A DNA stretch of 64,000 nt from Schaalia sp. ORNL0103 (GTDB taxonomy: Bacteria; Actinomycetota; Actinomycetes; Actinomycetales; Actinomycetaceae), in NCBI RefSeq assembly GCF_019429565.1, contig NZ_JAHXSA010000001.1, positions 496,001 through 560,000 of the forward strand, written 5' to 3'. Below are positions 1-64,000 of the stretch, piece after piece (position 1 is the first letter of the stretch; each line of letters begins with the position of its first letter). The notes beneath the pieces were generated by a model, which was not told the origin of the DNA, searched no databases, and worked only from the letters and a program-made list of their open reading frames with translations. The translations under genes and the position numbers were made by a program.

Positions 1-942
1 CTTCGTGTCCGCCGAGTTGTAGATCTTCTCCAGCACGCGCGGGACCACCAGGAGGTAGCTCGGCTTGAAGGACGCCAGGTCGCCCAGCAGGTTCTTGATG
101 TTCGAGGCGTGGCCGAGGACGCCGTTGCCGCTGATCTGGAAGACCTGCAAGAAACGCGCGAACACGTGGGCCAGGGGCAGGAAGAGGAGCAGGCGCGAGT
201 TCTTGCCCGCCGCGATTTCCGGCATCCACGCGTGGGCGTTGAGGCACAGGTTCGTGAAGTTTTCGTGGCTCAGGACCGTGCCCTTGGGCGTGCCCGTCGT
301 GCCCGACGTGTAGACGATGGTGGCGATGTCGTCCTTCGTGAGGGCCTCGGAGCGGGCGAGGACGCGCTCACGTGGGGTGGCCGAGCCCTCCGCGATGAGG
401 GTCTCGATGGCCTCGGAGTCCAGGGAGAGGACGTGCGTGTTGTCGCGGTTTTCGCGCTCGGCGGCTGCGCGCACGATCTCCGCCATGGACACGGTCTCGG
501 TGATGATGAGGTGGACGTCCGCGTCGACGAGGACGTGGGCGACCTGGTCGATGGAGCTGGTCTCGTAGATGGGCACGGGGACGAGGCCGGCCCCCCAGCA
601 CGCGAAGTCGAGGAGCGTCCATTCGTAGCGGGTGCGGCTCATAATCGCGACCCGGTCGCCGGGTTCGAGTCCCCGCGCGATGAGGCCGGCGGCGAGCGCG
701 TGGACCTCGTCGTAGAACTCTCGCGCCGTGATGGAACGCCACGTGTCACCGATGCCGATCTTGCGCAGGATCAGCGGGCGGGTCGCGCCGCGCTGTACGC
801 GTTCCTTGAGCAGGTGGGGGATCGTCGTGTGCTCGTCGATGCGCACCAGGACGGGGGCGTGCCACTCGAGGGCTTCGGTGGTTGTCTGCGCCTGCGTCGT
901 CTCGTCGTTGGTGGACGAGGCCGGGGTTTCTTCGGCGGTCAT
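1..942 (-). CDS. Long-chain acyl-CoA synthetase (FadD-like), N-terminal part
   Basis: AMP-forming acyl-CoA synthetase that activates fatty acids with ATP and CoA. Only the first 314 codons are in the window; the reading frame runs off the left edge. The adenylate-forming family P-loop TSGTTGTPKG lies at about residues 212-221, preceded by IVY as is usual for FadD15-type enzymes. The start ATG at 942 is followed by a Thr/Glu-rich stretch and then the sequence HLLKERVQRG, a typical opening for actinobacterial FadD proteins. The AMP-binding C-terminal subdomain is outside the window, so substrate chain length cannot be judged. The gene has its own upstream gap of about 160 bp from the next gene on the same strand. 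Confidence 0.88.
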   Translation of the reverse strand, partial: MTAEETPASSTNDETTQAQTTTEALEWHAPVLVRIDEHTTIPHLLKERVQRGATRPLILRKIGIGDTWRSITAREFYDEVHALAAGLIARGLEPGDRVAIMSRTRYEWTLLDFACWGAGLVPVPIYETSSIDQVAHVLVDADVHLIITETVSMAEIVRAAAERENRDNTHVLSLDSEAIETLIAEGSATPRERVLARSEALTKDDIATIVYTSGTTGTPKGTVLSHENFTNLCLNAHAWMPEIAAGKNSRLLLFLPLAHVFARFLQVFQISGNGVLGHASNIKNLLGDLASFKPSYLLVVPRVLEKIYNSADTK

Positions 943-1104
943 GTCTACTCCCTGGTCGCTGGGCGGTGTGCGCCGAGGGACGGGGCCAGCGGCGCAGCTG
1001 TTGCTACCTCTATCCTACGCGCCCGTAGGGTGGGAGAGAGGGAGCGTCTTTAGGGGTGGCTGCCTGTGCCTGATGTGGCCGGGCGGAGCAAACCTGCGTC
1101 GGTA

Positions 1105-1737
1105 CTAGTCCAGGCCGAGGTCGGCCTTCACCTCGTCGAGCGTGTACACATCGTCGGGGTGCTCCTCGTAGTCCCGCACGGCCTGCTTGAGTTGCTCGTT
1201 GAGCTGCTCGAATGGGTGCCCGGGCGTGGGGTTGTCGGCGTAACGCTTGAACTCTTCCAAGAAGGAATCGGCTAGCTGACTATCATCTGCCGTGCGCTCG
1301 CGGACGGTGGGCGGCTGCGCGCCGGATGCGACGGCCTCAGCGGCTGCGAGTTCATGCTCCTTGGGACGCCAGAAGGACGTGATGTCCTGCTTCTCGGTGA
1401 GCTGGTGCTGAATGAAGGCGTCGAGGAGCTCGTAGTCGAAGGGCTTGTTCCAGGGTTGGCGGACGAGCAATGTGCCGAAGTCGGTGCCTCGCTCGCGCAT
1501 GATCTGCTCGAAGCGGATCATGGTGGCGCGCTCGGGGGCCATCGCCATGTGCTTGGAGGCTGCCGAGAACCCGATGATGTATGTGCCGTGGTGGGTGAAC
1601 ATCGGCTGGTTCCACGCGATGCGCAGCTCCAGCTCCGGGTAGCGCTTAGCTACCCAGTTCAACACCTCCACCATCCGTGCCCGATTGTCATCATTCGGGA
1701 TGGTCGCCAGGAACTCCTCGAGCGTCTTGATTGCCAT
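1105..1737 (-). CDS. DUF1801 (YdhG-like) family protein
   Basis: Small soluble protein of 210 residues. The first ~125 residues match the DUF1801/YdhG fold family: a helical start (LEEFLATIP), then the core NWVAKRYPELELRIAWNQPMF and the glycine- and aromatic-rich stretch TYIIGFSAASKHMAMAPE. Members in Bacillus have been called iron chaperones, but the biochemical role is not settled. The C-terminal ~85 residues are acidic and Ala/Glu-rich with no recognised domain. The start ATG at 1737 is the only good one. No operon partner is seen. Downstream on the same strand there is a 160 bp gap before the acyl-CoA synthetase gene, without a clear terminator. Confidence 0.8.
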   Translation of the reverse strand: MAIKTLEEFLATIPNDDNRARMVEVLNWVAKRYPELELRIAWNQPMFTHHGTYIIGFSAASKHMAMAPERATMIRFEQIMRERGTDFGTLLVRQPWNKPFDYELLDAFIQHQLTEKQDITSFWRPKEHELAAAEAVASGAQPPTVRERTADDSQLADSFLEEFKRYADNPTPGHPFEQLNEQLKQAVRDYEEHPDDVYTLDEVKADLGLD

Positions 1738-1830
1738 GGCTTGACCCTAACAACGCCCATGCACATCTGCGGCACGCGTGGTGATGGACGCCTTGATATT
1801 TGGCGCTACGCCGCCACCTAATGTGCGAAA

Positions 1831-1866
1831 GGGGGCCGCCCGTAGTTTCCCACGGGCGGCCCCCCC
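1831..1866 (-). terminator. GC-rich hairpin at left edge of AT-rich island
   Basis: A 13-bp perfect stem (1831-1843 with 1852-1864) surrounds an 8-nt loop. On the minus strand it is followed by TTTCG, so it could end transcripts coming leftward from the island genes. It nearly duplicates the hairpin at 3903-3936 behind valS, both using the stem GGGGGCCGCCCGT. Confidence 0.7.
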
Positions 1867-2103
1867 GCGGCCCAAGGTAAAGAGGAGTGATGTCTGAGCA
1901 AATGACCTTGCTAGCAACGCTAAGTTGAGCGTGAAAGTGTTGGTTATAGTGAGCTGGCGCGGATTCCTTGAAGATCCGGAGGAAAGCGCGAGTCAGCAAT
2001 GGTCTAAAACTCTCACTACAGCCTTGGCTAACAGCCACGGGATCACTTAACGATAGAAGAATCGTATATGGAGCTCTGGCTGAGTTGAAGTTCCAAGTTG
2101 TTA

Positions 2104-2388
2104 CTAACGCTCTAAATCTTTTGTCATAACCCAGGAGCTGCTCTGAGAGTTCAATTTGTCGGCCAGCTTGGTAAATATTCTTGGCTCGACGGAGGGGAAT
2201 AGATGCTCAATAGCATCTTCAGTGGTCCATTCCCTTACGGTCCAGATGTACTCGCCTTGGTCTACTGGTTGACTCTCAACTGGATCGGAAAAAGTGTGTG
2301 TAAAGAGTGTTAGATAGTTGGAAATGGCAAGTGAGTCACCGAACTCCTCTGGTTCAGGAAAGTGATCGGAGTGTTGCTGAAAAGACAT
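2104..2388 (-). CDS. Hypothetical protein, 94 aa, AT-rich island
   Basis: A 94-residue acidic protein that I do not recognise. It is called because a strong ribosome binding site (AGAAAGGAAC) sits about 5 nt before the ATG at 2388 and because its codon use agrees with the other island gene. No signal peptide or membrane segment is visible. The middle contains aromatic and acidic residues (GEYIWTVREWTTEDAIEHLF), suggesting a small soluble alpha/beta protein. An immunity-like or antitoxin-like role is conceivable for small acidic island proteins, but nothing in the sequence demonstrates it. Confidence 0.6.
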   Translation of the reverse strand: MSFQQHSDHFPEPEEFGDSLAISNYLTLFTHTFSDPVESQPVDQGEYIWTVREWTTEDAIEHLFPSVEPRIFTKLADKLNSQSSSWVMTKDLER

Positions 2389-2958
2389 TATAGTTCCTTT
2401 CTGGTAGTGCGTTTTCGTAGTGAATTGCTACGAGATTTCGAATTCTAGCATCATGCGATGTTATTGGGGTCCTGTGGGGGTGTGTTGGCCTGATGTTGTG
2501 AGCAGTGTTCTTTCTTAGGTGGTGGCAATAGGTTGATCGAATACTACTGTGGTAGTAAGTGTTGGATGTGCCCATTCTGTCGCTGTGGCTCGTGTAGTTG
2601 TGGCTGGTTATTGCTCTTCTTGTGTCCATGTCAGTGGATACGGTGCTGCTTGTGTCAAATTTAAAACGTGCCGGTTTGTGTTTTAGTTCTGATTGGCTTT
2701 CCTGTCGAGGTGCAGAGATGGGCAAATTGTGTGAATAATAAACAGCTCGTATGACTCTGTCTCGATCCGCATCATGATCATTCCGCGAGTTTTGACGTTC
2801 GATTCTGGTGATACTCTGAAAAACTATCAATCGTGCATCAATAGTGTGACAATGCTTGTGTTCTGTGATGTGGAAGGGAGAGTGTGCAGTCCTGTAAATT
2901 AAAGCCGATTACAGTGCATGTTCTGTGGAGTATCTTTGTGGGCTTGTTGCCTCCATTG

Positions 2959-3462
2959 TTAAACGATGTGAAATCCGAGCTCGTTCAGCAGCTGTTTGTA
3001 TGTCTTTCCCATTTCAGTCAGTAAGCTGCCGAGTTCACGTTCGAGCGCATCAAGTTGGACGTCGTCAAATTGGAGATATTCGTTAATTGTGTAGAAGTAG
3101 TCTGGGGTTTCAGAAATCCTGTAGAGAAGGCAGTCGGGTGAATTGTGGGCATACCTGGTTGTTTCGGTAGTGTCGGGAGTGTGTAGGTGTGTGCTAGTAA
3201 TAGACAAGATCTTTCCCGCTTGTTTGATCAATAGATCGAGTGTTGAGGAAATGTGTTCCATTTCCATGCCGTCTTTGAAATGGTAAAATTTGCTGAGTTT
3301 GTCAATAAGTGAGGCGGGGATTGATCTGAATGAAATTGGTTCTGTTGTAAGGTAGTTGTAGAAGCATTGTTGAAGGTCATTTTTTCCGTCAAAAAGTAAC
3401 GGAGAGAGTCGTCGGTATAATGGAGAGTTGTTCGGTGTTGTTATCTTTTGGTTCAGTGGCAT
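2959..3462 (-). CDS. Hypothetical protein, 167 aa, AT-rich island
   Basis: A 167-residue protein of unknown function. The ATG at 3462 has a strong Shine-Dalgarno (GAAAGGAAGAG) with good spacing, very similar to that of the other island gene about 570 bp further on. Predicted mostly helical: the C-terminal half (residues ~128-165) is rich in Leu/Glu with heptad-like spacing (DVQLDALERELGSLLTEMGK), compatible with a short coiled coil. There is no signal peptide. Codon use is AT-rich and unlike the flanking housekeeping genes, indicating acquisition from another source. Confidence 0.6.
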   Translation of the reverse strand: MPLNQKITTPNNSPLYRRLSPLLFDGKNDLQQCFYNYLTTEPISFRSIPASLIDKLSKFYHFKDGMEMEHISSTLDLLIKQAGKILSITSTHLHTPDTTETTRYAHNSPDCLLYRISETPDYFYTINEYLQFDDVQLDALERELGSLLTEMGKTYKQLLNELGFHIV

Positions 3463-3902
3463 TATCTCTTCCTTTCAAACTAAGGTTACGGCGCTGATGT
3501 GTTGAAAATGGGGGGTGAGTGCGATTTGAGTAATTTGATTTGTGTTGCCTGTTTTGCTCCTGTTTGCTGGCGAAAGCATGAATTTGCTTCTAGTTGGCGA
3601 GTGGTCGTGTCTAGCTTGCAGTTGATTTATGTTGTCAACGTTGCGTGTTATGTTTACGAGTAGTGGTGAAGTGGATGTGGTATATGTTGAGCCTTCCTCC
3701 GTTGGTGCTTGATTTTCTCAATCCCATCATTGCATGCAAGATGGTTATGTGTTGCAGTTTGACACTTGTTTTGAAAGTACAAGTAGATGTGTGGTAAGTC
3801 TCAGGTGTAGTGTTCGGTTTGTCCGATGTAGTCGGCTGAACTTGTATACGTTGTTTTACTTGCGCAGATGGTTCGGTGTTGTCATTGGGCGGGTAAAACG
3901 AA

Positions 3903-3936
3903 GGGGGCCGCCCGTGGTGTTCCACGGGCGGCCCCC
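3903..3936 (-). terminator. Rho-independent terminator of valS
   Basis: A perfect 15-bp stem (3903-3917 with 3922-3936) closes a 4-nt loop, and on the minus strand it is followed by TTCGTTTT. It lies 14 bp beyond the valS stop codon. The same stem recurs at 1831-1866. Confidence 0.9.
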
Positions 3937-3950
3937 CAGCAGCCTAACGC

Positions 3951-6662
3951 TCAGCCCTTGCGCTTCGCAGGAGCCTCGCCCAGCTCGAAGGACTCGACAA
4001 CGGCCTCGGTGGCTTCAGCGTCGTCGGAGGCGGCCACGGTCAGGGCGCCCACGGCCTTCGACGCAGCCTCCAGGTCACCCTTCACGGACTCCAGGGCCTC
4101 CACCTGAGCCTGCGGGGCGCGCACCGTCACCGCCAGGAACGGCGTACGCGGCGACACCTTCGCCTCAGACTTCACGCGACGCAGCGCGATCAGAGCAGAG
4201 GACGCGGCCTCGAGCACCGAAGGATCGCCCTCGACGCCAGCCAGATCCGCGACCACCGGCCACGGGGCGGTGTGCACGGAGCCCTCGCGGTACCAGCTCC
4301 ACACCTCTTCCGTCACGTACGGCAGGTAGGGGGCCAGCAGGCGCACGACGTTATCAATGACGATCGCCAGAGCCGCACGGGCAGACGCGGCCGAGGCCTC
4401 GTCCCACGCGCCATCACGGTTGTAGGCGCGCTCCTTGACCAGCTCCAGGTAGTCGTCGCAGAACGTCCAGAAGAACGACTCCGTGACCTCGAGCGCGCGG
4501 GAGTGCTCGTAGGACGCCAGGGCAGCCGAGGCCTCGTCGATGACAGAAGCCAGCGCCGCCAGCACCGAACGATCCAGCGGCACCGTCACCAGCGCCGGAT
4601 CCAGATCGATCGCCGCGCCCTCGCCGCCCATCGTGAGCGCAAACTTCGACGCGTTCAGCACCTTGATTGCCAGGCGGCGGCCAATCTTCATCTGCTGCTC
4701 GTCGAACGCCGCATCCAGGCCCAGGCGAGCCGACGCCGCCCAGTAACGCACGGCATCCGAACCGTACTTCTCCAGGATGCCCATGGGGGTCACGACGTTG
4801 CCCTTGGACTTCGACATCTTCTTGTGGTCCGAATCCAGGATCCAGCCCGACAGGCCCGCGTGCTTCCACGGCAGCGCACCGAACTCCAGGTCCGCGCGCA
4901 CCACGGTGGAGAACAGCCACGTACGGATGATGTCCTGGCCCTGCGGGCGCAGATCCATCGGGTACGTGCGAGCGAACAGGTCCTCGTCATCCAGCCAGCC
5001 ACAGGCCAGCTGCGGGGACAGCGAGGATGTCGCCCACGTGTCCATGATGTCCAGCTCGCCCACGAAGCCGCCGGCGACGCCGCGCTGATCCTCCGTGTAG
5101 CCCTCCGGCACGTCCGTCGACGGATCGACCGGCAGAGCGGCCTCAGACGGGGTGATGATGTCGTCGTAGTTCACCTCGCCGTCCGCGTCCACGCGGTACC
5201 ACAGCGGGAACGGCACGCCGAAGAAACGCTGACGCGAGACCAGCCAGTCGCCCTTCAGGCCCTTCACCCAGTTCTCGTAGCGCACGCGCATGAAGTCGGG
5301 GTGGAACTCCAGCTCGCGGCCGCGGCCGATGAGCTCCTCGTTCAGGTCCTTGCCCGAGGCCGGGTTCGTCCACGCGCGGCCACCGTTACGGATGTACCAC
5401 TGGCGCGAGGTGACGATTTCGAGGGGCTTGTCGCCCTTCTCGAAGAAGTTGGTCTGACGCATCGTCTTGGTCGGCTCGCCCTTCAGCTCACCCGACTCGC
5501 GCAGGGCGGCCACCACGGCCTCGCGGGCGGAGAACGTCGTCTTGCCGGTGATCTCCTCGAAAGCCGCGCGGCCAGCGTCCGTCGTGATCCACTCGGGGGT
5601 CTCGGTGATGATGCGGCCGTCCTTGCGCAGGATCGCGCGCAGCGGCAGCTCCAGGTCACGCCACCAGTCGATGTCGGTCGTGTCACCGAAAGTACAGCAC
5701 ATGGCGATGCCCGCGCCCTTGTCCATCTCCGCCTCGGGGTGGGGCAGGATCGGCACCTCGACGCCGTACACGGGGGAGGCGACCGTCGTGCCGAACAGTG
5801 GCTTGTAGCGCTCGTCGTCCGGGTGGGCGATCAGGGCGACGCAGGCGGCCAGCAGCTCGGGACGCGTCGTCTCGATGCACACGTCCACGCCGTCCTCGAC
5901 GGGCGCGCCGGCGGCGGCAGCCTTCGCGGCGGCCTCGGCGTCGGTGATGTGGAAGGCCAGGCGGTGGTAGAAGCCCGGGTACTCGCGGCTCTCCAGCTCA
6001 GCCTGGGCGACCGCCGTCTGGAAGGTGACGTCCCACAGGCCCGGGGCCTCGGCCTGGTAGGCCTCGCCGCGCGCCAGGTTGCGCAGGAACGCGGCCTGGG
6101 CGACCTTGCGCGCACGCGCGCCGATCGTCTGGTAGTTCTGCTTCCAGTCCACGCTCAGGCCCAGGTAGCGCCACAGCGCCTCGAACTGAGCCTCGTCTTC
6201 CTGGGTGAGGCGCTCGCACAGCTCCACGAAGTTCTTACGGGAAATCGGCTTCTGGTCGCGAGCCTTGATCGACTTGCCGTCGCCGCCCACGTGCGGGGGC
6301 TCGAAGTCGGGGTCGTAGGGCAGGGTGGCATCCACGCGCACGCCGAAGTAGTTCTGCACGCGGCGCTCGGTGGGCAGGCCGTTGTCGTCCCAACCCATCG
6401 GGTAGAACACGGACTTGCCGATCATGCGCTGGTAGCGGGCCACGACGTCGGTGTGCGTGTAGGAGAAAACATGGCCGATGTGCAGGGAGCCGGATACCGT
6501 CGGCGGGGGAGTGTCGATCGAGTACACCTGCTCGCGCGTCGCGGTGCGGTCAAAAGCGTAGGTGCCCTGGCTTTCCCAGGCCTCACCCCACTTGGCTTCG
6601 AGGCCTTCGGGGGCGGCGCGGTCGGGCACGCGAGGCGCCTGCGCACGGGTGTTCATGGCCAT
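3951..6662 (-). CDS. valS: Valine--tRNA ligase
   Basis: Class I aminoacyl-tRNA synthetase charging tRNA-Val. The 903-residue protein shows the HIGH-type motif in PTVSGSLHIGHVFSYTHTD near residue 55, the ValS-typical GWDDNGLPTERRVQNYFGV segment, and the KMSKS loop in DHKKMSKSKGNV. An editing domain and a C-terminal anticodon-binding domain follow in the usual order. The chosen start is ATG at 6662 (MAMNTRAQ), about 11 nt after a GGAG box; a longer frame reaching 6770 has no ribosome binding site and would overlap the divergent promoter region. A strong hairpin terminator lies directly downstream. Length fits the actinobacterial ValS form. Confidence 0.96.
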   Translation of the reverse strand: MAMNTRAQAPRVPDRAAPEGLEAKWGEAWESQGTYAFDRTATREQVYSIDTPPPTVSGSLHIGHVFSYTHTDVVARYQRMIGKSVFYPMGWDDNGLPTERRVQNYFGVRVDATLPYDPDFEPPHVGGDGKSIKARDQKPISRKNFVELCERLTQEDEAQFEALWRYLGLSVDWKQNYQTIGARARKVAQAAFLRNLARGEAYQAEAPGLWDVTFQTAVAQAELESREYPGFYHRLAFHITDAEAAAKAAAAGAPVEDGVDVCIETTRPELLAACVALIAHPDDERYKPLFGTTVASPVYGVEVPILPHPEAEMDKGAGIAMCCTFGDTTDIDWWRDLELPLRAILRKDGRIITETPEWITTDAGRAAFEEITGKTTFSAREAVVAALRESGELKGEPTKTMRQTNFFEKGDKPLEIVTSRQWYIRNGGRAWTNPASGKDLNEELIGRGRELEFHPDFMRVRYENWVKGLKGDWLVSRQRFFGVPFPLWYRVDADGEVNYDDIITPSEAALPVDPSTDVPEGYTEDQRGVAGGFVGELDIMDTWATSSLSPQLACGWLDDEDLFARTYPMDLRPQGQDIIRTWLFSTVVRADLEFGALPWKHAGLSGWILDSDHKKMSKSKGNVVTPMGILEKYGSDAVRYWAASARLGLDAAFDEQQMKIGRRLAIKVLNASKFALTMGGEGAAIDLDPALVTVPLDRSVLAALASVIDEASAALASYEHSRALEVTESFFWTFCDDYLELVKERAYNRDGAWDEASAASARAALAIVIDNVVRLLAPYLPYVTEEVWSWYREGSVHTAPWPVVADLAGVEGDPSVLEAASSALIALRRVKSEAKVSPRTPFLAVTVRAPQAQVEALESVKGDLEAASKAVGALTVAASDDAEATEAVVESFELGEAPAKRKG

Positions 6663-6885
6663 AATTGAGTTGTCTCCATCCGAGTCGTGGACTGTTTGCC
6701 CCACTAGCCTACGTTTCACCGGGCATTTCGGTCCAATGCTGGGCCTTGTAGCGCCCGGCGCGTTGCTCACATGCGTCGTTACAAACGTTCCTCTCGTGGC
6801 GCGGTCGGGTGAAGTGAAGCGCGTGGGGATACCGTGGTGTCAGGCAGGGGAGCCGGGACGAGGCCCCTGCGCGGAAGGGGAGAAC

Positions 6886-8238
6886 ATGAGCGCGCAATCG
6901 CTGGGTGAGCAGACCGTCGACCTGTTGGGGCGCCTGGTGCGCTTGGGCTGCGTCAATGACTTGACCGCCGATTCGGGTGGAGAGGAGCGCGCCGCCGACC
7001 TTCTCGAGGACTTCTTCGCGGGCCTGCCCGTGTCAATCGAACGGATCACCCCGCACCCGGGTCGCACGTCCCTCGTGGTCACGGTCGAGGGCGCGGATCC
7101 GCTCAGTGTCGGCACGCCGCTGACCCTCCTCGGGCACACGGACGTCGTGCCCGTCGACGAGGCCAAGTGGACGCGCGATCCTTTCGGCGCGCACATCGAG
7201 GACGACGTCATGTGGGGGCGCGGCACGGTCGACATGCTCCACCTGACCGCCGCGATGGCCGTCGTGACCCGCGAGGTCGCCCGCCGCGCCAAGAACGGCA
7301 ATCCTCCGGCGCGTTCCCTGGTGTTCGTGGCCGCCGCTGACGAGGAAGCACGAGGAGGGCTCGGCGTCCCGTGGATCGGCGAGCACAGGGTGGATGCCCT
7401 CCCGTGGGACGCGGCCCTGTCCGAAATGGGAGGGGCACACATTCGCGGGCGCAGGGGCGGTGACAGCGTCGTCGTGGTCGTCGGCGAAAAGGGCGCCGCC
7501 CAGCGCCGCCTGCACATCCGGGGCGACGCCGGCCACGGCTCGGTTCCGCTGGGGCGCACGAGCGCCGTCGAGCGGCTCTCTCAGGTGAGCGCGGCGCTGT
7601 CCGCCGCCCGCTGGCCCACCGCCACGGACGAGGTCTGGGCTTCCTTCGTGCGCGCCTTCGAGTTCGACGAAACGACCGAAACGAGCCTCATCAACGGCAC
7701 CTACGAGGGCGACTACTCCGAGTTCGGGGATCTGGCGGCGTTCGCCCACGCGATCTCCCACGTGACCGTCGCCCAGACGGTCGCCCACTCGGGCGGCCCC
7801 ATCAACGTCATGCCCTCCCACGCCACCCTCGAGCTGGACATCCGCACGCTGCCCGGCGTCGACGACGATGACGTGGACGCCGCCATTGCGGCGGCCCTCG
7901 GTGACCTCGCGGAGCACGTGACCGTCGAACGCCTCCTGTGCGAGGACGCCACGGCCTCGTCGATCGACACCGACCTGTACCGGGCCATCGAAGCGGCGCT
8001 GACAGAGCGCTACCCGGGCGCGAGCGTCGTCCCCGTCCTCTTCCCCGGCGGCACCGACCTGCGCGTTGCCCGCAGGCGTGGGGGTATCGGGTACGGATTC
8101 GGAGCCGTGGACAGTGGGGCGAGCCTGGGACAGGTCTACTCCCAGCTGCACGCGCACGACGAACACATCGCCCTGGCGGACGTGCGCGCGACCGCCGAGG
8201 TCCTCCACGAGATTGTGACCACCTACCTGGACGCATAA
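6886..8238 (+). CDS. M20-family metallopeptidase (dipeptidase-like)
   Basis: Zinc-dependent amidohydrolase/peptidase of 450 residues in the M20/ArgE/DapE clan. Metal-site motifs are present: LLGHTDVVPVDEAKW with the first His and Asp, WGRGTVDMLH with the bridging Asp, and AADEEARGGLG with the catalytic and metal Glu pair. A lid/dimerisation domain occupies the middle (from about RRLHIRGDAGHGS), and the C-terminus carries the HAHDEH metal-ligand region. The ATG at 6886 is preceded by GAAGGGGAG. The gene is divergent from valS, stands alone, and ends in a strong hairpin that overlaps its stop codon. Substrate, whether peptide, acyl-amino acid or carnosine-like dipeptide, cannot be told. Confidence 0.9.
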   Translation: MSAQSLGEQTVDLLGRLVRLGCVNDLTADSGGEERAADLLEDFFAGLPVSIERITPHPGRTSLVVTVEGADPLSVGTPLTLLGHTDVVPVDEAKWTRDPFGAHIEDDVMWGRGTVDMLHLTAAMAVVTREVARRAKNGNPPARSLVFVAAADEEARGGLGVPWIGEHRVDALPWDAALSEMGGAHIRGRRGGDSVVVVVGEKGAAQRRLHIRGDAGHGSVPLGRTSAVERLSQVSAALSAARWPTATDEVWASFVRAFEFDETTETSLINGTYEGDYSEFGDLAAFAHAISHVTVAQTVAHSGGPINVMPSHATLELDIRTLPGVDDDDVDAAIAAALGDLAEHVTVERLLCEDATASSIDTDLYRAIEAALTERYPGASVVPVLFPGGTDLRVARRRGGIGYGFGAVDSGASLGQVYSQLHAHDEHIALADVRATAEVLHEIVTTYLDA

Positions 8239-8288
8239 CGAGGCCGGGGCCAGGTCACGCATTCGTGCAACCCGGCCCCGGCCTCGTT
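8237..8288. terminator. Bidirectional terminator hairpin
   Basis: A 15-bp perfect stem (8237-8251 with 8274-8288) starts inside the stop codon of the M20 peptidase gene and lies 17 bp beyond the convergent antiporter gene. Its arm contains ACGAGGCCGGGGC, a sequence reused in several other terminators in this window. Confidence 0.8.
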
Positions 8289-8304
8289 GGTGAGAGGCGA
8301 GCTC

Positions 8305-9669
8305 TCAGAGGACCATTGCCGCGATCCAACCACCGACCAATAGCGGAATGTTGTAGTGGATGAACTCGGGGATGACCGTGTCTCGCATGTGGTCGTGCTG
8401 ACCGTCGATGTTGAGACCGGCTGTCGGGCCAAGCGTCGAGTCGGACGCGGGAGAACCGGCGTCGCCCAGCGCACCAGCGGTGCCGATGAGGGCGACCGTG
8501 GCCATGGGGGAGAAGCCGAGCGCGATGCACAGGGGCACGTAGATCGCTGAAATGATCGGCAGGGTCGAGAAGGACGAGCCGATGCCCATCGTGATGATGA
8601 GGCCGACCACCAGCATGATGACCGCGGCCAGGGACTTCGAACCGTTGAACATCGCGGAGGTCTGCTGGACGAGGGGCTCGATCTGTCCGGAGGCCTTCAG
8701 GACCGAGGCGTAGCCCTGGGCGGTGATCATGATGAGGCCGATGAGGCTCATCATCTTCATGCCGCCACTGAACACATCGTCGGCCTGCTGCCAGGGCACG
8801 ACGCGCATGCCGAGCATCATGCACAGACCCACGAGGGCGCCCACGAGCAGCGGGTCGGCCTCGGAGTCCATCTTGGTCAGGACAGCCTGGATGACGAAGC
8901 AGGCGATGAGGGCCACGACGGCGGCCCACACCTTCACCATGTTGACGGGCTTATCGTCGGTGGCGCTGAAGGAGGTCTCGCGCTGCTCGTATTCGCGCGG
9001 CTTGCGGTAGGAGACGAGCAGGGCGATGGCACAGCCCACGGCCATTGAGGCAGCGGGAATCGCCATGGCAGCCATCGGGTTGACGGCGCCCTCAACGGCC
9101 ATGCCGGCTTCCTCGATGTTCTTGTAGAGAATGTCGTGCAGGAAGATGCGGCCGAAGCCGATCGGCACGAACATGTAGGTGGTGACGATGCCGAAGGTGA
9201 TTGCACAGGCGACCAGACGGCGGTCCATCTTCAGCTCGTTCATGACGCCGATGAGCGGGGGCACCAGCAGTGGGATGAACGCGATGTGAATCGGGATGAG
9301 GTTCTGGCTCATCACGCCCATGACGAGGACGCCGCCGAGGATGCCCCACTTGGCGGAGCGGGCCACGCGCGCAGAGTTCGAGTCGTCAGCGTTGCGCAGC
9401 TTCTTGATGATCCAGTTGGCCAGCAGGCGCGGCAATCCGGAGTGGGCGACCGACATGGCGAACGCGCCGAGGAGGGCGTAGGACAGGGCGATCTTCGCGC
9501 CGCCTGCGAGGCCGTCCTGGAAGGCGACCATCGTGCCGGACACGCCCATGCCGGCGACCAGGCCGCCGACGAGCGAGGCGATGAAGAGGGAGATGATGAC
9601 GTGCACGCGTGCGACGCTGAGGATCAGCATGACGAGCACGGAGAGCACGACTGCGTTGAAGAGCAACAT
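8305..9669 (-). CDS. Na+/H+ antiporter family (NhaC/YuiF-like) permease
   Basis: Polytopic inner-membrane transporter of 454 residues with roughly 11-12 hydrophobic segments, beginning MLLFNAVVLSVLVMLILSVA. The pattern, including a hydrophilic linker near residues 225-245 and the C-terminal half ending in PLLVGGWIAAMVL, matches the Na+/H+ antiporter family that includes Bacillus YuiF, some members of which move amino acids such as histidine. Start ATG at 9669 has AGGAACACAC just upstream. It follows proC on the same strand after 73 bp, so the two may be cotranscribed; an amino-acid link is then plausible but is inference. Confidence 0.85.
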   Translation of the reverse strand: MLLFNAVVLSVLVMLILSVARVHVIISLFIASLVGGLVAGMGVSGTMVAFQDGLAGGAKIALSYALLGAFAMSVAHSGLPRLLANWIIKKLRNADDSNSARVARSAKWGILGGVLVMGVMSQNLIPIHIAFIPLLVPPLIGVMNELKMDRRLVACAITFGIVTTYMFVPIGFGRIFLHDILYKNIEEAGMAVEGAVNPMAAMAIPAASMAVGCAIALLVSYRKPREYEQRETSFSATDDKPVNMVKVWAAVVALIACFVIQAVLTKMDSEADPLLVGALVGLCMMLGMRVVPWQQADDVFSGGMKMMSLIGLIMITAQGYASVLKASGQIEPLVQQTSAMFNGSKSLAAVIMLVVGLIITMGIGSSFSTLPIISAIYVPLCIALGFSPMATVALIGTAGALGDAGSPASDSTLGPTAGLNIDGQHDHMRDTVIPEFIHYNIPLLVGGWIAAMVL

Positions 9670-9742
9670 GTGTGTTCCTGTGTTGAGGGTGCGCGGGTGC
9701 GCAAAATAAGGGGGGACGTAAGCCGCAGCGCGGCAGGTGGTG

Positions 9743-10549
9743 TCAGCCGAGATGGGAGTCGGCGTGGATGGATGCGTCGACGGCACCTACCAGTGCGGTC
9801 GACAAACCACCTTCCTCGGCGGCCAGCAATCCTGCGATTGTGGTGCCGCCGGGGCTCGTCACCCGATCAATGAGTTGCGCGGGGATCGTGCCGGCCTCGC
9901 GCTCAGCGAGGAGCAGTGCAGCGGCTCCCGCCATCGCCTGCGCGGCGATCTCGACGGCGCTGTCCTTGGACAGGCCGTGCTTGAGACCAGCGCGGGCGAA
10001 AGAATCAACAATCTGGAAATACCAGGCCGGAGAGCACGAGGCCAGGGCCTGGAACACGGGGAAATAGTCCTCATCGATGAGGATGGTGCGGCCCACCGAA
10101 TCCATGAGGGATCGGACGGCTGATACCTGTGCGTCGGTGGCGCGCGCGGAGGTCAGGGCGGTCATGGACTGCCCGACGGTGGCCGCGACGTTCGGCATGA
10201 CGCGCACGAGCGGGATGCCCGCGCCGAAGTCAGTGGTGATCTGGTCGAGGGTGCGCCCCGCCGCCAGGGAGACGACGCAGACGTCGGTGCGACCGACCAC
10301 GATGGGGGAGATCTCCTTGATGACCGCGCGCTGGTCCTTGGGCTTGACCGCCAGGATGACGATGTCGGCCTGGCGTGCCAGGGAGGCGTTCGAGGACGCG
10401 GCGGTCGCGCCGAGTTCGTCGGCGAGGTCGCAGGCCTTGGCGGCCGTGCGGTTGGAGAAGACCAGGGTCGCGGGATCGACGCCGGACGCGACGGCACCGC
10501 GAGCGATGGCCTGGGCCATGGCTCCCGTTCCGATGAATCCGATACGCAT
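9743..10549 (-). CDS. proC: Pyrroline-5-carboxylate reductase
   Basis: Catalyses the last step of proline synthesis, reducing pyrroline-5-carboxylate with NADPH. The 268-residue protein opens with the Rossmann motif MRIGFIGTGAMAQAIARG, carries the conserved VKP stretch (ILAVKPKDQ) and the C-terminal signature region LIDRVTSPGGTTIAGL, which is diagnostic for ProC. The ATG at 10549 has GGAG six nt upstream. It lies immediately 5' of the antiporter gene on the same strand. The predicted length is normal for the family. Confidence 0.96.
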   Translation of the reverse strand: MRIGFIGTGAMAQAIARGAVASGVDPATLVFSNRTAAKACDLADELGATAASSNASLARQADIVILAVKPKDQRAVIKEISPIVVGRTDVCVVSLAAGRTLDQITTDFGAGIPLVRVMPNVAATVGQSMTALTSARATDAQVSAVRSLMDSVGRTILIDEDYFPVFQALASCSPAWYFQIVDSFARAGLKHGLSKDSAVEIAAQAMAGAAALLLAEREAGTIPAQLIDRVTSPGGTTIAGLLAAEEGGLSTALVGAVDASIHADSHLG

Positions 10550-10631
10550 CAGGGTCTCCCGTGAAAGTTGGTCGATTGCGATGCAGCTTACTCCACTTTG
10601 CCGTTTCTTGGCACAATGGCCGCACTGTGAG

Positions 10632-10682
10632 ACGAGGCCGGGGCCGAGTCCCCTTGAAAGGAGTCCCGAGCCCCGGCCTCGT
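10632..10682 (-). terminator. Terminator hairpin of the HerA-like gene
   Basis: A long stem formed by ACGAGGCCGGGGC-type arms (10632-10645 with about 10669-10682), with an inner GGGACT/AGTCCC-like pairing, sits just past the stop of the HerA-like gene and before proC. Same arm sequence as the terminators at 8237, 20055 and 40125. Confidence 0.75.
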
Positions 10683-10700
10683 GCCGAAAAATCGGAAGGG

Positions 10701-12689
10701 TCAGCGCTTGCGCGTGCCGAAGATGGAGCGCGTGATCTCGCGGCCGGCGGTGCGCAGGACGGATCCGAGGACGTTTTCGACCTGGCGGGTGCGGCGTTCG
10801 GCGGCGCGCTGGCGGGCGGCCTCCTCCTTCTCCTGCTGCTTCTCGACCTGGCGGCGCAGCTTCTCCATTTCCTTCTGGCGGGCGGCCTCTTCCTTGGCAG
10901 CGGCCTTCTCGGCCTCCTTGGCGGCGCGCTCGGCTTCCTTCTCGGCCTCCTTCTGCGCGCGCTCGGCCTCCTTGGCTGCCTCCTCCTGCGCGATGGCTTC
11001 CTCGCGGGCGGCCTGGGCCTCGGCCGTGCGGCGCTCGAGCTTCTCCTCGGCCGAGTCCGGGTTCACGGCGTCGCGGTAGCGGCCCATAATGACGCTGGAC
11101 TGGTTGATGCGCGCGACCGTGTCAGCGGATGCGGGGCCCATGACGGAGGCGGGCGCCCAGATGCCCACGGGGGTGACCGGGGTGGGGTTACCCTTCGGAT
11201 CCAGGACGGTCACGACGGCCTCGCCGGTGCCCAGGGTGGTGAGGACCTCGTCGAGCTCCAGGGACGTCTTCGGGAAGGTCTGGACCGTGGCCTTGAGCTT
11301 CTTGAAGTCGTCGGGGGTGGAGGCGCGCAGGCCGTGCTGGATGCGCGAACCGAGCTGGGCCAGGACGTCGGAGGGGATGTCCTTGGGGGTCTGCGTCACG
11401 AAGACGACGCCCACGCCCTTGGAGCGGATGAGGCGCACGGTCTGGACGACCTGACGTTCGAACTCCTTGGTGGCGTCCGCAAACAGCAGGTGCGCCTCGT
11501 CGAAGAAGAACACCAGCTTGGGGCGCTCGACGTCGCCGACCTCGGGCAGGGTGGAGAAGAGGTTGGCGAGCAGGAACATGATGACGGCGCTGACCAGTGC
11601 CGGGCGCGTAGAGATGTCGCCGACGCCGAGCAGGGAGATGATGCCGCGGCCGGTCGAATCCATGCGCATGAGGTCGGCCGTGTCGAAGCCGGGGGCGCCG
11701 AAGAACTGGCCGCCGCCCTGGGACTCGAGCGCGGTCAGGGCACGCAGGATGACGCCGGCGGTGGCCTTGGAGACGCCGCCGATCGTGGCCAGCTCGTCCT
11801 TGCCCTCATCCGAGGCCAGGAAGGAGATGACGGCGCGCAGGTCGGGCAGGTCGATGAGCTCGAGGCCCTGGCCGTCCGCCCACGCGAAGATCAGCTGGAG
11901 GGCCTGCTCCTGCGTGGTGTTGAGGGAGAGGGCGCGGGCGAGCAGGATCGGGCCGAAGTCGGAGATCTGAGCGCGCACGGGCACGCCTGGGAACTGCGAA
12001 TCCGCGCCGCCCAGGCTCAGCAGCTCGATCGGGAACGAGGCGGACGCCCAGTCCTGACCGTTGGCCGCGGTGCGGCTCAGGAGCTTCTCGGAGCTGGTGC
12101 CGGCCTCGGCCAGGCCCGTCAGGTCGCCCTTGACGTCGCACAGGAGGACGGAGGAGCCGTTCGCGGACAGGCCCTCGGCGAGGAGCTGGAGGGTACGGGT
12201 CTTGCCCGTGCCCGTCGCGCCGGCGACCAGGAGGTGGCGGTTGAACATGGGCAGCGGCATCTTGGCGCTCACGCCGGGTACGCGCGCACCGTTGTCAATG
12301 AGCGTGCCGATCGTGACCGCGGGGACCTCCCAGGAGTATGCGCCCTGGATCTGGGTGGCGAAAGCCGACAGTTCGCCGCTGGGGGCCGGGGACGAGGTCG
12401 GGGCGGCCTGGGCGGCAGGCGCTTCGGCTGCGGGGGCCTCGGGTGCGGGGGCGGCCTCGGCGGCCTCCACCTGGGTGCGCAGCGTGTCGGCCGTCGCGCG
12501 GGCGGCTTCCGCCTGCTGGGTCTCGGCCTCGGCTGTGGCGGCAGGTGCCTCTGCGGCCGAGCTTCCCTTTGCTTCGAGCTGGAGACGAAGGGCTTCGGCC
12601 TTCGCGCGGGCGGCCTCTGCCTCGGCGACCTTCGCGGCTGCTTCCGCCGCGGCGAGCTGCGCCTTGAGGTCCTCGATGTTCTCGCTCAT
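10701..12689 (-). CDS. HerA-like helicase / DUF853 ATPase
   Basis: 662-residue P-loop ATPase of the HerA/FtsK-like superfamily, bacterial DUF853 type (relatives are annotated YjgR). Walker A is VAGATGTGKTRTLQL, Walker B KLVFFFDEAHLLF, and the conserved VFVTQTPKDIPSDVLAQLGSR follows as sensor/arginine-finger region. The ATPase core is flanked by two low-complexity arms: an N-terminal Ala/Glu/Lys coiled coil (residues 1-80) and a C-terminal Glu/Lys/Arg coiled coil of about 110 residues ending in a basic tail (FGTRKR). DNA translocation is inferred from the family. Start ATG at 12689 is preceded by AAAGG. The gene is divergent from comEA with a twin DnaA-box element between them. Confidence 0.88.
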   Translation of the reverse strand: MSENIEDLKAQLAAAEAAAKVAEAEAARAKAEALRLQLEAKGSSAAEAPAATAEAETQQAEAARATADTLRTQVEAAEAAPAPEAPAAEAPAAQAAPTSSPAPSGELSAFATQIQGAYSWEVPAVTIGTLIDNGARVPGVSAKMPLPMFNRHLLVAGATGTGKTRTLQLLAEGLSANGSSVLLCDVKGDLTGLAEAGTSSEKLLSRTAANGQDWASASFPIELLSLGGADSQFPGVPVRAQISDFGPILLARALSLNTTQEQALQLIFAWADGQGLELIDLPDLRAVISFLASDEGKDELATIGGVSKATAGVILRALTALESQGGGQFFGAPGFDTADLMRMDSTGRGIISLLGVGDISTRPALVSAVIMFLLANLFSTLPEVGDVERPKLVFFFDEAHLLFADATKEFERQVVQTVRLIRSKGVGVVFVTQTPKDIPSDVLAQLGSRIQHGLRASTPDDFKKLKATVQTFPKTSLELDEVLTTLGTGEAVVTVLDPKGNPTPVTPVGIWAPASVMGPASADTVARINQSSVIMGRYRDAVNPDSAEEKLERRTAEAQAAREEAIAQEEAAKEAERAQKEAEKEAERAAKEAEKAAAKEEAARQKEMEKLRRQVEKQQEKEEAARQRAAERRTRQVENVLGSVLRTAGREITRSIFGTRKR

Positions 12690-12804
12690 GGTGTGGCCTT
12701 TCGGCTCTGGGCGCAGTGCGCCACTGTACTTCGACGTTACCGGAACAGTATCCCCTGGGACCGCGGTCCCATGCGAGTTATGCGGGGTGGGTTGGATGTG
12801 GGAT

Positions 12805-12849
12805 TCGTCCACAACCCCTACGCGCGTGTTGGAGTTATCCACAGGGGTT
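12805..12849. promoter_or_regulatory. Twin DnaA-box-like element
   Basis: A TCGTCCACA box (12805-12813) and a perfect TTATCCACA DnaA box (12835-12843) stand exactly 30 bp apart in the divergent HerA-like/comEA intergenic region. The arrangement and much of the spacer match a second element at 21383-21427. Confidence 0.5.
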
Positions 12850-12895
12850 TGTTTTCATGTGTGCTCCTGGCGTTCGCCGGGGTTAGCGTGCGGGC

Positions 12896-13624
12896 ATGAA
12901 CGTGTCACGATGGTTGGCTCGTCGGCGCATGGCGGCGCTGACGAAAGCCGTGTACGACAGCGCCCTCACTGAGGATGACGAACCCGCCGAGCCGAGTGTC
13001 GCCCGCCTCCTGCCTGGAGGAACGACCGTGGCCGCGCTGATCATCGTGGTCATCCTGATCGCGGCCGTGGGGGTGTGGAGGCACGCAGCGGTACGTGAGC
13101 ACTCCCAAGCCCTCGCCCAATCCTCCTCCGAGCGAGAAGAAAGCGAGGCCGAGGCAGTCGCGACAGGCCCGTCTCCATCCGCACCCGCGCCTGCAGGGGA
13201 GCGCACGGACGATGTCGTCGTCTACGTCTCCGGCGCCGTGGCTTCCCCGGGGGTGCTCACCCTTCCGGCTTCCTCCCGAGTCATCGACGCGATTATGGCA
13301 GCCGGAGGCGCAACGCCCGAGGCCGACCTGGAATCAATCAACCTCGCCCGACTCCTTGTCGACGGGGAACAGATTCGAGTCGGCGTCGTCGGGGAATCGC
13401 CACCAGCAGTCTCCGAGGCTGGCACCCCCGCGGGGACGTGCATCCGACTGGCCACAGCCACCGAGGCCGAGCTCCAGACCCTGCCCGGTATCGGACCGGC
13501 CCTCGCACAGCGCATCATCTCTTATCGATCCAAGCACCCACGCCTGTCCACCGTCGAAGAACTTGACGAGGTGCCCGGCATCGGCCCATCCCTCATCGAG
13601 AAGATCCGGCCGGGTGTGTGCTGA
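12896..13624 (+). CDS. comEA: Competence protein ComEA
   Basis: Membrane-anchored DNA receptor for natural transformation, 242 residues. Domain order: cytoplasmic basic N-terminus, one transmembrane helix (about residues 43-60, TVAALIIVVILIAAVGVW), a Pro/Ser/Glu-rich linker, an SLBB-like domain (VVVYVSGAVASPGVLTLP), and a C-terminal helix-hairpin-helix pair (LQTLPGIGPALAQRIISYR and LDEVPGIGPSLIEKI). Its stop overlaps the comEC start by one base, so translation is probably coupled. The organism therefore encodes at least the DNA-binding and channel parts of a transformation machine; pilus genes are not in this window. Confidence 0.94.
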   Translation: MNVSRWLARRRMAALTKAVYDSALTEDDEPAEPSVARLLPGGTTVAALIIVVILIAAVGVWRHAAVREHSQALAQSSSEREESEAEAVATGPSPSAPAPAGERTDDVVVYVSGAVASPGVLTLPASSRVIDAIMAAGGATPEADLESINLARLLVDGEQIRVGVVGESPPAVSEAGTPAGTCIRLATATEAELQTLPGIGPALAQRIISYRSKHPRLSTVEELDEVPGIGPSLIEKIRPGVC

Positions 13625-15174
13625 TGAGTGACACCCAATGCGCTCCCCGCATGATCGACCTGCGCCTCGCGCCCGCAGCCACCGCCGCCTGGGCCGCCAC
13701 CTGGTGGGCGACAGGCCACCCAGCTCAATGGGCATGGATCGGAGCGTGCACTCTCGTCGCGCTCGGATGCGCTGCCTCCTACGCGCGCTCACAACGAGGC
13801 CGGAAGACACCCAGACACGCCCTCACCCCACCCCGGTCCGCTCGCCTCGGCCTCGCACTCCTCCTCGCCTGTGTGGCTTGCGCGCTTGCGGTCGGATCCA
13901 CCGCCCGCCGACAATACGACGCCGACCCCGCCCACCGCGACTCCGGCCCCATCCACGTGCGCGTCGTCCTCCAAGCCGACCCGGCTCCGTCCTCGTCCGG
14001 ATTCTCCGCGACACGTAGTGCCCGCGCGCGCATCGAGGCCGTCTCCGTGGGGGAGGAGTGGCAACCCTCGAACGCCACCGCACTCGTGCGCGCGCCCGGG
14101 TGGCAGGATGCCGCGCGCGGCGACGTCTACGAGGTCTGGGGAAGCCTCGACGCGACCTTTGCCGCCGACGCGCCATCGGTAGGCACCATACGCGTCAGGC
14201 GTGCCCAGCTCATCGAGCGGCCCGGTGGCCTGTCCGCCTGGATGCGCTCCACCCACCGGGCCTTCACCCACGCCTGCGCGCCTCTGCCCAGGGACGCGCG
14301 CTCCCTCGTCCCCGGCATGGCGATCGGAGACGACCGCGCAATGCCCACAGACCTGTCCGACGCAATGAAGAAAACCTCCCTCACCCACCTCACCGCCGTC
14401 TCCGGATCCCACATCGTCATCGTCCTCGCCACCGTCACCCTCATCGTCCCCGCGCGAAAACCCCTACGCCTCGGGGCCACCATCCTCGTCCTGGGCACAA
14501 TCCTCATCCTCGTCGGACCAGACCCCTCAGTCGTGCGCTCCGTCTGCGTCGCAGCCGTCGCCGTACTCGGACTCATTCTCGGACGCGAGGGCCAATCCAT
14601 CGCCGCCCTCTGCGCCGTCGTCATCGCCACCCTCCTCATCGACCCCTGGTCATCCCGCTCCTACGGATTCGCCCTGTCGGTGCTCGCCGCGCTCGCGGTC
14701 GTCGGCCCCTCCGCGGCGCTGGTGCGGCGCTGTCGCCGAAAAATACGCGGTGACACGCGCGCGGGACAGGTGCTTCGTCGCCTCGTGGAAATGGTGTGTG
14801 TGCCCGCCTTCGCGGAGCTGGCGACCGCGCCGATCATCGTGTCACTGTCCGGGAACGTGCCGGTGTGGGGAATTGCCGCCAACGTCATGGCTGAGCCCGC
14901 TGTTCCGGTCGCCACCGTCGCCGGGCTCGCGGGCGCTCTCATCTCCCCACTGAGCATTCGCGCCGCCTCGGCATGCGCCGTCCTCGCCTCGTGGGCGACC
15001 GCATGGATCGCGGGGGCTGCGCGCATGTGCGCTGCACTGCCCGGAAATGGGGTGCACGTGCCAGGTGGGTCCTCGACAGTCTTGGGCGTGTACGCCTGCT
15101 GCGGAGGTGGATGGGTTGCGTGGCGTGCGTGGAAACGGTGGGTAGCCCCGATCGTCGATGAGCAAGGGGCATGA
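13624..15174 (+). CDS. comEC: ComEC/Rec2 DNA uptake channel (no C-terminal lactamase domain)
   Basis: 516-residue polytopic membrane protein that would carry single-stranded DNA across the membrane during transformation. The Competence domain is recognised from THLTAVSGSHIVIVLA, the counterpart of the family motif HLLAVSGLH, and from multiple hydrophobic helices. The N-terminal extracytoplasmic region (DUF4131-like) is present. The protein stops at VDEQGA right after the last helix and lacks the metallo-beta-lactamase-like domain that many ComEC proteins carry. The start ATG at 13624 overlaps the comEA stop (ATGA), although in-frame GTG/CTG codons lie just upstream. Confidence 0.9.
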   Translation: MSDTQCAPRMIDLRLAPAATAAWAATWWATGHPAQWAWIGACTLVALGCAASYARSQRGRKTPRHALTPPRSARLGLALLLACVACALAVGSTARRQYDADPAHRDSGPIHVRVVLQADPAPSSSGFSATRSARARIEAVSVGEEWQPSNATALVRAPGWQDAARGDVYEVWGSLDATFAADAPSVGTIRVRRAQLIERPGGLSAWMRSTHRAFTHACAPLPRDARSLVPGMAIGDDRAMPTDLSDAMKKTSLTHLTAVSGSHIVIVLATVTLIVPARKPLRLGATILVLGTILILVGPDPSVVRSVCVAAVAVLGLILGREGQSIAALCAVVIATLLIDPWSSRSYGFALSVLAALAVVGPSAALVRRCRRKIRGDTRAGQVLRRLVEMVCVPAFAELATAPIIVSLSGNVPVWGIAANVMAEPAVPVATVAGLAGALISPLSIRAASACAVLASWATAWIAGAARMCAALPGNGVHVPGGSSTVLGVYACCGGGWVAWRAWKRWVAPIVDEQGA

Positions 15175-15321
15175 GTGGGGCAGACACCTACTGAGGGCGC
15201 ATCGTCAAGCTCTCGTGACACCTGCCACGACTAGTGTCCGCCCACGGCCAAGACGGACGCAAACGAGCTCGCTCGGTGGCAGACTTAGACAGTTACCGTT
15301 TCAGCGGAAAGGCAGGAAGAC

Positions 15322-16299
15322 GTGGCAGCACGCGGTTCGCGCCCGGCGGCACCAGCCCAGATCACGCTGGCACCCATCGTGTTGATCAAAGGCCCCGAGG
15401 GCCTTCTCGTCGACCGTGCCCTCGACCAGCTGCGCGCCCTTGCCCACGAGGCCGACCCCAACCTCGAGCGCACCGACATCAACGCGGCCACCTACCAGGC
15501 CGGGCAGCTCGACGTCATCGCGTCGCCCTCGCTCTTCGGTGAATCCCGCATGGTCATCATCCGGGACCTGGAAACGATGAGCGATGCCCTCGCGAACGAC
15601 CTCATCGCATACTCGGCTTCGCCTGCCCCCGACGTGTGGATGTTTCTGGCACACCCCGGGGGCAACGCCCGCGGCAAGAAGGTCATCGACACGATCACAA
15701 AAGCCAAATGGCCCGTGATCCCCGCCGAACCACTTAAGAACGATCGTGACAAGCTGGCTCTCATCGCCTCCGACGTGCGCGCCGCGCGCCGGCAGATGGA
15801 CACCGAGGCCCAGCAGGCCCTCGTGGACGCCCTCGGCAACGACCCGCGCGCGATGGCCGGCGCCCTGGCCCAGCTGCTCTCCGACGTCAGTGGACGCATC
15901 ACGCTGGAGGACGTGCGGCGCTACCAGGCCGGACGCGTTGAGGCCACGGGCTACGACGTCGCGGACGCGGCGGTTGCGGGCAACTCAGCGAAGGCCCTGA
16001 CGCTCGCGCGCCACGCGTTCGCCACCGGCATCGCGCCCCAGCTCCTTGTCACCGCCCTGGCCATGAAATTCCGCGCCATGGCGAAGGTCTCGATCGGCGG
16101 ATCCGCATCCGCCCTCAAAATGGCCCCCTGGCAGGTGGACCGAGCCCGGCGGGAACTGCGCGGCTGGTCCGACGCCTCGCTGGCAGGAGCCTTCGGAGCC
16201 ATCGCCACGGCGGACGCCGAAACAAAGGGCGCGTCGCGGGACCCGCAACGCGCCATCGAAAAAGCACTTATCACCATCTGCAGGCTGCACGGGCGCTGA
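15322..16299 (+). CDS. holA: DNA polymerase III subunit delta
   Basis: Clamp-loader subunit that opens the beta sliding clamp. The 325-residue protein begins after a GTG at 15322 (AGGAAG eight nt upstream). It shows the non-ATPase AAA+ start VLIKGPEGLLVDRALDQL, the clamp-binding stretch SPSLFGESRMVIIRDLE, and the C-terminal collar domain (residues ~210-325) with RRELRGWSDASLAGAFGAI. Position directly after comEC is the standard actinobacterial arrangement. The 147 bp between comEC and holA shows no tRNA or clear terminator. Confidence 0.93.
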   Translation: MAARGSRPAAPAQITLAPIVLIKGPEGLLVDRALDQLRALAHEADPNLERTDINAATYQAGQLDVIASPSLFGESRMVIIRDLETMSDALANDLIAYSASPAPDVWMFLAHPGGNARGKKVIDTITKAKWPVIPAEPLKNDRDKLALIASDVRAARRQMDTEAQQALVDALGNDPRAMAGALAQLLSDVSGRITLEDVRRYQAGRVEATGYDVADAAVAGNSAKALTLARHAFATGIAPQLLVTALAMKFRAMAKVSIGGSASALKMAPWQVDRARRELRGWSDASLAGAFGAIATADAETKGASRDPQRAIEKALITICRLHGR

Positions 16300-16353
16300 A
16301 TGCGCGCCCCGGCCTCGGCTATGAGAAGCACGTAGGGAACGAACAGGAGATAC

Positions 16354-18102
16354 ATGAAGACGATTCGAACGTTGGTGGGGAGTCTACGCGAGTTCAAGAA
16401 ACCTGCGATCCTGACCCCGCTATTCATCACCGGGGAGGTCATCCTCGAGTGCCTCATCCCGCTGATGATGGTCTCGCTGGTGGATGCGCTCGACGGGGTC
16501 TCCCTGAGTCCCGTCATGCGCTTGGGCCTCATCCTCACGGGACTGGCTTTCGCGTCGCTCGCCTGCGGCATCCTGTCTGCGCGTTTCGCGGCGACCGCCT
16601 CGGTGGGCCTGGCGAAAAACCTGCGTCAGGACCTCTTCTTCAAGGTGCAGGACTTCTCGTTCGCGGACATCGACCGTTTCTCCACGTCCTCGCTGGTCAC
16701 GCGCATGACGACGGACGTCACCAACGTGCAAAACGCCTTCGGCATGCTCATCCGTATTGCGGTGCGTGTGCCCCTCATGATCGTGTTCTCGATCGTCATG
16801 GCGTGGCGCATTAACGTCCAGATGGCCCTCATCTTCCTTGGGATGGTGCCGGTTCTCGCCATCATCCTGGCAGCCATCGTGCTCATCGCATTCCCGATCT
16901 TCCGCCGCATCTTCAAGAAGTACGACGCCCTGAACAACTCCGTGCAGGAGAACGTCGCAGCGATCCGCGTGGTGAAGTCTTTCGTCACCGAGGAGCACGA
17001 GACCACGAAGTTCCGCGCCGCCTCGCAGGACGTGCGCAAGGACTTCACGAACGCCGAGAAGCTCATTGCGCTCAACAGCCCCGTCATGATGTTCTTCGTC
17101 TTCGCCGCGATCATGGCCGTCGACTACGTCGGTGCCTCGATCATCGTCAACTCTGGCGGTACCGAGCTGACGAAGGGCGGCCTGACCGCTCTCATCACCT
17201 ACGGCATCCAAATCCTGATGCAGATGCTCATGCTGGCCTTCATCTTCGTCATGACGACGATGGCCGCCGAGTCTGCGAACCGCATCGCCGAGGTCCTCAA
17301 CCACGACCCGTCGCTCACCTCCCCGGTCAATGGCGCCACCGAGGTCGCGGACGGCTCCGTCGTCTTTGACAGTGTGTCATTCAAGTACTCCGAGAGCGCC
17401 GAAGAGAACGCGCTGTCTGACATCGACCTGCGCATCGAGTCCGGATCAACGCTCGGCATCGTGGGCGGCACCGGTTCGTCCAAGACCTCACTCATTCAGC
17501 TGATCTGCCGCCTCTACGACGTCTCTGAGGGGTCTGTGAAGGTCGGCGGGCGCGACGTGCGCGACTACGACCTGAGCGCGCTGCGCGACGCGGTCTCCGT
17601 CGTCCTGCAGAAGAACGTCCTGTTCTCCGGCACGATCAAGGACAACATGCGCTGGGGTAACCCGGACGCGACCGACGAGCAGATTGAGCATGCCTGCAAG
17701 CTCGCGCAGGCCGACGAGTTCATCCAGCAGCTGCCCGGCGGCTACGACTACGTCATCTCCCGCGGCGGCACCAACGTGTCGGGTGGCCAGAAGCAGCGCC
17801 TGTGCATCGCCCGAGCGCTGCTGAAGAAACCGAAGATTCTCATCCTGGACGACTCCACCTCAGCCGTGGACACGAAGACCGATTCGCTGATCCGGAGCGC
17901 CTTCGAGACCGAGATCCCCGGTACGACGACGATCATCATCGCCCAGCGCCTCTCTTCGGTCAGCCACGCCGACCAGATCATCGTCCTTGACGACGGTCGC
18001 ATCAAGGAACGTGGCACCCACGAGGAGCTGATGGCAGCGGGCGGAGAATACCGCGAGATCTACGACTCCCAGAATGCCGCGAGCGAAAGCGAGGTGGCCT
18101 GA
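16354..18102 (+). CDS. ABC exporter half-transporter with degenerate ATPase site
   Basis: 582-residue half-transporter: six-helix exporter domain (residues ~15-300) followed by a nucleotide-binding domain. The NBD has a P-loop GGTGSSKTS in which the usual last glycine is serine, an intact signature VSGGQKQRL, Walker B LILDDSTSAVD with Asp in place of the catalytic Glu, and a switch region IIAQRLSS with Gln in place of His. This is the hallmark of the non-catalytic partner in heterodimeric exporters such as TM287/288. The start ATG at 16354 has AGGAGA upstream, and the partner gene begins two bases after its stop. Substrate unknown; drug or lipid-like export is the usual role of the family. 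Confidence 0.9.
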   Translation: MKTIRTLVGSLREFKKPAILTPLFITGEVILECLIPLMMVSLVDALDGVSLSPVMRLGLILTGLAFASLACGILSARFAATASVGLAKNLRQDLFFKVQDFSFADIDRFSTSSLVTRMTTDVTNVQNAFGMLIRIAVRVPLMIVFSIVMAWRINVQMALIFLGMVPVLAIILAAIVLIAFPIFRRIFKKYDALNNSVQENVAAIRVVKSFVTEEHETTKFRAASQDVRKDFTNAEKLIALNSPVMMFFVFAAIMAVDYVGASIIVNSGGTELTKGGLTALITYGIQILMQMLMLAFIFVMTTMAAESANRIAEVLNHDPSLTSPVNGATEVADGSVVFDSVSFKYSESAEENALSDIDLRIESGSTLGIVGGTGSSKTSLIQLICRLYDVSEGSVKVGGRDVRDYDLSALRDAVSVVLQKNVLFSGTIKDNMRWGNPDATDEQIEHACKLAQADEFIQQLPGGYDYVISRGGTNVSGGQKQRLCIARALLKKPKILILDDSTSAVDTKTDSLIRSAFETEIPGTTTIIIAQRLSSVSHADQIIVLDDGRIKERGTHEELMAAGGEYREIYDSQNAASESEVA

Positions 18103-18103
18103 C

Positions 18104-20035
18104 ATGGCACGTTCGGGTAAGTCCCGCGTGGAGGATTCGGAGAAGCTCGAGGGTATCGAGCGTCCTTTCGGCCGCCTCATGGCCTACGTGTTCCACCACT
18201 ACCCGGTGCGCATCAGCCTGACGGTCGTGTGCATCATTACGGCAGCCGTGGCCTCGGCCGTCGGCTCGATCTTCATGCAGCAGATCGTCGACAACGTCGT
18301 GACCCCGGGCCTGGAGAGCGGCTTCGACGCGGTGCGTGCCACCCTGGTGCGCCTCGTCGTCACGATGGGCATCATCTTCAGTGCCGGCGTCATCGGTAGC
18401 TTCATCTACACCCGCGCCATGGCGATCGTGACCCAGGGAACGCTCAAGCACATGCGAGACGACATGTTCGACTCCATGGAGCGCCTGCCCCTGCGATTCT
18501 TCGACACGCACCCGCACGGCGCGATCATGTCGACCTTCACCAACGACACGGACGCGATTCGCCAGCTGATCGGACAGTCCATCCCGACGCTCATCCAGTC
18601 GGGCCTGACGATCATCGTCCTGATCGGCACGATGCTGTACTACTCCGTGTGGCTCTTCCTTGTTGTCCTCATCGTGGGTGCTCTCATGGCCTTCCTGACC
18701 GGAAAGCTCGGTGGGCTGTCTGGCCGCTTCATGAAGACTCAGCAGGCTGCTCTCGCCGACGAAGAAGGCTTCATCGAAGAGATGATGGACGGGCAGAAGG
18801 TCGTCCAGGTCTTCAACCACGAGCAGGATGCCAAGGACGAGTTCGTCGAGTACAACCAGAAGCTCTTCGACTCCTCGGAGAAGGCGAACATCTACGGCAA
18901 TGTGCTGATGCCTGCCCTGGGCAACATCGGCAACATCATGTACGTGGTCATTGCGATCGTCGGCGGCGTCATGATCCTGGAGCAGACGCCGAACATTCAC
19001 CTGTTTGGTGTCGACGTCATCACGGTCGGCGTAGTTGTGTCCTTCCTGGGCATGGTCCGTAACTTCTCGCAGACGATCGGCCAGATGTCCATGCAGGTCC
19101 CGATGATCGCATTGGGTATGGCGGGCGCGGGCCGCGTGTTTGCCCTCATCGACCAGGAGCCCGAGGAGGACGAGGGCTACGTGACTCTCGTGCGTGCGCG
19201 CGAGCTGCCCGATGGCACTCTCGAGCCGACCGAGGAACGTACGGGAATCTGGGCGTGGCGCCACCCCCACAAGGCCGACGGCACCGTCACCTACACGCGC
19301 CTGCGCGGCGAGCTCGTCATGGAGGACGTCGACTTCTCCTACGACGGCGAGAAGCAGATCCTGCACGATATCTCCCTGTGGGCGAAGCCCGGCCAGAAGA
19401 TCGCCTTCGTGGGTGCCACGGGTGCCGGCAAGACGACGATCACGAACCTGATCAACCGCTTCTACGACATCGCCGACGGCAAGATCCGCTACGACGGCAT
19501 CAACATCAACAAGATCCACAAGCCGGACCTGCGCCGCTCCCTCGGCGTCGTCCTGCAGGACGTCAAGCTCTTCACGGGCACGGTCATGGAGAACATCCGC
19601 TACGGCCGCCTGGACGCCACGGACGAGGAGTGCATTGCCGCCGCGAAGCTGGCCAACGCGGACTCCTTCATCCGGCGACTGCCCGAAGGCTACGACACGA
19701 TGCTGACCGGCAACGGCTCGAACCTCTCGCAGGGGCAGGCTCAGCTCCTGTCGATTGCGCGCGCCGCCGTGGCCGACCCGCCGGCGATGATCCTCGACGA
19801 GGCCACCTCCTCGATCGACACGCGTACCGAGGCTCTCGTGCAGCAGGGCATGGACAACCTCATGGAGGGACGCACGGTCTTCGTGATTGCCCACCGTTTG
19901 TCCACGGTGCGCAACTCGGACGCGATCATGGTCCTGGACCACGGCCGTATCATCGAGCGCGGTAGTCACGACGATCTGATCGCCCAGAAGGGCTTGTACT
20001 ACCAGCTCTACACGGGTGCCTTCGAGCTCGAGTAA
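18104..20035 (+). CDS. ABC exporter half-transporter, catalytic partner
   Basis: 643-residue partner of the preceding half-transporter. Six membrane helices occupy residues ~30-330. A linker of about 60 residues, including the hydrophilic stretch TEERTGIWAWRHPHKADG, leads to an NBD with canonical Walker A (GATGAGKTT), signature LSQGQAQLL, Walker B AMILDEATSSID with the catalytic Glu, and H-loop VIAHRLST. It supplies the working catalytic residues for the composite ATP site. The start ATG at 18104 is one base after the upstream stop codon, so both subunits are made from one transcript, which ends at the hairpin at 20055. Confidence 0.91.
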   Translation: MARSGKSRVEDSEKLEGIERPFGRLMAYVFHHYPVRISLTVVCIITAAVASAVGSIFMQQIVDNVVTPGLESGFDAVRATLVRLVVTMGIIFSAGVIGSFIYTRAMAIVTQGTLKHMRDDMFDSMERLPLRFFDTHPHGAIMSTFTNDTDAIRQLIGQSIPTLIQSGLTIIVLIGTMLYYSVWLFLVVLIVGALMAFLTGKLGGLSGRFMKTQQAALADEEGFIEEMMDGQKVVQVFNHEQDAKDEFVEYNQKLFDSSEKANIYGNVLMPALGNIGNIMYVVIAIVGGVMILEQTPNIHLFGVDVITVGVVVSFLGMVRNFSQTIGQMSMQVPMIALGMAGAGRVFALIDQEPEEDEGYVTLVRARELPDGTLEPTEERTGIWAWRHPHKADGTVTYTRLRGELVMEDVDFSYDGEKQILHDISLWAKPGQKIAFVGATGAGKTTITNLINRFYDIADGKIRYDGININKIHKPDLRRSLGVVLQDVKLFTGTVMENIRYGRLDATDEECIAAAKLANADSFIRRLPEGYDTMLTGNGSNLSQGQAQLLSIARAAVADPPAMILDEATSSIDTRTEALVQQGMDNLMEGRTVFVIAHRLSTVRNSDAIMVLDHGRIIERGSHDDLIAQKGLYYQLYTGAFELE

Positions 20036-20054
20036 GCGCTCAACGATCACGTTT

Positions 20055-20090
20055 GCCCCGGCCTCGTTTCGACGAGGTCGGGGCTTCGTT
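20055..20090 (+). terminator. Rho-independent terminator of ABC operon
   Basis: GCCCCGGCCTCGT pairs with ACGAGGTCGGGGC across a short TTCG-like loop (20055-20067 with 20072-20084), followed by TTCGTT. It lies 20 bp behind the second exporter gene. Confidence 0.85.
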
Positions 20091-20178
20091 ATGTGTGCCT
20101 GGCGCCGGAGCGCGGGGGAGTGGTCGCGGCAGGTGTGCCGACCACTCGTACGAAGCGCGCGGCGGAGCGGGTATACGA

Positions 20179-20207
20179 AAGCGGGCCGCCCACTGGGCGG
20201 CCCGCTT
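20179..20207 (-). terminator. Rho-independent terminator of rpsT
   Basis: A 13-bp perfect stem (20179-20191 with 20195-20207) is followed on the minus strand by TTTCGTAT. It lies 23 bp past the rpsT stop codon. Confidence 0.88.
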
Positions 20208-20229
20208 CACGTCAAACTATCGTTCGCGC

Positions 20230-20496
20230 TCAGTCACCGAGCGAGGCGACGCGACGAGCAAGCTTGGACTTGCGGTTCGCAGCCTGGTTCTTGTGGATGA
20301 CGCCCTTGGAGACGGCGACGTCCAGCTTGCGCGAAGCGATGCGCAGTGCAGCGAGAGCCTTTTCCTTGTCGCCGGCCTCAACGGCCTCGCGGGTCTGACG
20401 GACCAGGGTCTTCAGCTCGGACTTCACGGACTGGTTACGAACGCGGCGCTTCTCGTTGGTCAGGATGCGCTTCTTCTGGGACTTAATGTTTGCCAC
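20230..20496 (-). CDS. rpsT: 30S ribosomal protein S20
   Basis: Small-subunit protein that binds 16S rRNA, 88 residues long, helical and strongly basic. The start is a GTG at 20496 giving (M)[17 protein letters not shown], the invariant S20 opening; GGAG lies about 10 nt upstream. A longer in-frame extension upstream lacks ribosomal homology. Its monocistronic transcript is ended by the hairpin at 20179-20207. Placement on the opposite strand between holA and lepA is typical of actinobacteria. Confidence 0.97.
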
Positions 20497-20708
20497 AGTC
20501 GGATTTCTCCTTGATGTATGTCTGACAGGGTCGGTGAGGGCTGTGTCAAGACCGGGACTTAGGCGTGGGGACACCCGCAAACGGTCCTAACCAGACCCCC
20601 TGCCCGACCAGGCCGGGAGTCCAACGACCGATCATACCAGGGTGGGGCGTTTTCGTCATGCCCCCAGGCGTTCTCGCGCCTCGTAAGGTCGGTCACGTGC
20701 TGGAGGTG

Positions 20709-21347
20709 TCAGCCGCCGTGCGTGCGGTAGTGCTCCTCGAGGGCGTCGACGATGAGCTGCCAGGTTGCCTTGGGCAGGATCGATCCCTCGCGGCGCACGT
20801 CGGTGGCCTTGACCCACAGGGCGCGGTCGAGGCGCACCTCGGAGGGGCGGCCCTTCGAGTCCCAGTCGCCCGCGCCAATGTCGAGCCAGTAGCGTCCGGC
20901 GGCGGCCTCCTGGGCGGCGTCGCGCGTGTGGTCCTTGCTGGTCAGCTGCAGGAGGTACACGCCCTCGCCCTGTGCGCCGATGACGACGGCCGGGCGATCC
21001 TTGCCGACCGAGGAATCCTCCTGGTAGGGCACCCAGGTCCACACGACCTCGCCGGGATCCGCGTCGCCGTCCATCACGGGAGTGTACGAGGCGTGGGCGA
21101 GTGCGTCCGCGATGTTGGCTTCGCGGATCGAGGTCTGGGGCCGATTCGAGGTCGCCGGATCCTCGTAGTGGTGGTGGGAGCCGGAATGCGCGGAAGAGGA
21201 CGAGGATGAACGCGGCTGAGGAGTCGACTTCTTGCTTGACTGACGCTGCCCCGTCTTGGTGGTCGTGGTGTTCTTCTGCGCGTCCTCTGCGGTGCCGGAG
21301 ATAACGCCGATGAGGAAGTTGATGATGCCCCTGACGATTGAGTTCAT
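20709..21347 (-). CDS. PemK/MazF-like domain protein with hydrophobic N-terminus
   Basis: 212-residue protein. The C-terminal half (about residues 95-205) resembles the PemK/MazF fold: GEVVWTWVPYQED, then KDRPAVVIG as in MazF RP-x-VV, and a late LDRALWVKATDVRR strand. It is preceded by a Ser/Thr/Gln/His-rich, probably disordered linker and a hydrophobic N-terminal helix (MNSIVRGIINFLIGVISG), which could attach it to the membrane. No antitoxin-sized gene lies next to it. Related solitary PemK-like proteins are common in actinobacteria and may not be toxins. Start ATG at 21347. The upstream divergent region holds twin DnaA boxes. Confidence 0.75.
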   Translation of the reverse strand: MNSIVRGIINFLIGVISGTAEDAQKNTTTTKTGQRQSSKKSTPQPRSSSSSSAHSGSHHHYEDPATSNRPQTSIREANIADALAHASYTPVMDGDADPGEVVWTWVPYQEDSSVGKDRPAVVIGAQGEGVYLLQLTSKDHTRDAAQEAAAGRYWLDIGAGDWDSKGRPSEVRLDRALWVKATDVRREGSILPKATWQLIVDALEEHYRTHGG

Positions 21348-21382
21348 GGGACCAGCATACGGCAGGCGTTGGGGAGCATGTT

Positions 21383-21427
21383 TTATCCACAGGTCCCTAC
21401 GGTGATTGCGAGTTATCCACAGGGTTC
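21383..21427. promoter_or_regulatory. Twin perfect DnaA boxes
   Basis: Two perfect TTATCCACA boxes (21383-21391 and 21413-21421) in the same orientation, 30 bp apart, in the divergent region between the PemK-like and TPR genes. Spacing and spacer sequence resemble the element at 12805-12849. Confidence 0.55.
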
Positions 21428-21512
21428 GTGATGGCGCGTGACAGTGCATAACGGGCGGTGTCACTCTGTTGTTGTACGCAGGTGAACACGCAACAATAGA
21501 AAGGCGACGACG

Positions 21513-22529
21513 ATGTTGACTGCAACGATGCATGGACCGTTTGTTTCTCTGGATGCGCTGGCTGGAGGTGGCACGCACGAGGGGAATAATACGAGCGCGA
21601 CGCGGGCGCGGTCCTCGATTCATGAGTCGGTGCGCTGTGGGGCTGCAGGCAAGGTGGACAAGGCGCTTGAGCATGGCTTGGAGGCATATCGAGACGATAA
21701 TGCCCCCGTCGAGCTGCGTCTCGAGGCCGCCAAGCTCTGCATCGACTGGTACGCGGCTCTCGGATCCTACGGACAGTGTCGGAAGCTGGCCGCCGAGGCT
21801 GCGCGGCTGGGGGAGAGGCACCTGGAGCGCTGCCATCCGCTCATCCTGATGATGCGTAACTCGGAAGCCTACTGGCTCGCCATCCTCGGCCAGCACGATA
21901 TGGCGATCCGCAAGTTCTCGGCTCTCCTGGCCGACATGAAGCACTGCCCGGGTCTCGACCCTGAGATCTCCATCGCCATCCGCAACAATTCGGCGATGCC
22001 GTGGAAGCATACGGGCAAATGGAAGAAGGCCGCGCGCGTGTATCGCGAGCTCCTGTCCGAGATGGAGGGGCAGCGCGAGGAAGCCGACATGACACTGTTG
22101 ACGGTGCGCGACAACCTCGCCGAGGTACTCTCAGCTGATCGTTGCTACGACGAGGCCATCGCCCTCTACGAGCGCAACATGGACGCTCTGCTGACCGTCG
22201 CGGACCACGGTGACTGGCGCGTCTTGCGGCTGCGTAACGAGATCGCGCGCAACACCTGGATGGGCGGGGATCGGGATGCGGGCGAGGACCTCTGGACGGT
22301 TCTGGCCGAGGACTGCCGCAGGTACCTGGGGGATCGAGATCCAATGACCGCCCGCATCCGCACGATCCTGCTGACTCTCGCGACGCTGCGCGGAGATGAG
22401 GGGCGGGCGATGTCGATCGCCCGCAAGCTCCGGGACGACCACCCCGACGACTGGGAAGAATGCGACTTCAGCGAGGCTGCGGCTCTCCTCGCTGAGTCGG
22501 AGCGTGGAGACAGCGGAGGAGGGGAATAG
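21513..22529 (+). CDS. Tetratricopeptide-repeat-like protein
   Basis: 338-residue soluble protein built of helical pairs with TPR-type spacing: a first unit around AAGKVDKALEHGLEAYRDD, others around LGQHDMAIRKFSALLADMK, TGKWKKAARVYRELLSEME, and DRCYDEAIALYERNMDALL, each with the Gly/Ala and Ala-x-x-x-Tyr/Phe positions of TPRs. No enzyme domain or signal peptide is visible. Such proteins serve as scaffolds or regulators; the partner is unknown. Start ATG at 21513, with AAAGG upstream. The last ~15 residues are Gly/Ser/Glu-rich. lepA follows after about 117 bp on the same strand. Confidence 0.65.
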   Translation: MLTATMHGPFVSLDALAGGGTHEGNNTSATRARSSIHESVRCGAAGKVDKALEHGLEAYRDDNAPVELRLEAAKLCIDWYAALGSYGQCRKLAAEAARLGERHLERCHPLILMMRNSEAYWLAILGQHDMAIRKFSALLADMKHCPGLDPEISIAIRNNSAMPWKHTGKWKKAARVYRELLSEMEGQREEADMTLLTVRDNLAEVLSADRCYDEAIALYERNMDALLTVADHGDWRVLRLRNEIARNTWMGGDRDAGEDLWTVLAEDCRRYLGDRDPMTARIRTILLTLATLRGDEGRAMSIARKLRDDHPDDWEECDFSEAAALLAESERGDSGGGE

Positions 22530-22646
22530 GGAGGGCAACAAATGGTGTGAGGCGTGGCCACTGTGCGCGACTTCCCGCGCCTGAACTGGCACAAACAGCT
22601 GTGACAATGGGACGATAAGGAGGTTAACGACTTCACGGAGGTTCAC

Positions 22647-24503
22647 GTGCCCATCCCCACGCCCGAGCAGCAGGCGCAGATTCGCCCGGCCCATACCCCG
22701 CAGGGGCAGATCCGTAACTTCTGCATCATCGCCCATATTGATCATGGGAAGTCGACGCTCGCGGACCGCATGCTCCAGCTGACCGGCGTCGTCGAGGCGC
22801 GCGAGATGCGTGACCAGTACCTCGATCGTATGGATATCGAGCGCGAGCGCGGAATCACGATCAAGAGTCAGGCGGTGCGCATGCCGTGGGCGCACGAGGG
22901 CACCCCCTACGCGCTCAACATGATCGACACGCCCGGTCACGTGGACTTCACGTACGAGGTCTCCCGCTCCCTGGCGGCGTGCGAGGGTGCGGTCCTCCTT
23001 ATCGACGCTGCGCAGGGCATCGAGGCCCAGACGCTCGCGAACCTGTACCTGGCCCTCGAGAATGACCTCGCGATCATCCCGGTCCTCAACAAGATCGACC
23101 TGCCGGGCGCCCAGCCCGAGAAGTATGCGCACGAGGTCGCTCAGCTGATCGGCTGCGACGAGAGCGAGGTCCTGAAGGTCTCCGGCAAGACCGGCGAGGG
23201 CGTCGAGGACCTCCTCGACCGCATCGTCGAGGTCGTCCCCGCTCCCGAGGGAGCCCCCGACGCCCCGACGCGCGCGATGATTTTCGACTCCGTGTACGAC
23301 ACGTACCGCGGCGTCGTCACCTACGTGCGTGTCGTCGACGGCGTTCTGTCGACCCGTCAGCGCGTGCGCATGATGTCGACGGGCGCCACCCACGAGCTCC
23401 TGGAGCTGGGCGTCATCTCGCCCGAGCCGAAGCCTGAAGAGGGCATCGGTGCTGGCGAGGTCGGCTACCTGATCACGGGCGTGAAGGACGTGCGTCAGTC
23501 CCGTGTCGGCGACACCGTCACCAGCCAGGTGCGCGGCGCGACCGAGGCTCTCGAGGGCTACCGCGACCCGAACCCGATGGTCTTCTCGGGCATCTACCCG
23601 GTCGATGGCTCCGACTTCCCGGACCTGCGCGACGCCCTCGAGCGCCTTCAGCTCAACGACGCCGCGCTGACCTTCGAGCCCGAGTCCTCCGCGGCCCTCG
23701 GCTTCGGCTTCCGCTGCGGCTTCCTCGGACTGCTCCACCTGGAGATCATCCGCGAGCGTCTGGAGCGCGAGTTTAACCTCGATCTCATCGCGACCGCTCC
23801 GAACGTCGTCTACCGCGTTGTGACGGAGGACGGCACCGAGGTGCGCGTCGACAACCCGAGCGAGTTCCCCGAAGGAAAGATTTCCGAGGTGCGCGAGCCC
23901 GTCGTCAACGCGACGATCCTGACGCCCACCGAGTTCACGGGCACCATCATGGAGCTGTGCCAGGAACGCCGCGGCTCGATGCAGGGTATGGACTACCTGA
24001 GCGAGGACCGCGTGGAGCTGCACTACCAGCTGCCCCTGGCCGAGATCGTTTTCGACTTCTTCGATCAGCTCAAGTCCCGCACGCGCGGCTACGCCTCGTT
24101 GGACTACCAGGAGAGCGGCGAGCAGAGCGCCGACCTCGTCAAGGTTGACATCCTGCTCAACGGCGACCGTGTCGACGCGTTCAGCGCGATCGTTCATCGC
24201 GATGGCGCCTACAACTACGGCCAGCGCATGACGAAGCGCTTGAAGGAACTCATTCCCCGTCAGCAGTTCGAGATCCCGGTCCAGGCCGCTGTCGGTGCGC
24301 GCGTCATCGCTCGCGAGACGATTAAGGCCCTGCGCAAGGACATGCTTGCCAAGTGCTACGGCGGCGACATCAGCCGTAAGCGCAAGCTGCTCGAGAAGCA
24401 GAAGGAAGGCAAGAAGCGCATGAAGTCCATCGGCCGCGTCGACGTGCCGCAGGAAGCCTTTATCGCGGCTCTGACCTCCGACGTTCCGACAGGCAAGAAG
24501 TGA
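22647..24503 (+). CDS. lepA: Elongation factor 4 (LepA)
   Basis: Translational GTPase that acts on stalled ribosomes, 618 residues. The G-domain motifs are G1 [15 protein letters not shown]2 RGITIKSQ, G3 DTPGHVDF, and G4 [11 protein letters not shown]-like domains follow, and the LepA-specific C-terminal domain ends in [21 protein letters not shown], which identifies LepA rather than EF-G or BipA. Start is a GTG at 22647 with CGGAGG six nt upstream. The trmB start codon overlaps its stop codon. Confidence 0.97.
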
Positions 24504-25342
24504 GTGGGGATCAGATGAACGAGGCCGTGGAGGGCCGCGCTCCCGTCTGCCAGCGTGCGGATCGCCGTCCGGGCGAGGCTCCCGAGGGCACGGTCTTCAT
24601 GAGCCGCACGAAGTCTTTCACGCGGCGTACGCGCGAGCTGCCCGCGAACCTCGTGCGCACGTGGGAGGCCCACGCGCATCGCTACGTGGTGGAGCCGCGT
24701 CGCGGCGTCGGCTACACGACGGTCGCGGAGGATTTCACGCTCGATCTGGCCGAGCTCTTTGGGCGCAGCGCGCCCGTGACGCTCGAGATCGGCTCGGGCA
24801 CGGGCGAACAGATTGTCGCCGCGGCTGCCGCTCATCCTGAGCGCAACTTCCTGGCCCTCGAGGTTTGGGTTCCGGGTATTGCCAAGCTTGTCTCCAAGGC
24901 GGTCGAGGCCGGCGTGGACAACATTCGCGTCATCGAGGCCGACGCCGCCCAGGCACTGCCGATCATGCTGGACGACGCGTGCCTGGACGAGGTCTGGACG
25001 TTCTTCCCTGACCCGTGGCGTAAGGCTCGGCATCGCAAGCGTCGACTCGTCTCCGATTCCTTCGCGCGTGAGGTCGCGCGCCTGCTGCGCGACGGGGGAG
25101 TGTGGCGCCTGGCCACCGACTGGGACGACTACGCGTGGCAGATGCGCGACGTTATCGAAGCCTGCGAACTCTTCGAGAACCCGCACGCGGGAGAGCGTCC
25201 GGATCCGGAGGATCCGCAGCCGGAGCGCGGCGGATTCGCCCCCCGTTTTGAGGGTCGCGTCGTCACGCACTTTGAGACCCGAGGCATCGATGCGGGCCGC
25301 CATGCCCACGACATCGTCGGTATTCGCCGTCCGCGTGGCTGA
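24500..25342 (+). CDS. trmB: tRNA (guanine-N7-)-methyltransferase
   Basis: SAM-dependent methyltransferase making m7G46 in tRNA, 280 residues if the GTG at 24500 is used; the ATG at 24515 is an alternative with GGGGA close upstream. The SAM motif [11 protein letters not shown] lies near residue 95. The family signature [16 protein letters not shown] is present, and the C-terminal LATDWDDYA segment corresponds to the conserved T-D motif of TrmB. The N-terminal 60 residues precede the catalytic fold, as in other actinobacterial TrmB proteins. Translation is probably coupled to lepA. Confidence 0.93.
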
Positions 25343-25384
25343 GGCTGGCATGACGTCCGGCGCCGCCTGTTCGCTGGCGGGAGG

Positions 25385-26701
25385 GTGCTCGTGAGCCCCG
25401 CGCAGCCAGAGGGCCAGCGCTGGGCAGACGACGGCGCTCTGGACCCCGGCCTCGTCGAGGTCGAGGCCCAGCGTCCGCTCTCTCTGTACGTGCACGTGCC
25501 GTTTTGTCGCGTGCGCTGTGGGTACTGCGACTTCAACACGTACACGGTGGGCTTCGGGCCGGGCGCCCAGGTGGGAGACTACGCGCCGTCGGTCCTGGCC
25601 GAAGCCTCGCTGGCAGCCCGCGTCATGGCTGAGTCCGGGTTACCCGAGCGCGAGGCGCGGACCGTCTTTTTTGGTGGGGGCACTCCGACGATGCTCGACA
25701 CCGCCGAGCTCGCCGAGATCCTAACGGGCCTGCATGAGCGCATCGGCATCGCGCCCGGCGCAGAGGTGACCCTCGAGGCCAATCCGGACACGGTGACATG
25801 CGAGGGGCTGGTGCAGCTGGCCGACGCGGGTTTTACGCGTGTCTCTTTCGGCATGCAGTCTGCGGTCCCCGCGATCCTCAAAACTCTCGACCGCACCCAC
25901 ACGCCCGAGCGGGTGCCCGTCGTCGTCCAGTGGGCGAAGGAAGCGGGCCTGTCGACGTCCGTCGACCTCATCTATGGCACACCAGGGGAGAGCCTCGCCG
26001 ACTGGGAGACGTCTCTGCGCGCCGCCCTGTCCTACGAGACCGACCACATCAGCGCGTACGCCCTCGTCGTCGAGGAGGGAACCAAGATGGGCGCGCAGGT
26101 CGCCAGGGGAGAACTCCCGACCCCCGATCCGGACGACGAGGCCGCCAAGTACGAGCTGGCCGATGCCCTCCTCAGCGAGGCCGGTTACGCCTGGTACGAG
26201 ATCTCGAATTTTGCCCGCGCGACCGACGATGACCTGGCCTCGGGTCGCCCGTCCACGTTCTACGCGCACGCGTCGGCGCATAACCTCGCCTACTGGCGCG
26301 ATTGGGACTGGTGGGGCCTGGGCCCCGGGGCGCATTCCCACGTGGGGCGTATGCGCTGGTGGAACGTCAAGAATCCCGCCGCGTACGCCGCAAGGCTGCG
26401 CGATGGGCGTTCCCCTGCCTACGCGGGGGAGATCTTGGACGAGGACACGCGCGAGCTCGAACGCGTCATGTTGGGCGTGCGCACGTCCGAGGGGATCGAG
26501 TTGGCCGGCCTGCCGGGGACTCGGCAGGCGGACGAGGCCGGGGCAGCTCTGGGGGCTGGTTCGGTTTCGGGTGGGCGCGTCGCCGCGCTCATTGCGGACG
26601 GCCTCGTCGATGGCGCCGCCGCCCTCAGGGGACGAGCGATTCTCACGCTGCGCGGACGGCTGCTTGCCGACTATGTGACCCGCGAATTGATGGGGTATTG
26701 A
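25385..26701 (+). CDS. hemW: HemW-type radical SAM heme chaperone
   Basis: 438-residue radical SAM protein of the HemN/HemW family. The iron-sulfur motif C-x3-C-x2-C is in VPFCRVRCGYCDFNTY, followed by the GGGTP SAM motif (FFGGGTPTML) and the HemW C-terminal domain. HemW binds heme and delivers it to membrane respiratory proteins; it lacks the extra N-terminal residues of genuine HemN oxidases, so it is not called a coproporphyrinogen dehydrogenase here. GTG codons at 25385 and 25391 are both possible starts. The position after lepA is standard. The T-rich run just past the stop (CTTTTTT) may mark a weak terminator. Confidence 0.92.
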   Translation: MLVSPAQPEGQRWADDGALDPGLVEVEAQRPLSLYVHVPFCRVRCGYCDFNTYTVGFGPGAQVGDYAPSVLAEASLAARVMAESGLPEREARTVFFGGGTPTMLDTAELAEILTGLHERIGIAPGAEVTLEANPDTVTCEGLVQLADAGFTRVSFGMQSAVPAILKTLDRTHTPERVPVVVQWAKEAGLSTSVDLIYGTPGESLADWETSLRAALSYETDHISAYALVVEEGTKMGAQVARGELPTPDPDDEAAKYELADALLSEAGYAWYEISNFARATDDDLASGRPSTFYAHASAHNLAYWRDWDWWGLGPGAHSHVGRMRWWNVKNPAAYAARLRDGRSPAYAGEILDEDTRELERVMLGVRTSEGIELAGLPGTRQADEAGAALGAGSVSGGRVAALIADGLVDGAAALRGRAILTLRGRLLADYVTRELMGY

Positions 26702-26999
26702 GTCCTTTTTTGTGGCAGCACTCCGTAATCTGCATGCGGTGGTAAATGGCCGGTGACACCCAATAATCCGCAGAGTCGCTTGTAGAAGCTAAAATACAAG
26801 TGAAATGTTGGAATCTTTTGTGAGGCATTCATAACCTATGGGGTACTGGGAATGTGACAAGCTTGGATTACGTGGCAATACTGTTGACATCATGGTTGAA
26901 ATATGTTTGCCTAGGTATGTCATGTGAAGCCGTGCTATCTGCTGGCCGTCTCCTTGAGAGGGCTTGTGGAGGGGCAGATACAAGGAAAAGTGTGGTATT

Positions 27000-27689
27000 G
27001 TGACTCTGCGATACGCTGTCATTGCTGACATCGTGGGCTCTCGTACGTTGACCAATCGTGCAGACGCTCAGAGAATCTTTGAAGCAGCCTTGGAGCGGGC
27101 CAGTGAGGGGCTGGCTCTCCTGCAGGCTCCGTACCCGACGGTGGGTGACGAGTTCCAGGCGGTTGCCTATACGCTCGAGGATGCTCTCCTCCTGACGCTG
27201 CGTGCGCAGCTTCTCCTTCCCCCGCAGCTTCAGCTGCGCTTCGGTATTGGTGCCGGTCGGATTGAGGAGTTTGCGTCGGGCGTGCATCGCCAGGCTCCGG
27301 CCCGCGGTCGTGGCGCAGAGTCGGCAGCTCTTCAGGATGGATCCGCGTGGTGGGCGGCCCGAGCCGCGATCAATCGCGCGCACGATGTGCAGGATTCCTC
27401 CAACCCGTTCATTCGCACGTGGTTTATGGCGCATGCGTCTGTCGAATCCGAGTTCTCCTCGCACTGCCAAACCTGCATCAACGCCATGCTGAGCCTGCGC
27501 GATCATTCGATTCTCAAGCTGTCGGCGCGTCATCGTCGCATCACAGCCTCGCTGCTGCTGGGTAAGACGCAGGTGGAGATCGCTCGCGTCGAGAAGCTGT
27601 CGCAGCAGGCCATTTCGGACTTCGCCCGGGGCACGGGGGCGGGGCTCATTCAGTCTTCACTCATCATCGCGGAGGCCGCTCGTGCATGA
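27000..27689 (+). CDS. SatD-family protein
   Basis: 229-residue protein with the SatD-family opening RYAVIADIVGSRTL and PTVGDEFQAVAYTLEDALLL, a pattern that recalls nucleotidyl-cyclase-like folds, followed by RFGIGAGRIEE. The C-terminal ~70 residues hold a helix-turn-helix-like stretch (LLGKTQVEIARVEKLSQQAISDFARG). SatD was named from the Streptococcus sat operon; the biochemical function is unknown. The GTG at 27000 is the best start, since the conserved domain begins directly after it and AAGGAAA lies upstream. Its end overlaps the next gene, which encodes a membrane protein. The 298 bp before it is A/T-richer and shows no gene. Confidence 0.8.
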   Translation: MTLRYAVIADIVGSRTLTNRADAQRIFEAALERASEGLALLQAPYPTVGDEFQAVAYTLEDALLLTLRAQLLLPPQLQLRFGIGAGRIEEFASGVHRQAPARGRGAESAALQDGSAWWAARAAINRAHDVQDSSNPFIRTWFMAHASVESEFSSHCQTCINAMLSLRDHSILKLSARHRRITASLLLGKTQVEIARVEKLSQQAISDFARGTGAGLIQSSLIIAEAARA

Positions 27690-28500
27690 AGTTCTTCTCC
27701 TGGGCATTGCCGCCTCGGAGCTGACCGTACTTCTCACCTCTGACCCGCGCCGCTGGTCGCGACGCCTGTCGCTCTTTCTGACGCTGCTCCTCGCAGTGAT
27801 CTGCTACTCCTGGTTCATCCTGGGAGTGAGTGCCGTTGCGAACGCGATCGGCGCGACTCTCGCGGTCGTGTGGTTCGCGTGGGACCTTGTCGATCCGTCG
27901 GCGCGCGGCGTTCTCGCTCGCTGGGCCTTAGCGTCCGTTGGTTTTGTTGCACTGCTGAGCCTGAATCCGTTGAACTTCCCCCTGCTGTCGCTGCGCTCAG
28001 GGCGCCCCATCGACCTGATCATCGCGGTTCTCTTCCTGGTGACGGGTCCTGTGAATCACCTGATTACGGCGATTCTGCAGTGCGCGCGCGGCCGTGCCTC
28101 CGATCCTGTGCCCGGGTGGATCAACGCTCCCGTTCTTCCGGCGATGCCTGTGGTGGACGCGGAAGGTGGTGAAGATGATGCGGAGGAGTCCGCGGAACCC
28201 GAAGTCATCTCCGGTGCGCTGCCCGTCTTGGGCGCGCAGGCGGAGGAAGAGGACGTGACGGCTCTGCGTGGCGGGCGCTGGATCGGGCCGCTCGAGCGTC
28301 TGCTCATCATTGTTCTGGCCGGTGCTGGCGCAGAGGTTGCGATCGCGGCAGTCGTTGCCGCCAAGGGAGTCATTCGATTCCCCGAGATCTCGCAGGATTC
28401 GACGGGTGAGAAGGCCGAAGAGTTCCTGATTGGCTCGGTCTCCTCGTGGATCCTGGCCGCTCTCGTGTCGATGCTCATTCGTGTCGTGAGCCTGCACTGA
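27682..28500 (+). CDS. Membrane protein paired with SatD
   Basis: 272-residue membrane protein of unknown function. About five to six hydrophobic helices are visible: at the N-terminus (VLLLGIAASELTVLLTS), at RLSLFLTLLLAVICYSWFILGV, around residues 55-100, a long central one (PIDLIIAVLFLVTGPVNHLITAIL), and two near the C-terminus (LLIIVLAGAGAEVAIAAVVAA and SWILAALVSMLIRVV). A central acidic cytoplasmic loop (EGGEDDAEESAEPE) separates the halves. The GTG start at 27682 overlaps the SatD gene, so the two are translationally coupled. SatD genes are commonly followed by a membrane-protein gene, which suggests a two-part sensory or regulatory unit. Confidence 0.7.
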   Translation: MHEVLLLGIAASELTVLLTSDPRRWSRRLSLFLTLLLAVICYSWFILGVSAVANAIGATLAVVWFAWDLVDPSARGVLARWALASVGFVALLSLNPLNFPLLSLRSGRPIDLIIAVLFLVTGPVNHLITAILQCARGRASDPVPGWINAPVLPAMPVVDAEGGEDDAEESAEPEVISGALPVLGAQAEEEDVTALRGGRWIGPLERLLIIVLAGAGAEVAIAAVVAAKGVIRFPEISQDSTGEKAEEFLIGSVSSWILAALVSMLIRVVSLH

Positions 28501-28525
28501 TTCTCGTGCCGCTAGAGTATGCCGG

Positions 28526-29428
28526 GTGAATAGCTCAGACCCCTACGGCCGCAACATTTTCGCCCACGACCCGCATCGCGACGGGCCGGGAGCGCGGCGT
28601 CCGCGTTCGCAGGCCGTCCACGTCGAGATTGGCATGGTTCTCGAAGATGTGGCCTCGGGCTGGGTTGGCGCAGTGACGCGCGTGGAGAAGTCTGGCGGTA
28701 TTCACCTTGTCGAACTCGAAGATCGTCGAGGAGTGCGTCGCTCCTTCCCCCTCGGCCCCGGCTTCTGGCTCGAGGGGCGCCCCATTGAGGCGCTGCCTCC
28801 GCGCCCGGCTCCTGCCCAGGCCTCGCCGGGGACTCAGGTGAGCGCATCGGGGCGGCGCATCACGAACTCCGGGTCTTTCGCTCCCGCGTCGAGCGGGCCC
28901 AAGGTTGCCAAGCGCTCGCGTATCTGGGTCGAGGGTCGCCACGACGCCGAACTCGCCCAACATGTGTGGGGTGAGGACTTGGCCGAGGCCGGGATCGCCG
29001 TGCAGCTTCTCGAAGGCGTTGACAACCTTGAGGCGATCCTGGAGGTTTTCGGCCCGACGGACACCGCGCGCGCGGGCGTCCTCGTCGACCACATGGTCCC
29101 CGGGTCGAAGGAGTCTCGAATCGCCGAGGCCGTATCGGCTCGCTGGCCGGGCGCGGTCCTCGTCCTCGGCCACCCGTTCGTTGACATCTGGCAGGCGGTG
29201 AAGCCAGCCCGCGTCGGCCTCGAGCGCTGGCCCGACGTCCCGCGCGGTACCGACATCAAACATGGAACCCTCGAGGCCCTCGGCTGGCCGCACGCCGACC
29301 AGCGTGACATCGCCATGGGATGGAAGCGGATCCTGTCCACCGTGCGCACCTATCGCGACCTTGAGCCGGCGCTTCTCGGGAGGGTTGAGGAGCTCATCGA
29401 CTTCGTGACCGTGCCCTGGGCGCAATGA
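28526..29428 (+). CDS. DUF3097 family protein (Toprim-like)
   Basis: 300-residue actinobacterial protein of family DUF3097. An N-terminal beta-rich part (EIGMVLEDVASGWVGAVTRVEKSGG) precedes a domain with Toprim-like acidic motifs: IWVEGRHDAELAQHVWG holds the Glu and LVDHMVPGSKE the Asp-x-His segment. Toprim domains bind metal and cut or join nucleic acid, but DUF3097 proteins have no established activity. Start GTG at 28526, since the conserved N-terminus DPYGRNIF begins there. The gene is free-standing, 25 bp after the SatD-pair membrane gene. Confidence 0.85.
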   Translation: MNSSDPYGRNIFAHDPHRDGPGARRPRSQAVHVEIGMVLEDVASGWVGAVTRVEKSGGIHLVELEDRRGVRRSFPLGPGFWLEGRPIEALPPRPAPAQASPGTQVSASGRRITNSGSFAPASSGPKVAKRSRIWVEGRHDAELAQHVWGEDLAEAGIAVQLLEGVDNLEAILEVFGPTDTARAGVLVDHMVPGSKESRIAEAVSARWPGAVLVLGHPFVDIWQAVKPARVGLERWPDVPRGTDIKHGTLEALGWPHADQRDIAMGWKRILSTVRTYRDLEPALLGRVEELIDFVTVPWAQ

Positions 29429-29513
29429 GTCGCGTCGCCCAGTGTGAGGTTCGCGCTGGGCGCACACCCGGCTCGGCCCTCATGTCGCCCCCGATTGGCT
29501 GCGAGGAGTAGCA

Positions 29514-29540
29514 TTGGCACTCAGGAAGTAGGAGTGCCAG
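29514..29540 (+). promoter_or_regulatory. CIRCE operator
   Basis: TTGGCACTC and GAGTGCCAG stand as a 9-bp inverted repeat separated by exactly 9 bp, matching the CIRCE consensus TTAGCACTC-N9-GAGTGCTAA at 14 of 18 arm positions or better. It lies 17 bp before the hrcA start codon and implies HrcA autoregulation. Confidence 0.92.
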
Positions 29541-29556
29541 AACGGGAGGAGATGGC

Positions 29557-30600
29557 ATGACGCGCAACAGCGCACAGAACCGCAGGCTCGACGTCCTGCG
29601 CGCCATCGTCACCCAGTACGTGGCCACCCGCGAACCCGTCGGCTCTAAGGCCATCGCCGCCGGAGGCCTCGGCGTCTCATCCGCGACCATCCGCAACGAC
29701 ATGGCGGTGCTGGAGGAAGCCGGCCTCATCTATCAGCCCCACACCTCGGCGGGGCGTGTGCCGACCGACCGCGGCTACCGCGTGTTCGTCGATCGACTCG
29801 CCGAACTCAAGCCGATGAGTGGGCCGGAACGCCACGCCCTCGAGACCTTCCTGGCCGAGTCTGTCGATATCGACGACGTTGTGGAGCGCTCCGTTCGTCT
29901 CCTCGCCCAGGTGACGCATCAGGTGGCCCTCGTGCAGTATCCGGGGGCGCGCGTGCGCGTTCTTAAGCACCTTGAGGTCATCGCTCTGGCTCCCGGTCGG
30001 GTCCTTGTCGTCGTCATCACCACGGACGGTGAGGTCGGGGAGCGCAGCCTCACCCTCCACGCGCCCCTCGACGACGGGCAGCTGCGCGAGGTACGCGAAC
30101 ACCTGCGCCGCCACTGCGATGGTGCGACGTCTGCGACCGTGCAGGCCTGCGTCGACGAGGCCACGGCCTCGGCCCGGCCCGAGCTGGTGGGTACCGTTGC
30201 CGCGATCGGCGCGGCTCTCACGGACGTCCTGAGCGGTCAGAGCGAGTCGAAGATCGTTGTCGCGGGTGCCGCGAACCTGGCCCGTGGAGCCCTCGACTTT
30301 CACGACATCGCCCCCGTCCTCGACGCTCTCGAGGAGCAGGTTGTCCTCATGCGTCTCTTCGCCGAGGCCGACCCGGGCGCTGACGTGCACGTGAGTATCG
30401 GCGCCGAGAATCCCCATGACGGCCTGGCTGAAGCCGCCGTCGTCACGGGTACGTACCGTGCCGGCGCCGACGACTCCGTCGGATCCGCTCACCTGGGCAT
30501 CGTCGGCCCCATGCGCATGGATTACGCGCGCACCATGAGCTCCGTGCGAGCAGTCGCCGCCTATCTGTCACGCTATCTCGCCTCCCAGCACGGCGACTAA
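29557..30600 (+). CDS. hrcA: Heat-inducible transcription repressor HrcA
   Basis: 347-residue repressor of CIRCE-controlled heat-shock genes. It has the N-terminal winged helix (RRLDVLRAIVTQYVATREPVGSKAI) with the recognition segment GVSSATIRNDMAVLEEAGL, the conserved HTSAGRVPTDRGYRVFVD, and a C-terminal GAF-like dimerisation domain ending in GPMRMDYARTMSSVRAVAAYL. Start ATG at 29557, with GGGAGGAG upstream. A CIRCE site overlaps its promoter region, and dnaJ follows after 51 bp, giving the standard actinobacterial hrcA-dnaJ operon. Confidence 0.97.
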   Translation: MTRNSAQNRRLDVLRAIVTQYVATREPVGSKAIAAGGLGVSSATIRNDMAVLEEAGLIYQPHTSAGRVPTDRGYRVFVDRLAELKPMSGPERHALETFLAESVDIDDVVERSVRLLAQVTHQVALVQYPGARVRVLKHLEVIALAPGRVLVVVITTDGEVGERSLTLHAPLDDGQLREVREHLRRHCDGATSATVQACVDEATASARPELVGTVAAIGAALTDVLSGQSESKIVVAGAANLARGALDFHDIAPVLDALEEQVVLMRLFAEADPGADVHVSIGAENPHDGLAEAAVVTGTYRAGADDSVGSAHLGIVGPMRMDYARTMSSVRAVAAYLSRYLASQHGD

Positions 30601-30651
30601 TGTCGCCCCACAGACGTTGATGAACATCCCCCACGAGAAGAAAGAACAGCC

Positions 30652-31770
30652 GTGAGAGACTACTACGAGGTTCTCGGTGTCGCCCGTGACGCCAGCCAGG
30701 ACGAGATTAAGAAGGCCTACCGCAAGCTCGCGCGTAAGCTCCACCCCGACTACGCGGGAGCCGACTCCGAGGAAGCCTTCAAGGAGCTGTCCGTTGCCTA
30801 TGAGACGCTTTCGGATGCCGAGAAGCGCCAGATGTACGACATCGGTGGTCCTGATGCTCTGCGCGGCGGTGGCGCGGGTGCGGGCGGCGGCTTCGGTGGA
30901 TTCTCCGACATCTTCGAGGCCATGTTCAGCGGCGGCTTCGGTGCGTCCGCTGCCGGCCCGGCGTCCCGCGTGCGTCGCGGCAAGGACAAGCAGGTGACCG
31001 TCGATATCACCCTGGAGGACGCCGCCTTCGGTGCCGCCAAGGAGGTCTCCTTCGACACCCACGTCCTGTGCGACGCCTGCAACGGCTCGATGTGCCAGCC
31101 GGGCACCTCGCCCACGCAGTGCACCACCTGCCATGGCTCGGGCTTTGTCACCCAGATTCAGAACTCGCTCTTCGGTCGTATGCAGACGCAGGCTCCCTGC
31201 CCGTCGTGTCAGGGATACGGCAACACGATTGCGACCCCGTGCGCCGAGTGCTCGGGAGCGGGTCGCGTGCGCACGCGCCGCACCCTCAACATCAACATTC
31301 CGGCGGGCGCCTCAGAGGGCACCCAGATCCGCGTCAGCGGCGAGGCCGAGGTTGGCCCGGGTGGCGGCCCGAACGGCGACCTGTACCTGCTGATTCGCGA
31401 GAAGAAGCACCCCGTGTTCGATCGCCGAGGCGACGACCTGCACACGTGGATCACGATCCCGATGACCACGGCGGCGCTGGGCACCGAGTTCGAGCTGGAG
31501 ACTCTCGACGGTAAGAAGACCGTGACGATCAACCCGGGCACCCAGCCCAACGACGACATCGTCCTGGAGGGCCTGGGCGTCGGCCACCTGCAGCGCTCGG
31601 GCCGCGGCTCGATGCACGTGCACGTGGACGTTCAGATTCCCAAGAAGCTCGACGACAAGTCGCGTGAGCTGCTCGAGGAGCTGGCGAAGGTGCGCGGCGA
31701 GGTCCGCGTGGAACCCCATCGTCAGCAGGCCTCGTTCTTTGACAAGCTCCGCGACACCTTCATGGGGTGA
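30652..31770 (+). CDS. dnaJ: Chaperone protein DnaJ
   Basis: 372-residue type I J-protein that stimulates DnaK. The J domain (residues 1-65) carries HPD in KLHPDYAG. Then come a Gly/Phe-rich linker, the four zinc-finger repeats C-x2-C-x-G (CDACNGS, CTTCHGS, CPSCQGY, CAECSGA), and the substrate-binding beta domains. As it is linked to hrcA rather than dnaK-grpE, it corresponds to the actinobacterial DnaJ2. Start GTG at 30652. rsmE begins six bases after the stop. Confidence 0.96.
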
Positions 31771-31776
31771 TGCGCC

Positions 31777-32565
31777 GTGACGCTGCCCGTTTTCCTCGGC
31801 TCGGATCTGACCCCGGCCCTTGCATCGCTGTCTGTGGGGGACAGCGCGACGCTTGGAGGAGCTGAGGGGCGTCATGCAGCCTCCGTGCGTCGCATCGGCG
31901 CGGGGGAGTGGGTCGATGTCGTCGACGGCGCCGGAGCGCGCGCGACGTGCGAGGTGAGCGGGAGCGATAAGGCCTCGCTGTCCCTCGTCGTGCGTCAACT
32001 CGTGCAGGAGGATACTCCGAGTCCGGAGATCATCTTGGTCCAGGCGCTCGCGAAGGGCGGGCGCGACGAGGCCGCCGTCGAAATCTGCACGGAGATCGGC
32101 ATCGACCGGGTGATCCCGTGGGCCTCCCAGCGCGCGATCGTCCAGTGGAAGGGCCCGAAGGCCGAGAAGGGGCGCGCGAAGTGGGAGGGCGTGGCCCGCG
32201 CGGCTGCCAAGCAGTCCCGACGCGCCTACGTCCCGGTTGTTGAGGACGTTAAGGATAGCCGCGAGCTTGCCTCCTGGGTCGCCTCCCTGATTGGCGAGGC
32301 CGGGGTGGCCTTCGTCTGCCACGAGGAGGCCACGGAGTCGCTCGGAGCCTCCCTCGCCAGCATCCAGGAGTCCAGTGAGGAGGGTGCCCTGCCCGCACGG
32401 ATCGCGCTCATCGTGGGGCCCGAAGGCGGCATCGGAGCCGAGGAGACGGCGCAGCTGGTGGACGCCGGTGCCCGCACGATCGGGCTGGGAGACAATGTTT
32501 TGCGTTCCTCCACGGCAGGCGCGGTTGCTCTGACGCTGATCCGCGCCGCCGCGGGAAAGTACTAG
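31777..32565 (+). CDS. rsmE: 16S rRNA (uracil-1498-N3)-methyltransferase
   Basis: 262-residue SPOUT-class methyltransferase that makes m3U1498 in 16S rRNA. An N-terminal PUA-like domain (residues ~1-75, including GGAEGRHAASVRRIGAGEWVDVVDG) is followed by the trefoil-knot SAM domain with LVQALAKGGRDEAAVEICTEIG, the RSmE motif ALIVGPEGGIGAEE, and LGDNVLRSSTAGAVAL. Start GTG at 31777. It is in the hrcA-dnaJ operon and ends six bases before a convergent gene with no terminator between them. Confidence 0.94.
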   Translation: MTLPVFLGSDLTPALASLSVGDSATLGGAEGRHAASVRRIGAGEWVDVVDGAGARATCEVSGSDKASLSLVVRQLVQEDTPSPEIILVQALAKGGRDEAAVEICTEIGIDRVIPWASQRAIVQWKGPKAEKGRAKWEGVARAAAKQSRRAYVPVVEDVKDSRELASWVASLIGEAGVAFVCHEEATESLGASLASIQESSEEGALPARIALIVGPEGGIGAEETAQLVDAGARTIGLGDNVLRSSTAGAVALTLIRAAAGKY

Positions 32566-32571
32566 GGTCCG

Positions 32572-33471
32572 TCAGCTCTCGAAGCCGGCGATCCGCGCTC
32601 GTAGTGTGTGGGTCTCGCCCGCGCCCAGGGCGACGACGTCCGTACCGGAGTTGAAGGCGTTGGGCGGGCAGCTCATCGGCTCGACGGCGACGCCCACGCG
32701 GTCGATGTAGTCAGCCGAGTAAACCTGCAGCCAGCGCGCATCCGAGGACAGTGACACTCCCACGCCTGAAGCCGGGTCGCGCAGCGTCACGGTCCAGGTA
32801 CCCTCGGGCAGGCCTGCGAAGGCGTGGTCCAGCCGGGAGGTGCCGATGATGGCGGGGGAGCGGAAGTCCAACCCGAAGGATCCCACGTCGTGGGCGGCCA
32901 CCGGGATCATCGATGCGTCGGCCTCGTAGATGATCGACGCGGGATTCTCCAGCTCCAGCTTGTCCGCCGGTATCCCGTCAACAGCCAGGTATGGGTGGAA
33001 GCCGACGCCGTAGGGGGCGGTGCCCTCTCCGATGTTCGTCGCCGACAGCTCAACGGTGAGACCAGCGTCCGCGTCCAGGCTGTAGCGGGTGGACACCGCC
33101 AGCGTCCATGGGTAGGAATAGCGCGCCGCGATGAGGGTGTGCAGGAGGACCGAAGTGGAGTCGGCCTCGGCGATCTCCCACTCCTGGAATGCCACGAAAC
33201 CGTGGAGCGCGGTCCCGAAAGTGGGCTCGTCGACGGGCAGGTCGTAAGACGTGCCCTCCCACGAATAGGAGCCACCCGCGACGCGGTTCGGCCACGGCAT
33301 GAGCACCTTGCCCAGGTATCCCGGGGGACACTCATTCACGGCGTGGGGCACCACGAGCTCATGTCCGCGGTAGCGCAGGCCAGCTAGACCGGCGCCGACG
33401 GTAACGATCCGCGCCTCGTAGTCCCCGGCCTGGAGAATGATCTCGCGCCCCGAGGCGCCACGATTCAACAT
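32572..33471 (-). CDS. Aldose 1-epimerase family protein
   Basis: 299-residue beta-sandwich protein of the galactose mutarotase-like family. Conserved parts include an early PWPNRVAGGSYSWEG motif, the catalytic-type HGFVAFQEW segment (His about residue 78), YGVGFHPYLAVDG with the second conserved His, and a late AVEPMSCPPNAFNSG that supplies the catalytic Glu. It probably interconverts sugar anomers, though substrate is not evident. Start ATG at 33471 is chosen because AAAGGAGC lies six nt upstream; a longer frame to 33507 lacks this. It is convergent with rsmE and divergent from pepC. Confidence 0.87.
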   Translation of the reverse strand: MLNRGASGREIILQAGDYEARIVTVGAGLAGLRYRGHELVVPHAVNECPPGYLGKVLMPWPNRVAGGSYSWEGTSYDLPVDEPTFGTALHGFVAFQEWEIAEADSTSVLLHTLIAARYSYPWTLAVSTRYSLDADAGLTVELSATNIGEGTAPYGVGFHPYLAVDGIPADKLELENPASIIYEADASMIPVAAHDVGSFGLDFRSPAIIGTSRLDHAFAGLPEGTWTVTLRDPASGVGVSLSSDARWLQVYSADYIDRVGVAVEPMSCPPNAFNSGTDVVALGAGETHTLRARIAGFES

Positions 33472-33597
33472 TGATGCTCCTTTGCATTCACTGAACACGA
33501 ATAACACTCATTCTAAACGGAGTTAAGTCGTCTGCGTCACTACGAGAAGCGTATCCTTATAGAGAATGGCTCTCGATTGAAAGGAACGCTCCGTCCC

Positions 33598-34929
33598 ATG
33601 GCACACGAAATCACCGACGAATTCGTCGCCTCCCTGCACGCATCCTCAGACTCCGCCCGCGCGGTCGCACGCAACGCCGTCGCCCACGCCGGCGTCGAGC
33701 CGGTCGCCTTCGACCGCGGCAAGGTGGTCGCCACCCCCACGGTCGTGTCCCACAAGGTGGACGACTGGAAGGTGACGTCGCAGAAGAAGTCCGGCCGCTG
33801 CTGGCTCTTCTCCTCCCTCAACCTGCTGCGCTCCACCGCGCGCACCCACCTGGGCCTCAAGGACTTCGAGTTCTCGCAGAACTACGTGCTGTTCTGGGAC
33901 AAGTTTGAGCGTGCCAACTTCTTCCTCACCGATGTCATCGCGACCGCGAAGACCGAGGACCTCGACGGCCGCCTCCTGCAGTTCCTGCTCGGCGATGTTC
34001 TCTCCGACGGTGGCCAGTGGGACATGGCGGTGTCCCTCTACCTCAAGCACGGCCTCGTCCCCAAGGTCGCGATGCCCGAGACCGAGTCCTCCGGCCACAC
34101 CGCTCCGATGAACGGTCGCCTGAAGGTCGTCCTGCGCCGCACCGCCCTCGAGCTGCGCTCCCTCGTCGAGGCCGGCGCCTCCGAGGAGGAGATCCTCGAG
34201 GTCAAGGAGGCCGCTCTGGCCGACGTGTGGCGCATCCTCGTCATCTGCCTGGGTGAGCCCCCGACCTCCTTCGAGTGGGAGTGGCGCGACGACAACGGCG
34301 AGTTCCACCGCGACGGCGTCCTCACCCCGCGCGAGTTCTACGAGCGCTACGTGGACGTGGACCTCACGCAGTACGTGTGCCTCGTCGACGACCCGCGCGC
34401 AGAGCACCCCAAGGGCCACACCCTGACGGTCGACCATATGGGCAATGTCGTGGGCGGTCGCCCGATCCTCTACGTGAACGCCCCCGTCGAGCAGATCCGC
34501 GAGATCACGGCCTCCATCCTGGCTTCGGGCCGCGCCGTCTGGTTTGGCGCTGACTGCGGCCAGCAGTCCGACCGAGCCTCCGGCCTCTTCGTGGACGGCC
34601 TGTACGACTTCGACAACCTCTTCGGCGTGGACTTCTCCACCTCGAAGGAGCAGCGCGTCAACACGGGCGAGTCCGCGATGAACCACGCGATGCTCTTCAC
34701 CGGCGTCGACATCGACGAGGAGGGCAACGCCCGCCGCTTCCGCGTGGAGAACTCTTGGGGCGAGGAGCCCGGCGAGAAGGGCTTCTTCACGATGGACGCC
34801 GCCTGGTTCGACGCCAACGTGTTTGAGGTGGCTGTGCACGTGGACGACCTGCCTGCCGAGCTGCGCGCGGTCATCACCGAGGAACCGCTGCACCTGCCGG
34901 CCTGGGACCCGATGGGCGCGCTGGCCTGA
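33598..34929 (+). CDS. pepC: Aminopeptidase C (bleomycin hydrolase family)
   Basis: Cytosolic C1B cysteine aminopeptidase, 443 residues. The papain-like triad is visible: Cys in KKSGRCWLFSSLN (about residue 71), His in NHAMLFTGVD and Asn in VENSWGEEPGEKG. These enzymes form hexameric barrels and trim peptides from the N-terminus, consistent with an amino-acid-scavenging life style. Start ATG at 33598, with AAAGGA about 11 nt upstream. It is followed by a hairpin that begins 18 bp after the stop and sits inside a 308-bp direct repeat shared with the deaminase locus. Confidence 0.95.
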   Translation: MAHEITDEFVASLHASSDSARAVARNAVAHAGVEPVAFDRGKVVATPTVVSHKVDDWKVTSQKKSGRCWLFSSLNLLRSTARTHLGLKDFEFSQNYVLFWDKFERANFFLTDVIATAKTEDLDGRLLQFLLGDVLSDGGQWDMAVSLYLKHGLVPKVAMPETESSGHTAPMNGRLKVVLRRTALELRSLVEAGASEEEILEVKEAALADVWRILVICLGEPPTSFEWEWRDDNGEFHRDGVLTPREFYERYVDVDLTQYVCLVDDPRAEHPKGHTLTVDHMGNVVGGRPILYVNAPVEQIREITASILASGRAVWFGADCGQQSDRASGLFVDGLYDFDNLFGVDFSTSKEQRVNTGESAMNHAMLFTGVDIDEEGNARRFRVENSWGEEPGEKGFFTMDAAWFDANVFEVAVHVDDLPAELRAVITEEPLHLPAWDPMGALA

Positions 34930-34947
34930 GACGGTCGGCCACTCAGT

Positions 34948-34975
34948 GAACGATGACCGCCTCGGCGGATCGTTC
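34948..34975 (+). terminator. Hairpin downstream of pepC
   Basis: GAACGAT pairs with ATCGTTC around an inner CCGCC/GGCGG stem. The partner copy at 38988-39015 carries base changes in the left arm. The U-tract is weak, so termination is probable rather than certain. Confidence 0.55.
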
Positions 34976-34997
34976 GCTATGTGACTTCCTTTCGCGC

Positions 34998-35039
34998 GGG
35001 GCGGGTGGAGTGGGACAATTGTTCCGCGACACCCGCCCC
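34998..35039 (+). promoter_or_regulatory. 42-nt interrupted palindrome before add fragment
   Basis: GGGGCGGGTG and CACCCGCCCC form the outer arms, and GG-ACAATTGT-CC the centre. The whole is nearly its own reverse complement and is identical at 39038-39079 before the intact gene. It ends 18 bp before the start codon, just ahead of the GGAGGA box. Confidence 0.6.
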
Positions 35040-35057
35040 GTTATCTGTGGAGGACGC

Positions 35058-35366
35058 ATGAGCACCGACGTGACCCGCGACTTCGCCTTCGACCTGACCA
35101 AGGCTGAGCTGCACCTGCACCTGGAAGGCACCCTTGAGCCCGATCTGAAGCTGGCCCTCGCTCGCAAGAACGGTGTCGATATCGGCCAGTCCACGGTCGA
35201 GGAGGTGCGTGCCACCTACCGGTTCAACGACCTTACGTCCTTCCTGGCGGTCTCCGCATCCACCACGGTCACCGCGTGGCGAGACGACAACACGCCGCGA
35301 ACCCGACTATCAAACGCCATACAAAACCCCTCAAAAATAAACAGGCACAACGCCATACGAAGCTAA
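35058..35366 (+). pseudogene. Truncated 5' fragment of adenosine deaminase gene
   Basis: The first 65 codons encode the N-terminus of the deaminase found intact at 39098, including the metal-binding HLHLEG. Identity then stops at 35253, and the frame reads 37 unrelated, basic codons before a stop. All later catalytic motifs are missing, so the product cannot be an active enzyme. The start, ribosome binding site and palindromic leader are intact, so the fragment may still be transcribed into the inserted DNA. It marks the left boundary of the inserted segment. Confidence 0.9.
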
Positions 35367-35454
35367 ACAAAAAGCAACAAAGCGGTCGGATAGTGCCGCA
35401 CGCAAGCGGGCGCACACGAGCGGCCAGGAAAGAACCAGAAGGAACAATAAGAGC

Positions 35455-37368
35455 ATGGGCGACAACAAAGCAAAGAAAACAAAATACGGTCAGCGCCAAA
35501 AAGACGGCGCATGGACCCCGTGCAGCGCATCATTCTTCGGCGCTCGCGGCTGCAACCACGTCGGCGACCATCGGAAACTCACCGAAGAAGAAGCGCGCGC
35601 ACTCAACAGCGTCATCTTCGAGCAAGGGTTCACGCTCCCCACCGACGACCACGACATCCGCATGTACCGCGAAGATATAGTCAACCGAGACTACCCGCTC
35701 GCAGACCCCGTGATGCGCGCCTACATCCTCACCATGCGTGAACAAACTGGCAACCCCGACTGGATGCCCCGAGGCGATGTCGGATCACCGAACTGGCTCC
35801 TCTACTACGCGTCCAGCAACCTCCCCCCCAACGCCAGCCAAGAACAAGTGAACAGGCTCGTCGCCGACGCCATGAGGCGACACCTCCACGACTCACTCAC
35901 ATGGGGGTACGGTAGCGAACGTGACCCGGCAACGGGCGTAGAAACACACTACAACATGCCAAATGCTCCCGGTAGCCTCCTCGTGCGCACGCCGCCTCCG
36001 CGAGACGACCCGAACGCGCCAACCGTGTACACAACGGTCGTACAAAATGCGGCAGGCGTGAAATGGTGGGACGAGAAATCACCAGAGTTCATGCGTCATA
36101 AGCAGGAAGCCTACGACAGCAAGCAGTGGGTGGAAAAGTTCGTGTACGACGCGGAAACACCTTTTGTCACGCTCGGAGTGCAAGGCCCCGACCTGGACGA
36201 TGCACGGCGCGTCGCAACCGACGGAAACGATGACATCACCCTCGAACACAACGACCTCGGTTTCGGGCCAAGCAGCTACGCGAACGTTCCAACCATCCCA
36301 CAACACCGGCTCTGTGAAAGTATTGAGATCAGGCGCGGCAACGTGAACCTGTCCGGCAACTGGGGTGTCACCGTCGGCAGGGAAGGTCGCGTGTACGAGG
36401 CTGACCAGACCGGGTTTAACCGGTGTGACGGCGTAGTACACGTCGCCCGCAACAGCGGATTCAGGTCCCTGGGCAGCAAAGGGCACGTCGCGGTCGCGCT
36501 CGACTGTGATTTCGACAGCGTCAGGTGCGGCACCATTGAGCATTTGGACGGCGGCACCGTGCGCGACTACAACGGAAGCGCAATCCGGCACGCTACCAAT
36601 AAAGCGAACGTGACCGCTAAAGGCGAGGCGCGCATTAACACGGTGGACGGCTGCTCGTGGGTGCGGGTATTCGACGACCCGAAAACCGGGCAGAAAGGCC
36701 GATTCACGGCCTTCACCGTCGAGATCGGCACGCAACTGTCCTACAACGGTGAAACAATCATCGTACAAGAGGACACGCCACTAGACGGCAGCTTCTACAG
36801 TATCGGCAAGATCGTCGCCGACACCGGCATGACCAGCATCACCCCAACCGAGAGCGCACCAGGCTACGAGTTCGGGCAGATCATCAACGGACGCAAACCC
36901 GTCCTCAAAGCAACCGAGACGCACGCGCGCGCCTACAGGGAACGCGACCAGCACCTACAGTGGCGGCAGGCTGCCCTCGGTTTCAACGGGTACGGAGGCG
37001 CGACCAAGAATGACGGCGAAGGCGAGTATGAGCGCGTCCACATGGACAACGACAGCCTCTACAGGGGATACGCGCGCTCAACAGACAAGTACGCTGGACG
37101 CACGCCAGGTCAGCCCCATAAGACGCCGGGCGTGAAGCCACCCGAACACATGCGCAAACCCGGCACCGACAGTGGTGAACTGTTCGCCGTGTGGGAGGGC
37201 CGCAAACGGTCACTCCCACCCGACTGGGAGAAAAGCAGCCTACGCGCAACCCTAGAGGCCACATCCGCGCCTCCCCCTCCGCCGCCCGCGACCGGGAGCA
37301 GCGTTCCACCACCACCGCCCCCACCCGCGCCTCCCGCCCCGCCGGTACCACCACCGCCCGCACAGTAA
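35455..37368 (+). CDS. Orphan 637-aa protein, possible beta-helix and poly-Pro tail
   Basis: I do not recognise this protein. It starts at ATG 35455, after AAGGAACAATAAGAGC. Residues 20-45 (WTPCSASFFGARGCNHVGDH) hold a C-C-H-H arrangement that could bind zinc; short W-x-x-C...C...H leaders of this sort occur on some phage- and plasmid-borne actinobacterial proteins. The centre (about 295-430) is made of short strands with regular Gly/Asn/Asp turns (GVTVGREGRVYEA, GVVHVARNSGFRSLG, GTIEHLDGGTVRDYNG), suggesting a right-handed beta-helix. The C-terminal ~50 residues are proline runs. No signal peptide or membrane helix is seen. Codon use marks it as foreign, and an IS30 element begins four bases after its stop. 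Confidence 0.8.
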   Translation: MGDNKAKKTKYGQRQKDGAWTPCSASFFGARGCNHVGDHRKLTEEEARALNSVIFEQGFTLPTDDHDIRMYREDIVNRDYPLADPVMRAYILTMREQTGNPDWMPRGDVGSPNWLLYYASSNLPPNASQEQVNRLVADAMRRHLHDSLTWGYGSERDPATGVETHYNMPNAPGSLLVRTPPPRDDPNAPTVYTTVVQNAAGVKWWDEKSPEFMRHKQEAYDSKQWVEKFVYDAETPFVTLGVQGPDLDDARRVATDGNDDITLEHNDLGFGPSSYANVPTIPQHRLCESIEIRRGNVNLSGNWGVTVGREGRVYEADQTGFNRCDGVVHVARNSGFRSLGSKGHVAVALDCDFDSVRCGTIEHLDGGTVRDYNGSAIRHATNKANVTAKGEARINTVDGCSWVRVFDDPKTGQKGRFTAFTVEIGTQLSYNGETIIVQEDTPLDGSFYSIGKIVADTGMTSITPTESAPGYEFGQIINGRKPVLKATETHARAYRERDQHLQWRQAALGFNGYGGATKNDGEGEYERVHMDNDSLYRGYARSTDKYAGRTPGQPHKTPGVKPPEHMRKPGTDSGELFAVWEGRKRSLPPDWEKSSLRATLEATSAPPPPPPATGSSVPPPPPPPAPPAPPVPPPPAQ

Positions 37369-37372
37369 TCTA

Positions 37373-38690
37373 GGTTCTAGTGGTGGTTGCAACGGATCTT
37401 GGTGAAGGAGTTCGTTGTGGCTGGTGTTGGTCGTGTTTTTCAGGGGGTTGAGTACCCCTCCCGACGTGAGGCGTGTCAGGCTCGGCATCGGGAGTATGTG
37501 CGGGCTCTTGCTGATGGTTTGAACTTCACGCAGGCAGCTCATGCTGTTGGGGTCTCGAAGCGGACGGGCAAGGTCTGGCGTAATGGCCGGACTCGCTCAA
37601 GTGGACGGTGTGAGCGAGCCAGTATCGCTCCTCAGGCCCATTGGTACCGTCTGTACATGAAATGCCAACCGCATCGGATCAGTCAACGGTTCTTGTCCCT
37701 CAAGGAACGCATGCTCATCTTCGGATGGCGCGTTGAAGGGCTCTCTATTCGTGACATCGCTCGACAGTTAGGGCGTTCGCCATCGACTGTGAGCCGGGAG
37801 CTGAAGCGCAATGGGATTACATCCACGTGCTACAACCCCTACATCGCTCACATGCGAGCAGGCAAGCGCCTCAAACGTCCTAAAGAGCGCAAATGCGCCA
37901 ATCCTGGCTTGTGGGGCATCATCTGGGACAAGCTTCAGCGCAGATGGAGCCCAGAACAGATTTGCGCATACTTGCGCATGCGTTTCCCGCATAATCAGAG
38001 CATGAACCCGTGCGTGGAGACGATCTACCAGTCCATCTTCGTCCAAGCCAAAGGCACACTCCGCAAAGAGATCGCTTCCCTCATGCGCCAAGGACGCGCT
38101 CGCAGGCGCCCAGCCGCATACTCTCGCCAGGTACGGCCACGATTCAAAGACCCCATGGTGATGATCAGCGAACGGCCCGCCAGCGTGGAAGACCGGGCGC
38201 TCCCTGGCCACTGGGAAGGCGACTTAATCATCGGAGCCAAAGGACAATCCGCGGTCGGCACGCTCGTGGAACGCTCGACCCGGTACACGCTGCTGCTCTA
38301 CTTGCCCAATGGACATACAGCTACTGAAGTCCAAGATGCCATTATCGATAAGCTCGCAGACATACCCCATTCCTTGCGCCTGTCACTGACCTGGGACCAG
38401 GGAAGCGAGCTGGCCCAACACCGCAAGATCGGTTCACAGCTGGGCCTTGATGTGTACTTCTGTGACCCACACTCGCCCTGGCAACGGGGCACCAATGAGA
38501 ACACAAACGGGCTCCTGCGCCAATACATGCCCAAAGGAACCGATCTGTCACTCCTGACCGAAGCAGACCTGGACGCCATCGCCGACCAGCTCAACGACCG
38601 TCCACGCAAAACGCTAAACTGGGATACACCCAAGCAGCGACTTGAGCTGCTGCTCAGGGCATAACGCGTGTTGCAACCACCCCTAGAATC
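37373..38690 (+). mobile_element. IS30-family insertion sequence
   Basis: A single transposase gene is bounded by 21-bp terminal inverted repeats: 37373-37393 on the left and 38670-38690 on the right, matching at 19 of 21 positions and both containing GGTGGTTGCAAC. The outermost two or three bases could belong to the target. No convincing target-site duplication is visible. The element is intact and starts four bases after the stop codon of the orphan gene. Confidence 0.9.
37417..38664 (+). CDS. IS30-family transposase
   Basis: 415-residue DDE transposase. The N-terminal region begins with a first DNA-binding part (YPSRREACQARHREYV, then FTQAAHAVGVSKRTGKVWRNG) and then the IS30 helix-turn-helix LSIRDIARQLGRSPSTVSREL. 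The catalytic core shows Asp in GDLIIGAKG, Asp in LTWDQGSEL and Glu in GTNENTNGLLRQY, and the end is RPRKTLNWDTPKQRLELLL as in other IS30 members. Start is taken at GTG 37417, six nt after AAGGAG; TTG 37387, inside the inverted repeat, is the only longer option. No frameshift is seen, so the enzyme may be active. Confidence 0.94.
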   Translation: MAGVGRVFQGVEYPSRREACQARHREYVRALADGLNFTQAAHAVGVSKRTGKVWRNGRTRSSGRCERASIAPQAHWYRLYMKCQPHRISQRFLSLKERMLIFGWRVEGLSIRDIARQLGRSPSTVSRELKRNGITSTCYNPYIAHMRAGKRLKRPKERKCANPGLWGIIWDKLQRRWSPEQICAYLRMRFPHNQSMNPCVETIYQSIFVQAKGTLRKEIASLMRQGRARRRPAAYSRQVRPRFKDPMVMISERPASVEDRALPGHWEGDLIIGAKGQSAVGTLVERSTRYTLLLYLPNGHTATEVQDAIIDKLADIPHSLRLSLTWDQGSELAQHRKIGSQLGLDVYFCDPHSPWQRGTNENTNGLLRQYMPKGTDLSLLTEADLDAIADQLNDRPRKTLNWDTPKQRLELLLRA

Positions 38691-38768
38691 TGCCGTAACC
38701 GGCAACACAAAAGGGGGGGGGATACCACGCGGCCACCCACCCCAACCGGCAAGGCCGGAACACACAGC

Positions 38769-38834
38769 AAAAGCCCCGCAGACACACCCAACACCCCCAT
38801 CAAGGGGGCTGGGTGAGCGTCTGCGGGGCTTTCG
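38769..38834. terminator. Strong terminator at right part of insert
   Basis: AAAAGCCCCGCAGAC and GTCTGCGGGGCTTT form a 13- to 14-bp outer stem, with inner pairing ACCCA/TGGGT and CCCCC/GGGGG. A/T runs on both sides allow function in both directions. It insulates add from the IS element and orphan gene. Confidence 0.9.
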
Positions 38835-38985
38835 TCGCGGACACGCGCGCCAAAACGCGTCAGAAGTTATGGCAACGGTGAGCGCCACGTGTGAGACGTG
38901 ACCGAACACGCGGAGACATCTAAGTCACGCCACCATGCGCGAGCACGCCAGACACGCGAGCGCATCCACCTAGTTCTCGAACCAC

Positions 38986-39293
38986 GTGAACGGTCACCGC
39001 CTCGGCGGATCGTTCGCTATGTGACCTCCCTCGGCACGGGGCGGGTGGAGTGGGACAATTGTTCCGCGACACCCGCCCCGTTATCTGTGGAGGACACATG
39101 AGCACCGACGTGACCCGCGACTTCGCCTTCGGCCTGCCCAAGGCTGAGCTGCACCTGCACCTGGAAGGCACCCTCGAGCCCGACCTGAAGCTGGCCCTCG
39201 CCCGCAAGAATGGCGTCGATATTGGCCAGTCCACGATCGAGGAAGTCCAGGCGACCTACCAGTTCAACGACCTCACGTCCTTCCTGGCCGTCT
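38986..39293 (+). repeat. Direct repeat, copy B (intact add side)
   Basis: Partner of 34946-35253 at a constant 4040-bp offset. It leads into the complete deaminase gene. The palindromic leader and ribosome binding site are unchanged relative to copy A, while coding differences are mostly silent. Confidence 0.92.
39038..39079 (+). promoter_or_regulatory. 42-nt interrupted palindrome before add
   Basis: Identical to 34998-35039: 10-bp GC outer arms and a central ACAATTGT core, ending 18 bp before the add start codon and 11 bp before GGAGGA. Could act as an operator or as an mRNA hairpin affecting add translation. Confidence 0.6.
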
Positions 39294-40114
39294 ACTACCC
39301 GGCCATGGACGTCCTCCAGGACGAGGATGACTTCCACGACCTGGCCGCCGCCTACTTTGAGCGCGCGCGAGCCAACGGTGTCGTGCGCGCCGAGTGCTTC
39401 TTCGACCCGCAGGCGCACACCTCGCGCGGCATCGCGATTGAGGCCGTCATCCGCGGCTATCACCGTGCCGTCGTCGAGGCCCGCGAGGCCGGCCTGTCCG
39501 CCGACCTCATCCTGTGCTTCCTACGCGATATGAGCGCGCAGTCCGCGCTCGAGACCCTCCAGGCGGCCCTGCCCTACAAGGACATGTTCATCGGCGTCGG
39601 CCTTGACTCCGACGAGCGCGACAACCCGCCCACGAAGTTCGCCGACGTGTTTGCCCTGGCCCGCGAGGCCGGCCTGCACGTGACGATGCACTGCGACATC
39701 GACCAGGTCGGCTCGATCGACAACATCCGCGCGGCCCTCACTGAGCTGGGCGCCGAGCGCCTCGACCACGGCACGAATATCGTCGAGGACCCCGAGCTGG
39801 TCGCCTACGCGCGCGACCACGGCATCGGCCTGACCTCTTGCCCCCTGTCCAATTCCTTCGTCACCGAGGAAATGAAGGGCAAGGAGATCGTCGAGCTGAC
39901 CGCCGCGGGCGTCAAGGTCAGCATCAACTCCGACGATCCCGCCTACTTCGGCGGATACGTTGGGGACAACTACCTCGCGCTGGCGGAGCGTTTCGACCTC
40001 GGCCGCGCGGACCTGGAGCGCATCGCCCGCAACTCCATCGAGATCGCCTGGATCTCGGACGATGAGAAGGCCGAGCTGCTCGCTCGCGTGGACCGCTTCG
40101 CGAACGAGAACTGA
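39098..40114 (+). CDS. add: Adenosine/adenine deaminase family enzyme
   Basis: 338-residue TIM-barrel metal-dependent deaminase that would convert adenosine (or adenine) to inosine (or hypoxanthine). Metal ligands H19 and H21 are in ELHLHLEGTL; later motifs are ERLDHGTNIVED, SCPLSNSFVTEE and NSDDPAYFGGY with the terminal metal-binding Asp pair. Where classical enzymes have HAGE this one has H198-C-D-I, so the usual catalytic Glu is missing at that position, and LDHG replaces the common I/L-G-H-G. Substrate should therefore be treated as uncertain. The ATG at 39098 follows TGTGGAGGA. A 5' fragment of the same gene lies 4 kb upstream. Confidence 0.85.
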   Translation: MSTDVTRDFAFGLPKAELHLHLEGTLEPDLKLALARKNGVDIGQSTIEEVQATYQFNDLTSFLAVYYPAMDVLQDEDDFHDLAAAYFERARANGVVRAECFFDPQAHTSRGIAIEAVIRGYHRAVVEAREAGLSADLILCFLRDMSAQSALETLQAALPYKDMFIGVGLDSDERDNPPTKFADVFALAREAGLHVTMHCDIDQVGSIDNIRAALTELGAERLDHGTNIVEDPELVAYARDHGIGLTSCPLSNSFVTEEMKGKEIVELTAAGVKVSINSDDPAYFGGYVGDNYLALAERFDLGRADLERIARNSIEIAWISDDEKAELLARVDRFANEN

Positions 40115-40124
40115 CCATCGACGA

Positions 40125-40175
40125 ACGAGGCCGGGGCTCAGAGGCCGTCAACGCGCGGATCCGCCCCGGCCTCGT
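40125..40175 (+). terminator. Terminator of add
   Basis: ACGAGGCCGGGGC (40125-40137) pairs with GCCCCGGCCTCGT (40163-40175), 10 bp after the add stop. Same arm sequence as at 8237, 10632 and 20055. Confidence 0.8.
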
Positions 40176-40290
40176 CGTGCGTGGGGCAGCGTTACTCTCC
40201 CGTCTGCGCAGGGTGGACACGCGCTGTCACAATTGGCCACCCCGTGAACGCACCCGGCGCGGTGGCTGCGAGACTGCAAAGATAGTAACC

Positions 40291-41073
40291 ATGACGAACC
40301 ACACGAAGCCGACGTTGTTGATTTCCAACGTCCTGCCGGCACGCCCGGGGGACGAGGCATACAACAACATCTGCATGCGCCTGTGGGATCGTCTCCTTGA
40401 GGCCGCGCTGCCGAACTGGAACGTCATCCGCGAGTACGCGCAGGAAGACGGTGCCGAGGGCGCCGCCCTGCGCGCCCAGCACGCGGACGCCATCATCATC
40501 ATGGGCGGCGAGGACGTCCACCCCAGCCTGTACGGCGCCTCCCAGGGCTACGAGGGCGAGGGACGCCACTGGTACCGCGCCGACCGCGGACAGATTGCCC
40601 TGGTCGACTACGCCGTGCGCACGGGCACCCCGCTCCTGGGGATTTGCCGCGGCATGCAGATCATCAACACGGCGCTCGGCGGCACGCTCGAGCAGCACAT
40701 CGAGGGCGCCCATGGCACCCACACGAACAACCAGATCCTGTCCGACCACCGCTTCATCCGCCACAGCGTGCGCGTCGGCGAGGGAACGAACCTCGAGCGC
40801 GCACTCGCGCCCGTCCTCACCAACTCCGAGCTGATTATTTCGTCGGCGCACCACCAGCGCGTTGCGCGCCTCGCGCAGGGCCTCCAGGTCAGCGCGCAGG
40901 CCCCCGACGGCACGATCGAGGCCATCGAATCGATGGACGCCCCCGTCATCGGCGTGCAGTGGCATCCCGAGGACCCCGCCGCTGACATCTCCCAGCTGCA
41001 CGCGCTCCTCGGCCACCTGGACGCGCGCCGCGCTCCCCGCCTCGAAAGGGCGTCGACTACCCTGGTCGCATGA
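40291..41073 (+). CDS. Class I glutamine amidotransferase (gamma-glutamyl hydrolase, C26)
   Basis: 260-residue peptidase C26/PuuD-like amidohydrolase. The nucleophile Cys lies in GTPLLGICRGMQIINTALGG, and the catalytic His and Glu are in PVIGVQWHPEDPA. The early AIIIMGGEDVHPSLYG is typical of gamma-glutamyl-gamma-aminobutyrate hydrolases, which release glutamate from gamma-glutamyl compounds. The real substrate cannot be told from the sequence. Start ATG at 40291 fits the conserved opening KPTLLISNVLP; an in-frame extension upstream runs into the add terminator region. The next gene overlaps its end by four bases. Confidence 0.88.
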   Translation: MTNHTKPTLLISNVLPARPGDEAYNNICMRLWDRLLEAALPNWNVIREYAQEDGAEGAALRAQHADAIIIMGGEDVHPSLYGASQGYEGEGRHWYRADRGQIALVDYAVRTGTPLLGICRGMQIINTALGGTLEQHIEGAHGTHTNNQILSDHRFIRHSVRVGEGTNLERALAPVLTNSELIISSAHHQRVARLAQGLQVSAQAPDGTIEAIESMDAPVIGVQWHPEDPAADISQLHALLGHLDARRAPRLERASTTLVA

Positions 41074-41741
41074 CCATCTCCCCGGGAACGAACTTCGACG
41101 ACCCCCGATTCCGCCACGATGGACGCACGCCCGCCCAGCGCCTGGAAGCCGGCGACTACTACGTCGCGGACGATGAACTTTCGGCACTCACGAAGCGCGC
41201 TGTTCGCCTCCTGAGCCTCTACGAGCAGGCCCATCCCACCGACCCGGACATCGCCGCCTACCTGCTTGCCCAGGTTCTCGGGCAGGTGGGGGACGGCGTC
41301 GACATCCGGCCTCCGCTGCGTGTCGACTATGGGTACAACATCTCCATCGGCGACGGCTCCTGGGTCAACTACGGACTGACCGTGCTCGACGTCGCCCCGG
41401 TCGTCATCGGGGCGGATGTGCTCATCGGCCCCAACTGCTCGCTCTACACGGCGATCCACCCGAGCGAGCCCGGGCCTCGTCGGGCGAAATGGGAGTCCTC
41501 AGCCCCGATCACCATCGAGGATAACGTGTGGCTGGGCGGCTCCGTCGTCGTGTGCCCGGGCGTGACCATCGGTGAAAACTCGATCATCGGAGCAGGTGCC
41601 GTCGTCACGCGTGATATCCCCGCCAACTCCATCGCTGTCGGCAACCCCGCCCGCGTCATCAAAGACCTGGACCCGACCACGCCGCGCGCCATCGAAGCCG
41701 TGGGCGTTGGAGTCATCGCACACACGGGAGATCACGCATGA
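41070..41741 (+). CDS. Maltose/sugar O-acetyltransferase-like hexapeptide protein
   Basis: 223-residue left-handed beta-helix acetyltransferase of the Maa/LacA/NodL group. The N-terminal Maa domain (AQRLEAGDYYVADDELSAL) is followed by hexapeptide repeats: VDYGYNISIGDGSWVNYG, ITIEDNVWLGGSVVVCPGVTIG and NSIIGAGAVVTRDIPANSIAVGNPARVI. The conserved active-site His is in LYTAIHPSEP. It would transfer acetyl from acetyl-CoA to a sugar hydroxyl. Start overlaps the stop of the amidotransferase gene (ATGA), and its own end overlaps def, so three genes form one translationally coupled unit. Confidence 0.9.
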   Translation: MTISPGTNFDDPRFRHDGRTPAQRLEAGDYYVADDELSALTKRAVRLLSLYEQAHPTDPDIAAYLLAQVLGQVGDGVDIRPPLRVDYGYNISIGDGSWVNYGLTVLDVAPVVIGADVLIGPNCSLYTAIHPSEPGPRRAKWESSAPITIEDNVWLGGSVVVCPGVTIGENSIIGAGAVVTRDIPANSIAVGNPARVIKDLDPTTPRAIEAVGVGVIAHTGDHA

Positions 41742-42376
41742 GTATCCTGCCGATCTGTATTACCGGCGAGCCTGTCCTGCACCGGGCTGCAGCTCCCGTC
41801 GAGTCCTTTGATTCGGAGCTGCACGACCTCGTCGCCGACATGATCGAGACGATGCATGCCGCACCCGGCGTCGGCCTCGCCGCACCTCAGGTGGGCGTCG
41901 GCTCCCAGGTGTTCGTGTGGAGGTACGGCGGTGCCGGCTCCTTTGACTCCCACTACCGCGGTGTCCTCCAGCTCGATGCGGGACCCGCGCGCGGCTTCAA
42001 TACGGCCCTGAGTGGCGTCGTCGTCAACCCCACGCTCGACCTCGTGTGGGACACCGAGGGGGCGGGTGCCATCCTGCCCGCGCAACCCGACATGGTGCGC
42101 GAGTCCGAGGGCTGCCTGTCCGTCCCCGGCTACGGCTACCCCCTGCGCCGCGCGCTCGGTGCGGTCCTGCGCGGCTACGACGTGAACGGCAACGCCATCG
42201 AGGTTACTGCCCGAGGCTGGCTCGCGCGCATCTTCCAGCACGAATACGACCACCTGCAGGGCACCCTCTACGTTGACCGCCTTGCCGAGCCCTACGCAGC
42301 GCAGGCCCAGCAGGCCATCGCCGAGCGCGGGTGGGGAAGGCGCGGACACACGTGGACCCCGGGGGAGCGGGCCTAA
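41738..42376 (+). CDS. def: Peptide deformylase
   Basis: Metalloenzyme that removes the formyl group from nascent proteins, 212 residues. All three family motifs are there: GVGLAAPQVG, EGCLSVPGY with the metal-binding Cys, and QHEYDHLQG with the HEXXH-type metal site and catalytic Glu. An insert of about 20 residues (RYGGAGSFDSHYRGV) is common in actinobacterial forms. Start ATG at 41738 overlaps the acetyltransferase stop. The Arg/Gly-rich tail after residue 190 is variable in the family. It is convergent with pflA, 34 bp apart. Confidence 0.95.
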   Translation: MSILPICITGEPVLHRAAAPVESFDSELHDLVADMIETMHAAPGVGLAAPQVGVGSQVFVWRYGGAGSFDSHYRGVLQLDAGPARGFNTALSGVVVNPTLDLVWDTEGAGAILPAQPDMVRESEGCLSVPGYGYPLRRALGAVLRGYDVNGNAIEVTARGWLARIFQHEYDHLQGTLYVDRLAEPYAAQAQQAIAERGWGRRGHTWTPGERA

Positions 42377-42410
42377 GCCGCTTCCTCCCGGGGTCCCCGG
42401 TACGTTCGCG

Positions 42411-43289
42411 TCAGTGGACCTCGAAGCCCAGCGAACGGAAGTAGTTGCGGACCTCTTCGGTGGCCTCGGGCGTGGGCGCCTTCGTGTCCTCAAGGTGGTA
42501 CTCCAGGCCCAGCGAGTGCCACTTGTCCTTGCCCAGCTGGTGGAAGGGGAGGACCTCAACGCGATCGATGACGTCCTTCCATCGGGAGACGATCTCGCCG
42601 ACCTGGCGGACGTTTTCGGGGTCGTCGGTCAGGCCCGGAACCAGCACGAAGCGGATCCACATGCGGGTGGTGCCGCCGCGAGCCGCGATGCGGTCGCCGA
42701 ACTCGATCGTGGGTGCCAGGGAACGGCCCGTCGCTTTCTTGTAGGTCTCCTCGTTGCCGCTCTTGACGTCCAGGAGCACCAGGTCGATGGCATCGAGCAT
42801 CTCGTCGTCGCAGTTCGCGCCGAGGAAACCGGAGGTGTCGATGCAGGTGTGCACGCCCATCTCCTTGGCACCCATGAGGATGCGCTTGGCGAACTGGGGC
42901 TGCATGAGGACCTCGCCGCCGGACAGGGTGATACCGCCCTTCGTCGTGCGGAAAATACGACGGTAGCGGGCAATACGCGAGAGCAGCTCCGTGTCGGACA
43001 CGGGAGCGCCGTCCTTCATGAGGAACGTGTCGGGGTTGTGACAGTACAGGCAGCGCAGCGGGCAGCCGTTGAGGAAAACCGTCATGCGCGTGCCGGGACC
43101 GTCAACGGCGGTGACGAGCTCCCAAGAGTGAATGGAACCCAGCGTGCCCTCACGCATGCGGCGCAGGCGCTCGGAGCGCTCCAGGTCCGTGATCTCCTCG
43201 AGGCCTTCGACGCCAGCGCCGACGGTACGTGATTGGGGAGCTTGGAAGTCCTGCTCGCGGAACGTGGGGAGAGCGAGGGGCTGCGTCAT
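42411..43289 (-). CDS. pflA: Pyruvate formate-lyase-activating enzyme
   Basis: Radical SAM activase, 292 residues, that abstracts a hydrogen from the glycine of pyruvate formate-lyase. The iron-sulfur motif is CPLRCLYCHNPD (C-x3-C-x2-C), followed by the SAM-binding GGITLSGGEVLMQP and the DVK stretch LVLLDVKSGNEE typical of PflA. The N-terminal ~45 residues before SIHSWELVTAVDGPG are longer than in the E. coli enzyme. Start ATG at 43289, with AAGGAAAC directly before it. It is the last gene of the pfl operon. Here its target glycine is on the separate small subunit just upstream rather than on the core protein. Confidence 0.94.
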   Translation of the reverse strand: MTQPLALPTFREQDFQAPQSRTVGAGVEGLEEITDLERSERLRRMREGTLGSIHSWELVTAVDGPGTRMTVFLNGCPLRCLYCHNPDTFLMKDGAPVSDTELLSRIARYRRIFRTTKGGITLSGGEVLMQPQFAKRILMGAKEMGVHTCIDTSGFLGANCDDEMLDAIDLVLLDVKSGNEETYKKATGRSLAPTIEFGDRIAARGGTTRMWIRFVLVPGLTDDPENVRQVGEIVSRWKDVIDRVEVLPFHQLGKDKWHSLGLEYHLEDTKAPTPEATEEVRNYFRSLGFEVH

Positions 43290-43381
43290 GTTTCCTTCTT
43301 CGCGGTTGAGTGGGATGCGTCCGTGATGGGAACGAGGCCGGGGATCATCAGCGCAGAGCGCCGACGAACGCAGGCATAGCA

Positions 43382-43412
43382 GTGGGGCGCCGAGCGTTGC
43401 CCGACGCCCCAC
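43382..43412 (-). other. Intercistronic hairpin between grcA-like gene and pflA
   Basis: GTGGGGCG (43382-43389) pairs with CGCCCCAC (43405-43412), 12 bp beyond the small-subunit stop on the minus strand. No U-tract follows, so it looks like an mRNA stabiliser or attenuator rather than a complete terminator. Confidence 0.5.
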
Positions 43413-43424
43413 TCCAATCAGCGA

Positions 43425-43676
43425 TCAGGCCGAGTGGTGGAAGGTGCGGGACAGAACGTCCAGCTGCTGCTCACGGGTGAGCTTGACGAAGTTGACGGCG
43501 TAGCCGGAAACGCGAACGGTCAGGTTCGGGTACTTCTCGGGGTGCTCCATGGCGTCCTTCAGCGTGGACTCCTCGAGAACGTTGATGTTCGCGTGGTAGA
43601 GGCCATCCTTGTCGCCGCGCTCTTCGCGGGCGGCCTTCATGTCGGCGAGGCGCTCTTCGTAGGTCTTGGTTGCCAT
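43425..43676 (-). CDS. grcA: Free-standing glycyl-radical domain of pyruvate formate-lyase
   Basis: 83-residue protein equivalent to the last ~60 residues of pyruvate formate-lyase and to the spare-part protein YfiD/GrcA. It contains [20 protein letters not shown] and the radical motif VRVSGYAV, in which Gly58 would carry the radical, then [15 protein letters not shown] to the end. About 25 charged residues precede the homology. The ATG at 43676 has an excellent AAGGAGA box. Because the neighbouring core protein stops exactly where this domain should begin, I read it as the missing piece of the enzyme, not as a damage-repair backup. Confidence 0.93.
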
Positions 43677-43753
43677 AACTTTTCTCCTTTTGTGAGACTC
43701 CGGAGTTACCGGATTGGGTGGGTCGCGGTGCGGCACACCCACGTTTGTGGGGT

Positions 43754-43790
43754 GGCGGGGATCAATACGGATGAGGCATCGATCCCCGCC
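43754..43790 (-). other. Intercistronic hairpin between pflB and grcA-like gene
   Basis: GGCGGGGATC (43754-43763) pairs with GATCCCCGCC (43781-43790), leaving a 17-nt loop, with a second smaller hairpin CCCAC/GTGGG just below (43738-43750). No U-tract follows. It probably affects mRNA processing or partial termination. Confidence 0.55.
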
Positions 43791-43799
43791 GATGGTGGA

Positions 43800-45905
43800 T
43801 CAGTAGCCCTTGGTGCCGTCGTAGGCGCAGGAATCGTCCGGAACGAAGCCAGCGTCGAGGATGCCGACCAGGTTCTGGATCTGCTCTTCCTTGGAGCGGC
43901 CCAGGCCCTGCGGGGTGATCGTGTTCGTCAGCGAGATGCCGTCGAGTGCGTCGTTGTAGTCCAGCTTGCCGACCGACAGCATGGAGGCAACCATGCCGTG
44001 CGTGTCGATGCCGTTCTCCGGGTTCGCGCCGGGGGCGAAGGGGGTGCCCTTCTCGTGGCCCGACGGGAAGGAACCGGTGGCCTTGCCGTAGACGACGTTC
44101 GAGGTAATCGTCAGGACCGACTGCGTCGGGATCGCGTCGCGGTACATGGGGATCGCGCGGATCTTGTCCATGACGGTGTGGACGACGGTCGCGGCGATGT
44201 CGTCGGCGCGGTCATCGTCGTTGCCGTAGGTCGGGAAGTCGCCCTCGGTGCGGTAATCGACGACCAGGCCGGTCTCGTCGCGGATCGGGTAGACCTTCGC
44301 GTACTTGATGGCGGCCAGCGAGTCGGCAACGATGGACAGGCCAGCGATGCCGCAGCCCATGGTGCGAATGATCTCGGAGTCGTGCAGCGCCATCTCGATG
44401 GACTCGTAGGCGTAGCGATCGTGGCAGTAGTGGATGATGTTGAGGGCCTCGACGTAGGTGCCAACGACCCAGTCCAGCATCTCCTCGTAGCGCTTCCACA
44501 CGTCATCGAAGTCGAGCGGGCCGTCACCCTGGACGGGCTCGTAGCCTTCCATGACCTGCTTGCCGCTCATCTCGTCGCGGCCACCGTTGATGGCGTAGAG
44601 CAGGGCCTTGGCGGCGTTCACACGCGCGCCGAAGAACTGCATCTGCTTGCCGACCTTCATGGGGGAGACGCAGCATGCGATGGCGGCGTCGTCGCCCCAG
44701 TGGGCGCGGATCTGCGGATCGGACTCGTACTGGATCGACGAGGTGTCGATCGAGATACGGGCGCAGAACTCCTTGTAGCCGCGGGGCAGGTTCTCGTCCC
44801 AGAAGATGGTGATGTTCGGCTCGGGGGCCGGACCGAGGTTGACCAGCGTCTGGAGCAGGCGGAACGAGGTCTTGGTGACCAGCGTACGACCGTCGTCGCC
44901 GAAGCCGGCGTCCGACCAGGTGGCCCAGTAGGGGTCGCCCGAGAAGATCTGGTCGTAGGCGATGGTGCGCAGGAAGCGGGTGATGCGCAGCTTAATGACG
45001 AGGGCGTCGATGATCTCCTGCGCGCCGGACTCATCCAGCGTGCCGTTCTTCAGATCGCGCTCGAAGTAGACATCGAAGAAGCCGGACAGACGGCCGATCG
45101 ACATGGCGGCACCGTCCTGGGACTTCACGGAGGCCAGGTAACCGAAGTAGGTCCACTGCACGGCCTCGTGCGCGTTGGTGGCCGGACCGGAGATGTCGTA
45201 GCCGTAGGACTGAGCCAGGTTCTTCAGCTTCTTGAGGGCCTTGATCTGCTCGGAGTGCTCCTCACGGTAACGTGCCCAGTGCTCGGAGAAGGGCTCGTTC
45301 GCGTAGCGATCCTTGTCCTTTTCCTTCTCGGCGATGAGGTGGTCAACGCCGTAGAGGGCCACGCGGCGGTAGTCGCCGATGATGCGGCCACGACCGTAAG
45401 CGTCCGGCAGGCCGGTGATGATGTGGGAAGAACGAGCAGCGCGAATACGCGGCGTGTAGATGTCGAAGACCGCGTCGTTGTGGGTCTTGCGGTACTTGGT
45501 GAAGATCTTCTTCACCTCGGGGTTGTATTCCTTGCCGGCCTCGTGGATGGCCGTCTCGACCATGCGCCAGCCGCCGTTCGGCATCATCGCGCGCTTGAGG
45601 GGGGCGTCGGTCTGCAGGCCGACGATCACGTCATCGTCCTCGCAGATGTAGCCCGGCTTGAAGGCGTCGATGTCGGCCGGGGTGTCCGTGTCGATGTCGA
45701 GGATGCGCACCTTGCGCTCTTCGGAGAGGTACTTCTCTTCGAGAGTGTTCCACACGCGCAGGGTCTTCTCGGTCGGTCCTGCCAGGAACGAGGCATCGCC
45801 CTCGTACGGGGTGTAGTTCAGCTGGATGAAATCACGAACGTCGATCTCATCGCACCAGTTACCCTTTACGAAACCTTCCCAGGCCTTCTGGTCTGCTGTC
45901 GTCAT
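43800..45905 (-). CDS. pflB: Pyruvate formate-lyase core subunit without glycyl-radical domain
   Basis: 701-residue catalytic core of formate C-acetyltransferase, which splits pyruvate to acetyl-CoA and formate under anaerobic conditions. The adjacent catalytic cysteines C411-C412 are in IACCVSPMKVG. The sequence follows the PflB family through DALDGISLTNTITPQGLGRSKEEQ and then ends at DSCAYDGTKGY, about 60 residues short, with no RVSGY motif. That segment is encoded separately 123 bp downstream. The core starts at ATG 45905, with AAGAGGAAGA upstream. The core, small subunit and activase form one minus-strand operon. Confidence 0.95.
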   Translation of the reverse strand: MTTADQKAWEGFVKGNWCDEIDVRDFIQLNYTPYEGDASFLAGPTEKTLRVWNTLEEKYLSEERKVRILDIDTDTPADIDAFKPGYICEDDDVIVGLQTDAPLKRAMMPNGGWRMVETAIHEAGKEYNPEVKKIFTKYRKTHNDAVFDIYTPRIRAARSSHIITGLPDAYGRGRIIGDYRRVALYGVDHLIAEKEKDKDRYANEPFSEHWARYREEHSEQIKALKKLKNLAQSYGYDISGPATNAHEAVQWTYFGYLASVKSQDGAAMSIGRLSGFFDVYFERDLKNGTLDESGAQEIIDALVIKLRITRFLRTIAYDQIFSGDPYWATWSDAGFGDDGRTLVTKTSFRLLQTLVNLGPAPEPNITIFWDENLPRGYKEFCARISIDTSSIQYESDPQIRAHWGDDAAIACCVSPMKVGKQMQFFGARVNAAKALLYAINGGRDEMSGKQVMEGYEPVQGDGPLDFDDVWKRYEEMLDWVVGTYVEALNIIHYCHDRYAYESIEMALHDSEIIRTMGCGIAGLSIVADSLAAIKYAKVYPIRDETGLVVDYRTEGDFPTYGNDDDRADDIAATVVHTVMDKIRAIPMYRDAIPTQSVLTITSNVVYGKATGSFPSGHEKGTPFAPGANPENGIDTHGMVASMLSVGKLDYNDALDGISLTNTITPQGLGRSKEEQIQNLVGILDAGFVPDDSCAYDGTKGY

Positions 45906-46026
45906 TCTTCCTCTTCTCGGATGTCCGTATCCCGTTGTGGGGACGGTATGTCAGGAGCAAAACTCCCATGTGCGTCGGATTCCAACGCTTAGGCCCATTG
46001 TCCTACGGCTTGGGGGGTCTCCACAA

Positions 46027-46071
46027 CCCATATCGACCGACAGTCTATGTTCTGCGTCTCAGGATATGGGT
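46027..46071. promoter_or_regulatory. Inverted repeat upstream of pfl operon
   Basis: ACCCATATC (46027-46035) and GATATGGGT (46063-46071) form a 9-bp perfect inverted repeat in the 275-bp divergent region between pflB and hom. A possible operator for oxygen or redox control of pfl, by position only. Confidence 0.4.
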
Positions 46072-46180
46072 CCAAAGTTTCTAGCGGTCAAATTGTGGGA
46101 CCAAGGTCCTTGAGAGAAGGGAGGGGCTTTGACCGCCTACACTGGTATCAGTGCCCGTCCCACAAAGGAGAAATAGTCCT

Positions 46181-47488
46181 ATGTCTGCACCCCGTCCCGT
46201 CCTCGGAGTTGGCGTTCTTGGAGCCGGAACCGTCGGTAGCCAGGTCATTCGCATCCTGCAGTCCAGCCGCGAGGATTTTGCCGCTCGCTCGGGCGCAGAA
46301 ATGGAGGTGCGCCGCGTCCTCGTCCGCAATGTGGATGCCCCGCGTGACGCTCCGATCGACCGCGAGCTGCTGACGACCGACCCGGCCGAGGCAATCGACA
46401 ACATGGACCTCGTCGTCGAGCTGATCGGCGGCATCGAGCCCGCGCGCACCCTGGTGCTGCGCGCCCTCAACCAGGGCATCTCGGTCGTCACCGGCAACAA
46501 GGCCCTGCTGGCTGCGCACGGCCCCGAGCTGTACGAGGCCGCCGCCTCCCACGGAGCCGACCTCTACTACGAGGCGGCCGTCGCGGGCGCCGTCCCCGTC
46601 GTGTACGGCCTGCGCGAGTCCCTCGCCGGCGACCGCATCACGACCGTGATGGGCATCGTCAACGGCACGACGAACTTCATCCTGGACGCGATGAGCACGA
46701 AGGGACTGAGCTACGAGGAGGCTCTCAAGCAGGCGCAGGACCTCGGTTTCGCCGAGGCCGACCCCACCGCGGACGTCGAGGGCTTCGACGCCGCAGCCAA
46801 GTGCTCCATCCTGGCATCCCTGGCCTTCCACACGCGCGTCGGAATCGACGACGTCGCGGTCGAGGGAATCTCGAGCATCACCAAGGAGGACATGGAGGAG
46901 GCCGCTCGCGTCGGTCACACCATCAAGCTTCTCGCTATCGCCGAGCGTCGCATCGGCGAGGACGGACGCGAGGGCGTCGCCATGCGTGTCCACCCCGCAC
47001 AGGTTCCCTCCGATCATCCTCTCGCCTCCGTCGACGGCGCCTTCAACGCGATCCTCGTCGAGGGTGAGGCTGCGGGTCGCCTCATGTTCTACGGCCAGGG
47101 CGCGGGCGGCGCCCCCACGGCCTCGGCGGTCCTGTCGGATCTCGTCGCCGCGGCGCATCACCGCGCCTTTGGTGGGCACGCCCCGCGTGAGTCGGTCTAC
47201 GCCCACCTGCCGATCCTCGATCCCGGCTCGACGTACACGCGCTACCAGATCCGTCTGCAGGTCGAGGATCGCCTGGGCGTCCTGTCCGACGTCGCCGGTA
47301 TTTTTGCCCGCCACGGCGTCTCCATCCAGTCCGTGCACCAGCGCAACGATGAGGTGCCCGGCGCCTGCGTCATCGTCGTGACCAGCCACCGCGCCCGCGA
47401 GGCCGACCTGCGCGCCGTCGCCCGCGCGCTCTCCGTGTCCGACGCCGTGCGCGAAGTGACCTCGACGATTCGCGTTGAAGGTGAGTGA
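46181..47488 (+). CDS. hom: Homoserine dehydrogenase
   Basis: 435-residue NAD(P)-dependent enzyme reducing aspartate semialdehyde to homoserine for threonine and methionine synthesis. It has the Rossmann start LGVGVLGAGTVGSQVIRIL, the signature NGTTNFILDAMS and the catalytic region GLSYEEALKQAQDLGFAEADPTADVEGFDAA. A C-terminal ACT domain (RLGVLSDVAGIFARHGVSIQSVHQ) suggests threonine feedback control. Start ATG at 46181, after AAAGGAGAA. thrB starts just at its end, giving a hom-thrB operon; thrC is not between them as it is in many actinobacteria. Confidence 0.95.
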   Translation: MSAPRPVLGVGVLGAGTVGSQVIRILQSSREDFAARSGAEMEVRRVLVRNVDAPRDAPIDRELLTTDPAEAIDNMDLVVELIGGIEPARTLVLRALNQGISVVTGNKALLAAHGPELYEAAASHGADLYYEAAVAGAVPVVYGLRESLAGDRITTVMGIVNGTTNFILDAMSTKGLSYEEALKQAQDLGFAEADPTADVEGFDAAAKCSILASLAFHTRVGIDDVAVEGISSITKEDMEEAARVGHTIKLLAIAERRIGEDGREGVAMRVHPAQVPSDHPLASVDGAFNAILVEGEAAGRLMFYGQGAGGAPTASAVLSDLVAAAHHRAFGGHAPRESVYAHLPILDPGSTYTRYQIRLQVEDRLGVLSDVAGIFARHGVSIQSVHQRNDEVPGACVIVVTSHRAREADLRAVARALSVSDAVREVTSTIRVEGE

Positions 47489-47489
47489 C

Positions 47490-48440
47490 GTGCGCCTGCG
47501 TGATGATTTCGTCGCGGTGAAGGTTCCCGCGACCAGCGCGAACCTTGGCCCCGGATTCGACTCCATGGGCCTGGCCCTCGACCTCTGGGACGAGGTGTCG
47601 GTCCACGCGACGACGGGGGCGACCTCGGTCGTCGTCGAGGGTGAGGGAGCTGGAAACGTCGAGCAGGGCGAGGACAATCTCGTCGTGCGCGCCCTGCGCC
47701 TCGCGCTCGACCGCGTCGGCGCACCCCAGGTTGGCGTGCGCATGCACTGCACGAATCGCATTCCCCATTCCCGAGGCCTGGGTTCCTCTGCGAGCGCCAT
47801 CGTCGCCGGCGTGACGCTGGCGCGCGCGCTCATCGGCGACGCGGACGTTCTCGGTCGAGCGGAGATCCTCGAGATCGGCTCCCAGATGGAGGGACACCCC
47901 GACAACGTGGCTCCCGCCGTCTTCGGCGGTGTCACCGTGTCTTGGATGAATGAGGACACCTCAGAGGTCGGCAGTGTGCGCCTGACGCCTCCCGACGGCA
48001 TTCACCCGGTCGCCTTCATCCCGGACTTCGAGCTGCGTACCGCCGCCGCGCGTGCCGCGCTGCCCGCGACCGTGCCCCACGGCGACGCGAGCTTCAACGT
48101 CGCCCGCGGTGCACTGCTGGCCGCCGTGCTCTCGGGCAATGCTCAGGCGAGCGGGGGAGCGGACCTGCACTCGCTGCTCATGGAGGCCACGCGCGATCGC
48201 CTGCACCAGGAGCAGCGTCGGGCCGCGATGGAACCATCCCTCGCCCTCGTCGATTGGCTGCGCGGCGCAGGCTTTGCCGCCGTCGTCTCCGGCGCGGGCC
48301 CCACGGTCCTCTCCCTGGAGTCCGTCGGCGCCGATATCCGCCGGGATGCCGCTGCCGCCGGGTGGCGGGTCGTCCCGATGGGAGTGGCCCCCCAGGGCGT
48401 GCAGATCACTCGAGGAAGCCTCTCTAAGGTGGAATTCTGA
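47490..48440 (+). CDS. thrB: Homoserine kinase
   Basis: GHMP-family kinase of 316 residues that phosphorylates homoserine. The N-terminal VKVPATSANLGPGFDSMGLALDLWD and the ATP loop IPHSRGLGSSASAIVAGV are diagnostic, and the C-terminal motif AAVVSGAGPTVLSL is intact. The start is uncertain: GTG 47490 gives the best distance from GAAGG, while GTG 47481 would overlap hom by eight bases. The operon ends at a clear terminator starting 32 bp after the stop. Confidence 0.94.
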   Translation: MRLRDDFVAVKVPATSANLGPGFDSMGLALDLWDEVSVHATTGATSVVVEGEGAGNVEQGEDNLVVRALRLALDRVGAPQVGVRMHCTNRIPHSRGLGSSASAIVAGVTLARALIGDADVLGRAEILEIGSQMEGHPDNVAPAVFGGVTVSWMNEDTSEVGSVRLTPPDGIHPVAFIPDFELRTAAARAALPATVPHGDASFNVARGALLAAVLSGNAQASGGADLHSLLMEATRDRLHQEQRRAAMEPSLALVDWLRGAGFAAVVSGAGPTVLSLESVGADIRRDAAAAGWRVVPMGVAPQGVQITRGSLSKVEF

Positions 48441-48471
48441 GCGTTGATGAGCTGTGAGTTTCTGCGCAAGC

Positions 48472-48526
48472 ACCGCCAGCCGTGCCGTCTGATCGACAGC
48501 GGGCTGGCGGTCTTGCTATATTTTTG
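48472..48526 (+). terminator. Terminator of hom-thrB operon
   Basis: ACCGCCAGCC pairs with GGCTGGCGGT across a loop of about 20 nt, followed by CTTGCTATATTTTTG. Confidence 0.88.
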
Positions 48527-48657
48527 TCAGGTCGAGACGAATGTTCGACTTCGGCCTTCGCGGTGCGCCTCTTTCGCGCATCTTCCTGATCAAGCTTTTT
48601 CGTATGCTTGAGCAATCACCTCGCCCGCTGTGGGCGCATTCCAGTAAGGATCACTTC

Positions 48658-50397
48658 GTGAGCAACGAAACCTCCGCCGAGACGACCGCGTCGCTGTCGG
48701 CGATGAAGCTGCCCGAGCTGAAGGCTCTGGCCGCCTCCCGCGGCCTCAAGGGCATCTCCCAGCTTCGTAAGTCCCAGCTGATCGAGCTGCTGAGCAACGG
48801 CGCCGGCGCCTCGACCCCGAAGGAAAAGGCTCCCCGCGAGGAAGCCCCTGCCTCGTCCAAGAAGAAGGCCGACAAGGCTGAGAAGCTGGTCGCAGACAAG
48901 TCGGCTGAGCATGCTCCCGCCTCCGACGCGCCCGCCGAGGCTCCGCGTCGTTCTCGCCGCCGCCGCGCGGTGAGCCAGGGTGCCGTCGAGCCGGCGCACG
49001 TCACGCTCGACCTGCCCCTGCCCGCCGCCGAGCGGACCGAGCCCACCCCGGAGCCCGACACGGCCGTCGTCGAGACCGTCCTGAACATCGAGCTGCCCGA
49101 CGGTGACGACACCGAGGGCCGTCGTCCCCGTCGTGAGCGCGGCCGCCGTGGTCGCCGCGACCGCGAGAAGCGCGGCGAAGGCCGCGAGAACCGCGAGGGC
49201 CGCGAGAACCGCGAGGGCCGCGAGAACCGTGAGAATCCCGAGGCTCGCCCCGCGCGCGGCGGCGAGGACAACCTTGCACCGATCGCCGGCATCCTCGACA
49301 TCCAGGAAAACCACGCCTTCGTGCGTACTTCCGGCTACCTGCCCGGCCCGAACGACGTCTACGTGACGCTCGGCAACGTGCGCCGCTGGGGTCTGCGCGC
49401 CGGTGACGCGGTCGCCGGTGCCGTGCGCCTGCCCCGCGAGGGTGAACGCCAGCGCCAGAAGTACAACGCCCTCGTGCGCGTTGACTCCGTCAACGGCATG
49501 ACGATCGAGCAGGCGCAGGCGCGCCGCGAGTTCGGCAAGCTGACCCCGGTTTACCCCTCCGAGCAGCTGCGTATGGAGACCTCTCCCAAGGCCTACACGC
49601 CGCGCGTTATCGACCTGGTCGCTCCCGTCGGCAAGGGCCAGCGTGGCCTCATCGTCTCTCCGCCCAAGGCCGGTAAGACGATGGTCATCCAGCAGATGGC
49701 CAAGGCTATTGAGCTGAACAACCCCGAGGTGCACCTCATGGTCGTCCTGGTGGACGAGCGTCCCGAAGAGGTCACCGACATGCGCTCGATTGTCAAGGGT
49801 GAGGTCATCGCCTCCACCTTCGACCGCCCCGCATCGGACCACACGACCGTCGCCGAGCTCGCGATCGAGCGCGCCAAGCGCCTCGTCGAGCTGGGCCAGG
49901 ATGTCGTCGTCCTTCTTGACTCGCTCACGCGTCTGTCGCGTGCCTACAACCTTGCTGCGCCCGCCTCGGGCCGTATCCTCTCCGGTGGCGTGGACGCGTC
50001 CGCGCTGTACCCGCCCAAGAAGTTCTTCGGCGCTGCCCGCAACATCTCCGAGGGCGGCTCGCTGACGATCATCGCCTCCGCCCTGGTGGAGACGGGTTCG
50101 AAGATGGACGAGGTTATCTTCGAGGAGTTCAAGGGTACCGGCAACATGGAGCTGCGCCTGTCGCGTCAGCTCGCCGAGCGCCGTATCTTCCCCGCGATCG
50201 ACCTCAATGCGTCGGGCACCCGTCGCGAGGAGCTGCTCTTCAAGCCCGAGGAGCTGCGCATCATGTGGAGGCTCCGCCGCGTTCTGGGTACCCTCGATCA
50301 GCAGCAGGGCCTCGAGCTGGTCCTCGACAAGCTCAAGGAGACTCAGTCCAACGCTGAGTTCCTCATGCTCATCCAGAAGACGACGCCCTCCGAGTGA
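48658..50397 (+). CDS. rho: Transcription termination factor Rho
   Basis: Hexameric RNA helicase that ends transcription, 579 residues. The N-terminal Rho domain [33 protein letters not shown] is followed by a 150-residue insertion rich in Lys, Arg and Glu, as in other high-GC actinobacteria. Then come the RNA-binding cold-shock-like fold ([21 protein letters not shown]), Walker [14 protein letters not shown], Walker [16 protein letters not shown], and the R-loop/Q-loop regions to the end. The insertion contains a direct 18-bp repeat. The GTG at 48658 has AAGGA seven nt upstream; a longer frame to 48541 has no ribosome binding site and precedes the conserved domain. Confidence 0.95.
49183..49236 (+). 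repeat. 18-bp tandem repeat in rho
   Basis: Three in-frame 18-bp units encode [12 protein letters not shown] and RENREN in the basic/acidic insertion. Such a repeat can change copy number by slippage without breaking the frame. Confidence 0.85.
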
Positions 50398-50504
50398 TCG
50401 GCGGGTGAGAGCGGGGCGAGTGGCGAGAGCTGCTCGCCCCGCTCTCTTTTCGGTGTGTGCCTGAGTACCGGACAACTGATGAGGGCTGTGTCAGACTTGG
50501 GGGC

Positions 50505-51680
50505 ATGGTGAACAAAGCAGCGAATTCGACCAATACGCTGGTGACACAGGGAACCTCCTGGCGGTCCTGGAGTACTGTGCGCGGATTTGCGCGCCTCATT
50601 CTTGGCCTCTTTCTCGTGCTGGTAGCTCCCCTTCAGCTGGCGATCGCCGTCTATGACCAGGCCCATCATGGGATGGGAGAAGCGGTGGACTGGCCGAATT
50701 GGACCGGCTGGGTCATGGCACTGTGTGGAATTGGCGTGTTGTGGCGCGGCGCTGGTCTTCGACGCTCGGGACACCAGAAAGTTGCGATGATCGCCGAGAA
50801 ATGGGCAGCATTGGAGAGCCAGCGGGCGCAGGTCGAGCGCACGTTCTCCATCCTCGTGGGCACCGGACACTACGAGAGCGCACTGACGGCGCGCTACGAG
50901 CTTGCCCGAGCCGAACGCGCCAGGGTTGGCTCTCGGGTCGCCGAGCACAGGCCGCCGGGTTTCTTCGCGTCGCTGAGCGAGACGTCGAGCGGCGCGGGGG
51001 ATGAGATCCTTGCACGGATGGAAGGCCTGGCGGACGCGGATTCCGCGATCAATGCTGCGCGCGACTTTTTTGGCCTCGCACCCGGCTGGCGCGAGGTCTG
51101 GGACAACGAGGTCGGCCCGATCATCCAAGACATGGACGTGCTTGACGACGTCGCGGATAGCCTCGAAGCAGCCAATACGGACCCGGGCATTCTGGCGGAC
51201 ATTGAGGCGTTCAGGGAGCGTGTGGGGGATAACAAGGACGCGGTGGCAGGCCTCGGCAAACGCCTTGAGAACGGGCAGATCGATCCCGATCAGGCACTGG
51301 AAGAACTCGACCGGATGACCAATGAGGCGCGAGTGCGTACCGCCGAGCTCATTGAGGCGACTCTTGCAACCCATGCCTCGTCGCTCGGACGGCGACGCTA
51401 CGCGCGGTGGAAAGGGGAGGGCATCAGCCTGAGCGCGGCGAACGCGGAGTATGACGGATGCTACTGGAGCGAGGATGCCGACAATGACGTCGAGTACAAC
51501 CCGGCAGCCACGATCCGACTGATCACAAACTCCGCGGGTGTTGACTTCGAAGGGCTGCCAGCCCCGGCTACCGGTGTCCTGACGGCTGGCCACTCGCCCG
51601 TCTACCTGCTACCGATGTATCTCGATCGATACCTGAGCGACGACCTGGACGAGGCCGGTGAGGGTTCCTCGTCGACCTGA
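50505..51680 (+). CDS. DUF5129-like paralogue 1 without TPM domain
   Basis: 391-residue membrane protein, first of three tandem paralogues. Two transmembrane helices near the N-terminus (FARLILGLFLVLVAPLQLAIAV, then WTGWVMALCGIGVLWRG) are separated by a short loop. A long cytoplasmic helical part follows (HYESALTARYELARAERARVG; FFGLAPGWREVWDNEVGPI) and a C-terminal domain with TIRLITNSAGV and MYLDRYL. The middle paralogue carries a TPM-like domain in the loop where this one has only ~15 residues. The ATG at 50505 has no useful ribosome binding site; the ACCGGACAACTGA...CAGA motif just upstream suggests a leaderless transcript. Function unknown. Confidence 0.75.
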   Translation: MVNKAANSTNTLVTQGTSWRSWSTVRGFARLILGLFLVLVAPLQLAIAVYDQAHHGMGEAVDWPNWTGWVMALCGIGVLWRGAGLRRSGHQKVAMIAEKWAALESQRAQVERTFSILVGTGHYESALTARYELARAERARVGSRVAEHRPPGFFASLSETSSGAGDEILARMEGLADADSAINAARDFFGLAPGWREVWDNEVGPIIQDMDVLDDVADSLEAANTDPGILADIEAFRERVGDNKDAVAGLGKRLENGQIDPDQALEELDRMTNEARVRTAELIEATLATHASSLGRRRYARWKGEGISLSAANAEYDGCYWSEDADNDVEYNPAATIRLITNSAGVDFEGLPAPATGVLTAGHSPVYLLPMYLDRYLSDDLDEAGEGSSST

Positions 51681-51764
51681 ACGATAGGCTCTTGCCCCGT
51701 TTTCCTGTCTCGAAAGCGGCTGAACCGGCGAGCGCGAACCTGACCGTCGTGTCAGAGTGACTCT

Positions 51765-53429
51765 ATGACTTCTGCGACGACCGAATCGGCAAACGAGGAA
51801 CGCGGCCACATGACGGCACGAGACGTGAAGCGCTCAGCCCTGGGCATGGGGCGGATCCTGCTGGGGGTCGTCATGGCGATCTGCGTTCCCGTGTGGCTGG
51901 TATTCTCCCTCGTTGATTACACCCGGCCCACGGTGCCGGCAAACGAACTCGTTACTCCGTCCGTCGACGTGTACGACGAGACGGGGAGCTTCGAGCCGAT
52001 CGACGGTCACACGCTGAAAGACGTCCTCGGCGGCGTCGCGTTCGCACGTCCCATCCACCTCGTCATCTTATCGACGGATGACGTGGTGGACGACAACCTG
52101 GACGAGGCGACCCTGAAGTACGCGCGGGCGGGGCACAAGGAGTGGATCTCGCCCAATGGCTACAAGTGGGCCGACGGCTACCTGATCCTGTCGGTGTCGC
52201 CGACCTATCGCAAGGTGGGGACGTACTTCGGCGAGGACATTGCACCTCTGCTTTCCGTTCAAGAGAAGATTCAGGACGCCGCGAAGGATGACTTCCGTGC
52301 GGGCCGCTGGAGTGAGGGGATGGTAGCGGCGGCCACTAAGGCAGCCGCATCCATCCCGAACGAATCGGGCCGCAGCATTGAGAACAGAGTCGTGTGGCCC
52401 GACTGGTTGGGATGGCTGATCTCGCTTACGGGCATCGGCGTGCTCCTGCGCGGACGCAGCCTGCGCCGGACGGTGCGAGACAGCTCCGAGCGTATTGCCG
52501 AGGCGTGGAAGGAGATGGAGGGGCGTCGCTCGGAGGTGGATCGAGCCTTCCACTCGGTCGTCGATGCCGGTCACTACAGCAAGGGGCTGACCGTGCGCTA
52601 CGGGTGCGCTAACCAGGAGCGCAAGAAGGTGCGCGAGCGCGTCTCCGTGTTGAAGTCCCCTGGGTTTTTCGGATCCCTTAGCGCCGGCGCGGCGAGCGAG
52701 AGGGAGGATCTGCTCGAAGATATCGAGCTGCTGTCGGCCGCCGATGACGCGATCTTTGCCGCACGCGACTTTTTCGCGCTGGCACCACGGTGGCGCACTC
52801 TGTGGGACAACGAGGTGGGTCCGGTCTTCGAAGACCTGCTGGCGGCGGATTCCATCTCGGTCAAGGTGCGCAACCGCGTCAAGAAGCGTCAAGTGAAGAA
52901 CGCAGTCGAGGCGTTTAACCGCTGGACGAACGAGCAGAGGGACATCATCGTCGGACTCGGAAACAGCCTGGAGCGTGCGGATATCACTCCGGTGCAGGCG
53001 CTCGACGAACTGGACCGGATCGCGGCCGAGTCCCGGGCGCGCCTGACGAAGCTCATCGGACAGGCACTCGTCGCCGACACCTCCTCGTCGGGGCGTGCGC
53101 GCTACGAACACTGGGAGAGCAACAGGGGCGGCACCGTCAGCGCCAGCGATGTGCTCTACAAAGGCACGTACCTGAGCGACGGGCACCGCCACGAGTACAA
53201 TCCCGCCTCGACGATCCGTTTGACCGCGAACTCCGCGGGCGTTCGCCTCATGGGCAAGGCTGCGGAGAGGACCGGTCGCTTCCAGGCGAACAATGTGTCT
53301 GTCTGGGCGTACCCGACGTATCTCGACCGCTACGTCGACTACGACCCGTCCAGCTCCTCGACCAGTTCAGCGGACTACGGCTCATCCTCGGGCGGCTTCT
53401 CGGGCTCCGGCTCTTCCTCGTCCTTCTGA
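51765..53429 (+). CDS. DUF5129 protein with TPM-like extracytoplasmic domain
   Basis: 554-residue membrane protein, middle and longest of three paralogues. TM1 is GRILLGVVMAICVPVWLVFSL. Residues ~75-185 then form a TPM-like domain (HLVILSTDDVVDDNLDEATLKYAR, WADGYLILSVSPTYRKVGTYFGED) outside the membrane, and TM2 is WLGWLISLTGIGVLLRG. The cytoplasmic helical region (YGCANQERKKVRERVSVLKSPGFFGSL) and C-terminal domain (STIRLTANSAGVRLMG) match the neighbours. It ends in a Ser/Gly-rich tail (SSSGGFSGSGSSSSF). TPM domains act in some membrane-protein quality-control or phosphatase roles; the role here is unknown. ATG 51765 lacks a clear ribosome binding site. Confidence 0.82.
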   Translation: MTSATTESANEERGHMTARDVKRSALGMGRILLGVVMAICVPVWLVFSLVDYTRPTVPANELVTPSVDVYDETGSFEPIDGHTLKDVLGGVAFARPIHLVILSTDDVVDDNLDEATLKYARAGHKEWISPNGYKWADGYLILSVSPTYRKVGTYFGEDIAPLLSVQEKIQDAAKDDFRAGRWSEGMVAAATKAAASIPNESGRSIENRVVWPDWLGWLISLTGIGVLLRGRSLRRTVRDSSERIAEAWKEMEGRRSEVDRAFHSVVDAGHYSKGLTVRYGCANQERKKVRERVSVLKSPGFFGSLSAGAASEREDLLEDIELLSAADDAIFAARDFFALAPRWRTLWDNEVGPVFEDLLAADSISVKVRNRVKKRQVKNAVEAFNRWTNEQRDIIVGLGNSLERADITPVQALDELDRIAAESRARLTKLIGQALVADTSSSGRARYEHWESNRGGTVSASDVLYKGTYLSDGHRHEYNPASTIRLTANSAGVRLMGKAAERTGRFQANNVSVWAYPTYLDRYVDYDPSSSSTSSADYGSSSGGFSGSGSSSSF

Positions 53430-53480
53430 GTCCCATCCGGATACCGGGCAACTGAAGGCGATCCGTGCCAGAGTGGAGCC

Positions 53481-54680
53481 ATGACGTCTCAGGCAACGGA
53501 AACGATGAGTCACGCACCCCAGCATCCTCGCGCGGTCATGCGCAACGTGCGCGGCTGTGGGCGACTCCTGGCGGGGCTGGCCCTCTTTCTGGTGGCTCCC
53601 GTGTGGCTCGCCATCGCCGTGTCCGTCGGCGCATCGCACAGCATGCTGTGGCCCACCTGGTACGCGTGGGTGGCGACGCTCGCGGGCGTCGGCCTCTGGG
53701 TGCGCGGGTGGATGCTGCGCGGCCTCGCCCGCGAGAACATGCGGAAGGCCTCCGATGGGTGGGAGGCGCTCGAGAAGCGTCATCTGGAGGTCGAGCGTGC
53801 CTTTCTCCCACTCCTCGGTGCCGGGCGCTACGACCGCGGTCTGAGCGCGCGCCTCGAGGCCGCTCGGGCCGAGCGCGAGAAACTTCGCGTTCGTCTTGCA
53901 ACGGTGGTGACACCTCCGTTCCTCGCCTCGCTCAGCGCGGCAACGGCGCGGGAGGCGGATGAGATCGTCAAGGACTTCCACGGCCTGATGGATGCCCACG
54001 CCGCGATGATGGCCGCGCGCGATCTGTTCGCGCTGGCTCCTGCCTGGCGCAGGGTGTGGGAGAACGAGCTGGGGCCGGTGTACGAGGACCTGACCGTCGT
54101 TGAGACCATCACGCAAACTGTCCAGAGCCAAAGCATGGACCCGACGGTCCTCAGCATGGCTGCCTCCCTCGTGCTGTGGCTCGATGAGCAGCGCCTGGCC
54201 GCGAGCGACCTGGGGGCGAGCCTCGAGCGCGCGCAGATTGATCCTGCTGGGGCACTCACGCAGCTCGATCGGATCGCCGACGAGGCCAGGGTGCGCCTCG
54301 TGTGCCTCGTCGAGGCGGCTCTCGGTGCCGACACGTCCATGATCGGGCGGAGGCGTTACAAGCGCTGGAGGAACGGCGCGGGGGAGAAGCTGCGCACCAA
54401 CGAGACGCGCTACCTCGGCGCGTACCGGATCGCCGGCGTGACGTACACCTACTACCCCACCCAGGTGATTCGCCTGACCGCAAACAGTGCGGGTATCAAC
54501 CTCAAGGGGAGCGCGGCCCATTCCACCGCGCGCTTCACGGCGTTTGGCGCGGAGCTCTACGTGCCGCCCGCGTACCTCCATCGCTACCTCGTGTGGGATG
54601 GAACCTCGCGGTACGGCTCCTCGCGAGCGAACTACCTGACGTCGGCCGCAAACCTCGGTCCGCGCGGGCGCACACGCTGA
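53481..54680 (+). CDS. DUF5129-like paralogue 3 without TPM domain
   Basis: 399-residue membrane protein, third tandem paralogue. TM1 (LLAGLALFLVAPVWLAIAV) and TM2 (WYAWVATLAGVGLWVRG) are separated by about 15 residues. The cytoplasmic region shares FALAPAWRRVWENELGPVYEDL and LDRIADEARVRL with its neighbours, and the C-terminal domain shares VIRLTANSAGINL and PPAYLHRYL. As in the first paralogue, the TPM-like domain is absent. The ATG at 53481 lies 12 nt after a CAGAGT motif preceded by ACCGGGCAACTGA, nearly the same upstream arrangement as in paralogue 1. Function unknown. Confidence 0.75.
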   Translation: MTSQATETMSHAPQHPRAVMRNVRGCGRLLAGLALFLVAPVWLAIAVSVGASHSMLWPTWYAWVATLAGVGLWVRGWMLRGLARENMRKASDGWEALEKRHLEVERAFLPLLGAGRYDRGLSARLEAARAEREKLRVRLATVVTPPFLASLSAATAREADEIVKDFHGLMDAHAAMMAARDLFALAPAWRRVWENELGPVYEDLTVVETITQTVQSQSMDPTVLSMAASLVLWLDEQRLAASDLGASLERAQIDPAGALTQLDRIADEARVRLVCLVEAALGADTSMIGRRRYKRWRNGAGEKLRTNETRYLGAYRIAGVTYTYYPTQVIRLTANSAGINLKGSAAHSTARFTAFGAELYVPPAYLHRYLVWDGTSRYGSSRANYLTSAANLGPRGRTR

Positions 54681-54737
54681 ACGCCGTGCTCGGTGTCCGC
54701 TCATAGCCGATGTCACGCCCGCGGGGGCCTTCCCTCG

Positions 54738-54766
54738 TTGAAGGGGGTGGGGGCGTGTGCGATAAT
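54738..54766 (+). promoter_or_regulatory. Sigma-70-type promoter of rpmE
   Basis: TTGAAG (54738-54743) and GATAAT (54761-54766) with a 17-bp spacer, the clearest housekeeping promoter in the window. Transcription would start near 54773, giving a leader of about 124 nt before rpmE. Confidence 0.75.
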
Positions 54767-54772
54767 GTCGTG

Positions 54773-54896
54773 TCGGCTTACCGGTTCACCGGCATGCCCC
54801 AGGCGCTTCTTGGCGCGCTGGAAGGTGAGTCCCCGCCAGATGCGGGGGACGCTGCATGTCCGGACCCGGGGCACTAAACGATCCAGGAGAAACTCC
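54773..54896 (+). promoter_or_regulatory. Structured rpmE leader, possible L31 autoregulatory RNA
   Basis: The leader is long for a small gene and holds a hairpin GTCCCCGC/GCGGGGGAC (about 54828-54851) and a smaller ACCGG/CCGGT pairing (54780-54793). Actinobacterial rpmE leaders of this kind are known as L31 binding elements (Rfam), but I cannot run the model, so this is a proposal. Confidence 0.45.
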
Positions 54897-55118
54897 ATGA
54901 AGCAGGGTATTCACCCCGAATACGTGGACACCGTCGTGACCTGCACGTGCGGCAACTCGTTCCACACCCGTTCCACCATCACCTCCGGTGAGATGCGCGT
55001 GGACGTGTGCTCGGCCTGCCACCCGTTCTACACGGGCAAGCAGAAGATCCTCGACACCGGCGGCCGCGTCGCCAAGTTCGAGGCTCGCTACGGCAAGCGC
55101 GTGCGCCCCTCCAAGTGA
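54897..55118 (+). CDS. rpmE: 50S ribosomal protein L31
   Basis: 73-residue large-subunit protein beginning [20 protein letters not shown]. It is the zinc-binding form: cysteines in TCTCGNSF and [11 protein letters not shown] make the C-x-C...C-x2-C ribbon. It also serves as a zinc store in many bacteria. ATG at 54897 follows AGGAGAAACTCC. It is preceded by a clear promoter and structured leader, and prfA follows 94 bp later. Confidence 0.97.
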
Positions 55119-55212
55119 GGGTGAGCGGCTAGCTCAACGGCGGTGTCGTTGGCCCCATGGCCGACGGCGCCGCCGCTTTGTCAACTGTATGGAACGAAGG
55201 AAGTGGTGAATC

Positions 55213-56307
55213 GTGGCCGCGACTGATGAACTCGGCGCCCTGGGCCCCCTGCTGCAGGAATATGAGCAGGTCGAGGCGCAGATGGCGGATCCCCAGACGC
55301 TGGCGGACCCGCAGCTGATGCGCCGAGTCGGTCGACGCTACGCCGAGCTTGGCCGCGTGAAGGCCGCCGCCGATCGGCTTGCCTCCGCCTCGGGAGACCT
55401 CGAGGCTGCGCGCGAGCTGGCCGCCGAAGACCGCTCCTTCGCCGACGAGATTCCCGCCCTCGAGGAAGAGGAAGCGGCTGCCCACGAGGCACTCGTGAAG
55501 ATTCTGGCTCCCCGTGACCCCGAGGATGCGATGGACGTCATCCTAGAGATCAAGGCGGGTGAGGGCGGCGAAGAATCCGCGCTGTTCGCCTCCGATCTGG
55601 CCCGCATGTACGCCCGCTACGCGGAGGCACACGGCTGGAGCGTCACCGAGATGAGCGCGACCCACACCGAGCTCGGCGGCTTCAAGGACATCACGCTCGC
55701 GATTCGAGCGAAGGGCACCCCCGCTCCCGACGAGGGCGTGTGGGCGCACCTGAAGTACGAGGGCGGCGTACACCGCGTGCAGCGCGTGCCCGTCACAGAG
55801 TCGCAGGGCCGTATTCACACGAGCGCCGCTGGCGTTTTCGTCATGCCGGAGATCGAGGACGACGAGGAGATCGTCATCGACCCGAACGATCTGCGTATCG
55901 ACGTTTATCGGTCCAGCGGCCCCGGTGGCCAGTCGGTCAACACGACCGACTCCGCCGTGCGCATCACGCACATTCCCTCGGGCATCGTCGTGTCGATGCA
56001 GAACGAGAAGTCGCAGCTGCAGAACAAGGAGGCCGCGATGCGCGTGCTGGCCTCGCGACTGGCCGCCGAGGCGAGGGCGAAGAAGGAGGCCGAGGCATCG
56101 GCCCAGCGCCTCTCCCAGGTGCGCACCGTGGACCGCTCGGAGCGCATCCGCACCTACAACTTCCCGGAGAATCGCATTGCGGATCACCGTACGGGCTTCA
56201 AGGCTCACAACCTGGACGCGGTCCTGTCCGGCGCGCTCGACGCTGTGATCGCTTCGCTGCAGGAGGCTGATGAGGCTGAGCGCCTGGCTGCCGCCGCACA
56301 GTCATGA
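55213..56307 (+). CDS. prfA: Peptide chain release factor 1
   Basis: 364-residue RF1 that recognises UAA and UAG. The peptidyl-hydrolysis motif GGQ is in [19 protein letters not shown], and the codon-recognition region lies before it in [20 protein letters not shown], the RF1-specific form. Start GTG at 55213, after AAGGAAG. prmC starts just at its stop codon, and PrmC methylates the Gln of this GGQ, a matching pair. Confidence 0.96.
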
Positions 56308-56318
56308 TTGGAGGAGAC

Positions 56319-57215
56319 ATGGGGACCTGGACACTGACCGACGCGCGTGCATGGGCGCGTGAGCGCCTGACGACGGCCGGCATCGACTCGGTCGATGCGG
56401 ACGTGCGTGAGCTGCTCGAGTGGGCGTGCGACGCCTCGTCCCAGTGGGACCTGCCGGCGGAGCTGAACGAGGACCAGGCCGAGAAACTGCGCTCGGCGGT
56501 GGGGGAGAGGGCTCTGCGCATTCCCCTTCAGCACGTCACGAGTCGCATGTTTTTCCGCGGCTTGACCCTGGCCGCGCGCCCCGGCGTGTTCGTCGTGCGC
56601 CCGGAGACCGAGGTTCTTGCCGGCCTCGCGATTGACGAGGCCATGGCGGTCGTCGCCCGCCACGGTGAGGCTCGCGTCGTCGACCTGTGCACCGGCTCCG
56701 GCGCGATCGGGCTGGCGGTGGCTACCGAGACGACCCGCACCGAGGTATGGGCCGTCGAGAAGGAAGCCGAGCCCTTCGCCCTCGCCTGTCAGAACCGTGA
56801 CGCCGTGGGCGTTCCCTGCCTGCACTTGGAGCGAGGCGACGCGACGGACCCGGCCACGCTCGCGCACCTGGACGGCATGGTCGACGTCGTCGTGACCAAC
56901 CCGCCCTACGTTCCCGCCGATGAGATGCCCACGCAGCCCGAGGCCAGCGCCGATCCGCACGTCGCCCTGTACGGGGGAAGCCCGGATGGGACCGAGATCC
57001 CTGCGCGCATCGCGCGCCGCGCGCTCACCCTCCTGCGTCCCGGCGGTGTCCTGCTGATGGAGCACTCGCCCACGCAGGAAGAAGCTATGGCGGCGATCGC
57101 CGCCCAGCTCGGAATGACGGACATCGCAACCCTGCCCGACCTGGCTGGCAGGCGTCGTTTCCTGAGCGCCCGCGCGCCCGAATCGACGAAGCCCACGGCA
57201 TCCGTGACACAATGA
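56319..57215 (+). CDS. prmC: Release factor glutamine methyltransferase
   Basis: SAM-dependent enzyme, 298 residues, that methylates the GGQ glutamine of release factors. The N-terminal helical domain (TDARAWARERLTTAGIDSVDADVRELL) binds the factor; the catalytic domain has VVDLCTGSGAIGLAV for SAM and the active-site VVTNPPYVP. Start ATG at 56319 is chosen because GGAGGAG lies four nt upstream; ATG 56304 would overlap prfA. The next gene overlaps its end. Confidence 0.95.
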   Translation: MGTWTLTDARAWARERLTTAGIDSVDADVRELLEWACDASSQWDLPAELNEDQAEKLRSAVGERALRIPLQHVTSRMFFRGLTLAARPGVFVVRPETEVLAGLAIDEAMAVVARHGEARVVDLCTGSGAIGLAVATETTRTEVWAVEKEAEPFALACQNRDAVGVPCLHLERGDATDPATLAHLDGMVDVVVTNPPYVPADEMPTQPEASADPHVALYGGSPDGTEIPARIARRALTLLRPGGVLLMEHSPTQEEAMAAIAAQLGMTDIATLPDLAGRRRFLSARAPESTKPTASVTQ

Positions 57216-57886
57216 ACACGATGAGTACAGAGACGATCCTGAGCGCCGTTCCTTCCCTGAGCGAGGACGACCTGGCGCGCGCCCAGCGGGAGCTGTGCGA
57301 CGGCCATCTCCTCGTCGTACCCACGGACACCGTCTACGGCATCGGCGCGGACGCGGCCAACCCCGAGGCCGTCGCCGCCGTCCTGGCCGCCAAGGGCCGC
57401 GGACGGCAGATGCCGCCCCCCGTGCTTGTCGCGTCCGTCGATGCGATCGACTCGCTGTGCGTCGATGTCCCCGAGGCCGCCCGCGCTCTTGCGCGCGCCT
57501 TCTGGCCCGGTGGACTCACCCTCATCCTGCGTGCGCGCCCCGACCTCGGGTGGGACCTGGGCGAAACCGGCGGCACCATTGGCGTGCGCATGCCGAACCA
57601 GACGGCCCTCCTGCGCCTCCTGCATGATTTCGGACCAATGGCCGTCACCTCCGCGAACCTGACCGGTCAGCCGCCCGCGACCTCGGTCGAGCAGGCCGTC
57701 GGATACTTCGGCACGCTGGTGTCTGCCTACCTCGACGGTGGCCCCACCCAGGGATCCACGGCCTCGTCGATCGTTGACTGCGCGCACGAGACGCCCCGCG
57801 CGCTCCGCCTGGGGACCATCTCCCTGGAAGACCTCAGCGCAGCCGCTGGCGTGCCCATCGCCCCCGTCGAAGGGGCCACTTCGTGA
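57212..57886 (+). CDS. tsaC: Threonylcarbamoyl-AMP synthase (Sua5/YrdC)
   Basis: 224-residue Sua5/YciO/YrdC-fold enzyme making the activated intermediate of the universal tRNA base t6A. Characteristic motifs are LLVVPTDTVYGIGADA, the KGRGRQMPPPVLV segment, FWPGGLTLIL and SANLTGQPP. No Sua5 C-terminal domain is present, so it is the short TsaC/YwlC type. The ATG at 57212 overlaps prmC, and its own end overlaps the following gene, so prfA to the WecA-like gene form one run. Confidence 0.93.
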   Translation: MNTMSTETILSAVPSLSEDDLARAQRELCDGHLLVVPTDTVYGIGADAANPEAVAAVLAAKGRGRQMPPPVLVASVDAIDSLCVDVPEAARALARAFWPGGLTLILRARPDLGWDLGETGGTIGVRMPNQTALLRLLHDFGPMAVTSANLTGQPPATSVEQAVGYFGTLVSAYLDGGPTQGSTASSIVDCAHETPRALRLGTISLEDLSAAAGVPIAPVEGATS

Positions 57887-58989
57887 AGGTCTACCTGCTG
57901 CTGGGTGCCATCGCAATGGCCCTGACGATCCTGCTGACCCCGACTGTGCGCTGGGCGTGCCTGCAGTTCAACATCTTGCCGCCCCTGCGCGGACGCGACC
58001 TGCAAAAGAAGCCCATCCCACGCCTGGGCGGCGTCGCGATGACCATCGCGCTGATCGTCACGATGCTGCTCGCCTCCCGGATCCCCTACATGGCGCCACT
58101 CTTTACGACCACGGTCCCGTGGGCCGTCATGGCCGGCGCCGGCGCCATGTGCATCCTCGGCATCATCGATGACATCATCGAACTCGACTGGATGGCCAAG
58201 CTCGGTGGGCAGGTCCTCATCGCGGGCGGCATGGCTTTCGGCGGCGTGCAGCTGGCCTCGTTCCCGATTTTCGGCCTGACGCTCGGATCCTCCCGACTGT
58301 GGCTCTTCGTCTCCGTCTTCTTCATTGTCGGCATTATGAACGCCGTCAACTTCATCGACGGGCTCGACGGCTTGGCCTCCGGCATGATCGCGATCGGCGC
58401 AGGGTCCTTCTTCGTCTACTCCTACATCGTCACCCGGCTCATGGGAGCGGCCTCCTACGCGACGACCGCTAGCCTCATCGTGATCGCTCTGCTCGGTGTG
58501 TGCGCAGGCTTCCTCTGGTTTAACTTCCACCCCTCTTCGATCATGATGGGCGGGGGAGCGGAGACCATGGGCCTCGTCCTGGCCGCCGCTGGCATCATCG
58601 TCACCGGCAAGATCGACCCCTCGCTGCTCGGACGCCAGCAGATGATTGTGTCCGCGCTGCCGCTCATCCTGCCGCTCTCGGTCATCTTTATGCCCGTCCT
58701 CGACCTGGTCGTCACCTCGATTCGCCGCATGAGCCGAGGCAAGAGCCCCTTCGTTGCCGACCGCTCCCACTTCCATGATCGACTGCTCGTTGCCGGGCAC
58801 TCTCACCGCGGGGTCGTTGCGATCCTGTGGATGTGGACCGCCATTGTCTGCGTCCCCGCCGTCGGGCTCCTCGTCTTCGAGTGGTGGAGCGTCACTCTCG
58901 TCGCAGTCACCGCTGCGGCTATCGGCGTGGCCGTCACGACCCGAGAATTCCCCAAGGAAGAGACCACTCCCGAGGAGGTTTCCGCATGA
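57883..58989 (+). CDS. WecA/TagO/MraY-family phosphosugar transferase
   Basis: 368-residue polytopic membrane enzyme that moves a sugar phosphate onto undecaprenyl phosphate to start a cell-surface glycan. About eleven helices are visible. Conserved parts: PIPRLGGVAMT, GIIDDIIELD with the Asp pair, NAVNFIDGLDGLASG, and the HFHDRLLVAGHSHRG His segment near the end. Where the family usually has MGD-S/A-G, this protein reads MMGGGAETMG, without the Asp. Since peptidoglycan MraY normally lies in the dcw cluster, a WecA/TagO-like role is more likely. GTG 57883 overlaps tsaC. The next gene overlaps its stop. Confidence 0.88.
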   Translation: MKVYLLLGAIAMALTILLTPTVRWACLQFNILPPLRGRDLQKKPIPRLGGVAMTIALIVTMLLASRIPYMAPLFTTTVPWAVMAGAGAMCILGIIDDIIELDWMAKLGGQVLIAGGMAFGGVQLASFPIFGLTLGSSRLWLFVSVFFIVGIMNAVNFIDGLDGLASGMIAIGAGSFFVYSYIVTRLMGAASYATTASLIVIALLGVCAGFLWFNFHPSSIMMGGGAETMGLVLAAAGIIVTGKIDPSLLGRQQMIVSALPLILPLSVIFMPVLDLVVTSIRRMSRGKSPFVADRSHFHDRLLVAGHSHRGVVAILWMWTAIVCVPAVGLLVFEWWSVTLVAVTAAAIGVAVTTREFPKEETTPEEVSA

Positions 58990-59279
58990 CCTACGTGCTC
59001 GCGCTCGCCATGGTCGTCGTCATCGTTGCGGCGCAGTGGTTTTTCACGTCGCGCGCCCTGCGATCGCCCTCCCACTTCATCGGATGGGTGACCGGCGGAT
59101 ACGCGGCGAAGATCGCTCTGCTCGCCATCGGGCTGTATGTTCCGCGCGCCCTGGGCATGGACGTCCGGGTGGCCGCAATCGCCACGATCATCGCGATTAT
59201 CGTGTCCTCGACGGTCGAGATGATGGTCATGATGCGCAAGCGCACGATGAACGTGGATGCGCCGAGCGACACTCAGTAA
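58986..59279 (+). CDS. AtpI-like small membrane protein
   Basis: 97-residue protein with three hydrophobic helices (MTYVLALAMVVVIVAAQWFF; FIGWVTGGYAAKIALLAIGLYV; VAAIATIIAIIVSSTVEMMVMM) and a short basic/acidic tail. Its position right before atpB, with a length and topology like AtpI, suggests that it helps assemble the c-ring or bring in magnesium, as AtpI does in other bacteria; sequence similarity is too loose to prove it. ATG 58986 overlaps the stop of the WecA-like gene. Confidence 0.7.
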   Translation: MTYVLALAMVVVIVAAQWFFTSRALRSPSHFIGWVTGGYAAKIALLAIGLYVPRALGMDVRVAAIATIIAIIVSSTVEMMVMMRKRTMNVDAPSDTQ

Positions 59280-59379
59280 CCCTTGCGCGCGCTAGGCGGC
59301 CCCTTCTCTGTATAGAATGGTTGAGTTGCCCCGGCAGCAGACATAAACCAATGGAGTTGAGATGAAGGAGGCACATTCA

Positions 59380-60252
59380 GTGTCCGATCACGCGCCTGCT
59401 CGCCGCACCGCGTCCAAGCCGCGTTGGTATTGGGTGAGCCTCGCGATCCTCCTCATCGTCATCGCTGCGACCGCCTACCCCGCGTTCACACAGCACCCCC
59501 ACCAGCCGGCCCTCGAGGACTTCTTCCCGAACGTCATTTTCGGCGAGGGAACGTTCTTCGAGTTCAACCGACTGACTCTCGCCCGCATCATCATGGGGCT
59601 GCTTGTCTCGCTGGTTCTTGTCGCGGTCGCGCGTAAGCCCAAGCTGGTGCCCACTCGAGGCCAGATGGCCGTCGAGGCGATCGCCGGTTACATTCGCGAC
59701 AACGTAGCCCTCGACATGCTCGGCCCCAAGACCGGCCGCAAGTTCTCCGGCTTCATCGGTTTCCTGTTCTTCGGTGTCCTGTCCATGAACATTGCGGGCA
59801 TCATCCCCGGAATCAACATCGCGGCATCGTCGGTCGTCGCCGTCCCGATGGTCTTCGCGCTCATCACGTACGTGACCTTCATCGGTGCGGGTATCGGCAA
59901 GCAGGGCGTGGGCGGTTTCTTTGCCTCGCAGCTCTTCCCGCCCGGACTGCCCGTGCCCATGTACCTGCTCATCACGCCCATCGAGTTCCTGTCGAACTTT
60001 ATCGTCCGCCCCGTCACGCTGACTCTGCGTCTCCTGTGCAACATGATCTCGGGCCACCTCCTGCTGGGCATGACCTACTTCGGTACGGCGATTCTGCTCC
60101 ACGAGCTTTCCGTCCTGTCCGCGGCGTCCGCGCTCACCGGCGCCGCCATGTTCGTCATGACGGGCTTCGAGGTCTTCGTGGCCTTCCTGCAGGCGTACAT
60201 CTTCACGATCCTGTCGACCGTGTACATCAAGCTTTCCGTCGAACATCACTGA
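59380..60252 (+). CDS. atpB: ATP synthase F0 subunit a
   Basis: 290-residue membrane subunit that forms the proton half-channels. Helices include RIIMGLLVSLVLVAVA, SGFIGFLFFGVLSMNIAGIIPGIN and TLRLLCNMISGHLLLGM, the last carrying the essential Arg of subunit a. The C-terminal FEVFVAFLQAYIFTILSTVYI is the typical end. A GTG at 59380, eight nt after AAGGAGG, is the preferred start; ATG 59362 is an alternative that contains this box in its coding sequence. First F0 gene of the atpBEFHAG cluster. Confidence 0.95.
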   Translation: MSDHAPARRTASKPRWYWVSLAILLIVIAATAYPAFTQHPHQPALEDFFPNVIFGEGTFFEFNRLTLARIIMGLLVSLVLVAVARKPKLVPTRGQMAVEAIAGYIRDNVALDMLGPKTGRKFSGFIGFLFFGVLSMNIAGIIPGINIAASSVVAVPMVFALITYVTFIGAGIGKQGVGGFFASQLFPPGLPVPMYLLITPIEFLSNFIVRPVTLTLRLLCNMISGHLLLGMTYFGTAILLHELSVLSAASALTGAAMFVMTGFEVFVAFLQAYIFTILSTVYIKLSVEHH

Positions 60253-60277
60253 CCCCAACGCCACCCGGCGTTACTAA

Positions 60278-60502
<225 letters not shown>

Positions 60503-60507
60503 TCGCC

Positions 60508-61068
60508 ATGCACCAGATTGTCGCCGCGTCGGACCAGGAGGTCGGCGGCCTCGCCGTCATCCTGCCGCCGCTGTACGAGATTTTCTGGTCGGCTCTCGTT
60601 CTGCTTATCGTCCTGCTCCTCGTCGGACGCTACGCGCTGCCTCGCATCTATAAGACGATGGACGAGCGCGCCGCGAAGATCGAGGAGGGCCTCGGTGCCG
60701 CCGAGCAAGCGAAGGCCGATCAGGCCGCCGCTGCACTCAAGCGCGAGGAGATTATCCGCGAGGCTCACGCTGAAGCGCACACCATCCGTGAGCGCGCTAA
60801 CGAGGAGGCGAAGGCCATCGTGGCCGCCGCCCGTCACGACGCAACCAGCGAGGCCAACCGTATTCTCGAGGCCTCCGAGCGTCAGATCCTCGCTGAGAAG
60901 CAGGCTGCGCAGATCTCCCTGCGCTCCGAGGTGGGTCTGCTCGCCTCCGAGCTGGCAGAGAAGATCATCGGTGAGCACCTCACCGACACGGCGCTGACCT
61001 CTCGCGTGGTCGATCGCTTCCTTGACGAGCTCGAGGCCGACAGCGCCCGGGTCGAGGAGAAGCGATGA
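60508..61068 (+). CDS. atpF: ATP synthase F0 subunit b
   Basis: 186-residue stator subunit: one N-terminal helix (IFWSALVLLIVLLLVGRYA) followed by a long charged, Ala/Glu/Lys-rich coiled coil (MDERAAKIEEGLGAAEQAKADQ...) that pairs with a second copy. GTG 60499 gives three more residues and overlaps atpE; ATG 60508 is a close alternative, and choice between them is open. The end overlaps atpH by four bases. Confidence 0.94.
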   Translation: MHQIVAASDQEVGGLAVILPPLYEIFWSALVLLIVLLLVGRYALPRIYKTMDERAAKIEEGLGAAEQAKADQAAAALKREEIIREAHAEAHTIRERANEEAKAIVAAARHDATSEANRILEASERQILAEKQAAQISLRSEVGLLASELAEKIIGEHLTDTALTSRVVDRFLDELEADSARVEEKR

Positions 61069-61883
61069 CACAGATGCGCACGATCGAGTCCGTCCCCTTT
61101 GCGAAGGAGCTGACGGCGGCCCTGGCCACCCCCGGCACCGACGCAATGCGGGTTGCCGAGGATTTTTTCGGCCTGGCCGACCTGTTCAAGGAGAACACTC
61201 GTCTCGCGCGTGCAGCGACCGACCCGGCACGGTCGGCCGCAGATAAGCAGGGGCTCGCCTCCAGCGCGTTCGGTTCGCACGTAACGGCCGCGACGCTGTC
61301 CGTCGTGAACGCGATCGTCGCCGACCACTGGCGTCATCCGGCCGACGTGGCGGACACCCTCGAGGTGCTCGGCATCCTCGGCGTGCTCAATGCAGCCGGT
61401 GCCGAGGGAGCTCTCGAGCAGGTCCGTGAGGAGCTGTTCCAGGTCCGCTACTTCCTCGCACACCACCGCGAGGTGCGTGTGCGCCTGTCGGATAAGTCCA
61501 AGGGCGACGCACACGAGCGCGGCGATGTCGCGTCGAGGCTCTTCGCCGAGCGCGTCAGCACCTGGACGATGCGTCTCGTGCGTCGGGCGGTCGGACGCTC
61601 GAACCACGGTCGTCTGCTGCACAATCTGCGCCGCTACGCCCAGTGGGCAGCAACCATGCAGGACCGTCTCTTCGTCACCGTCGCCACGGCGACCCCGATG
61701 AGTGAGGCTCAGGTCGAGCGCCTTCGTTCCATCCTCTCGAAGCGCTACGGCACGGACGTTGATCTGGCGATCTCGATTGATCCCGAGGTCGTGGGCGGCT
61801 TCCGTCTGCGCGCGGGCATGACCGCGATCGACGCCTCGTTGGCCAGCCGCATCAGTGCAGCGCGCGACGCGATCGCCAGCTAG
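61065..61883 (+). CDS. atpH: ATP synthase F1 subunit delta
   Basis: 272-residue stator protein, longer than the ~180 residues of E. coli and typical of actinobacteria. The N-terminal helical bundle (AKELTAALATPGTDAMRVAEDFFGLAD) and the conserved C-terminal RLRSILSKRYGTDVDLAISIDPEVVGGFRLRAG, matching the delta/OSCP family signature, are clear. ATG 61065 overlaps the end of atpF. A 47-bp gap follows before atpA. Confidence 0.93.
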   Translation: MTQMRTIESVPFAKELTAALATPGTDAMRVAEDFFGLADLFKENTRLARAATDPARSAADKQGLASSAFGSHVTAATLSVVNAIVADHWRHPADVADTLEVLGILGVLNAAGAEGALEQVREELFQVRYFLAHHREVRVRLSDKSKGDAHERGDVASRLFAERVSTWTMRLVRRAVGRSNHGRLLHNLRRYAQWAATMQDRLFVTVATATPMSEAQVERLRSILSKRYGTDVDLAISIDPEVVGGFRLRAGMTAIDASLASRISAARDAIAS

Positions 61884-61930
61884 CACTTCTCGTACACACA
61901 TTAATTTCTTTTACCTAGTTAGGAATCCTC

Positions 61931-63568
61931 ATGGCTGACCTCAGCATCTCCCCGGAGGAAATCCGCGGAGCACTGGACTCCTTTATGGAGTCCTACCGTC
62001 CGGCGGACGTGGCCACCGAAGAGGTGGGTCACGTCATCGAAACGGCCGATGGTATCGCGCACGTCGAGGGCCTGCCCGGCACCATGGCGAACGAGCTGCT
62101 GCGTTTCGAGGACGGGACGCTGGGCCTGGCCATGAACCTCGACCAGCGCGAGATTGGTGCCGTTGTCCTCGGTGACTTCGGCGGCATCGAAGAGGGCCAG
62201 GTCGTGCACCGCACGGGCGAGGTTCTCTCGGTTCCCGTCGGTGACGGCTACCTGGGCCGCACGGTTGACCCGCTCGGCCGCCCGATTGACGGCCTCGGCG
62301 AGATCACGGACCTGGACGGGCGCCGCGCGCTCGAACTGCAGGCCCCCGGCGTTATGGCGCGTAAGAGCGTCCACGAGCCCCTCGCGACCGGCCTGAAGGC
62401 CATCGACTCGATGATCCCGGTTGGCCGCGGCCAGCGTCAGCTCATCATCGGCGACCGCAAGACCGGTAAGACCGCGATTGCCCTTGACACGATCCTCAAC
62501 CAGCGCGAGAACTGGAAGAGCGGCGACCCGAACAAGCAGGTGCGTTGCATCTACGTGGCGATCGGCCAGAAGGGCTCGACCATCGCATCGGTGCGCTCCA
62601 CGCTCGAGGACGCTGGTGCCATGGAGTACACGACCATCGTGGCCTCCCCGGCCTCGGACCCCGCCGGCTACAAGTACATGGCCCCCTACACGGGTTCCGC
62701 CATCGGCCAGCACTGGATGTACCAGGGTAAGCACGTCCTCATCGTCTTTGATGACCTGTCCAAGCAGGCCGAGGCCTACCGCGCCGTGTCGCTGCTGCTG
62801 CGTCGCCCGCCGGGCCGCGAAGCCTACCCCGGCGACGTCTTCTACTTGCACTCCCGCCTGCTGGAGCGTTGCGCGAAGCTCTCGGACGCCTTGGGTGGCG
62901 GTTCGATGACCGGCCTGCCGATCATCGAGACCAAGGCGAACGACGTGTCGGCCTACATCCCGACGAATGTCATTTCGATCACCGACGGCCAGATCTTCCT
63001 GCAGTCCGACCTGTTCAACTCGAACCAGCGTCCCGCCGTCGACGTGGGTATCTCCGTGTCCCGTGTTGGTGGCGCGGCCCAGCCCAAGGCCATGAAGAAG
63101 GTCGCCGGTACGCTCAAGCTGACGCTCGCGCAGTACCGCTCGATGGCTGCCTTCGCCATGTTCGCTTCCGACCTGGATGCGGCGACTCGTCGTCAGCTGA
63201 CCCGCGGTGAGCGCCTCATGGAGCTGCTCAAGCAGCCTCAGTCCACGCCTTACGCGATGGAAGACCAGGTCGCTTCGATCTGGATGGGCACCAAGGGCTA
63301 CCTCGATGACATCGAGGTCGAGGACGTCCTGCGCTTCGAGCGTGGCCTGCTCGACCACCTCCACGCGAACTCGACCGTGCTCGATACGATCGCGGCGACC
63401 GGCGACCTGACCTCCGAGACGGAAGAAGCGCTCAAGAACGCCGTTGAGGAGTTCCACCACCAGTGGATCAGCGCCGGACGTGGCGCCGCCGGACTCGAGG
63501 ACGGCGAGGTCGTTGCTGAGCGCACCCGCGAGGAAATCTCGCGCGGTCGCACGAGCGAGAAGGCCTAA
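61931..63568 (+). CDS. atpA: ATP synthase F1 subunit alpha
   Basis: 545-residue nucleotide-binding subunit of the F1 hexamer. The P-loop [15 protein letters not shown], the family segment [24 protein letters not shown], and the signature [17 protein letters not shown] are all present. The N-terminal Rossmann-like beta barrel and C-terminal helical part have the normal length, with ~20 extra charged residues at the very end. Start ATG at 61931, after TTAGGAATCCTC. atpG follows after three bases. Confidence 0.97.
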
Positions 63569-63571
63569 GCG

Positions 63572-64000
63572 ATGGGTGGACAGCAGAGGATCTACAAGCA
63601 GCGTATCGCCTCGACGACGACGCTCGCGAAGGTCTTCCGCGCCATGGAGATGATCGCTGCGTCTCGCATTGGCGCGGCGCGGCGCGCTGCCACCGAGGCA
63701 GGGCCTTACGAAAAGGCCCTGACCCAGGCGGTCGCGGCGGTCGCGGTCCACACGGACCTCGACCACCCGCTGACCGAGGAACGCGAAGACACCAATCGCG
63801 TGGCCATCCTGGTCGTGGCATCGGATCGCGGTATGGCCGGAGCCTACTCGGCGACCATCCTGCGCGAATCTGAGAAGCTCATCGCGGACCTGCGTGAGGA
63901 CGGCTACGAGCCCGTCGTCTACACCTTTGGTCGCAGGGCCTCGGCGTACTTCCGCTTCCGCGGCGTTGACATCGAACGCGAGTGGGAAGGGGAGTCGGAT
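63572..64000 (+). CDS. atpG: ATP synthase F1 subunit gamma, N-terminal part
   Basis: The first 143 codons of the central stalk subunit are present; the frame is open at the right window edge. It starts MGGQQRIYKQRIASTTTLAKVFRAMEMIAASR, the conserved gamma opening that forms one of the two coiled-coil helices inside the alpha-beta ring, and contains the ILVVASDRGMAGAYSA motif. It begins three bases after the atpA stop, in the standard gene order. Confidence 0.96.
   Translation, partial: MGGQQRIYKQRIASTTTLAKVFRAMEMIAASRIGAARRAATEAGPYEKALTQAVAAVAVHTDLDHPLTEEREDTNRVAILVVASDRGMAGAYSATILRESEKLIADLREDGYEPVVYTFGRRASAYFRFRGVDIEREWEGESD

Follow-up and report, generated by a model that had tools for sequence, protein, structure and literature searches.

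A pyruvate formate-lyase encoded as a catalytic core and a separate glycyl-radical protein in Schaalia sp. ORNL0103

The 64,000-nucleotide stretch of Schaalia sp. ORNL0103 DNA analyzed here (the window) contains a pyruvate formate-lyase (PFL) gene that stops before the segment carrying the radical glycine, while that segment is coded by a short gene of its own. Do these two genes make one enzyme and, if so, how did it come to be divided? In E. coli PFL, Gly734 holds the radical and Cys419 is the hydrogen donor, and the enzyme dies when oxygen cuts the chain at the radical glycine. The reading that we favor, with a probability of about 0.87, is an obligate two-subunit PFL made by gene fission, with its activity as a prediction.

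The genes involved lie on the minus strand in the order core, small gene, activase. The core (43800..45905, minus strand) codes for 701 amino acids with the Cys pair C411-C412 and without the glycyl-radical segment. By itself it scores 998.5 bits against TIGR01255 (formate C-acetyltransferase; cut-off, 994.2), covering positions 1-682 of 744, while the small protein covers 685-743; the glycyl-radical motif of this model is thus not in the core polypeptide but encoded by a separate gene. The small gene (43425..43676, minus strand), separated from the core by 123 nt, codes for 83 amino acids with Gly58 in RVSGYAV, and an AGGAG at 43684..43688 (minus strand), 8 nt upstream of its ATG, is its likely ribosome binding site. 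Aligned with full-length E. coli PFL, the core corresponds to residues 9-695 and the 83-residue protein to 699-758, so that practically nothing is missing from the two-gene PFL, and the small protein begins with 24 new residues, where a preliminary description of this locus had estimated about 25. The gene that follows (42411..43292, minus strand) codes for a radical SAM PFL-activating enzyme of 293 amino acids, which passes TIGR02493 (295.6 bits; cut-off, 231.75). The preliminary description had proposed this same core, small gene with its own ribosome binding site, complete joint coverage and gene order; its observation of a split PFL is confirmed and its interpretation is supported.

Strong RNA hairpins are predicted in both gaps, one with a 15-bp stem between core and small gene (43754..43790, minus strand; z of −5.8 for the gap and −4.8 in a second run) and one between small gene and activase (43381..43413, minus strand; z of −3.3 and −2.8). 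Over loci of both split types described below, 22 of the 50 core-small gaps of at least 40 nt and 12 of 24 small-activase gaps gave a z under −2.5, with 100 shuffles each. That such hairpins act in expression by setting the subunit ratio is only a guess.

In a two-subunit enzyme, the barrel, substrate sites and both catalytic cysteines would belong to the core, and the parts that fill the barrel (last strand, Gly loop and C-terminal helix) to the 83-residue subunit. From what is known of the family, the adjacent PflA would generate a glycyl radical at the small subunit's Gly58, and this radical would then draw hydrogen from C412, as Gly734 does from Cys419 in E. coli. After fission, the core would have been left with a short tail, and an N-terminal helix would be new on the small subunit; with the covalent link gone, this helix may keep the small subunit bound to the core or bring it to PflA. 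Oxygen would be expected to break the small protein at Gly58, after which the intact core could take up a fresh copy.

The preliminary description had suggested modeling the complex to see whether the small subunit fills the Gly-loop position. A model of the read-through chain (pLDDT, 86.1; pTM, 0.88) superimposes on E. coli PFL (PDB 2pfl) at 1.3 Å over 751 residues, 58% of them identical, with pLDDT of 69 to 80 in the Gly-loop blocks, and it places the small subunit in the Gly-loop site. As this is one chain with a read-through linker and there are fused relatives in the alignment, the placement is partly built in. A single-sequence fold of the read-through chain was useless (pLDDT, 36.0).

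How the division arose can be read in part from the pieces at the break. Split cores carry a short tail of 5 to 15 residues beyond the matching ...DAG or DGG, and split small proteins have 22 to 26 residues ahead of GLYH. Within the window's split type (type A), this extension keeps the pattern [TS]-[YF]-x-x-R-L-x-x-M-K-x-x-R. Over 55 small proteins, the T/S, the F/Y and the first R are present in all 55, and the M and the last R in 54 each; R, M and R are spaced by four, which puts them on one helix face, and the fold model has a helix at small-protein residues 6-20 (block pLDDT, 72 to 88). At the thresholds used, 0 core positions specific to the split type passed the filter, so no docking site was found. 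We also considered a motif common to this extension and the N-terminal extension of the activase (ERLRRMREG), which was dropped because activase extensions also accompany fused PFLs.

Fused relatives read a 17-letter protein sequence across the junction, which makes fission likely, and the fused PFLs of Bifidobacterium/Gardnerella and Cellulomonas citrea read one or the other of two 22-letter sequences. The same two-subunit enzyme could also have come about without fission, if a PFL lost its Gly domain and captured a spare part that already existed. Stand-alone ORFs beside a full-length PFL do exist: in Silvimonas terrae (L101), a full-length PFL is followed directly, at 4748-4948, by an ORF that carries RVSGYAV, spans 61 residues from its ATG and may be a minimal spare part within a PFL operon. 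Nevertheless, type A small proteins share a 10-letter sequence, or one near it, with the fused PFLs of Bifidobacterium, Gardnerella and Cellulomonas citrea, while the other eight fused rows inspected read YHMNVNVL or FHMNVNVL, and the core tree sets those same fused PFLs next to type A. We therefore consider capture improbable, although it is the best of the alternatives to fission of a fused gene.

A second split type bears on the number of such events. Its cores end at profile position 665-670, about 17 residues earlier than in the window's type, and were found in 21 of 396 genomes of the phylum, in two families that lie outside the class of the window's genome and are probably Coriobacteriia. 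The small gene, present in all 14 examined of these 21 genomes, codes for exactly 83 amino acids and starts before the NLV-MIDGY segment, which the window's type keeps on the core; the second-type core has a new acidic tail, which contains a Cys in 13 of the 14. The phylum search did not score every candidate, and three of the 21 genomes (G249, G270, G451) had no small match listed in it; for G249, inspection of the locus (L075) revealed the small gene. In Bacillota (the phylum of Acetivibrio, G546), 104 of 348 genomes have a PFL match over the cut-off, 103 of these matches ending at 740-744 and one (G775, L164) being a second-type split that possibly got there through transfer.

In a tree of 95 chosen cores (quick search with SH-aLRT supports; L115, L154 and L157 were dropped, as trimming failed or left them short), the two split types are far apart, each with fused relatives. 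Forcing both into one group was 333 log-likelihood units worse (AU p of 1.6e-70), and a single origin of both is rejected. The window's type as one clade was not rejected (p of 0.83) and scored better than the free tree, in which the fused PFL of Cellulomonas citrea (L102) falls inside the type A split clade; for this reason we discarded a re-fusion in that species. Cellulomonas citrea also has a second partial PFL-like match (L166; G552 C379), covering 143-677 of 744 with 395 bits in a 635-residue frame. The same division thus appears, from these sequence comparisons, to have arisen independently at least twice. Such repetition suggests an advantage in having a radical part that can be replaced, and fissions at two different points suggest selection and not accident.

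A different reading would make the small protein a classical GrcA spare part, which rescues only oxygen-damaged full-length PFL. It does resemble E. coli GrcA and matches GrcA2 (NF008341) above the cut-off (165.9 versus 145 bits), but it stays below that of classical GrcA/YfiD (TIGR04365; 81.9 versus 170), and no full-length PFL was found for it to serve. A full-length PflB elsewhere, which the preliminary description had said would speak against its proposal, was not found in the host genome (2.35 Mb, 4 contigs, 99.99% complete): the single PFL-like match and the two glycyl-radical matches in this genome all belong to the two halves of the split PFL, and a profile search of it gave no further match to PF02901 or PF01228. 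Nor was a full-length PFL found in any core-type genome among 151 genomes of the family, presumably Actinomycetaceae. A PFL-model match was found in 135 of these 151, and among the matches listed, where full-length ones rank at the top, 97 genomes have the core only, 32 a fused PFL, 6 a weak or other match and 0 both forms. The core-only form is present in all 12 genomes of the window's genus, the window's included, a genus that we take to be Schaalia; this speaks indirectly against a fused gene in other isolates of the species, which the preliminary description had named as counter-evidence.

The small protein also follows the split cores. Within the sensitivity of the search, it occurs in family genomes that have a split core and was not found in those that have a fused PFL or no core, which agrees with the earlier proposal that it is obligatory. 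Fused genomes show the PFL match only in 30 of 32 cases, with a weak extra match outside the Gly domain in the other two; this absence of the small gene comes from the same profile search, whose loose first pass may miss short genes. No orphan small gene was seen in 12 rechecked family genomes without a PFL core. Five of these 12, which are also five of the six with weak or other matches, have just another glycyl-radical enzyme, about 900 residues long; a short weak match is all that one more genome has, and six have nothing. Taken together, a spare-part role is very unlikely, even less probable than capture.

The two-subunit reading can be followed locus by locus. The preliminary description had called for a search for PflB proteins of about 700 residues adjoining a gene of about 80 codons, and this arrangement, with the small gene directly downstream of the core, is found in 46 of 46 family loci examined, namely, the window's and 45 others chosen to span genera (the remaining 51 of the 97 core genomes are known only to have at least two matches listed). 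The gaps between core and small gene range from −1 to 227 nt. All of the small genes start with ATG and 45 of 46 small proteins have 81 to 85 amino acids, the other, of 66, being cut by a contig end. With L083, which comes from a different family of the same order, there are 47 loci: all 47 retain the ACC Cys pair and RVSGYAV, 45 have an RBS-like site, and 46 are followed by a same-strand activase, the last one being cut by the contig.

These loci also decide against a broken pflB, by mutation or sequencing error, whose 3' end stayed open by chance. The 123-nt gap of the window is in frame with a single TGA, as such a break would leave it, but this is chance, judging by the relatives: the relative frames 0/1/2 occur 13/19/14 times in the 46 family loci, and the core stop is TGA in 25, TAA in 17 and TAG in 4. 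Three relative frames and three stop codons exclude a sequencing error, which is also implausible as the split recurs in 97 family genomes, and a pseudogene would hardly keep an ATG with an RBS-like site (45 of 47 loci) and conserved new residues. What decay may look like can be seen in a one-contig genome of the same class (G173, 9.2 Mb), where a 700-residue PFL ORF (L165) has a match that stops at profile position 637 and no PF01228 match exists anywhere; this is probably a decayed PFL. We thus give practically no weight to a pseudogene or an error. Read-through of the stop codon, or another recoding that joins both into one chain, for which the agreeing frames and the one TGA of the window might speak, is ruled out for practical purposes by the same frame and stop statistics. 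Two separate genes, complete coverage, conservation, co-occurrence and two origins are what comparison of the sequences gives for an obligate two-subunit PFL.

The distribution of the module has some irregularities; the 80 named loci surveyed are the best of at least 586. The window's type is also found in Corynebacterium (L084-L087, L089, L091) and Dermabacter (L090), which may reflect transfer of the module from one family to another. In one genus (g21), a single genome is split (L029, G021) and five others are fused (including L049-L051, that is, G118, G051 and G106); as L029 is far from L049 and L051 in the tree, this points to replacement or mis-binning and not to a recent fission. A Trueperella MAG (L088) has a type A core interrupted between two frames with the small gene intact, which may be true damage or an error of the MAG. 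The core of L151 is interrupted as well, and L085 is cut by its contig.

A central enzyme of anaerobic fermentation is thus encoded, here and in many relatives, as two proteins, a catalytic body and an oxygen-fragile radical part. With the glycine on a small separate subunit, one can test whether exchange repairs the enzyme, and a natural split PFL makes it possible to study the access of PflA to the glycine and the means by which a radical domain stays in place without a covalent link.

Compared with known systems, E. coli PflB (PDB 2pfl, 1h16; TIGR01255) shares with the two-gene PFL its fold, Cys pair, Gly motif and separate activase, but it is one chain of 759 residues, while here there are two genes, broken at E. 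coli 695/699. GrcA/YfiD (TIGR04365, PDB 6owr, the sole short-chain PDB match of the small proteins) shares 59 homologous C-terminal residues and a radical glycine provided in trans. According to the accessible text of one study (PMC8683613), GrcA serves full-length PFL, and its N-terminal half, 60 residues long, is disordered; the small protein, by contrast, has a short conserved extension and no full-length PFL in its genome. NCBIfam names GrcA2 and GrcA3 as autonomous cofactors, while our evidence makes them obligate subunits, each paired with a core without that domain. Of the type A small proteins, 3 of 3 scanned match GrcA2 above the cut-off; the second-type ones pass GrcA3 (NF038360) in 3 of 3 scanned (163.9 to 167.2 bits), for which the window's protein reaches 97.1 bits (cut-off, 158). 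The spare part for a full-length PFL that the name GrcA2 implies does not apply here, and where a GrcA2 or GrcA3 protein adjoins a short PFL, annotation should treat it as a subunit.

The two pieces are not unknown already, as shown by these NCBIfam names and by PDB 38lb ("Formate acetyltransferase"), which aligns to residue 737 of 739 of a second-type core, tail included; others have therefore worked on second-type cores. PDB 38la, of the same name and a natural or cut chain, ends at the second-type break, and both entries represent the second type, unlike the window's. No paper on a split PFL was found by title or abstract in a literature set without preprints and with few subscription papers, which does not imply that there is none.

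The nearest engineered counterpart is E. coli tPFL (1-695) combined with YfiD, which has the same breakpoint as the window's pair. In the accessible text of PMC8683613, binding of YfiD by tPFL was not detectable and its radical was 32-fold lower than that of cPFL with YfiD, and once activated with YfiD it is as active as the wild type; in that of PMC12338860, E. coli PflB G734A made formate with GrcA and not without it. We can tentatively propose, at somewhat less than even odds, that the radical domain became a consumable subunit at least twice independently: a long-lived core would be served by an 83-residue subunit that has its own RBS, is loaded by PflA and is exchanged once oxygen has destroyed it, and the helix would be the docking handle that makes workable the break at 695, which is crippling in E. 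coli. The engineered pair binds and activates poorly, as far as that text goes, whereas a new N-terminal extension and a core tail are present in the natural one; this suggests that the natural pair needs compensating contacts, and the conserved extension would be the natural place to seek them.
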